Positions 1 to 30,584 of a stretch of 30,584 nt of DNA are shown here, piece by piece; the stretch's first letter is position 1; each line of letters begins with the position of its first letter. This DNA comes from a virus. Both the position numbers and the translations under genes were made by a program. Where the stretch lies: positions 1 through 30,584 of the IMG/VR virus record IMGVR_UViG_3300037193_000556; one strand, 5' to 3'. The notes below the pieces were generated by a model. It ran no database searches, was not told where the DNA came from, and worked only from the letters and a program-made list of their open reading frames with translations.

Positions 1-20
1 CAACCTCCGGGAGAGGGGCA

Positions 21-320
21 GTGAATCGCTTCTACGTGCAGTGGTGGGAGCGAAGCCAACTGATATCGCTGGCGCTTCTGCCGCGACTTCGCCTAACCGT
101 TGGATCGTCCATTGGTATCGGCTTCGCGTGGCTCACCGCATGGTTTCATGTGTGGCTGCGCACCGATCGTGGTCCGCACGATACGACGATGATCGAGATA
201 CTGCCGCATCTATGGTTTCACTGGCATCGACATTGGGGCTGTGGCATCCACCTATGGTGGCTGCAATGGAAGGGTCACGTATGGCTCTATAGGCCGAACA
301 ACACTGGAGCTAGGCAGTGA
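21..320 (+). CDS. small Trp/His-rich hypothetical protein
   Basis: A 99-residue ORF from a GTG with a purine-rich GAGAGGGG just upstream. The product is strikingly rich in Trp and His, with WHRHWGCGIHLWWLQWKGHVW near the C-terminus and a hydrophobic stretch at about residues 15-45 that could be a membrane segment. Its end overlaps the next gene by four bases (GTGA), as real phage gene pairs in this window do. I do not recognise a family. Short Trp-rich proteins of this kind occur in phage early or accessory regions, but no function follows from that. A second + frame overlaps much of it and looks like a shadow. Confidence 0.5.
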   Translation: MNRFYVQWWERSQLISLALLPRLRLTVGSSIGIGFAWLTAWFHVWLRTDRGPHDTTMIEILPHLWFHWHRHWGCGIHLWWLQWKGHVWLYRPNNTGARQ

Positions 321-793
321 GGAAGCTCGACGGCAGAAGTAGGCATCCCCTATGGGGCGTATGGCACGGCATGATGGGTCGGTGTTACTACCCCTCAGCT
401 GCAAAGTATGCCTACTACGGTGGACGAGGGATAAATGTCTGCGAAAGATGGAAGGATTTTTGGTCTTTTGCTGAAGACATGTCGCCAAGGTCGGATGGCT
501 GCTTCCTTGATCGTATCGACAACAATCTAGGTTACTCGCCAGAGAACTGCAGATGGGCGACGAAGGATACCCATCACAACAATAAACGTGATGCCGTTGT
601 CCTTCAGTGGAAGGACAAGAGTATGACCGTTGCTCAATGGTCGCGAGAACTTGGCATGCACCCGAAGACGCTTGGGTTGCGCATCGCTCGTGGATGGTCA
701 ATTGAGGATGCGTTAACGGCTCCATCCAAGCGAGGACGAAGGAAGGACATAAAGCGAATTCAAGCGCGCGGAGCCGAAAATGCGATTGTCTGA
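317..793 (+). CDS. HNH/AP2-like phage homing-endonuclease-type protein
   Basis: A 158-residue protein of the widespread phage family with a YYGGRGINVCERW motif (about residues 33-45), then FLDRIDNNLGYSPENCRWAT (about 63-82) and NNKR. This order (YGGRGI, W..F..F, DRIDN.GY.P.NCRW.T) is typical of small HNH-like or AP2-like proteins thought to be relatives of free-standing homing endonucleases. The first His of a classic HNH motif is not obvious here, so it may bind DNA without cutting. Residues 100-135 (MTVAQWSRELGMHPKTLGLR) look like the helix-turn-helix often appended to homing endonucleases. The gene is visibly more AT-rich than its neighbours, which suggests a recent insertion. It starts at a GTG overlapping the upstream stop. 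Confidence 0.7.
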   Translation: MRKLDGRSRHPLWGVWHGMMGRCYYPSAAKYAYYGGRGINVCERWKDFWSFAEDMSPRSDGCFLDRIDNNLGYSPENCRWATKDTHHNNKRDAVVLQWKDKSMTVAQWSRELGMHPKTLGLRIARGWSIEDALTAPSKRGRRKDIKRIQARGAENAIV

Positions 794-1163
794 AGAGCAG
801 TACGCCGAGCTGATGCGCCGCCGGTCCATTCCGATCGCGTCGCCTCCGCCGTCCGCCAAGAAATCGAAGTACCGCAACGTCCGCTGCGAGTCGGCCGATG
901 GCAAGAGCTTCGACTCCAAGCTTGAGCGCGACTACTACGAACAGTTGCTGCTGCGGTGGAAGGCCGGCGACATCCTGTGGTTCGTCAGGCAGGTGACGTT
1001 CGAACTCTGCGGTGGGGTCAAGTATCGCTGTGACTTCCTGGTGGTCACGGCGGCCGGCGTCGAAGTTGTCGACACGACCGGTGTGATGACCAGAACCAAA
1101 ATCAACAAATTGAAGCAGATCAAAGCTCGCTATGGCATCGACGTGAAGTTGGTACGGAAATGA
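780..1163 (+). CDS. DUF1064-like nuclease-fold protein
   Basis: A 127-residue protein matching the DUF1064 pattern: KYRNVRCESADGKSFDSKLE (about 30-49), a Tyr-rich helix, then YRCDFLVV and EVVDTTGVMT. Members are phage proteins with a PD-(D/E)XK-like fold, sometimes proposed as Holliday-junction resolvases. The family consensus near the last motif is (E/D)DVKG, supplying the catalytic Lys. Here the equivalent is VDTTG, with Thr where Lys is expected, so catalysis may be lost. The Asp of CDF and the Glu of SKLE are kept. The ATG overlaps the end of the endonuclease-like gene by 14 bases. Family assignment is from motif memory. Confidence 0.7.
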   Translation: MRLSEEQYAELMRRRSIPIASPPPSAKKSKYRNVRCESADGKSFDSKLERDYYEQLLLRWKAGDILWFVRQVTFELCGGVKYRCDFLVVTAAGVEVVDTTGVMTRTKINKLKQIKARYGIDVKLVRK

Positions 1164-1241
1164 ATCTGCAAGAGAAAGCGGGTTCGGGCCCGTTACGGGA
1201 TAGAAGTTCAAATTGTACGAAGTGGAGGCTTTTAGTTACTG

Positions 1242-2174
1242 ATGCGATCGATACTGACAATCCTGGCGACGTTTGTTCTGACCCTGGCGTGGTCGGCGGG
1301 CACTGAAGAGACACAAACGGCGGTCAAGCTTTACCGCGGCACGTCGATTATCGCTGCGAGCGATCCGAACCACGCGACGTATCGACCGAACTTCACGTTC
1401 GATGCCTGCACGGCGTTGAAGGCTGAACGCTGGCAGGCCGAGGCGGCCACCAAGACATCCGGATCCAAGGTCACATACAAGTGCCAGGTCGAGGAACGGT
1501 CCATCATCACGTTCCATCCGGCCCCGACATGCCCAGCATTGCCGGCTCCTGAAGCTCGTGTAGTGGATTGCCCAGCCGGCACGACTGGCGCCTACACGCA
1601 GACGCTCTCGTACACATCCTCGCCGTATCCGACATGCGCTGTACCGGGTGAGTGGACGCCGGCTGAGCCGCCGGCGAGCATCTGCGTTCCTGTTCCGCCG
1701 CCGACCGAGCAATGGACCTTTTGCTCGAACGAATACCAGACGTGCTCATTCAGCGGCACGCGCCGTGCGCGCTTCGGCCTCAACACAAGTTGGGTCGAGC
1801 GCGATGTGACGGCTTCGGGCGGTGGCGTGCCGTGCCGAATCGCGACGTTCGGTAGTGATCCTGTTCCCGGTGCGACGAAGCGATGCGAGTTGCTCGCGGT
1901 GACGACTGAGCCGACCTTCACGGCGACGCTGTCTTGGACGCCACCCACCCAGAACTCAGACGCCACCACGCTCACCAATCTCGCCGGCTACCGGATCCAC
2001 TACGGCGCATCGCCCACTGAATTGGTTTCGACGGTTCAGATCACGACCCCTGGCGCCAGTAGCTACACGATTAGCAACCTTGCCGCAGGCACCTATTACT
2101 TCGCGGTGCGTGCGTATACGTCAGCCGGGACAGAGAGCCTCAACTCCAACATCGTCAACAAGGTTGTCAACTGA
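1242..2174 (+). CDS. secreted protein with C-terminal fibronectin type III domain
   Basis: A 310-residue protein with an N-terminal signal peptide (MRSILTILATFVLTLAWSAG). Residues about 160-225 hold a Cys-containing module (QWTFCSNEYQTCSFSGTRRA, later FGSDPVPG, ending with Cys) of a type seen in secreted carbohydrate-associated proteins. Residues about 225-310 form a fibronectin type III domain (TATLSWTPPT, AGYRIHYG, YTISNLAAGTYYFAVRAY). A Pro-rich linker, AEPPASICVPVPPPTEQW, sits between halves. Eight or more Cys suggest disulfides and export. A GGAGG lies 13 nt before the ATG. A secreted FnIII protein upstream of the terminase genes is more likely an accessory protein (surface binding or lysogenic conversion) than a core virion part. 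Confidence 0.7.
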   Translation: MRSILTILATFVLTLAWSAGTEETQTAVKLYRGTSIIAASDPNHATYRPNFTFDACTALKAERWQAEAATKTSGSKVTYKCQVEERSIITFHPAPTCPALPAPEARVVDCPAGTTGAYTQTLSYTSSPYPTCAVPGEWTPAEPPASICVPVPPPTEQWTFCSNEYQTCSFSGTRRARFGLNTSWVERDVTASGGGVPCRIATFGSDPVPGATKRCELLAVTTEPTFTATLSWTPPTQNSDATTLTNLAGYRIHYGASPTELVSTVQITTPGASSYTISNLAAGTYYFAVRAYTSAGTESLNSNIVNKVVN

Positions 2175-2425
2175 TGACGTTCGTAACGTCCACATGGCAT
2201 GAGTTCAGGGGGCAGCGCCTCTCGATACGCGAGATCTCTCGCCTCACGGGCCTTAGCGCGTGGACGTTGCGCAAACGACGTCAGCGCGGCATTCCATTGG
2301 ACGAGCCCATTTACACGCCGAAGTCAAAGCAGAAGAGACCTCAGTTGACCGGCGACTTGCAGCGGGATGTCGAGTCGATTGTGCGCTGGATGCATCGACG
2401 GGCAGCGAGGGTTAAGCGGCTATGA
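2174..2425 (+). CDS. small basic helix-turn-helix-like protein
   Basis: An 83-residue basic protein whose ATG overlaps the upstream TGA (TGATG). The centre reads LSIREISRLTGLSAWTLRKR followed by RQRGIPLDEPI, which fits a helix-turn-helix of the kind found in MerR/Xre-like excisionases and in the DNA-binding tail of homing endonucleases. The endonuclease-like product at 317-793 has a similar C-terminal segment, so this may be a free-standing relative. Regulatory or DNA-binding function is inferred only from this motif. Confidence 0.55.
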   Translation: MTFVTSTWHEFRGQRLSIREISRLTGLSAWTLRKRRQRGIPLDEPIYTPKSKQKRPQLTGDLQRDVESIVRWMHRRAARVKRL

Positions 2426-2625
2426 CGCGCACAGCCATCATCGTCGGGTTACTAGCCATCCTTGCCGGACTGCTTCTTGCGGAACGCTCGGATGAGGCCC
2501 GCTTTGGGCCGCACGACAAGGACTGCGTAGATCCCGCGTCGCCAGCGCTCAACAGGCTTCCCGCGCCTCGCCCGTTCTTCGTCCAGATCGATCGGCTTAT
2601 TTTTTGTCATTCAGGCCATAACTGA
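2422..2625 (+). CDS. small exported or membrane-anchored hypothetical protein
   Basis: A 67-residue protein starting at an ATG that overlaps the upstream TGA (ATGA). Residues 1-21 (MTRTAIIVGLLAILAGLLLA) are a signal peptide or single N-terminal membrane anchor. The remainder is polar and Pro-rich with two Cys. No family recognised. The tight overlap and hydrophobic leader make it plausible as a gene. Confidence 0.5.
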   Translation: MTRTAIIVGLLAILAGLLLAERSDEARFGPHDKDCVDPASPALNRLPAPRPFFVQIDRLIFCHSGHN

Positions 2626-2637
2626 GTTGGAGGCTAT

Positions 2638-2871
2638 ATGTTCCTGGCACGAGTGATTCCGGGCAGGAAGCCGCAAGTGTACTGCCTCACCGGGTCATTG
2701 CACTTCCCCCGCGCGTGGCGCTTCGTCTCTTACGGGCGAGGGGCTGCCGCGATCGACTCGACTCAGACCGCGGCACTCAAGGCAGCCAGCCGGTTGACCC
2801 GCTCGGAATTCGTGGGAATCATGGGCCTAAGTGGCGAGTCGCCCCACATGCATGCGAATGGATTCGTATGA
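2638..2871 (+). CDS. small hypothetical protein
   Basis: A 77-residue protein with a GGAGG four bases upstream of the ATG. It has no clear membrane segment. The sequence is mixed alpha/beta in character (VYCLTGSLHFPRAWRFVSYG) and not recognised. Its stop overlaps the next small ORF by ATGA. Confidence 0.5.
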   Translation: MFLARVIPGRKPQVYCLTGSLHFPRAWRFVSYGRGAAAIDSTQTAALKAASRLTRSEFVGIMGLSGESPHMHANGFV

Positions 2872-2966
2872 AGAAACCGCCAACGCCAGCGGCATCAAAT
2901 GCTCCCTCGAAGGATTTCGGATGCGCGGCTGGCAAGAATTTGACAGTGATCTCAGTTCAGGAATGA
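2868..2966 (+). CDS. possible 32-residue peptide gene
   Basis: An ATGA overlap with the upstream gene starts a 32-codon ORF (MKKPPTPAASNAPSKDFGCA...). It is basic at the N-terminus, Pro/Ala-rich and of low complexity. Support is only the coupled start and the fact that it exactly fills the gap before the terminase small subunit. It could equally be non-coding. Confidence 0.3.
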   Translation: MKKPPTPAASNAPSKDFGCAAGKNLTVISVQE

Positions 2967-2975
2967 ATCAGGGCA

Positions 2976-3284
2976 ATGGCTAAGTTCGTCAAAGGACAGT
3001 CCGGAAACCCGGGGGGCCGGCCAAAAGCCGAGACGACGCTTCGGGAGCTGGCGCGCACCCATACCGAAACGGCGCTCAAGACGCTGGTGCAGATCATGAA
3101 GAACAAGCGGTACTCGCCCCAGGCTCGGGCGTATGCGGCGAATTCGGTGCTGGACCGCGGATATGGGAAGCCGGCGCAGTCCGTTGACCTGACCAACAGC
3201 GACGGCTCGCTTGCATCGGCATGGGCGGCTGCCAGGGCGGAAATGGAGCAGGTCGATCAGGAGGAGCAGCGTGTCGAGCACTGA
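2976..3284 (+). CDS. probable terminase small subunit (DUF5681-like)
   Basis: A 102-residue protein opening with FVKGQSGNPGGRPK, the signature of the DUF5681 family, which is usually encoded immediately upstream of phage large terminases. The rest is helical (TTLRELARTHTETALKTLVQ, then ARAYAANSVLDRGYGKP), as expected for a DNA-recognising small terminase that forms a ring on the packaging site. It is short for a complete TerS but normal for this family. The acidic C-terminus (MEQVDQEEQRVEH) would fit contact with the large subunit. The role rests on the motif and on position one gene before TerL. Confidence 0.72.
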   Translation: MAKFVKGQSGNPGGRPKAETTLRELARTHTETALKTLVQIMKNKRYSPQARAYAANSVLDRGYGKPAQSVDLTNSDGSLASAWAAARAEMEQVDQEEQRVEH

Positions 3285-3459
3285 GCAACGCCACACCCTG
3301 ACGCTCGAACCGCAACCGATCGCCGATCAGTGGATGGCAAAATGCATCTGCGGCTGGCGCTCAACAGCGTCGTTCTACGAATTTCACAACCGAGAAACAT
3401 TGCTGGAAGAGCTTCGTAAGCGGTTCAAAGAACATTTGGAGGCGCCAGTGAAAAATTAG
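3271..3459 (+). CDS. small hypothetical protein between terminase genes
   Basis: I place the start at the GTG at 3271 because a GGAGG lies six bases upstream; in-frame starts further up lack such a site. The product is 62 residues and contains MAKCICGWRSTASFYEFHNR followed by a charged helix (LLEELRKRFKEHLE). The CxC pair and aromatic residues suggest half of a zinc-ribbon-like fold, but a full metal site is not seen. It overlaps the end of the small terminase gene, and its TAG (3457-3459) overlaps the proposed ATT start of the large terminase. Confidence 0.55.
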   Translation: MSSTEQRHTLTLEPQPIADQWMAKCICGWRSTASFYEFHNRETLLEELRKRFKEHLEAPVKN

Positions 3460-5038
3460 CGCCGCTTCCGCGCACGTCTTCGAGTTCAACGCCGAGGAAC
3501 TCTCCTATTTCAAGCACCAAGCGCGCCTTGAGCCGGTCAAGTTCGCGCGCGCGGTGCTACAACTCAAGCGCCTGCCGGGTGAGGCCAAGCCCGGCGACCG
3601 CAACTACAAGCCCGAGATCGACTGGTCCCTGGATGACTGGCAGGTCGAGCTACTGGAGTCGGTGGCGGACATCGAGCGCAAGCGCCTCGGGCTGAAAACG
3701 CGCTTCAACCACGAGGGCAAGGCCAATATCACCATCCGGGCGTGCCGCGGCGTCGGCAAGACGTTTGGCATCGCTGTCCTGGCGCACATCTGGGGATTCG
3801 CCTACGACCCCATGGTGATCCCGGTGATGGCTCCCAAGCTGGAGCACATCAAAACCCGGTTCCTGGGCGAGTTCACGAAGATCCAGCAGCGCGCCATTCC
3901 GGGATATGCACAGCTGATGCACGTTGGCGCCATCCAGGTGCATTGGCATGGCGTGGAGCCGAAGAACCATTTCCTTATCGCCGAGACCGCGAAGCATCCC
4001 GAGAACATCCAGGGCCTGCGCCGGCGCTTCACGCTGTACCTGATGGACGAATCCTCGGGCGTAGAGGAGCCCATCTTCCCGGTTATCCACGGAAACCTGG
4101 GAGCCACGGACATTGGCGTATTCGTGATGATCGGCAACCCGACCAAGAACCAGGGCTCATTCGCCGACAGCCACCTGAAGCCCAAGCTGGCCCAGGACTA
4201 CTACCGCATGCACGTCGGTCCAAACGACTCGATTCGGTTCCAGCGCTCATGGATGGAAAAGATGATTCGCCACTATGGCGCCGATTCGCCGATCGTGCGG
4301 ATTCACTGCATGGGCGAGTTCGCGGCCGACGATGCCAATCAGCTCATCTCGACGTATTGGATCGCGGCGGCATTCCTTCGTGAGTTCGTCACCGATGGTT
4401 CCTTGCCTCGCTTGCGTGTGTCTGTGGACGTCGCCGACGGTGGCGAGGATGAGACCGTCGTCACTGTGGCCAAGCACTTCGACAGCCATACGCGGGTGCT
4501 TAGGCAAAAGTCGTTCTCGTTCGGGTTGGAGCGCGCCCAGATTGATGCCGCCGACGCTGCCGAGCGCATGTTCCTGGAGTATGGCGGCCGAAAGGACATT
4601 GACGATTTCGTTGTCGACTCATTGGGTGTGGGCTCAGGATGCGCGGGCGAGCTCTACCGCCGCGGCTACCGTGTCGTTCGTTACCGCGGCGGTGATGCCT
4701 CGGACAAGCCCGAAAAGTGGCGCAACAGGCGCACACAAAGCTATCTTGTCACCCGCGACGCATTTCGTGACGGACTGATCTCATTTGCCGACGATGCAAT
4801 CGATGATCCTGAAGAACTGGAGGCACAGCTTTGCAGCGTGAAGCGCAAAATCGTCGGCGACGATAAGTTAGAAGATTTGGTCACGCGCGAGGAAATGCGC
4901 AGGGAGGGCATCAAAAGCCCAGACCGGGCCGACTCACTGGTCATGCAGAATGCGACACAGGCGCCAATCTTCGGCGGGCGTGGCACTGAAGTCGAAACCG
5001 TTGTCGTGCAGTCCACCGTCCTGGATGGGCTGATGTGA
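3455..5038 (+). CDS. terL: terminase large subunit, proposed ATT start
   Basis: The ATPase-nuclease motor that packages DNA into the prohead. From 3455 the product is 527 residues. A Walker A (RACRGVGKTFG) lies near residue 95-105, Walker B (LYLMDESSGV) near 194-203, a coupling-motif-like GNPTKNQGSF near 228, and nuclease-domain acids in SVDVADGGEDETVV near 323 and VDSLGVGSG later. The first ordinary start in frame is the GTG at 3554. The 33 codons before it (including YFKHQARLEPVKFARAVLQL) resemble the conserved N-terminus of this terminase family, so that GTG would truncate it. The frame is closed by a TGA at 3449. The only plausible initiator in the gap is ATT at 3455, twelve bases after a GGAGG and overlapping the upstream TAG. 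Confidence 0.9.
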   Translation: MSAASAHVFEFNAEELSYFKHQARLEPVKFARAVLQLKRLPGEAKPGDRNYKPEIDWSLDDWQVELLESVADIERKRLGLKTRFNHEGKANITIRACRGVGKTFGIAVLAHIWGFAYDPMVIPVMAPKLEHIKTRFLGEFTKIQQRAIPGYAQLMHVGAIQVHWHGVEPKNHFLIAETAKHPENIQGLRRRFTLYLMDESSGVEEPIFPVIHGNLGATDIGVFVMIGNPTKNQGSFADSHLKPKLAQDYYRMHVGPNDSIRFQRSWMEKMIRHYGADSPIVRIHCMGEFAADDANQLISTYWIAAAFLREFVTDGSLPRLRVSVDVADGGEDETVVTVAKHFDSHTRVLRQKSFSFGLERAQIDAADAAERMFLEYGGRKDIDDFVVDSLGVGSGCAGELYRRGYRVVRYRGGDASDKPEKWRNRRTQSYLVTRDAFRDGLISFADDAIDDPEELEAQLCSVKRKIVGDDKLEDLVTREEMRREGIKSPDRADSLVMQNATQAPIFGGRGTEVETVVVQSTVLDGLM

Positions 5039-7521
5039 TGGCCTGGCGCGACTTCTTCCGCACCAAGGCCCCGGCGCTCAGCGATACCTACCGCGATCAG
5101 CCCTCGGATGTTGTCGTCACGCACGACATTAACGAGCACTGGCAATCGGTGCTGGAGGGCAAGCGCTGGAATCCCGACGACCTCGTAGGCGCCAAGGGCC
5201 TGCCGATCTACAGCAAGATGCTCGTGGACGAGCAGGTCAAGAGCGTCACCGAATTCAAACTCAACGCGATTCTCGGGCGTGGCTACCAGTTCAAGTTTCC
5301 GGGCAAGACGAAGCTCAGCAAGACCGAGCAGGCCGAGCGTATCGCCGTGTTCGAGACCGTCCTGCGCAAGATGCGCGGATCGTTCGTGGACGCCCTGGAG
5401 GGCATCGCGAGCGGCCGTGAGTTCGGGTTCAGCATCACCGAGAAGGTGTACGGCGACATCGAAGTCGAATCGAAGACCTACACCGGCATCAACATGCTGC
5501 TTACCCGCGATCCTGGCTCGTTTGATTTCTACGCCGACGATTACGGGTTGCTCAAGAAGATCGAGCAGCGCACGAGCAAGGCCGCGAACATCCACGTCGA
5601 TCGTGACAAGGTCATCCACTACGTGCACAAGCCGAAGTGGGATCTGATCTACGGGCGCTCTGAACTTCGATCAGCCTATCGCGCGTGGTACGCCAAGGAT
5701 CAGCTGGTCAAGCTCTGGCTGATGCACCTGGAGAAGTTCGGCTCCGGTGTGTGGAAGGCCATGCAGGACACGGAAGCCAGTCTAACATCGAATTCTCCCG
5801 AGTACGTGGCGCTCAAGGCAGCGCTGGCTAATGTGCGCGCACTGTCGTCCATCATCCTGCCGCCGGGTATCACGGCCGAGGTTGAGTTTCCGAGCACAAC
5901 CGACCAGTACGAGAAGGCGCTTCAGTACTTCGATTTGGCGATCGCCAAGAGCCAGCTGGTGCCGAACCTGCTGGGCCTGTCTCACACCGGGCAGACAGGC
6001 GCTTATTCCCAGTCGCAAACGCAGTTCGAGGCGTTTTTCTGGACGACGAGCGCTGATGGCTCGCGGCTGTCGGAGTGCTTGAACGAGGAACTGTTCCGCG
6101 ACCTTGGCGACCAGAACTGGGGCGACGGCGAGTATCCCTCGTTCTGCTTCAAGCCCGTCAGCGTCGAGCACATCAAGTGGATGCTCACGGCGTGGAAGGA
6201 TCTGCTGGGCATCAAGGCGGTCATCGCCACCGAAGAGGACGAACGCGTCATCCGGCAACTGCTCGAAATGCCCGAGCGCGATCCGGATGCCGAGCCGCTC
6301 GTGGATCCGATGGCCGAGCGCCAGCAGACGCACACGGAAGAGCAGGCGGCCGTGGCCAACGAGCGTGCCGACAAGGAAATGCAGCTGCGCGAGAAGGAAG
6401 CTACGAAAAAGGCCATGATGTCCATGCAGGCTCAATTGGATGAGCTCAAAAGCAAGTTGACTTCCGCGGTCAACGTCACCGTACACAACCCGGCCCCGTC
6501 ACCACCGGCAACCACTACAGATCCAAGTATCAGTAACGCCGGATCAGAGGGCGGCCGGGTTGTCCCTCATGGAAAGTTGCGATCGAGCACGCTGGAGCAG
6601 TTCACGCGCGCGTCGCTGCGGGTGAATTTCTCGGTGATCGAGAAGCGCACGGACGACTTTGCCGAGTCCGCGATTCCTACGCTGGCGACCATTGTGGCGA
6701 AGGCCGCCCGGCGCGCGCTGGGAGATGACGCCAACATGGCCGCGCTGATCGATGAGGATCCGGCCGACGTCGCCGCGCTGGACCTCAATGGCGCCGATCG
6801 TGGCAAGCTGAAGAGCGCCTGCCGTGATCTGCTCGTGCAGTCCTGGACGCTGGGCTCGGAACTGGCCAGCAATGAGATTCAGCGGGCCCGTGGTGAGCGT
6901 ATGGCCTTTGCTGAGCGTCGGGCGCAGTTCGTGAGCCTGCGAGATAACGCGGCTGCGTACTTCGAGACGCAAAGCTTCCGCATGGCCGGCGACACGTCCG
7001 ACCAGGTCAAGAAGATCATCCAGCAGGAGCTGCAGAACGGCATCAAGTTCGGCAAGACCATCCCGGAAGTGCGGGTAGCCATCTGGGAGCGGCTGGTTGC
7101 GAAGGGCCTGACCACGCTGGAGGCGGTACGCGGGACGGAAACATCTGACCCCGTTGTCGAGGCGCTGAACGATCTGCAGTTGCAGGACGTGGCAGACGTG
7201 GCGCCCTACCTCAACACGTTGGTTCGAACGAACACGTTCGAGGCGTTGAACGAGGCCCGATACGCTGAATTCACCGATCCGGCCGTCGCTGACTTCGTCG
7301 AGGGGCTCGAATATGCAGCCGTCCTTGACGCGTCAACCACAACAATTTGCCGAGAACTAAACGGCAAGGTATATCGGGCTGATTCACCGGAGTGGGATTC
7401 GATCCGCCCGCCGAATCACTTCAATTGCAGGTCAGTGCTGGTGCCGATCACGGTGATTGATGGTTGGGATGGGCAGGAATCGCCGCCGTCGAACGCGGAG
7501 CCGGCAGAGGGGTTCAAGTGA
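5038..7521 (+). CDS. portal (DUF935/Mu gp29-like) fused to MuF head-morphogenesis domain
   Basis: A protein of about 827 residues in two parts. Residues about 1-460 match the DUF935 portal family, with YGRSELRSAYRAWYAKDQLV and LWLMHLEKFGSGVWKA as landmarks. Portals form the dodecameric DNA gate at the capsid vertex. Residues about 415-475 are charged, coiled-coil-like and Pro-rich linker. Residues about 530-820 are a MuF-type domain, ending with AVLDASTTTICRELNGKVY and IRPPNHFNCRSVLVP, the diagnostic Cys-His-Cys pattern of Mu gpF and SPP1 gp7. In Mu these are separate proteins. The ATG at 5038 overlaps the terminase TGA; a GTG at 5035 would add one Met. Confidence 0.9.
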   Translation: MAWRDFFRTKAPALSDTYRDQPSDVVVTHDINEHWQSVLEGKRWNPDDLVGAKGLPIYSKMLVDEQVKSVTEFKLNAILGRGYQFKFPGKTKLSKTEQAERIAVFETVLRKMRGSFVDALEGIASGREFGFSITEKVYGDIEVESKTYTGINMLLTRDPGSFDFYADDYGLLKKIEQRTSKAANIHVDRDKVIHYVHKPKWDLIYGRSELRSAYRAWYAKDQLVKLWLMHLEKFGSGVWKAMQDTEASLTSNSPEYVALKAALANVRALSSIILPPGITAEVEFPSTTDQYEKALQYFDLAIAKSQLVPNLLGLSHTGQTGAYSQSQTQFEAFFWTTSADGSRLSECLNEELFRDLGDQNWGDGEYPSFCFKPVSVEHIKWMLTAWKDLLGIKAVIATEEDERVIRQLLEMPERDPDAEPLVDPMAERQQTHTEEQAAVANERADKEMQLREKEATKKAMMSMQAQLDELKSKLTSAVNVTVHNPAPSPPATTTDPSISNAGSEGGRVVPHGKLRSSTLEQFTRASLRVNFSVIEKRTDDFAESAIPTLATIVAKAARRALGDDANMAALIDEDPADVAALDLNGADRGKLKSACRDLLVQSWTLGSELASNEIQRARGERMAFAERRAQFVSLRDNAAAYFETQSFRMAGDTSDQVKKIIQQELQNGIKFGKTIPEVRVAIWERLVAKGLTTLEAVRGTETSDPVVEALNDLQLQDVADVAPYLNTLVRTNTFEALNEARYAEFTDPAVADFVEGLEYAAVLDASTTTICRELNGKVYRADSPEWDSIRPPNHFNCRSVLVPITVIDGWDGQESPPSNAEPAEGFK

Positions 7522-7550
7522 TGTTCTCTAAGGGTACAGACGTTTTGTGA
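7521..7550 (+). CDS. possible nine-codon coupling ORF
   Basis: An ATG overlapping the portal TGA (7519-7521) opens a nine-codon frame, MFSKGTDVL, whose TGA (7548-7550) overlaps the GTG of the next gene. It may carry terminating ribosomes across the gap to the downstream start, which has only a weak ribosome site. The peptide itself is unlikely to be functional. Confidence 0.25.
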   Translation: MFSKGTDVL

Positions 7551-7831
7551 GCCAACCATTTGCCCAACTCGTCTCCAAGCGCGTCGCCCTGCGTTCCGAT
7601 GCGGAGCTGACCGAGACCGCGTTCGAGATGTTCAACCGCTGGTCCATGCTGTCCACGGATAAGCGCGTGCCGCTGGATGAGGTTGCCTGGGTTGCAGCGT
7701 TGCTCGTGAAGGCCGTGAGGTCGTCCGGCATCGATTTGTTGCACAAGAATGAAACGCGGGATGAGAATGGCGCTCGCGTGGTAGGTGTTGTGGCGAGCGA
7801 TGGTGTGAAGCTCGCGGATGGTGCGGGATGA
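7547..7831 (+). CDS. hypothetical protein in head operon
   Basis: A 94-residue protein starting at GTG, the first possible start after an in-frame TAA at 7529. The N-terminal 60 residues look helical (LVSKRVALRSDAELTETAFE, later DEVAWVAALLVKAVR). No family is recognised. It lies between portal-MuF and the protease/scaffold gene and ends with an ATGA overlap, so it is probably a head-assembly accessory protein. Confidence 0.55.
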   Translation: MSQPFAQLVSKRVALRSDAELTETAFEMFNRWSMLSTDKRVPLDEVAWVAALLVKAVRSSGIDLLHKNETRDENGARVVGVVASDGVKLADGAG

Positions 7832-8019
7832 GTATGCCTGTCGTTCGAATCATACGTGATGGTTTAAAGGCGGTCGGCGTGACCATCGACGGACGTGAGA
7901 TTCAGGCGACCGCCGTCAGCGTTGACTATCATTCTGACCGACTCACCCGAGTTGCCATTGAAATCGAGACAACCGATTTTGATTTCGTAGCGAAGGAGGC
8001 CCAAGCCGTGATTGTCTAA
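7828..8019 (+). CDS. small hypothetical protein in head operon
   Basis: A 63-residue protein starting at an ATG overlapping the previous stop (ATGA). The sequence is beta-rich (VRIIRDGLKAVGVTIDGREI, then RLTRVAIEIETTDFDFV). No family recognised. Its 3' end contains the GGAGG (7995-7999) that appears to serve the downstream protease gene, and its TAA overlaps that gene's TTG start region. Confidence 0.55.
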   Translation: MSMPVVRIIRDGLKAVGVTIDGREIQATAVSVDYHSDRLTRVAIEIETTDFDFVAKEAQAVIV

Positions 8020-9085
8020 GGCGCTCTACGGCGCTGAAATCTTCGATGTGGGGACGTGGCCTGCTCAGACGGGCCCGGTAACCGTCACCCTCGAAGATAT
8101 CGATGCCATCGTCGCCTCATTCGAGGCGCTTGGCCTGTCCCGCAAGGTTCCTCTGAAGGCGGGGCACAACGAAAAGCAGCCGATGACTGATGGCCAGCCC
8201 GCGCTCGGCTGGGTCTCTCGTGTTTGGCGCCAGGGTACAAAGCTCATGGCTGACTTCGTGGACATGCCAACCGTCATCCACGAAGCCATTCGCACGAAGC
8301 GTTACAAGACGGTTTCAATCGAATTGCTCCGTAACGTCCAAGCCGGAACACGGAAGATTCCGTGGGTGCTGGACGCTGTGTCGTTGCTTGGTGCTGACCA
8401 GCCCGCTGTCGGCACCCTCAAAGATTTGGAAGCGCTGACGATGTCGCGAGGCTCCGCTTTGCGGGCCGGTGCGCGCGTGGCATTCCGGCGGGAATTTCAA
8501 TTCACCAATTCGGAGGCCCGAAAGGGTATGGAAAAGCACGAAGTCGAAGCGGCCATCGCCGCTGCGCTGGGCGCGCAAGAGGTGAAGTTCACCTCGCAGC
8601 TCAATGCGCTGAAGACCGAGAGCGCGCAGGCGCTCGCAGCCGAGCAGGAGAAGACCCGCAAGGCCGAAGTCGCCCGTCACCGTGACGCGGTCAAGTCGAA
8701 GTTCGAGGCAGCGGTCAATAAGACCATCCTGCCCGCGACGCGTGAGCAGTTCTACAAGTTCGCGCGCGTGGAAGACGACGCTTCCGTCATGTCGATCAAG
8801 CTGGACGACGTCGACGCGTACATCAAGGACAACGCCGACAAGGCGCTGCTGTCGAAGAACGCGAAGCAGGAGACGCAGCAGGGCGAGGCGCACGAAGACG
8901 AGAAGGGCTTGCGCGCCGATCAGATCGTCGTCAAGCGCGCCGAGAAGCTCTGCTATTCGCGCCAGCAGGACCCGACGAAGGGCGATCACTACATGCGAGC
9001 GGTGAGCGAAGTCCTGCGTGGCGACGCGAAGCTTGCGGATGCATACAAATACATGCCCGATACCGAGTATCGGCAGGCGTCGTAA
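8012..9085 (+). CDS. capsid maturation protease with C-terminal scaffold (Mu gpI-like)
   Basis: A 357-residue protein. Residues about 1-150 match the Mu gpI-type phage protease: IFDVGTW, a central KAGHNEKQPMTDGQPALGWV block and a following KTVSIELLRN. This protease cleaves scaffold and capsid precursors during maturation. Residues about 175-280 are charged and coiled-coil-like (EKHEVEAAIAAALGAQEVKF, QALAAEQEKTRKAEVARH), the expected scaffold part. The TTG at 8012 lies 12 bases after a GGAGG. An internal in-frame ATG at 8528 could make scaffold alone. It sits directly before the decoration and capsid genes, as in Mu-like head modules. Confidence 0.85.
   Translation: MSKALYGAEIFDVGTWPAQTGPVTVTLEDIDAIVASFEALGLSRKVPLKAGHNEKQPMTDGQPALGWVSRVWRQGTKLMADFVDMPTVIHEAIRTKRYKTVSIELLRNVQAGTRKIPWVLDAVSLLGADQPAVGTLKDLEALTMSRGSALRAGARVAFRREFQFTNSEARKGMEKHEVEAAIAAALGAQEVKFTSQLNALKTESAQALAAEQEKTRKAEVARHRDAVKSKFEAAVNKTILPATREQFYKFARVEDDASVMSIKLDDVDAYIKDNADKALLSKNAKQETQQGEAHEDEKGLRADQIVVKRAEKLCYSRQQDPTKGDHYMRAVSEVLRGDAKLADAYKYMPDTEYRQAS
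8528..9085 (+). CDS. possible internal start for separate scaffold protein
   Basis: Within the protease/scaffold gene, an in-frame ATG at 8528 lies 11 bases after a GGAGG (8512-8516) and just after AAAGGG, exactly at the boundary between protease and scaffold parts. It would yield a 185-residue protein beginning MEKHEVEAAIAAALG. Mu (gpI/gpZ) and lambda (C/Nu3) both make a scaffold from an internal start in the protease gene, so the arrangement is known. Use of this start here is inference. Confidence 0.5.
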   Translation: MEKHEVEAAIAAALGAQEVKFTSQLNALKTESAQALAAEQEKTRKAEVARHRDAVKSKFEAAVNKTILPATREQFYKFARVEDDASVMSIKLDDVDAYIKDNADKALLSKNAKQETQQGEAHEDEKGLRADQIVVKRAEKLCYSRQQDPTKGDHYMRAVSEVLRGDAKLADAYKYMPDTEYRQAS

Positions 9086-9102
9086 GGAGGCACCTGAAAC
9101 GA

Positions 9103-9477
9103 ATGTCTACTGATCTCGATATCAAGTTGATTCAGGTCACCGCGGCTGCCGATCTCGACACCGATGCGGTGAAGTTCAAGGCCGTGACTCTGGCCGGCAC
9201 GATCGCGGCGACCCCGCTGCTCGCGGCCGGCATCCTGCGTCATGGTGCGAAGAACGGTGAGCAGTTGTCCGTCGCCTATGAGGGCGCGTTCAAGGCTCAG
9301 TTCGGAACCGCTGTCGGCACTGTGGGCTACCCGCTCACCGTGACGGCTTCGGGCTTCGTCATCGCTGCCTCTTCGGGTGGCGCCACCATTGGTCGATCGA
9401 TTTCGGTCACCGCCTCGGGCGACATCGCAAAGGCGTTCTTTGACTTCAAATCGCTCGGTTACTCGACCGTCGCTTAA
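9103..9477 (+). CDS. head decoration (capsid cement) protein
   Basis: A 124-residue protein, Ala/Gly/Thr/Ser-rich and beta-strand-like throughout (VKFKAVTLAGTIAATPLLAA, later GGATIGRSISVTASGDIAKA). It resembles the small decoration proteins encoded between the protease and major capsid genes, such as lambda gpD-position proteins and DUF2190-type cement proteins. They bind the expanded capsid and stabilise it. A GGAGG lies 12 bases before the ATG. The assignment rests on size, composition and position. Confidence 0.7.
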   Translation: MSTDLDIKLIQVTAAADLDTDAVKFKAVTLAGTIAATPLLAAGILRHGAKNGEQLSVAYEGAFKAQFGTAVGTVGYPLTVTASGFVIAASSGGATIGRSISVTASGDIAKAFFDFKSLGYSTVA

Positions 9478-9498
9478 CACCCAGGAGGCAACACAAGC

Positions 9499-10479
9499 AT
9501 GGGTATCTCTACCGGTCGAGACCTTCACATCGACCAAAACTTGACGAATGTGGCGATGAACTATCGCCCCGCCGGAATGATCGCGGACATGATTGCCCCG
9601 ATCGTGACGGTGTCGAAGGAAACGGACCTCTATCCGGTGTTCAGCCAGAAAGAGGCTTTGGCCATCGAAGATACGAAGCGCGCGCGCGGCACGCCGGCGA
9701 ATCGGATCACACGCTCGGTGAGCTCGGAAGGTTACAGGGCGGAAAACTACGCTCTGCGCTATGACCTGCCGATCGAAGACCGCGCCAACATGGACGCAGC
9801 GTATGCGTTCGAGTTGGAAGCGGGCGCCTCTCGTTACCTTGTGGACAAGCTGGTGCTGGATTGGGATCGTCGCGTCCTGTCCACTGTTGGCTCGACCACG
9901 AACGTTGCGACGGGCTTCCTGACTGGCTCAGCATGGAACGCAGCCAGCAACGCTGGCGACCCGGTGTCGGCGCTGTATCAGGTTATCGAGCAGATCCAGG
10001 CGACGACCGCTTATCGCCCGAACAACATTCTGTTCGGTTGGCAGGCGTACAACCTGTTCCGGCGCAATACCAACGTTCGTAACTTCGTGCTCGGATCGAA
10101 CAACGGCGGCGGTGTCGTGACGCGTCAGGCTGTCGCTGGGATCTTCGAAGTGGATCGCGTACTGGTGTCCGAGGCGTTCTACAACAGCGCCAACGAAGCC
10201 AAGGCGATCAGCCTGGCCAACACCTTCCCGAAGGACTCGGTGCTCGTCTACTACGCGCCGTCTGGTCCCTCGCGTGAAGTTCCGTCCTTCATGTACTCGT
10301 TCCGCTGGACGGCCCCGGGCCTGCCGGCTCCGCTGTCTGTCGAACGTCACCCGTACGACAGCAAGAGCAAGACCGAGAGCATCGAGGCCGGCTACTACCA
10401 GGACGAGAAGGTCACCAGTTCGGCGCTCGGTGCGCTGTTGACTGGTGTCGGTTCGGCTCAGGCGAACGGCTTGGTGTAA
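9499..10479 (+). CDS. major capsid protein
   Basis: A 326-residue protein. Features typical of HK97-fold major capsid proteins of this lineage are the early PAGMIADMIAPIVTVSKETD, the RARGTPANRI segment, then YALRYDLPIEDRANMDA, and a helix-rich middle (ASRYLVDKLVLDWDRRVLST). A GGAGG ten bases before the ATG supports strong expression. It follows protease/scaffold and decoration genes in the standard order and is followed by a strong hairpin. No long N-terminal scaffold domain is present, which agrees with a separate scaffold. Confidence 0.9.
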   Translation: MGISTGRDLHIDQNLTNVAMNYRPAGMIADMIAPIVTVSKETDLYPVFSQKEALAIEDTKRARGTPANRITRSVSSEGYRAENYALRYDLPIEDRANMDAAYAFELEAGASRYLVDKLVLDWDRRVLSTVGSTTNVATGFLTGSAWNAASNAGDPVSALYQVIEQIQATTAYRPNNILFGWQAYNLFRRNTNVRNFVLGSNNGGGVVTRQAVAGIFEVDRVLVSEAFYNSANEAKAISLANTFPKDSVLVYYAPSGPSREVPSFMYSFRWTAPGLPAPLSVERHPYDSKSKTESIEAGYYQDEKVTSSALGALLTGVGSAQANGLV

Positions 10480-10487
10480 CTGAAATT

Positions 10488-10515
10488 CGGTGGCCGGTAA
10501 TGGTGCCGGCCACCG
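10488..10515 (+). terminator. strong hairpin after the capsid gene, no T-tract
   Basis: A perfect 10-bp inverted repeat, CGGTGGCCGG (10488-10497) and CCGGCCACCG (10506-10515), with an 8-base loop, lies nine bases after the capsid stop. No run of T follows, so it is not a complete intrinsic terminator. It may be a partial terminator or an RNA-stabilising 3' structure that keeps capsid mRNA abundant relative to the large modification gene downstream. Confidence 0.65.
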
Positions 10516-10540
10516 TCACAGCGTAAACGCGGAGGATTGA

Positions 10541-13500
10541 ATGGACGTTGTTATTCACTGCCTTGGAATGCCGTTCAACGGCGAGACGGTAGCGACTCAA
10601 TCTCTGGGCGGAAGTGAAAGCGCAGCCTATTACCAAGCGCGCGAGTTGGCGAAGCGCGGTCACCGGGTGATCGTTTTCACTTCCTCGACAGAGGAAGGCG
10701 TGTGGGACGGGGTGAAGTATTGCTGGGCGGGCAATGTGAGTCAGGAATCGCTGCTCGGCGAGCGGTTTGACTTCTATGCGCGGAACACGCCGCACGACGT
10801 GCTGATCATCCAGCGCCATCCTGCGGCATTTCACGGAACGTTTGCGTCCAAAGTGAACATCTGGCAACTGCACGACCTCGCGCTGCATCGCTCGTCCGGC
10901 ATGGCGAACCACAACATGTGGCAGGTCGATGCGGTGACGTGCGTGAGCCAGTGGCACAAGGATCAGGTGTGCTCGGTGTACGGCTTCGATCCGGACTTTG
11001 TTCAGGTTGTGCCGAATGGGGTGGATGAGGCGCTGTATGTCGATGGCGCCAATCTGCGCGCATGGGATCATGACGAGGAGTCTCGTGCTCATATCGCTGC
11101 ACTGATGGACGCAGGCAAGTTCGTGCTGCTCTACCAGTCGCGCCCCGAGCGCGGCCTGGAGCATCTGGTACGTCCCGGCGGCATCATGGACCGCCTGCGC
11201 GACACGAATGCGCATCTGCTGGTCTGTACCTACAAGAACAACCCGCCGCAGATGCAGGGGTATTACAACTACCTCAACGAGTGCGCGCAGGCGCTGCCAA
11301 ATGTGACGATGCTGGGCTCGTTGAGCAAGCCTCAGTTGGCAGCCCTGCAGAAGTCATGCGACCTGCTGGTGTATCCGACCGAGTTCGAGGAAGTCAGCTG
11401 CATCACGGCCATGGAGGCGATGCACGCCGGCCTGCCGATGCTGGCGAGCGATGTCGGTGCGCTGAGTGAGACCTGCACCGGTGCAGGTTCTGTGCTTATC
11501 ACGCTCAGCGATGGCCACGCTGATGAGGAGCGCTTTGTACGGGCAATTCAGAATTTTTTGCGGCTTGGTGAGATCGAGAGCGGTTTTCATCTGCTTAAGG
11601 CGCAGCAGATCTACGCCGCCAAGACCCGCCGCTGGTCCGACGCCGTCGACCGCCTGGAGTCGGTGATCGAGCAGTGCTTCGAGAAGCGCGCCGGCTCAGT
11701 CGCCGCAGCGACACGACATAGCATTGAGCACAGCGACATCCAGTTCGCGCTCGGCATGCAGGGCGCATTCACCGAAAATCAGGACGCAAACGTCATTGAG
11801 TTGCGTTCTCGCCAAGAAATTCGCGAGCTGTATCAGTTCGCGGAATCCCCCGCCGCCTACAAGGCCCACTACGACCGCCACGGTGGCGCGTACTACGACC
11901 TGTTCGAAAATCAGGTGATTGGCGAGGACGTCACCCGAACGCAGAGGTTTATGGGCGTAGCCAAGCTCCTCCAGCAAGAGATTTCACACGCTGGCGATGA
12001 GTTGCGCGTAATGGACTATGGCTGCGCCCACGGTCACTACGTGATGCCGCTGGCCAAAGCATTCCCCAACACGCGATTCGTCGGCGTGGATGTGAATGAC
12101 CGCGCAATTGGCGCCGCCGTGAAGTGGGCCATGCGCGATGGCGTTGGCAATGCCGAGTTTTGCCTCGGTGGCCAAGATGTGTTCGACAATCCCGGCTTGC
12201 TGACGCCGCTGGCCTACGATGAAACCTCAATGCAGTTCGAAGGCAGTGCCGCGGTAGCCAAGAAGGCACACCGCGAGTTATTCGATGTCGTGGTCGCGGG
12301 CGAAGTGGTCGAGCACGTCCCCGATTGGATGGACCTACTGGAGCGCTTCCGTAGCGTGCTCAAGCCTGGCGGTTTGCTCATCATCACGACGCCTGCCGGG
12401 CGCTGGGAGTGGCAAGGGATCGAATCATTCCGCGACGCGCGAGAGCACCTGCACCACTTCGAACGTCAAGACATCGTCGAAATCTGCGGGAACAATCCCG
12501 TCGAGATTCTCTACGCGCCCGCCGGTAACGATCGCGCCGGCAAGGGTTTGGGTTCGTGGATTTGGGGCGTACGGCCCAATGAGCCATTCCGGGAATATGA
12601 CGTCGAGCGCAAGCGAAAACTGTTGGCGCCACGCGAAACGCTGTCTGCTTGCATGATCGTGAAGGACGGCGAGAAGACGTTGCGCAAGTCCGTCGACTCG
12701 TTCATCGATTGGGTGGACGAATTGATCATTGCGGTGGACCCGACAACGAGGGATCGCACGATCGCCGTGATCGATCAGCTGAAGGCTGATTACAGGTGGA
12801 AGCCAATCACAGTGATCGATGGCTTGCCCGCGCTTGATGCGGGTTTCGACGAGGCGCGCAATCGGTCAATCGACGCAGCCTGCGGCGATTGGATTCTCTG
12901 GGTCGATGCAGACGAGGAAGTCAGGAATCCGTGGAACATGTGGAAGTACCTGCGCCCGAGCCAACACAACGCATATGGCTTCCCGCAGGTGCATTATTCG
13001 GCAGAGCCAGACCAAGTGCTCACGACCGACTTCCCGTGCCGGCTGTTCCGTACCCGCAAGGGCATCAAGTTCTTCGGCGTCGTGCACGAGCACCCAGAGA
13101 TTGAGGTCGGCAAGGCAATCCCGCGCTCAGCCCTGCGCCATGACGTGAAGTTCCTGCACAACGGCTACGTTGACGAGGAAGTCCGCCGTAACCGCTACCG
13201 GCGCAACCTGCCGCTGCTCCACCGTGACCTGGAGAAATATCCCGAGCGCGGCCTGAACCGTTTCCTGATGCTCCGTGACATCGCGCAAGGGCTCATGTTC
13301 GAGCACGAGCAGACGCAAGGCATCGTGCTCCACGGACAGAAGGAACGCGCCGTGCAAGGCATCGACTACTGGCGCACGATGGTCGAGAAGGACCCGCTGC
13401 GCATGGTCATGGACTCGCTGCAGTTCTATTCACACTGCGTGGCGACCCTCGGCCTCGGATTCGAGGCAGAGGTGACCTATCGCGTGGCCAAGGATGCCGC

Positions 13501-13621
13501 GCCTGACCTCGCCTGCAACACGAACTTCAAGGGCCGTTTCGCGACCCAAGATGATTATTCCAAGCTGATTCGCAAGATCGAACAGGAGGCCACCCGCCAC
13601 TATGACTCAAAGTATCTTTGA
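10541..13621 (+). CDS. three-domain glycosyltransferase-methyltransferase-glycosyltransferase
   Basis: A 1026-residue fusion. Residues about 1-390 are a GT-B glycosyltransferase (GT4-like): LGGSESAAYYQARELAKRGH near the N-terminus, VVPNGVDEALY, YQSRPERGLEHL and YPTEFEEVSCITAMEAMHAG. Residues about 440-660 are a class I SAM methyltransferase: VMDYGCAHGHYVMPLAK, FVGVDVN, then GEVVEHVPDW and LKPGGLLIITTP. Residues about 700-1026 are a GT-A family 2 transferase: SACMIVKDGEKTLRKSVDSF, FDEARNRSIDAACGDWILWV and the metal-binding DAD. All core motifs look intact. A GGAGG five bases upstream gives a good start. Lying between capsid and connector genes, it probably builds a methylated glycan on a virion protein; sugar and target are unknown. 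Confidence 0.88.
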   Translation: MDVVIHCLGMPFNGETVATQSLGGSESAAYYQARELAKRGHRVIVFTSSTEEGVWDGVKYCWAGNVSQESLLGERFDFYARNTPHDVLIIQRHPAAFHGTFASKVNIWQLHDLALHRSSGMANHNMWQVDAVTCVSQWHKDQVCSVYGFDPDFVQVVPNGVDEALYVDGANLRAWDHDEESRAHIAALMDAGKFVLLYQSRPERGLEHLVRPGGIMDRLRDTNAHLLVCTYKNNPPQMQGYYNYLNECAQALPNVTMLGSLSKPQLAALQKSCDLLVYPTEFEEVSCITAMEAMHAGLPMLASDVGALSETCTGAGSVLITLSDGHADEERFVRAIQNFLRLGEIESGFHLLKAQQIYAAKTRRWSDAVDRLESVIEQCFEKRAGSVAAATRHSIEHSDIQFALGMQGAFTENQDANVIELRSRQEIRELYQFAESPAAYKAHYDRHGGAYYDLFENQVIGEDVTRTQRFMGVAKLLQQEISHAGDELRVMDYGCAHGHYVMPLAKAFPNTRFVGVDVNDRAIGAAVKWAMRDGVGNAEFCLGGQDVFDNPGLLTPLAYDETSMQFEGSAAVAKKAHRELFDVVVAGEVVEHVPDWMDLLERFRSVLKPGGLLIITTPAGRWEWQGIESFRDAREHLHHFERQDIVEICGNNPVEILYAPAGNDRAGKGLGSWIWGVRPNEPFREYDVERKRKLLAPRETLSACMIVKDGEKTLRKSVDSFIDWVDELIIAVDPTTRDRTIAVIDQLKADYRWKPITVIDGLPALDAGFDEARNRSIDAACGDWILWVDADEEVRNPWNMWKYLRPSQHNAYGFPQVHYSAEPDQVLTTDFPCRLFRTRKGIKFFGVVHEHPEIEVGKAIPRSALRHDVKFLHNGYVDEEVRRNRYRRNLPLLHRDLEKYPERGLNRFLMLRDIAQGLMFEHEQTQGIVLHGQKERAVQGIDYWRTMVEKDPLRMVMDSLQFYSHCVATLGLGFEAEVTYRVAKDAAPDLACNTNFKGRFATQDDYSKLIRKIEQEATRHYDSKYL

Positions 13622-14144
13622 TCGTATCCGTCAGTCGTGGAGCGTGCTGAACGGCACGATTGACCTGCGCTCCCATGTGCCCGTGGAGGGATACTGGGAC
13701 GTAAAGGTCGTCCGCGCTGATGGCACGATCGAAGCGAAGACCGTTCGAAACACGGTCACCGTCACCGGCCTGAACCGCATCGCTGCCTGTGCGGTGAATA
13801 GCGCCGGCGGTGTGTTCAACGCAATCATGGTCGGCTCGGCGACTGCGGCCCCGGCGCTCACCGACTCCCAGTCGAGCATGGGCGAGGTATCGCGCAAGAG
13901 CTTTATCTCACAGGGCCAGTCGCGCGAATGGTTCTTCGGCGTGGCTACCTGGGGCGGTGCGGCCGACAGCATCACGTCGGTCACGCTCAACAGCGCCGGC
14001 ATCACCATCGGCACGAGTTCACTCGCAACGTCGCTGCTGGCGAACCGCGTGAACGGGCTCAGCGTGACGCTCGGCAACTCCGACTTCCTCAACCTGACAG
14101 TGCGGGTGCGTGTCGGCTCGCATGACGTAGCTCATACCACCTAA
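13602..14144 (+). CDS. probable virion-associated beta protein
   Basis: A 180-residue protein overlapping the end of the fusion gene by 20 bases, with a GGAGG 12 bases before its ATG. After a short helical start (FDRIRQSWSVLNGTIDL) it reads YWDVKVVRADGTIEAKTVRN followed by TVTVTGLNRIA, and then long Ser/Thr/Gly/Ala-rich strands. This pattern recurs in small phage structural proteins of unknown role. Placed between the glycosyltransferase fusion and the radical SAM gene, it is a candidate surface protein and possible modification substrate. That role is inference. Confidence 0.6.
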   Translation: MTQSIFDRIRQSWSVLNGTIDLRSHVPVEGYWDVKVVRADGTIEAKTVRNTVTVTGLNRIAACAVNSAGGVFNAIMVGSATAAPALTDSQSSMGEVSRKSFISQGQSREWFFGVATWGGAADSITSVTLNSAGITIGTSSLATSLLANRVNGLSVTLGNSDFLNLTVRVRVGSHDVAHTT

Positions 14145-14830
14145 TGTTCCCGATCCGCCATATCCACCAGATCGAGCTGACTTCGCGGTGCAATCTCGCC
14201 TGTCGATATTGTCCATCGCCAAAGCTTCCGCGCCCGAAAGTGGATATGGACGAGGAAACGTTCAAGGCGGCGCTGTATTGGGCGCGCTTCTTCGTTGAGC
14301 GGAACGGACCGCACGAAATCAACCTCGCGGGCATCGGCGAGTCGACGCTGCACCCTCGCTTGGTTGAGTTCGTCGCCCTCGCGCGCGCGTACATGGGGCC
14401 GCACCAGGACATTCTGTTTGCGTCTAACGGCGTGACCATGACGGACGATCTTGCCAAGCAGTTGGCGCCATACCGTCCACGGATCTGGATCAGCCTGCAC
14501 CGCCCGGAGAAGGCCGGGCCTGCGGTTGAGATCCTGAAGCGCTACGGGCTGATCGCTGGCGTTTCTGCGGATCCTTCGGTGTCCGCGACGAACTGGGCTG
14601 GGCAAGTGAAGTGGCACGTCTCCGTCGAGCGCCGGGAATGCACGTGGGTCAAAGGCGGAAAGGTGATTGTGTTCGCTGATGGTCGAGTCTCTCGATGCAG
14701 TTACGACGCATCCGGGATCGGAGTCATCGCCACGGTCAAGGACGATCTGGAGCAGTTTCAAACCTCACCCTACGACCTGTGCAAGACGTGTGATCAGGAT
14801 GTCGGAGTAACTCAGGAGGCTGCCGCCTGA
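14144..14830 (+). CDS. radical SAM protein with SPASM/Twitch-like C-terminus
   Basis: A 228-residue enzyme. Residues 12-23 read LTSRCNLACRYC, giving the CX3CX2C motif (Cys16, 20, 23) that holds the SAM-cleaving 4Fe-4S cluster. INLAGIGESTLHPRLVEF (about 59-76) is the GE-type SAM contact region. Cys166, Cys185, Cys213 and Cys216, with the FADGRVSRC segment, form a four-Cys set like the Twitch/SPASM auxiliary-cluster domain. Such enzymes often modify peptides or proteins. At 228 residues it is much shorter than usual SPASM enzymes, so the barrel is compact. It starts by TAATG overlap without a ribosome site, so translation is probably coupled to the upstream gene. The substrate is unknown. Confidence 0.85.
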   Translation: MFPIRHIHQIELTSRCNLACRYCPSPKLPRPKVDMDEETFKAALYWARFFVERNGPHEINLAGIGESTLHPRLVEFVALARAYMGPHQDILFASNGVTMTDDLAKQLAPYRPRIWISLHRPEKAGPAVEILKRYGLIAGVSADPSVSATNWAGQVKWHVSVERRECTWVKGGKVIVFADGRVSRCSYDASGIGVIATVKDDLEQFQTSPYDLCKTCDQDVGVTQEAAA

Positions 14831-15772
14831 TTGTCTCGCGTGCGAGTCGTTCGTTATCGGCAGCAGCGCGCGGATAGCGCCTGGGAGGATGTTTCGGTCG
14901 GCATGTCGTCGATGCCGGCGCAGTTGGCTGTCGACGGCCGCAAGGTGCGGATGGATCTCACCGGCTCCGATTGGGGCGTTGTCGAGGATGACATCAACGG
15001 TGCTTCAGTCACCCGGGATGTCGGGGCCGCGTTCGATGGCACTGATGCCGTCAAAATTGTTCCACCGTCGAGCCAGCTCGATAACGGCAACAAGACAACC
15101 TACTCCTGCATCATGCGGGGGCTCGACCTCTCGAACGGCGGCACCCACGGCGTCGCTCAGGTTAATTTAGGGTTCTGCCTCGCGTATGGCTCGCGCTACT
15201 GGGACTTGGCGCACACAGCCAAGGTCACCGGCATTCTCGGGTCGCAGACGATCGGCGGTGTGACATCAGCCCAGGCACGCGCGGCGATCTTCGAGAACTT
15301 TATAAACAGCGGCGGAGGTGATCTGCGCCGTGTGTTCGGTGTTACTGCGCAAACGACGCAGGCATACAAAGAGCCGGACAACTGGATCGATCAAGGTCCA
15401 GAAACGGATTTCCTGTTCATCCTTGGCAACACAAGCAACCATGCGAACGATCCACCGCTGGTCGCGACAGAATATCTGTATTGCGAGCAAGAGGTGGACT
15501 ACCGGCAGGACCGCGGCAATGCGAACGGCCGCAATCGGTTCGATGTTTGGGCGCGCGGCGGCTATCTCGGGTACTTGGATATTCCGCTGACCTGGGAAGC
15601 AAGCTGGAACTTTGCCTACCAGTACGCACGCGAAATTGAGTACATCGGCGCGCTGTGGAATTCGCCCGGGACGGCGAATGCAAACAACTTCCTTCGTGTC
15701 TCCCACCCGATCGTATCGACGAATCGAGCGAAGGATGACCGCATAGGCCCACCGCCGGAGTTCCTGCAGTGA
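14831..15772 (+). CDS. probable surface/virion protein, beta-sandwich-like
   Basis: A 313-residue protein starting at a TTG directly after the radical SAM stop, 11 bases after a GGAGG. The sequence is strand-rich with many aromatic residues (RYWDLAHTAKVTGILGS, EYLYCEQEVDY, NRFDVWARGGYLGYLDIPL), as in lectin-like or polysaccharide-binding sandwiches. There is no signal peptide. I do not recognise a family. It shares a four-base overlap with the next gene. Position suggests a capsid or tail surface protein and possible partner or substrate of the upstream modification enzymes. Confidence 0.55.
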   Translation: MSRVRVVRYRQQRADSAWEDVSVGMSSMPAQLAVDGRKVRMDLTGSDWGVVEDDINGASVTRDVGAAFDGTDAVKIVPPSSQLDNGNKTTYSCIMRGLDLSNGGTHGVAQVNLGFCLAYGSRYWDLAHTAKVTGILGSQTIGGVTSAQARAAIFENFINSGGGDLRRVFGVTAQTTQAYKEPDNWIDQGPETDFLFILGNTSNHANDPPLVATEYLYCEQEVDYRQDRGNANGRNRFDVWARGGYLGYLDIPLTWEASWNFAYQYAREIEYIGALWNSPGTANANNFLRVSHPIVSTNRAKDDRIGPPPEFLQ

Positions 15773-17025
15773 CAACGTTCGTCGCCGATCTGTTTCATGG
15801 CGACGGTGGCGTCGCATCGCTGACAGATAGCTTCGATGTCGGTGCGGCGAATTACTTGCGCGTCTGGGTGATTGCCGAGGGCGGCGTCAGCGTCACCGGA
15901 AACGTTACTTTCGGCGCTCAGAACATGACGCTGATTAGCGGCTCGGGCAACGGGGACATCCTCGGCTGCTACGAACTTCTGTCACCGAATAGTGGATCGC
16001 AGACGATCACTGTAAATCTCAACGGAACATCGGGCCGATGTGCGTTCTACGCCGAGTCGCGCAGCGGCGTAAACACGAGTACTCCGTCTGGCACTCCGGG
16101 CACTGACACTGGTGAGTCGACGACGGCATCAGCTACCGCGAGTTCGGCGGCCGGCCAACTTGTATCTGGCGTCGTCCATGCCACCGGGGTCTCATTGACA
16201 TCCGACGGTGGGCAAACCCAACGAGAGATTCAGCTTGATTGGCTGGAGGTGGGACGGTCATTCGGGGCGGCAGAAAAAGCCGGTGCGGCATCCACTACCC
16301 TGACGTGGACAATGTCGGCCACCCAGACTTGGTTTGTCGTGGCAATTCCTATCCTTCCGGCCGCCGGAGGTGGATCGACAACTACGTCAACTCTGACATC
16401 AAGCCTGAGTGTGTCGGACGCTGCCCTGCCGTCGAAAACGTCTGGCCGCATCGGGTCTGACACTGTGGCGATCGCTGATGCTGGCCTGGACTATGTTTTC
16501 GCGAATCGCCTCGGCAGCGACAACATCGTTGTGACCGATGCGCCGATGGAGTTCTACTCAATCCACAACATCGAAGCCATCTCAGAAACGACGGTTACAG
16601 ATGAATTCCTGGCCTGGCTCAGACGACACCGGGTACTCAGCGACAGTGTCACTGTCACCGACGAACTGATTTCCTCGGTGATCGGCTACCTGATCTATAA
16701 CAGCGTCCTAACCAGCAACGTCAGCGTGACTGACGAGGCACTCAAAGCGGCCTATTTCGATCGACTGGCAGAAAGCAGCCTGGTCACGGCGGATCAGATC
16801 CTGACGGCGCTGCTCATCGCGCGTGATCTGCTAGACGGGGTGGAAGTGACGGATTCGGCGCTGACAGCCATGCAGCGCTTTATTTTGCTTACGGACAGTA
16901 TTTCGTTAGAAGATGCCCTGGTGGCAACGTATGTTCCTGTAGTTGGGCCGGCCACGGATAATCCGCTTATCAGGATTGGTTTCGATCAGCCAGAAGTGAA
17001 GCTCGGAGGCTACAGCGTGAATTGA
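15769..17025 (+). CDS. repeat-containing probable virion fibre or surface protein
   Basis: A 418-residue protein. Residues about 1-200 are a Gly/Ser/Thr-rich beta domain ending TTLTWTMSATQTWFVVAIPI, a pattern seen in phage structural proteins. Residues about 207-385 hold about nine degenerate repeats of 20-24 residues with a core like DSVTVTDELI (small/acidic, alternating Val, Asp, hydrophobic). The last residues, PLIRIGFDQPEVKLGGYSV, look like a conserved attachment tail. The start is a GTG overlapping the upstream TGA. Likely an extended surface spike or fibre on the head or connector. Confidence 0.6.
   Translation: MTTFVADLFHGDGGVASLTDSFDVGAANYLRVWVIAEGGVSVTGNVTFGAQNMTLISGSGNGDILGCYELLSPNSGSQTITVNLNGTSGRCAFYAESRSGVNTSTPSGTPGTDTGESTTASATASSAAGQLVSGVVHATGVSLTSDGGQTQREIQLDWLEVGRSFGAAEKAGAASTTLTWTMSATQTWFVVAIPILPAAGGGSTTTSTLTSSLSVSDAALPSKTSGRIGSDTVAIADAGLDYVFANRLGSDNIVVTDAPMEFYSIHNIEAISETTVTDEFLAWLRRHRVLSDSVTVTDELISSVIGYLIYNSVLTSNVSVTDEALKAAYFDRLAESSLVTADQILTALLIARDLLDGVEVTDSALTAMQRFILLTDSISLEDALVATYVPVVGPATDNPLIRIGFDQPEVKLGGYSVN
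16390..16930 (+). repeat. about nine degenerate 20-24-residue protein repeats
   Basis: Within the previous gene, successive segments read LTSSLSVSDAAL, IGSDTVAIADAGL, LGSDNIVVTDAPM, IEAISETTVTDEFL, VLSDSVTVTDELI, VLTSNVSVTDEAL, LAESSLVTADQIL, LLDGVEVTDSAL and LTDSISLEDALV. The unit is a small/polar start, alternating Val/Thr, a nearly invariant Asp, then a hydrophobic helix-like tail. DNA-level identity is low, so these are old repeats, not recent duplications. Confidence 0.7.
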
Positions 17026-17300
17026 GACCGCCCGTCATCATCGAGTATATCGGCTCGACTCTGCGGGCAACATTTGTCTGCTCCGGGGCGACGCTTTCGG
17101 GCTATTCCTGCCTGTACAACGGCAGCCATTCGCTCGTCACATCAAAAACCGCCACTGATTCAGGTAACGGGCACCTCTACGCCGATCTTCCGCTCCCCAC
17201 ATCTGCGCAATGGATGGTCAACGAGTGGGGCGTTATCATCAATACGAACACCTATCGGCGCTTCGCCCTGGTCAACGTCCGCGGCATTGAGGTGGACTGA
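17022..17300 (+). CDS. small beta-rich hypothetical protein
   Basis: A 92-residue protein starting at TTG (17022), overlapping the upstream TGA and 12 bases after a GGAGG. The composition is beta-strand-rich (VIIEYIGSTLRATFVCSGAT, WGVIINTNTYRRFALVNVRG). It precedes the gp36-like connector gene. I do not recognise a family; a small head or connector accessory protein is the likeliest reading from position. Confidence 0.5.
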   Translation: MRPPVIIEYIGSTLRATFVCSGATLSGYSCLYNGSHSLVTSKTATDSGNGHLYADLPLPTSAQWMVNEWGVIINTNTYRRFALVNVRGIEVD

Positions 17301-17743
17301 TGGGCAGGTATATCAATTGGGCAGATGTCACGGGCCGCTACGGCGACTACGCGAAGGGTCCGGACGCCACGCAGGCGAACGCATCCTTTATCCCGCAGGC
17401 CGAGGCCGAGGTCGACGGGCGCCTTGCAGTTCGCTACACCGTGCCGTTCTCGCCCGCGCCATACCTCGTTCAAGACTTGTGCATTGACCTTGCCTACTAC
17501 AAGGCCACGATCCGCCAGGAAGGCTCCAAGGTCATTGGAGAGAGCCTGGAGGCGCGGTTTAAAGCGATCATCGATGGCACGTTGCTGCTGACCACAAGTT
17601 CCGGGACGCTCGTCAGCGAGCAGGGCGCAACCGCCTGGGTGTCGAACAGCTATCACAGCTCGTTCGGCCCTGACAGCGAGGTTAACTGGCGCGTGGATTC
17701 GAATTGGATCAATGACGCTATGGATGCGAGGGGGCAGTTGTGA
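17300..17743 (+). CDS. head-tail connector protein (Mu gp36/DUF1320-like)
   Basis: A 147-residue protein with the pattern of gp36/DUF1320-type connectors: a helix after INWADVTGRYG, then FIPQAEAEVDGRLAVRYTVP, and a following LVQDLCIDLAYYKATIRQEG. Such adaptors join the portal to the tail. A GAGG seven bases upstream supports the ATG. It lies immediately before the tail-completion gene, the expected order. Confidence 0.72.
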   Translation: MGRYINWADVTGRYGDYAKGPDATQANASFIPQAEAEVDGRLAVRYTVPFSPAPYLVQDLCIDLAYYKATIRQEGSKVIGESLEARFKAIIDGTLLLTTSSGTLVSEQGATAWVSNSYHSSFGPDSEVNWRVDSNWINDAMDARGQL

Positions 17744-18195
17744 ATCCGGTCATGTCTGCCGAGGTCGATGAGTCCCAATTGCGGGCGATGAACCGCAAGC
17801 TGGAGCGCTTCGCGGAGTCCATCAAACATCCGATCGAAGCCAATCGTCAGGCCTCGATTGCGCTCTATGGCTGGACGATCCGCAATTTCGACCGCCAGGG
17901 CGCATTACAGGGCGGCTGGGCGCCATTGAAACCACGCACGGTGCGCGAGAAGGCCCGCATCGGGAAACAGGTCCCGCTGGTCCGTAGTGGCCATATGCGC
18001 AGCGGATTCACGCAGTTCTACTCTGACGAGAACGCTGGCGTGGGTAACGAAGTCTCGTATTCGAAGTATCACCACTTCGGGACGAGCAAGATGGTCCGCC
18101 GTGAACTGCTCCCTCGCCGTGATGTCGTGCTCCAGATCGGCCTGAAGGTCTACGGCGCATACGTGCAGCGCCAAGTCGCGCGGGCGAACGCATGA
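17740..18195 (+). CDS. virion morphogenesis / tail completion protein (Mu gpG, P2 gpS-like)
   Basis: A 151-residue protein of the phage virion morphogenesis family: N-terminal helix, then RNFDRQGALQGGWAPLKPRT, a central LVRSGHMRSGFT and a YSKYHHFGTSKMVRRELLP block, all typical landmarks. Family members act in tail completion or head-tail joining. The start is probably the GTG at 17740, with GAGGGG upstream and overlap with the previous stop; an ATG at 17752 is the alternative. Confidence 0.85.
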   Translation: MNPVMSAEVDESQLRAMNRKLERFAESIKHPIEANRQASIALYGWTIRNFDRQGALQGGWAPLKPRTVREKARIGKQVPLVRSGHMRSGFTQFYSDENAGVGNEVSYSKYHHFGTSKMVRRELLPRRDVVLQIGLKVYGAYVQRQVARANA

Positions 18196-18656
18196 CGATT
18201 GTTCCCACCAACGTCGATGACATCACCGCGGCCGTCAAGCAAATGTGGCTGGACGATCCGGACATCGGGCTTGCCGGGGTGCAGGTCGAGCGCTACGAGG
18301 AATTGACCAAAACGCCAGGCACGCACGGCTGGGTGTGCGTCTATCGAGAGCGCGTGGATAATCCGCCGCGCACGCTGGGCATGGGATCGGGCTATCGCAA
18401 TCAGCTTGTCCGTATGTTCGCAATGGTCTGTGAGAGCGATATGTCGGGCGGCGAGGAGTGCGGTCAGCGCCTCGATTCCTTGCTTCAGAAGCTTCAGAAA
18501 ACGCTGCTCAATGATCCCTCTCTGAGGGGCACGGTGCAGACGCTCGATGAGTTCAGCACGGTCTATTTCGACTACAGCAAAAACGAGAATACAGGCATGT
18601 ACTTGCAGTATGCTCAGTTGAATTTCACCGGGGTCATCCCGGTCTCGGCAATGTAG
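18192..18656 (+). CDS. putative tail terminator protein
   Basis: A 154-residue protein overlapping the previous gene by ATGA. It has an N-terminal helix (VDDITAAVKQMWLDDP), a central strand region with GWVCVYRERVDN, a helix (CGQRLDSLLQKLQKTLL) and ends in strands (YLQYAQLNFTGVIPV). This layout and its place between the tail-completion gene and the tail tube gene fit a tail terminator that caps the tail. No diagnostic motif is seen. Confidence 0.55.
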   Translation: MTIVPTNVDDITAAVKQMWLDDPDIGLAGVQVERYEELTKTPGTHGWVCVYRERVDNPPRTLGMGSGYRNQLVRMFAMVCESDMSGGEECGQRLDSLLQKLQKTLLNDPSLRGTVQTLDEFSTVYFDYSKNENTGMYLQYAQLNFTGVIPVSAM

Positions 18657-18673
18657 GAGGCTTCCAGGCATAG

Positions 18674-19669
18674 TTGTCATACGGTGCACAAGTTAAGTTC
18701 GGCATTGCCCGGCAAGCCTCGGCAGGCACCGCGGTCACTGATGCCACCTCGTTCCATGGCTTCGCGTTCACGTCTGAGAACGTGGGCTTGGAAGCCGAGG
18801 AACTGATCTCTCAAAACCTCACCGGCCGCTTCGCGCAGGGCGCAGCGTACTCGGGGCCGCGTAACGTCGCCGGCACCATTGAGTTTGAGGTGACGCCGAG
18901 GAACCTGGGCGCAGCGCTCTCGGCTTGCGTCAATCACTCGCCGACGTCGGTCACCTCGGCCAGCATTCGTACGCTGACCTTCCTGCCCAACACCGTCGAT
19001 TTCTCGTCCTTCTTCGTGAAGGCTCCATGGACGATCTACAAGCAGTTCTCGGACGCCAACTCGGCCGAGCACTTCTACGACTGCCAGTTTGGCCAGATCA
19101 GCTTCCAATTCGGTGCGGGCGCGTTCTTGCGCGGCACCCTCACGAATGTAGGCGGCACGCGCACCGCGACCGGCATCGGATCGGCGGATGTGTCTCCAGC
19201 GGCGGCCGACGTCGGCCGGCTGTTCCCCTGGAACGTCTCCAGCGTCAGCTACGGCGGCTCTGGCGTGTCGAACTTCTCCGAACTCACCGTCACTATCAAC
19301 GAGAGCATCGAGCCGTTGCAGGCGCTGAACGCGTCTCTGGCGCCATTTAAGTTCACGCGCTCGGGCTTCCGTGAGGTCACGGTGAACGGCACGTTCTACA
19401 TGACCGATCGCACGATGCTGAATAACTTCGTCAACGAGACGCAGGCTCGGTTACTCATCACGGCGATCAACACGGTCGCGGCGATCCAGTCCGGCTATTT
19501 CAACACGTTCACGATCGACGTCCCGCAACTGAAGATCACCGAATTCAAGCCGGGCGCCAGCGGTCCAGGTGAGGTTGCGGTGTCGTTCACCGGCCGCGGC
19601 GTGCTGGATCCGACGAGCAACTACGACGTGCAATTTACCCAGGTCACGACCTGGCAAGCAGGATTCTGA
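18674..19669 (+). CDS. major tail (tube) protein
   Basis: A 331-residue protein starting at a TTG right after an in-frame TAG, 13 bases after a GGAGG. The N-terminus, SYGAQVKFGIARQASAGTAV, and the following EELISQNLTGRFAQGAAYSG are typical of phage tail tube proteins. The remainder is beta-rich with repeated strand-turn segments (VAGTIEFEVTPRNLGAALSA, GEVAVSFTGRGVLDP). It directly precedes the tail chaperone genes. Tube subunits stack in rings to form the tail. Confidence 0.82.
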   Translation: MSYGAQVKFGIARQASAGTAVTDATSFHGFAFTSENVGLEAEELISQNLTGRFAQGAAYSGPRNVAGTIEFEVTPRNLGAALSACVNHSPTSVTSASIRTLTFLPNTVDFSSFFVKAPWTIYKQFSDANSAEHFYDCQFGQISFQFGAGAFLRGTLTNVGGTRTATGIGSADVSPAAADVGRLFPWNVSSVSYGGSGVSNFSELTVTINESIEPLQALNASLAPFKFTRSGFREVTVNGTFYMTDRTMLNNFVNETQARLLITAINTVAAIQSGYFNTFTIDVPQLKITEFKPGASGPGEVAVSFTGRGVLDPTSNYDVQFTQVTTWQAGF

Positions 19670-19679
19670 GGAGGCATCT

Positions 19680-20015
19680 GTGTCCGGCTATGTTCGAGCA
19701 ACGAAATTTGAGTCGACCTTCGACGGGAAGGTAATCAAGGCGACGCTCGCGCCGTTGTCCTTCCCCGACTATCTGAAGCTTCAGAGCGTTGAGGTGAAAG
19801 ATGAACTCGATGCCGCGCGCGTGACAGCCGAGATCCTTCCGAAGTACGTAAAGGAGTGGGACGGGCCGGTTGATTCGGAAGGTCAACCGGTCCCGGTCGA
19901 AGAAGTGTGTTCGACGGCTTACTTCTCCAAGCTCATTCTTAATGTCGGGGCGGCGATGCTATCCGCGGCCCAGATCGTGGACCCTGGAAAGCCCGGCGAG
20001 CCATCCGCCTCGTAA
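19680..20015 (+). CDS. tail assembly chaperone (gpG-like)
   Basis: The true start is the GTG at 19680, five bases after a GGAGG and just after the tube gene stop; the frame upstream of it is not credible coding. The product is 111 residues: a short strand region (YVRATKFESTFDGKVIKATL), then helices (FPDYLKLQSVEVKDELDAAR) and a Pro/Gly tail. Size and position between tail tube and tape measure match the short tail chaperone. A minus-one frame open from 19943 connects to the next ORF, as expected if a frameshifted long form is made. Confidence 0.72.
   Translation: MSGYVRATKFESTFDGKVIKATLAPLSFPDYLKLQSVEVKDELDAARVTAEILPKYVKEWDGPVDSEGQPVPVEEVCSTAYFSKLILNVGAAMLSAAQIVDPGKPGEPSAS
19985..19991 (+). 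promoter_or_regulatory. candidate -1 frameshift site TGGAAAG in tail chaperone
   Basis: The zero-frame codons GGA AAG are preceded by T, giving TGGAAAG, one base different from the lambda slippery heptamer GGGAAAG. The minus-one frame is open from 19943 to 20248. A slip here would fuse 104 residues of the short chaperone to 85 residues encoded in the other frame, about 189 in all. The imperfect first position lowers confidence. Confidence 0.45.
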
Positions 20016-20029
20016 TCGAGGGGAAGCAG

Positions 20030-20248
20030 ATGCCGCCCGACTGGCGGCTTAGCGTCGCCGGGCTGAGCGAATACATGTGGGTGCAGATATGGCAGCAATG
20101 TCACACAGCAGGGTTTGGTGGAGCCATGCGCCTGTGCTGGCCGGATGGTCTCAGTGTCATTGAACAGCCGGCGGTGACCATCAACATGTTCGACTTGATC
20201 GCTGAAGAGGCGAGAGCGTCAACGGAGGCCAAAGTGCGCGCTGGCTAA
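20030..20248 (+). CDS. tail assembly chaperone C-terminal part (gpT-like)
   Basis: A 72-residue ORF, or the end of a longer frameshift product. As a separate gene it starts at an ATG after GAGGGGAAGC. The same frame is open further upstream and reads LVIEGKQMPPDWRLSVAGLS, which looks like continuous coding across the ATG. The downstream part (YMWVQIWQQCHTAGFGGAM) is helical. In most siphophages a minus-one frameshift joins the two chaperone frames in this position. Its 3' end carries the GGAGG for the tape measure gene. Confidence 0.6.
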   Translation: MPPDWRLSVAGLSEYMWVQIWQQCHTAGFGGAMRLCWPDGLSVIEQPAVTINMFDLIAEEARASTEAKVRAG

Positions 20249-22100
20249 CGTTATCGAAGTCCTGTTGCGGACGAAGGGCGACACGAGCGGAGTAGACCGC
20301 TTCAAGCGATCCCTGTCGGCTCTTGGTTTTGCTGTTGGTGGTATTTCGTTCGCAGGTATCGCGCGAGGTGCGATTCAAGCGGCAGATTCTGTCACGCTGT
20401 TACAGAGCAAGCTTAGGCTAGTAACGTCTGGGTCTGAAGAACTCACCAAGGTTCAGAATCAGGTTGTCAACCTAGCTCGACAAACGCGAACCGACTTCAG
20501 TTCCGTGGGCGAACTCTATGCCCGTGTCGCGCGATCGAGTAAGCAACTTGGCGTATCGCAGTCTGAAATACTGAGCGTGACGAAGGCCGTCACGCAAGCG
20601 ATCCAGATCTCAGGAAACACCGCGACAGAAGCTTCGGCTGGCATGATCCAGCTCGCGCAGGCGCTTGCATCGGGAGTTCTGCGGGGTGACGAATTGCGCT
20701 CCGTTCTGGAACAGATGCCGCGCGTGGCGGAAGCCATTGCAACGGGCCTCGGAACAACGGTGGGACAGCTGCGCAAGCTTGGTGAGCAAGGAAAGCTCAC
20801 ATCCGACCTCGTTTTTAAGGCGCTGATCTCGCAGGCGGACACGCTGAACTCAGAATTCGGCAAGCTCCAGCCGACAATTACGCAATCGTTCGGAGTGTTG
20901 GTTGGCGAACTGAAACTCGCGACGGCAGAGTTTCTCAAGGTGACGGGCACTACAGATCGCTTCACTGGATCCATCAATACACTTGCGAATGCCATTCGCG
21001 GACTGTCAGGTTCATTTCAGTCCGCATTTGGCTCGATGAATGAGTATTGGAGCCGCTTCAACAAGTGGCTGGATGAGTCCGACAGAAAGATCCACAAGCT
21101 ACTGGGCATCAATCACGAGTGGTTCGAGCAGTTAAAGCGCCAGGGTTTGGCCGCGACCAATCCGCTGTTCATCCCGTTCCTGGGGCTGACAGAAGATCGC
21201 GAGCAGCGTCGCACCAGGGGACCGACTGGCGCGCAGCGCGGACGCGGTCGATCGAGTGAACCTCTGCTCCCGCCGACGGTGGATATCGAGGAATTCAGAG
21301 TCACAACTCAGCGAATGCGTGATGACTACGGTGATGTGCTGCGAGATCTTGAGGAATCGACTCGCACATCAGTCCAGCGACAGAGTGCCGAGTACATCAA
21401 GCTCAGGACGACACTGGAATTCTTGCGAGACGAGAAGCTCATCACACCGGAAGTCTTCGAGAAGCGCCGCACGGCCGCGCTGGATGAGTTACTTCCAGAG
21501 TTCGACCTGAACGAAATCCGCGCCAAGTACAAGGTGGTCAAGAAGGAGACCACCGAGCTCGGCGAGTTCATGAAGGGCGTCTGGCAGGAGGTAGGTCGTA
21601 GCATCCAGTCGACGCTCTCGGATGCGCTTTACGAATGGCGACTCTCATGGCGCAGTCTGATCGACATCGCCCGTCGTGCGCTTGCTGACATTACAGCAGC
21701 CATCATCACGAGCGGCATCAAGAACGCGCTCAAGAACGCGGCGAGCGGGGGCGGCGGGGGCGGCGGCTCAGGCGGTAGCTTCAATTGGATTAGCGCGATT
21801 GCCGGGTTCTTTGGATTTGCTGCTGGCGGTGGACGCGTGGACCGTCCAACGATCGTTGGCGAGGATGGGACGGAACTGGTGCTGCCTCCCGCGCGCGTGA
21901 TGAATCAAAGGCAGATGGCTTTTTCCGGAGGCGGCGGCAGCGTTACCTATTCGCCGAACGTCAGTATCGCGATCGTAGAGCGCGAAGACCCCGAGCGGAC
22001 GAAGCAGGAGATGTATCAAGCTGTCTCTCTGATGCTGTCGCAAGACAAAGCCGAGTTCATTCGCACGCTACAGAGAAGCGGCTACGAGGTGCGCGGATGA
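20241..22100 (+). CDS. tape measure protein, proposed CTG start
   Basis: A 619-residue protein that sets tail length. Residues about 45-190 match the tape-measure N-terminal domain: SVTLLQSKLRLVTSGSEELT, LARQTRTDFSSVGELYARVA and GVLRGDELRSVLEQMPRVAE. The middle is helical. Near residues 490-515 lies a hydrophobic-flanked Gly-run linker (GGGGGGGSGG), followed by a FGFAAGGGRVDRPTIVGEDG block common at tape-measure C-termini. The first conventional start, TTG 20265, would cut a typical N-terminus, ANVIEVLLRTKGDTSG. CTG 20241 restores it, lies 12 bases after a GGAGG and overlaps the upstream gene. At about 1.5 angstrom per residue the tail would be near 90 nm. Confidence 0.88.
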   Translation: MANVIEVLLRTKGDTSGVDRFKRSLSALGFAVGGISFAGIARGAIQAADSVTLLQSKLRLVTSGSEELTKVQNQVVNLARQTRTDFSSVGELYARVARSSKQLGVSQSEILSVTKAVTQAIQISGNTATEASAGMIQLAQALASGVLRGDELRSVLEQMPRVAEAIATGLGTTVGQLRKLGEQGKLTSDLVFKALISQADTLNSEFGKLQPTITQSFGVLVGELKLATAEFLKVTGTTDRFTGSINTLANAIRGLSGSFQSAFGSMNEYWSRFNKWLDESDRKIHKLLGINHEWFEQLKRQGLAATNPLFIPFLGLTEDREQRRTRGPTGAQRGRGRSSEPLLPPTVDIEEFRVTTQRMRDDYGDVLRDLEESTRTSVQRQSAEYIKLRTTLEFLRDEKLITPEVFEKRRTAALDELLPEFDLNEIRAKYKVVKKETTELGEFMKGVWQEVGRSIQSTLSDALYEWRLSWRSLIDIARRALADITAAIITSGIKNALKNAASGGGGGGGSGGSFNWISAIAGFFGFAAGGGRVDRPTIVGEDGTELVLPPARVMNQRQMAFSGGGGSVTYSPNVSIAIVEREDPERTKQEMYQAVSLMLSQDKAEFIRTLQRSGYEVRG

Positions 22101-23659
22101 GCGAGACATTTATTCCTCCCTGGATTATTCCGGAGAAGGAAACTCACGAATGGATCGACGAGTCGGTTGTGTTTCGATCTGCCTTCGCTTCCGGGAGAGC
22201 TCAAAGACAGAGTTATGGTGGGCTCAGGCTGAAACTGAGCAGGAGCCACACGGTACGAGGCGAGGAAAAATCACAGCTGCTTTCGGTGCTTAAGTCTACG
22301 CGTGGCCAGTACAATGCATTGCGAACAAAGGTGCACTTTGCCTTGCGTGGCAGCGGCCTTGGTTCTGAAGTGCTCAGTAACAATACATTCGCCTCTGGAA
22401 CTACGGGGTGGAGTACGACATCTGGAATATCAGCTCAAGTCGCCGAAAGGATCTACAGAGGAACGAGAATCGCGCCACCCACGTCGACGCAGGCAGTTAT
22501 TTACAAATCTGCGTCGGTGACGCAGTACGCACCGTATATGATGCGGGCGTTTGTTCTGCAGGGACAAGGCTCTCCGAATGTGTATCTGGATAACGTCGGC
22601 GTCGCTCAACTTGGCCTGTCAACGCAGGCCTATGGAATGCGAAATTTTTGGTTCGTAGCTACATCGGCAAGTATTAATCCGGGTGTATCCATAGGAGCGG
22701 TGGCGGGTGGGGTTGCAGGAGACTACATTGAAATTCCGTATGTCTCACTGGCAAGGTGTGGATTCGTCGACGCCGGTGTCAACTCATTACTCAGGTCGGA
22801 TGAGTTCGATAACGCTACATGGCTAAAGACGGCTCTAAGCGTAAGCGCCGGAGCAACAACGGGTCCAACTGGATCATCTGACGGTGACGCCATAGTTGAG
22901 GATGGGTCGTCTGGAGACAGATATATATTTCAATCTCTCACTGTGTCTGCGTTGACTGCTGAATATGCACTAGCCTTTACGGTCAAAGCCGGCACAAGAT
23001 CTTGGTGTTCCATCCAAATGGATGACAGCACTGGGGCGCTTGCCAAGGCATGGTTTAATCTTTCGACTGGAGTTGTAGGAACCACCACTACCACGGCAGG
23101 ATTTTCCAATTTAAGAACGTTCGTTCGGGACCTTGGCAATGGATGGTACGACTGCTACATACTGGCCACTAAGAGCAGTGTACAAACCACCTTAAGCTGT
23201 GTGTTGCGCCCTGCAAATGCTGACAATTCGACAACCTATACAGGCGTCAACGGCAGCACGGCAATTTACGCGCGGCGCGCATCTCTTATCGGCTCCTTCG
23301 ACGGGCTTGTTCCGATGCGGTTGGTTCAAACAACCAGCGCAGCTGTTGCAGGAACAGTAGCCTCTGGATCTGGAATATATGTTAGAGGGCTACCGGCAAG
23401 CACATCGGGAATCCTTCTTCCCGGTGATTGGTTCGAGATCTCTGGAGAGCTGAAACAGTGCACGTCAGCGCTAAACTCGGATTCGGCAGGGCTCGGATTC
23501 TTGCAGTTTGAGCCACCTTTGGTGAACAACCAGAGCGATGGTAACGCTGTCGTCATTACAGATCCGTTTGGAAAGTTTTTGGTATCGAATATCAAGATCG
23601 ACAATGAATTCGGGACTCAAGCGCGCGTTTCCTACGATCTAGAGCATATCTATGAGTAG
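22097..23659 (+). CDS. distal tail-type protein with inserted carbohydrate-binding-like domain
   Basis: A 520-residue protein with an ATGA overlap to the tape measure gene. The N-terminal ~90 residues (WIDESVVFRSAFASGRAQRQ, LLSVLKSTRGQYNALR) and C-terminal ~90 (LLPGDWFEISGELKQCTSAL, LVSNIKIDNEF) look like the two halves of a distal tail or minor tail protein. Between them are beta-sandwich modules. One begins LLRSDEFDNATWLKTALSVS and includes FVRDLGNGWYDCYILATK, a pattern common in phage carbohydrate-binding modules. The central region is noticeably more AT-rich than the tail genes around it, suggesting module exchange. It may bind host surface glycans. Confidence 0.72.
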   Translation: MSETFIPPWIIPEKETHEWIDESVVFRSAFASGRAQRQSYGGLRLKLSRSHTVRGEEKSQLLSVLKSTRGQYNALRTKVHFALRGSGLGSEVLSNNTFASGTTGWSTTSGISAQVAERIYRGTRIAPPTSTQAVIYKSASVTQYAPYMMRAFVLQGQGSPNVYLDNVGVAQLGLSTQAYGMRNFWFVATSASINPGVSIGAVAGGVAGDYIEIPYVSLARCGFVDAGVNSLLRSDEFDNATWLKTALSVSAGATTGPTGSSDGDAIVEDGSSGDRYIFQSLTVSALTAEYALAFTVKAGTRSWCSIQMDDSTGALAKAWFNLSTGVVGTTTTTAGFSNLRTFVRDLGNGWYDCYILATKSSVQTTLSCVLRPANADNSTTYTGVNGSTAIYARRASLIGSFDGLVPMRLVQTTSAAVAGTVASGSGIYVRGLPASTSGILLPGDWFEISGELKQCTSALNSDSAGLGFLQFEPPLVNNQSDGNAVVITDPFGKFLVSNIKIDNEFGTQARVSYDLEHIYE

Positions 23660-24347
23660 GAACCTTAGCGCCGAGCTGACAACGGCATCACAACTGGACA
23701 CGGTCCAGTTCAGGCTGTTGTGCGAGGTCGATTCGTTATCGACTGGCATGACGCGCGCTTGTACCGGGAATAACTTTATCGTCTTCAACGGTAACACGTA
23801 CTCGCCTGTTGGTCTCCTCGGCGGAGCAGAGAAGATACAGGAAGACGTCGACATTTTTCCACGAGCGGTTAGATTGTGGTTCAGCGCGGTGAACACCTCG
23901 CAGATTCAGGATGTGCTGACCGAAAACATGTTCAACCGTCCGGTTCGGTTATATCGGACCTTCCTTACGGATTCATTCACTAACGTTGCCACGCCAGAGA
24001 TGGTTTTCAACGGGCGAATAAACACTTGCGAGATGAAGTTCAGAGATCCGCAGCGCGGTGATTATTTTGAGATCGAGGTGGAGTCCCGGTTGATGAGAGA
24101 GGCCAGAGCGCAGTACTTCAATCGCGAAACTCTTTGGACCGTCTATAGCCAGTCGGGCGACACGTTCTTCGACTATGTTCCGCACATCGCCCTACGAAAG
24201 GCCGATTGGGGGCTGATCGGCGCGGTTGGATTCTCGAACCTCACGGGGCGCAGATACCCCGGCGACGACAGGGCTCGCGGAGGACCAGGAGGGGGTGGCG
24301 CGCGCGGCGGTGGCAGCGAGGGCGGTGGCGGCCGAGGTGGTCGTTAG
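23652..24347 (+). CDS. tail hub protein (DUF2163/gpL-like) with Gly/Arg-rich tail
   Basis: A 231-residue protein overlapping the upstream stop. TASQLDTVQFRLLCEVDSLS, the NTYSPVGLLGGAEKIQEDVD segment and VFNGRINTCEMKFRDPQRGD match the DUF2163-like minor tail proteins that precede the NlpC/P60-type gene in lambda- and gene-transfer-agent-like tail tips. The last 25 or so residues are almost only Gly and Arg (GGPGGGGARGGGSEGGGGRG), which is unusual for the family and looks like a disordered, nucleic-acid- or glycan-sticky tail. Confidence 0.75.
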   Translation: MSRNLSAELTTASQLDTVQFRLLCEVDSLSTGMTRACTGNNFIVFNGNTYSPVGLLGGAEKIQEDVDIFPRAVRLWFSAVNTSQIQDVLTENMFNRPVRLYRTFLTDSFTNVATPEMVFNGRINTCEMKFRDPQRGDYFEIEVESRLMREARAQYFNRETLWTVYSQSGDTFFDYVPHIALRKADWGLIGAVGFSNLTGRRYPGDDRARGGPGGGGARGGGSEGGGGRGGR

Positions 24348-24752
24348 ATGAGATACGAGGATTGGCAGAATCGGTTCTGGACGGCAATGGATGAATCCAG
24401 CCGGCATCCGCTTGTCTGGGGAGAGCAGGATTGCGTGCTATTCGGCGCGAAGATGGCCGACGCGATTTCGGATGGCGGGTATACGGAGCGCGCACGAACT
24501 GCATTTGCGTGGACGAATGAGCGCGATGCTGTTGAACTCATCAGGAATGGATTGCAGCCGCTCGTGGAGAGCGTTCTCGGAGAAATGCAGCCATGGGTCA
24601 GACTCTCTCAAGGTGACCTCGTACTTGTGGTGGACGACAAGCAACGCGAGAGCATCGCCGTGCACGATGGTTGCCAGATCATCGGCAAATCTGCCACTGG
24701 CGTTCACCCAATCCCGTTCCGCTGCGTAAAGGGAGGCTGGAAAGTAGAGTAA
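24348..24752 (+). CDS. tail-tip NlpC/P60-like protein (DUF6950-like)
   Basis: A 134-residue protein whose ATG directly follows the previous TAG. PLVWGEQDCVLFGAKMADAI supplies the conserved Trp and Cys of phage tail peptidase-like proteins, and SIAVHDGCQIIG has a His where the catalytic His would lie. Such proteins, in the same place in lambda (gpK) and gene transfer agents, act as cell-wall peptidases at the tail tip. It is short, so it may be a degenerate or structural relative. Its stop overlaps the next start (TAATG). Confidence 0.68.
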   Translation: MRYEDWQNRFWTAMDESSRHPLVWGEQDCVLFGAKMADAISDGGYTERARTAFAWTNERDAVELIRNGLQPLVESVLGEMQPWVRLSQGDLVLVVDDKQRESIAVHDGCQIIGKSATGVHPIPFRCVKGGWKVE

Positions 24753-26698
24753 TGCCTCAAGCAGCGATTAGCGCCATTGCGAATTTCTTCCTTGCCGTCA
24801 CGGGTGCTTATAGCGCCGCAGCTACTGCATACGCCTTGTTTGCCGCAAAGGTGTTTGTGTATGCGGCCTCGACCTATCTGCTGAATCGCGCAGCGGCTTC
24901 CATGGCGCCAAAGTCCAGAGGATCTGGACTCGGCCAAGGCATGGAGATCAACTACTATGACTCTGGCGCGCCCATTCGAATTGTCTACGGGCAAGTTAGA
25001 ACGGGCGGCATGGAAACCATTCCACCTCTCACTTCGGGCGGTGACAATGCGTTTCTCCACAAGGTCATTACGCTAGCCGGGCATGAGGTTGATAGTTACA
25101 ACTTTACTCACTTCGATACAACGACGATCACCAATGCCCAGATTGGTGCGGTGTCGTTCACGGGTAGCGATGGCAAGGTGAGTTCCGGTTACTACGGTGA
25201 CCATGTCTGGTTAAGGCGATACCGCGGAACATCGACGGACAGCGCCGATCGAATGCTGATGGCCGTTGATTCCTCTGCGTTCAACAATGCGCGTGCACGA
25301 GGGATTGCCAAGGTCGCGGTAACATTAAAGTTCAACGGCGACGTCTTTCGCTCCATCCCGACGATGACGTTCACCTATCAGGGGAAGCGATGTTACGACC
25401 CACGGCTGGACACGTCTCCGGGTGCGAATCCGACAAACACATCGTATATCGCATGGACGCAGAATCCGGCCCTGTGCTTGTGTGACTATTTGATGGGCGT
25501 GTATGGCGGCGAGTACTCTGCTGGTGACATCGATTGGGACTCGGTGGTCACAGCCGCAAATTATTGCGACGTGACTGTCAGTACTCCCGCCGGGAGCCAA
25601 GCGCGCTACACCTGCAACGGTGTCCTGCTTGCGACGGACTCATTTGAGTCGAACGTCCGGATGCTCGTCGATTCGATGCTTGGACGAATCATTTTCCGCG
25701 ACGGGAAGTGGAGAGTATTCGCTGGCAGCTGGCAAACGCCGTCGTACACCATCGAAAAGTCGGACTGGCTTGAAGGTGGACTGTCCATTCGCTTCGAGCA
25801 GGGCCGGCAGCGTCGATTCAATCGCATGCGATGTTGGTACGTGGACAAGGCGCGCGACTGGCAGCGTGTTGAGTGCAATCCTCGTTACAACACGACCTAT
25901 AAGGCCGCAGATGGCGCAGAGGATATAGACGCAGAGACCGAGCAGCTGATGTGCACGGGCGAGCACGAAGCGCAACGCAAGGCGGAATTCCTGCTTCGGC
26001 AGTCGCGCAACCAAATCACGGTTACAGGAAGATTGCCACCACGGTTCCAGAACATGGCGCTGTGGGACACTGGCTTCATTGTCTTCGATCACCTGGGATG
26101 GAGCACAAAGACGTTTCGGTGTGTTGGTATCGACCTCAACCCGGACGGCTCACTGGACTGTGTGTTTAATGAAGAGCAATCCACCGACTGGACCGACATG
26201 GCTTCGGGTGAGTACAACGCTCCAAGCATCGCTACTCTTCCGCCAGTCAATGATCCTGTTTACCCAGTGGCACCAGGCGCGCTGCAGATGACACTGATGG
26301 TCTCGTGCTTAACTTCCCAGGTGTTCTCTGGCGCAGGCGCGTTTAACCTCCGCACCGTTGCCCAGCTGGATATCAGTCCTTCGTCACTCGACTACAATGC
26401 AGACGTTCATGCTACGGCCCAGTACCGGACTGGATTGCAGAACATAAACAACTACCAGAACATCACACTTAGGATGGCAAGCGGACCATCGAGTTCGTTC
26501 GTGACGAATGGTTTTTCTGTGGGCGGGAGCCCCGCCAACATGCAGCCGCAGACGCAGATTGGCCAGTTTGTAAACGCGAGGAATAGCAGTTGCGCTGTGC
26601 TGTTGTTCTGGGATGCGGCGTCTGGCGCGAATAGCTTCACGCTTGACCAGGTCACGCTCAAGGTCGACGTGTATCGCAGGCGCCTAGGGTATATCTAG
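24752..26698 (+). CDS. tail tip / host specificity protein (gpJ-like)
   Basis: I take the ATG at 24752, which overlaps the upstream TAA; an in-frame start at 24671 lies inside the previous gene. The 648-residue product has a hydrophobic N-terminus (ISAIANFFLAVTGAYSAAAT, VFVYAASTYLLNRAAASM) like gpJ-family proteins. PIRIVYGQVRTGGMETIPPL and NPALCLCDYLMGVYGGEYSA are landmarks of the phage tip-attachment family. Residues about 210-500 include the hub-like core. The C-terminal 110 residues are a separate beta domain, probably the receptor-facing part. It is shorter than lambda J (about 1100 residues). Confidence 0.82.
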   Translation: MPQAAISAIANFFLAVTGAYSAAATAYALFAAKVFVYAASTYLLNRAAASMAPKSRGSGLGQGMEINYYDSGAPIRIVYGQVRTGGMETIPPLTSGGDNAFLHKVITLAGHEVDSYNFTHFDTTTITNAQIGAVSFTGSDGKVSSGYYGDHVWLRRYRGTSTDSADRMLMAVDSSAFNNARARGIAKVAVTLKFNGDVFRSIPTMTFTYQGKRCYDPRLDTSPGANPTNTSYIAWTQNPALCLCDYLMGVYGGEYSAGDIDWDSVVTAANYCDVTVSTPAGSQARYTCNGVLLATDSFESNVRMLVDSMLGRIIFRDGKWRVFAGSWQTPSYTIEKSDWLEGGLSIRFEQGRQRRFNRMRCWYVDKARDWQRVECNPRYNTTYKAADGAEDIDAETEQLMCTGEHEAQRKAEFLLRQSRNQITVTGRLPPRFQNMALWDTGFIVFDHLGWSTKTFRCVGIDLNPDGSLDCVFNEEQSTDWTDMASGEYNAPSIATLPPVNDPVYPVAPGALQMTLMVSCLTSQVFSGAGAFNLRTVAQLDISPSSLDYNADVHATAQYRTGLQNINNYQNITLRMASGPSSSFVTNGFSVGGSPANMQPQTQIGQFVNARNSSCAVLLFWDAASGANSFTLDQVTLKVDVYRRRLGYI

Positions 26699-26702
26699 TG
26701 AG

Positions 26703-26939
26703 CTATCGACAGCTACCATCGGGCTGGGGGCGACAGGGTAGCCCGGGCTTGCCAATCTCGGTTGTGGTCGAGGCTATTGAATCATTGTCATCGTCGTGCG
26801 CGGCGATTGCCCCTACGATGAGGACCCCGGCCGCAAATCCTGCCCACTTCTTTTGTGTGGGCGTGAGCGAGCAGCCCGACAGGGCGAGTAGGGAAAGGAG
26901 ACTTGCCAGGACGCCGAGAATCGCTAGAACCGCTCGCAT
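26703..26939 (-). CDS. minus-strand lipoprotein (moron-like)
   Basis: A 78-residue protein on the opposite strand to nearly everything else. The ATG at 26939 follows GAGGG, a fair ribosome site. The leader MRAVLAILGVLASLLSLLAL ends in a lipobox LSGC (Cys after about residue 21). It continues LTPTQKKWAGFAAGVLIVGA, a second hydrophobic segment, then a polar tail. It lies between the tail tip gene, whose stop is only four bases away, and the lysis block. Independently oriented phage lipoproteins can act in superinfection exclusion, as lambdoid Cor does; that role is inference. The overlapping + frame has no credible product. Confidence 0.72.
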   Translation of the reverse strand: MRAVLAILGVLASLLSLLALSGCSLTPTQKKWAGFAAGVLIVGAIAAHDDDNDSIASTTTEIGKPGLPCRPQPDGSCR

Positions 26940-27011
26940 GTTTCCCTCATACGAAAATTGGACACCCAGAGCCTCTGTCGTTAGCTTTAAATCAGGAGGC
27001 CACAGAACCAC

Positions 27012-27470
27012 TTGCAGCTTACACTGACACGCGATACCCCGCATAGCGAACTGTGGCTCGGAATCCTCGAAGTCGCAGGCCGAAAGTTTCACACCCTTGA
27101 ACCCGCCGACTGCCTGCCGGCCGGCACGTATCGGCTTCGGCCACACCAGCGCCCCAATGGCGAACAGTGCTTCGCGTTGGTCAGTCCACAGGCCGGAGTG
27201 TTCCAGCATCCCTATGATATTCCGCCGTCGCGAAGCAGCACGGCCAGGTATCTTGCCCTAGTACATGCGGGCAACTATTGGTGGGACGCCGACGCAGTGG
27301 CGATCGGGAAAGACCGCGTCATCGATACGATCCGCGGCACACAAACGATTCGTACGTGGCGCATGGCTGAGACCAAGGCTGCCATGAATGAGCTGCGAAC
27401 GTTGATCGGCCAAAAGTTCGATGTCGAAGTCACCATAATCAGCTCGATGGAGGCAGTAGCAATCGGGTGA
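27012..27470 (+). CDS. DUF5675-like protein
   Basis: A 152-residue protein starting at a TTG 12 bases after a GGAGG. The N-terminus LQLTLTRDTPHSELWLGILE, then FHTLEPADCLPAGTYRLRPH, and later LALVHAGNYWWDADAVAIGK follow the DUF5675 layout (TLE(D/P), PAGTY, H.GN, G). The function of this family is unknown; it is often found in phage late or lysis regions, as here. The C-terminus EVTIISSMEAVAIG is short and strand-like. Confidence 0.68.
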   Translation: MQLTLTRDTPHSELWLGILEVAGRKFHTLEPADCLPAGTYRLRPHQRPNGEQCFALVSPQAGVFQHPYDIPPSRSSTARYLALVHAGNYWWDADAVAIGKDRVIDTIRGTQTIRTWRMAETKAAMNELRTLIGQKFDVEVTIISSMEAVAIG

Positions 27471-27473
27471 TGT

Positions 27474-27773
27474 ATGGACAGCCAACCCCCTGATGATTTC
27501 GACCCGTACGGAGATAGAGACGGTATGCGGATCAGCGGTGAGGTTCCCCAGTCGACGCTTGTGGTAGCCGGCGCGTTATGGACAGTGCTCTTTGGGCTGA
27601 TGGTCTGGCTGCTGATTTCGGTCAATCAGCAGGGCGGTGACATCAAGGTCATTGCCAGTCAGCAGGTCGGGTACTCAAAGGAGGTGTCCCGAATCGACGC
27701 GAACATTGATCGCGTTGAGGCGCACAACCGTGATCAGGACAAGCGCATCAACGCGCTGGAGGCGCGCAGATGA
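27474..27773 (+). CDS. single-pass membrane protein with coiled coil
   Basis: A 99-residue protein with a polar N-terminus, one transmembrane helix (LVVAGALWTVLFGLMVWLLI, about 29-49) and a charged coiled-coil C-terminus (IDANIDRVEAHNRDQDKRIN). Phage lysis regions often encode such proteins (holin, antiholin or spanin-like). The following gene has the same plan and they overlap by ATGA, so they may act together. The exact role is not clear. Confidence 0.6.
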   Translation: MDSQPPDDFDPYGDRDGMRISGEVPQSTLVVAGALWTVLFGLMVWLLISVNQQGGDIKVIASQQVGYSKEVSRIDANIDRVEAHNRDQDKRINALEARR

Positions 27774-28072
27774 CCACGCAGACCCGTACCGACACGCACG
27801 AGACTCGGACGAATAGCCCGAGTGCGCACGTGGTCGTGCATGACAAGGCCAGTCTCTACGTGGCCGTCATCGCGGCGGTGCTGACTGGCGTTGCGATTGG
27901 CGCACTGATGATGATGCCGTCGCTAATTGACTCCAAAGTAGCTGCCGGCGTCGCGAAATCGGAGGCAACTGCGCAGGCCGCTAAGGAGCACGGCCGAATC
28001 GCGCTATCCGAGGTCGAGCGAGCCAATGCCGAACTCGCCGCAAAGGGTCTCATTCGTAAGGCAGAGCATTGA
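27770..28072 (+). CDS. single-pass membrane protein in lysis region
   Basis: A 100-residue protein with a GGAGG seven bases before an ATG that overlaps the upstream stop. A polar start of about 27 residues precedes one transmembrane helix (LYVAVIAAVLTGVAIGALMM), then an Ala/Glu/Lys helix likely to be a coiled coil (SEATAQAAKEHGRIALSEVE). It is a candidate inner-membrane lysis component, for instance spanin- or holin-like, without a decisive motif. Confidence 0.6.
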   Translation: MTTQTRTDTHETRTNSPSAHVVVHDKASLYVAVIAAVLTGVAIGALMMMPSLIDSKVAAGVAKSEATAQAAKEHGRIALSEVERANAELAAKGLIRKAEH

Positions 28073-28082
28073 GGAGATATTC

Positions 28083-28259
28083 ATGAGTCATGTCGTGGTG
28101 ATTGTTCAGCGCTCGCGTCCCTTCACAGAAGCCGCGACGCCTAGCGAACCGGAGCTGACGTACAGCTACGAGATGCCCATCCCACACGACGCCACGCCAG
28201 CGCAGGTCGGCGAGATGGTTCGCAAAGCATTCAAGCGCCTCGAAGGCGCGGATGACTGA
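28083..28259 (+). CDS. small hypothetical protein
   Basis: A 58-residue protein; the ATG at 28083 has GAGGAG six bases upstream and is preferred over an in-frame start inside the preceding gene. The sequence has an N-terminal strand (SHVVVIVQRSRPF), a polar middle and a C-terminal helix (TPAQVGEMVRKAFKRLEGAD). No family recognised and no membrane segment. Confidence 0.5.
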   Translation: MSHVVVIVQRSRPFTEAATPSEPELTYSYEMPIPHDATPAQVGEMVRKAFKRLEGADD

Positions 28260-28261
28260 CC

Positions 28262-28456
28262 ATGAACGAGATCTACGCAGCCATCGACCTCATCAAATGG
28301 CTGTTAGGAATAATTGCGGTGCTGGCCGGCGTGCTGTGGGGGATCTGCCTGTGGGAGATCCGCCAGCTTCGGAAGTCGCTGCATGATCTGCGAGATGACC
28401 TGCCGGCGCGCATCGTTCAATGGCACGAGATTCTGGAGCGGCAGCGCAAGCCATGA
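28262..28456 (+). CDS. small single-pass membrane protein, Rz-like candidate
   Basis: A 64-residue protein with an N-terminal transmembrane helix (LIKWLLGIIAVLAGVLWGIC) followed by a charged helix (WEIRQLRKSLHDLRDDLPAR). This plan fits a small inner-membrane spanin or phage membrane accessory protein. It ends with an ATGA overlap with a 25-codon ORF. Family not recognised. Confidence 0.5.
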   Translation: MNEIYAAIDLIKWLLGIIAVLAGVLWGICLWEIRQLRKSLHDLRDDLPARIVQWHEILERQRKP

Positions 28457-28530
28457 TTGAGCAACTCATTGCATGCGCCATCTGGTTTGCGATCGCGTGC
28501 ATTTTCGGCTGGATCCATCGACGTGAGTAG
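28453..28530 (+). CDS. 25-residue membrane peptide
   Basis: A short ORF starting at an ATG overlapping the upstream TGA (ATGA): MIEQLIACAIWFAIACIFGW plus IHRRE. It is nearly all transmembrane helix, with a basic C-terminus. Its TAG overlaps the GTG start of the lysozyme-like gene. Its place, directly before the endolysin candidate, and its two-sided overlaps support a real small membrane gene, possibly lysis-related. Confidence 0.5.
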   Translation: MIEQLIACAIWFAIACIFGWIHRRE

Positions 28531-29056
28531 AGACTACGGGCTCGACCCTGAGCAACTGGTCATTCACGTCATCCGCCCGACCCTGCAATACATCGACCTT
28601 TGGTCACCGGCCGCTGGCGTGATTGTGCTCGGCACTGGCCTCACCGAGAGCAAACTGCGATTCGTCGATCAAATCGACAAAGCGAACAAGCCCGGCCCGG
28701 CGTATGGCCTTTGGCAGTGCGAAGAGCCCACGCACGCCGATTACTGGAATAACTTCCTGCGCTTCCAAACCGGGGTGCGTGAGAAATGCAGCGGGCTGGT
28801 CAGCCGTCGAAGCGCGCTATTCCCGCCAGTCGACGAACTCGTGTTCAACCTGGCCTACGCCGCGGCGATGTGTCGGATCCACTACCGTCGCGTGACGGCG
28901 GCATTGCCCGATCGTCACGACGCACTCGGCATGGCGGAGTACTGGAAGCGCTATTACAACGGCCCGGGGAAGGGCACGGTGCAGAAGGCGCTTCCACATT
29001 TCCAATTTGCATCTCAACTGGAGATATTCGATGGCGATTCAAGTACCCAACCGTAA
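28523..29056 (+). CDS. putative endolysin, lysozyme-like superfamily
   Basis: I place the start at the GTG at 28523, where the conserved sequence begins (SRDYGLDPEQLVIHVIRPTL); an upstream TTG (28457) lies inside the 25-residue peptide frame. The 177-residue product has LWSPAAGVIVLGTGLTESKL, with Glu as candidate catalytic acid, then PGPAYGLWQCEEPTHADYWN and a C-terminal WKRYYNGPGKGT. This resembles the lysozyme/transglycosylase-like proteins encoded beside phage holins. It would cut peptidoglycan at lysis. There is no signal peptide, so a holin is needed. Confidence 0.68.
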   Translation: MSRDYGLDPEQLVIHVIRPTLQYIDLWSPAAGVIVLGTGLTESKLRFVDQIDKANKPGPAYGLWQCEEPTHADYWNNFLRFQTGVREKCSGLVSRRSALFPPVDELVFNLAYAAAMCRIHYRRVTAALPDRHDALGMAEYWKRYYNGPGKGTVQKALPHFQFASQLEIFDGDSSTQP

Positions 29057-29231
29057 GGTCACCGTCGGACTCGTCTCCGGCTCGTTGATGACCATCCTTG
29101 CGTGGGCATCAAAACAGTATGCAGGTGTCGAGATCCCTGCGGACGTTGCGCTTGCCGGCGCGACGGTTATCAATTTCGCGCTTCAGTATTTCATCCCTGA
29201 CTCACCTTCGGAGGATCCGCCCAGTGCGTAA
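29031..29231 (+). CDS. putative two-helix holin
   Basis: A 66-residue protein; the ATG at 29031 has GGAGA six bases upstream. Two hydrophobic segments (VGLVSGSLMTILAWASKQYA and ADVALAGATVINFALQYFIP) are joined by a short loop, with a basic N-terminus (PNRKVTVG) and an acidic C-terminus (SPSEDPPSA). Size and topology fit a small phage holin. It overlaps the end of the endolysin gene, and its C-terminus overlaps the next gene. Confidence 0.65.
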   Translation: MAIQVPNRKVTVGLVSGSLMTILAWASKQYAGVEIPADVALAGATVINFALQYFIPDSPSEDPPSA

Positions 29232-29562
29232 GCTTCTCGTCATTCCGTTCCTGTTCGTTCTCACCGCATGCGCATCGCTGGGCCTCGCCCCGGCCTCGTC
29301 GTTCGAAGAGCGGCTCGCGTATGCCGTAAGTCAGAACGCGGCTGTACGCAACGCTGCGGCAACCTCGCTGGAGGTGGGCGACATTGATCTGGAAGACGCG
29401 CGCACCGTGCTCAAGATTACCGATGAGGCAAGAACGTTGCTCGATGCGGCTCGGGTGGCCTCGGGCGCTGGCGATCTATCGACGGCCGAAGCGAGGCTGT
29501 CACTGGCAACGACCCTCCTGGTGAAACTTCAGCAGCACTTGCGCGAACGGAGCAATTCATGA
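29224..29562 (+). CDS. late-region lipoprotein
   Basis: The start is the GTG at 29224, nine bases after a GGAGG. The 112-residue product has a lipoprotein signal (RKLLVIPFLFVLTACASLG) with LTAC as lipobox, followed by an all-helical domain (FEERLAYAVSQNAAVRNAAA, then DARTVLKITDEARTLLDAAR). Lipoproteins of this plan are common after phage holins. It could be an outer-membrane spanin partner, but it is longer and more helical than typical o-spanins, so this is uncertain. Confidence 0.65.
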   Translation: MRKLLVIPFLFVLTACASLGLAPASSFEERLAYAVSQNAAVRNAAATSLEVGDIDLEDARTVLKITDEARTLLDAARVASGAGDLSTAEARLSLATTLLVKLQQHLRERSNS

Positions 29563-29750
29563 GCAACAAAAACGCAGCGTGGATCGAACTGTTGCTGGCG
29601 ATGATCAACAATGCTGGTCCGGTGTCAGCCGCGATCCGCCAGGCGCAGGCAGAGGGCAGGGCGCTAAGCCGCGAGGAACTGCAGGCTGCGTTCGACCAGG
29701 ACGACGATGCTCGCGGCCGGTTGACTCGGGCTATTGAAGCTGCCGATTGA
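29559..29750 (+). CDS. small hypothetical protein
   Basis: A 63-residue helical protein starting by ATGA overlap: WIELLLAMINNAGPVSAAIR, then a helix ALSREELQAAFDQDDDARGR. It ends at the 3' end of the minus-strand regulator, overlapping it by 20 bases tail to tail. No family recognised. It is the last gene of the lysis block. Confidence 0.5.
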   Translation: MSNKNAAWIELLLAMINNAGPVSAAIRQAQAEGRALSREELQAAFDQDDDARGRLTRAIEAAD

Positions 29751-30096
29751 GCAGCGCCTGCATCTCCGCGAAGATCACCGAGAGTGACCGGCATACAGAT
29801 CGGTGGTCCATCTCCATGATCTCGGCGATCTGCCGCGCTTTCCGGCCGGCGAGGCGATGCCTGAATATGGATCGTTGAGGCTCTTCCAGGGCGAGGATGT
29901 ACTTCGCGACGGCATCCCGATTATCCCCGAATTCCATTGGCAGGCTCGCGGCGACGTTCGCAGCATCAACTAGCAGCGTTAGGTCGACCGTTTCGAGATC
30001 GGCCACCTGCAGCCCTTCGTGAACTAACTCTAATGCGGTCCTGAGATCGGCGTCGCTTTCCGGATTAAGCTGACCGGGTATGCTGCGTCGCGTCAT
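29731..30096 (-). CDS. sigma-70 region-4-like regulator
   Basis: A 121-residue minus-strand protein; the ATG at 30096 follows GGAGGGGG. The C-terminal half (LEEPQRSIFRHRLAGRKARQ, then IAEIMEMDHRSVCRSLSVIF) has the layout of sigma-factor region 4 or a related HTH. Residues about 40-70 form helices (LETVDLTLLVDAANVAASLP). No region 2 is present, so it is not a full sigma factor. It may be an anti-sigma, co-activator or late-gene regulator. It diverges from the Xre-type gene across a 119-base gap and overlaps the preceding + strand gene's end by 20 bases. Confidence 0.62.
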   Translation of the reverse strand: MTRRSIPGQLNPESDADLRTALELVHEGLQVADLETVDLTLLVDAANVAASLPMEFGDNRDAVAKYILALEEPQRSIFRHRLAGRKARQIAEIMEMDHRSVCRSLSVIFAEMQALLNRQLQ

Positions 30097-30127
30097 TGAC
30101 TGCCCCCTCCCTAGTCGATTCCGGCAG

Positions 30128-30162
30128 TGTGCCATACCAGCACAGTTCCCCAATTCTGGGAA
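30128..30162. promoter_or_regulatory. two adjacent 17-bp dyads, putative operators
   Basis: In the gap between the divergent regulators, TGTGC-N7-GCACA (30128-30144) is followed one base later by TTCCC-N7-GGGAA (30146-30162). Both are 17 bp with 5-bp arms and a 7-base centre, the spacing typical of phage repressor operators. The arm sequences differ, so two proteins could bind. No convincing -35/-10 pair was identified by eye. Confidence 0.5.
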
Positions 30163-30185
30163 TCACCTACTGTCGGGTTATCAGC

Positions 30186-30210
30186 GGCGGTCTTTTTGGA
30201 TGGGACCGCC
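30186..30210 (+). promoter_or_regulatory. hairpin just before the Xre-type gene
   Basis: A perfect 7-bp inverted repeat, GGCGGTC (30186-30192) and GACCGCC (30204-30210), with an 11-base loop containing TTTTTGGATGG. It ends five bases before the proposed TTG start, so the only purine-rich ribosome signal would lie in the loop or stem. It may limit translation of the regulator. Confidence 0.45.
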
Positions 30211-30215
30211 AGAGC

Positions 30216-30443
30216 TTGAAGCAGCGTTACAGCCGCCGTCACGACAAACTAAGAGCGCTTCTGCGCGAAGCGCGCCTTGAGGCCAGGCTGACTCAACAGC
30301 AACTCGCCGACCGCCTGAAGCGAAGCGACAACTTCATCAGCTACGTCGAGCGCGGAGAGCGCATGCTCAACGTGCTGGAGTTCGTCGAGTACTGCGAGGC
30401 GCTGGGAGCAGATCCGAGAAGGCTACTCGGCAGGCTTCTGTGA
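30216..30443 (+). CDS. Xre-family helix-turn-helix regulator
   Basis: A 75-residue protein from the TTG at 30216. Its core, LREARLEARLTQQQLADRLK followed by RSDNFISYVERGERMLNVLE, is a textbook Xre/Cro-type helix-turn-helix. An in-frame TTG at 30096 would add 40 residues read from the intergenic dyads, which is unlikely. It faces the minus-strand sigma-like gene, so it may repress the shared control region. Without an integrase, a lysogeny switch is possible but unproven; a host regulator is the other option if this is a chromosome border. Confidence 0.75.
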   Translation: MKQRYSRRHDKLRALLREARLEARLTQQQLADRLKRSDNFISYVERGERMLNVLEFVEYCEALGADPRRLLGRLL

Positions 30444-30458
30444 TGTGTTGTGCGATGA

Positions 30459-30584
30459 CTACGGCCGGCAGAGGTCGCGGATCTTCTGCTTCACGGCCTT
30501 GAACGCGGCAAGTCGCTCAGTCAGCGGGACGTCGCGCGTGACCGGCAGCGGCGGGATGATCGTGAAGACCGATACGTCAGCATC
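30459..30584 (-). CDS. partial gene at right edge, C-terminal end
   Basis: On the minus strand an open frame runs from the window edge to a TAG at 30461-30459, encoding the last 41 residues, including DADVSVFTIIPPLPVTRDVP, TERLAAFKAVKQKI and RDLCRP at the end. It is convergent with the Xre-type gene, 15 bases apart. The composition looks like real coding sequence, but the start lies outside the window and no family can be assigned. Confidence 0.5.
   Translation of the reverse strand, partial: DADVSVFTIIPPLPVTRDVPLTERLAAFKAVKQKIRDLCRP

Follow-up and report, generated by a model that had tools for sequence, protein, structure and literature searches.

The IMG/VR record IMGVR_UViG_3300037193_000556 is a linear virus record of 30.6 kb with a siphovirus-like late operon, and the window analysed here is its whole stretch of 30,584 nucleotides. 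Among its head genes it encodes a fusion of two glycosyltransferase domains with a methyltransferase, together with a compact radical SAM enzyme. This module is widespread in a large group of uncultured phages. We suggest that the two enzymes serve in a capsid-glycosylation operon with radical tailoring, a reading to which, taken as a whole, we give an even chance. Virion glycosylation by phages is already established in mycobacteriophages, but the combination of the fusion with a radical SAM enzyme seems undescribed and may represent a new kind of phage chemical coat.

Organisation of the late operon

The late genes of the window all lie on the + strand, in the order given below. Genes are named by their start positions.

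5035, +: portal protein fused to a Mu F-like domain
8012, +: protease/scaffold-type protein
9103..9477, +: capsid cement/decoration-like protein, candidate acceptor (phrog_673, 1.8e-6; Pfam cement_2, 0.002, below the cut-off)
9499..10479, +: major capsid protein, favoured candidate acceptor (phrog_1005, 3.2e-61)
10488..10515, +: 10-bp GC-rich stem-loop between the capsid and fusion genes (consensus match only)
10541..13621, +: GT4-methyltransferase-GT2 fusion with a helical C-terminal tail, 1026 aa (Pfam, NCBIfam, PDB profiles, model)
13602..14144, +: small beta-rich, tail-fibre-like virion protein (phrog_4176, 1.3e-8)
14144..14830, +: compact twitch-type radical SAM enzyme, 228 aa (PF04055, 1e-11; Cys pattern, model, BtrN fold)
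14831..15772, +: beta-rich orphan protein, 313 aa (no Pfam, PHROG or NCBIfam match)
15769..17025, +: minor-tail/fibre-like protein (phrog_553, 3.9e-17)
17022..17300, +: small conserved protein 5′ of the connector gene (family c170, in many relatives)
from 17300, +: Mu gp36-like connector

Downstream of 17022 follow the gp36-like and tail S connectors, the tail tube, the tape measure and the tail-tip genes. The first-pass annotation had located the enzymes in the head operon, between the major capsid and connector genes, and the profile matches bear this out. The run from the capsid gene to the Mu gp36-like connectors is co-directional and largely overlapping. Between 13602 and 17300, every start lies inside the preceding gene or at most one base from its stop. 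The 13602 gene overlaps the fusion gene by 20 nt (13602-13621), and since exactly 20 nt are shared in most relatives as well, this conserved overlap suggests translational coupling. The stem-loop on the + strand upstream of the fusion gene has no T-run; it may act as a transcription damper or mark an mRNA end.

Three beta-rich proteins of no known family had also been proposed in this region. The description holds for the 14831 product, which lacked a relative among the fetched loci in addition to any family match, but not for the 13602 and 15769 products with their PHROG assignments. The 15769 product is modular; its C-terminal part is common to its relatives, which span 234-1070 aa. Gene maps showed the cement-like gene adjoining the capsid gene in nearly all relatives.

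The glycosyltransferase-methyltransferase fusion

Both enzymes were recovered by Pfam at the open reading frames, and with the domain order, given in the first-pass annotation, and structural models agreed. The fusion was predicted as a single chain (pLDDT 89.7) with the order GT4, SAM methyltransferase, GT2. Its GT4 part (PF13439 at residues 23-163 and PF13692 at 217-340) occupies residues 1-383 and resembles MshA in structure comparison (Z 34.3) and by PDB profile (3.6e-18). The middle part is a class I SAM methyltransferase (PF13489, 474-649, 1.3e-19). The GT2 match (PF00535, 702-798, 3.7e-10) falls within a domain of about 698-915 in the model and Pfam boundaries, which is followed by helices.

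The best PDB profiles for the GT2 domain were GmaR (9.6e-27), SunS (4.5e-21) and 7msk, a ThuS chain (1e-16). Foldseek returned SunS and ThuS as the GT2-type matches, in agreement with the profile search, and the fusion also matched a SunS-type NCBIfam model (3e-13). The domain is thus homologous to the GT-A GT2 domains of protein and peptide glycosyltransferases and carries a DXD motif (WVDADEE). No membrane segment was found in the fusion, in which no 19-residue stretch is membrane-like. Many phage enzymes that act on surface polysaccharide, unlike the fusion, have membrane segments. GmaR transfers GlcNAc onto flagellin (PMC9638930), and SunS and ThuS are peptide S-glycosyltransferases according to their PDB titles. 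These three resemble the fusion in the GT2 domain, the DXD-type motif and the helices after the glycosyltransferase domain; in the fusion the GT2 domain instead sits behind GT4 and methyltransferase domains. The fusion looks suited to attaching sugar to a virion protein.

L006 (the same contig as L101) additionally has, between its portal and protease genes, a free-standing relative of the fusion's methyltransferase part (6703-7809). The divergent L149, L152 and L165 encode the glycosyltransferases of the fusion as separate genes, which still adjoin the radical SAM gene.

The radical SAM enzyme

The radical SAM enzyme has exactly seven cysteines, the CX3CX2C motif (16, 20 and 23) and the four further residues (166, 185, 213 and 216) that had been noted at first reading. 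All seven, and G180, were invariant in an alignment of 85 sequences. The SPASM-type label given to the enzyme at that stage had to be abandoned: two auxiliary clusters need seven cysteines beyond CX3CX2C, and only four are available. Their spacing, C166-X13-G180-X4-C185 and then C213-X2-C216, matches the single-cluster pattern of BtrN (CX9-15GX4C ... CX2C). By this pattern the enzyme is of the twitch type, with one predicted auxiliary cluster.

BtrN was also the nearest fold to the model (pLDDT 96.6), with Z 20.6 and rmsd 2.9 over 213 residues, ahead of ChlB (Z 16.7) and anSME (Z 16.1), and the best profile match (1.6e-16 over 5-203, nearly full length). Viperin was rejected; its NCBIfam model scored 33 bits against a cut-off of 180, and viperin folds gave Z 13-14 compared with 20.6 for BtrN. 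The phage enzymes have an invariant Trp151 (WAG motif) where BtrN has Arg152, which we take to be a pocket residue. Given this replacement, the substrate pocket differs, and the substrate is probably different from that of BtrN.

BtrN is an aminocyclitol dehydrogenase that performs a two-electron oxidation of a sugar alcohol; its auxiliary cluster is fully ligated by four cysteines, has a low potential and is thought to accept the second electron (PMC9012708). The phage enzyme shares with it the size, the CX3CX2C motif at 16/20/23, one four-cysteine auxiliary cluster (predicted here) and the fold. It differs in sequence (19% identity), in the Trp for Arg152 and in being encoded in a head operon and not in an antibiotic cluster. 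At the level of sequence and fold, the two phage proteins belong with twitch radical SAM enzymes and protein GT2 enzymes. We do not equate the radical SAM enzyme with BtrN itself because the pocket residue differs, and oxidation of a sugar or aminocyclitol is a prediction. The enzyme begins about 15 residues before its first cysteine and ends 12 after its last. With no room for a leader-peptide-binding domain, leader-guided modification of the RiPP type is unlikely.

Distribution among relatives

Four scans of viral contigs yielded 129 contigs once duplicate entries for a contig had been removed. The fusion was found in 104 of them, the radical SAM gene in 84 and both in 59 within the examined stretch, fractions that are not population frequencies as both sets were seeded by these genes. 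A chance association is excluded, since dozens of contigs carry both, at identities as low as about 30%. The usual order is portal, slot, protease, cement, capsid, slot, fusion, 13602-like gene, slot, connectors, where each slot is an accessory position. In 61 of the 104 fusion contigs the fusion is the next gene 3′ of the capsid gene, and in 18 more a single small gene intervenes. This direct placement is usual even where a phage has neither the radical SAM gene nor any of the three beta-rich genes, and many phages (L204, L206, L218 and L219, for example) run from capsid to fusion to connector with neither a 13602-like nor a 15769-like gene. The co-occurrence that the first-pass annotation had proposed to check holds for the fusion with the radical SAM gene but does not extend to the neighbours, as the fusion persists without two of them and 14831 has no relatives in the set. 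Likewise the pairing, which had been called unusual, is so among described phages but is common within this uncultured group.

Radical SAM genes occupied the portal-protease slot (64), the capsid-fusion slot (13) or the slot after the fusion (24), with 22 not assigned to a slot. They lie among structural genes in nearly all mapped relatives, and the gene maps contained neither a radical SAM nor a fusion gene on the opposite strand. At least 2.5 kb 3′ of the capsid gene could be examined in 53 of the radical SAM contigs, and the fusion was there in 50; of the others, L142 and L113 have it in the full record, and the record of L123 stops too soon to tell. In the opposite direction, a set of 25 fusion records selected for the absence of a radical SAM gene nearby had none elsewhere (0/25; the records are fragments and the search had no positive control), which marks the radical SAM gene as accessory to the fusion. 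On a capsid tree of 32 contigs the radical SAM trait changes about nine times, a count affected by the labels of L111, marked as lacking a gene that it has, and of L207, which has one elsewhere in its record (L148). In that record the radical SAM gene is well apart from the fusion gene.

A contig may have a single radical SAM gene or a tandem pair. For 18 of the 24 pairs, the copies fall into different clades of the tree (support 79), suggesting two distinct steps. The same accessory positions also hold genes for FkbM methyltransferases (family c16), class I methyltransferases (c28) and sulfotransferases (PF13469 in three members), while many ORFs in these positions had no Pfam match. The theme of the FkbM, class I methyltransferase and sulfotransferase genes is the decoration of hydroxyl-bearing small groups, typically sugars.

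Proposed function and alternative explanations

The model proposed here draws on the observed gene content and order, motifs, folds and co-occurrence; the acceptor, the sugar, the order of steps and the reaction are those that we infer from them. The soluble fusion would glycosylate a protein of the capsid surface in the cytoplasm during head assembly, most likely the major capsid or the cement protein. Its GT2 domain would put the first sugar on a side chain, the GT4 domain would lengthen the glycan thus begun, and the middle domain would methylate it. The twitch radical SAM enzyme would then work on the glycan in a BtrN-like manner. A 5′-deoxyadenosyl radical would abstract a hydrogen atom from a sugar carbon and the second electron would pass to the auxiliary cluster, turning a sugar hydroxyl into a ketone (-2 Da) or an intermediate for further change. 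Because varied enzymes take up the same gene positions, coat chemistry would differ between phages, depending on whether the phage has a sulfotransferase, a methyltransferase of the FkbM or class I type, or a second radical SAM paralogue.

In our judgement, glycosylation of a virion protein is quite probable. If it occurs, we lean towards the glycan as the substrate of the radical SAM enzyme; this assignment, in preference to protein, is made mainly because sugar-type tailoring genes share its positions. Whether its reaction is a BtrN-like two-electron oxidation we judge evenly balanced. The kinship of the GT2 domain with protein and peptide glycosyltransferases, the tracking of the capsid gene by the fusion and the occurrence of the radical SAM gene almost only with the fusion lend support to the glycan reading. 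Several points weigh on the other side, namely the Trp151 pocket change, the closeness in fold to anSME, which oxidises protein side chains, the lack of a Ser/Thr-rich capsid tail, the 20-nt overlap, which could mark the 13602 product as the acceptor, and the separation of the two genes in L148/L207. A methylated, radically altered virion glycan, as first proposed for this region, remains the best reading, but the beta-rich neighbours are not constant partners. The roles in host adhesion and immune evasion suggested along with it are speculative. Since the fusion tracks the capsid gene, occurs in phages that have no 13602-like or 15769-like gene, and 14831 is an orphan, the capsid or cement protein is the likelier candidate acceptor. 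The termini of the capsid, cement and tube proteins offered no clear Ser/Thr-rich acceptor tail, and no acceptor residue was found.

The radical SAM enzyme might instead modify a virion-protein side chain, as in anSME-like formation of formylglycine, while the fusion adds sugar to that protein or a different one, possibly at the residue that was oxidised. Both anSME and ChlB are close in fold, and the gene keeps company with structural genes in nearly all mapped relatives. We consider this unlikely, as BtrN, a sugar-alcohol oxidase, is clearly nearest by both profile and fold, the short termini leave no place for leader binding, and dependence on the fusion, together with positions held in common with sugar-type tailoring genes, favours the glycan. 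It is similarly doubtful that the sugar goes not to the capsid but to a fibre-like appendage (13602, 15769 or equivalents), where it would tune host binding. The constant 20-nt overlap with 13602-type genes and the great differences in length among the fibre-like relatives of 15769 would fit such a role; the many phages with neither gene between fusion and connector argue against it.

That the enzymes alter a host surface polysaccharide or lipid, and so exclude other phages, appears very improbable. GT4 and FkbM-type enzymes, families seen among the NCBIfam hits, do also function in LPS and exopolysaccharide pathways. The late head-operon position in nearly all mapped relatives, the lack of a membrane segment and the protein/peptide type of the GT2 domain all speak against this role. 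Hypermodification of phage DNA, in which the enzymes would glycosylate and tailor genome bases, is just as remote, although phage glycosyltransferases do so elsewhere, going by the title of Pyle 2024 (cited in PMC12619734). Thymidylate-synthase-type genes were present in 1 of 25 records and TET/JBP genes in 0 of 25 (a search with no positive control), and the fusion gene is placed beside that for the capsid.

Returning to capsid glycosylation, we think it possible, at somewhat less than an even chance, that the fusion builds capsid sugars, which interchangeable enzymes of radical, methyl and sulfate chemistry then diversify; with two distinct radical steps in some phages, the products would be sugars not known on any protein. 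If the reading is true, this large and unstudied phage group stably glycosylates its virions, by a core glycosyltransferase that is tied to the capsid gene and a tailoring set that is changeable. Unusual sugars (keto-, deoxy-, methylated or sulfated) would then be expected on phage capsids, and the compact enzymes could be used for the radical editing of protein-linked sugars. To our knowledge, this would also be the first radical SAM step in the making of a virus coat.

Comparison with described phages and cellular genomes

A tblastn search of 50,697 phage records with the fusion and the radical SAM enzyme gave distant glycosyltransferase matches only; the radical SAM enzyme matched none of them, and the module was absent from all cultured phages of the searched collection. 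In Jenst, RHph_Y5A and RDJL6, cultured phages whose capsids are of the same family, the annotation shows no glycosyltransferase next to the capsid gene. The open-licence literature gave no account of radical SAM tailoring enzymes encoded in phage head operons. Among the matches listed in a scan of bacterial genome contigs were generic radical SAM motifs. In 398 genomes of one phylum we detected one distant twitch homologue and no prophage host. The homologue (L241, 23-724, - strand, 233 aa) adjoins an ABC-transporter gene in a bacterial genome and possibly represents the cellular source family of the phage enzyme.

We know of no radical SAM enzyme or GT4-methyltransferase-GT2 fusion in the glycosylation systems of mycobacteriophages. 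Freeman 2023, as summarised in PMC12619734, is reported to have found glycans at the C-termini of mycobacteriophage capsid and tail-tube subunits that shield against anti-phage responses. In those systems glycosylation of the virion is phage-encoded, as proposed for the present module, whose glycosyltransferase gene is linked to structural genes in our gene maps; a virion glycan and a benefit such as shielding would be predictions for it.

A run of genes annotated as glycosyltransferase, methyltransferase and HAS synthase follows the capsid gene in an uncultured podovirus of Manatee Spring (MW202524.1, L245, 1656-11978). Like the module, it places several glycosyltransferase and methyltransferase genes just 3′ of the capsid gene. 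Unlike the module, it consists of separate genes, has no radical SAM match and belongs to another type of phage. It is possible that this run is an independent capsid-glycosylation cluster.
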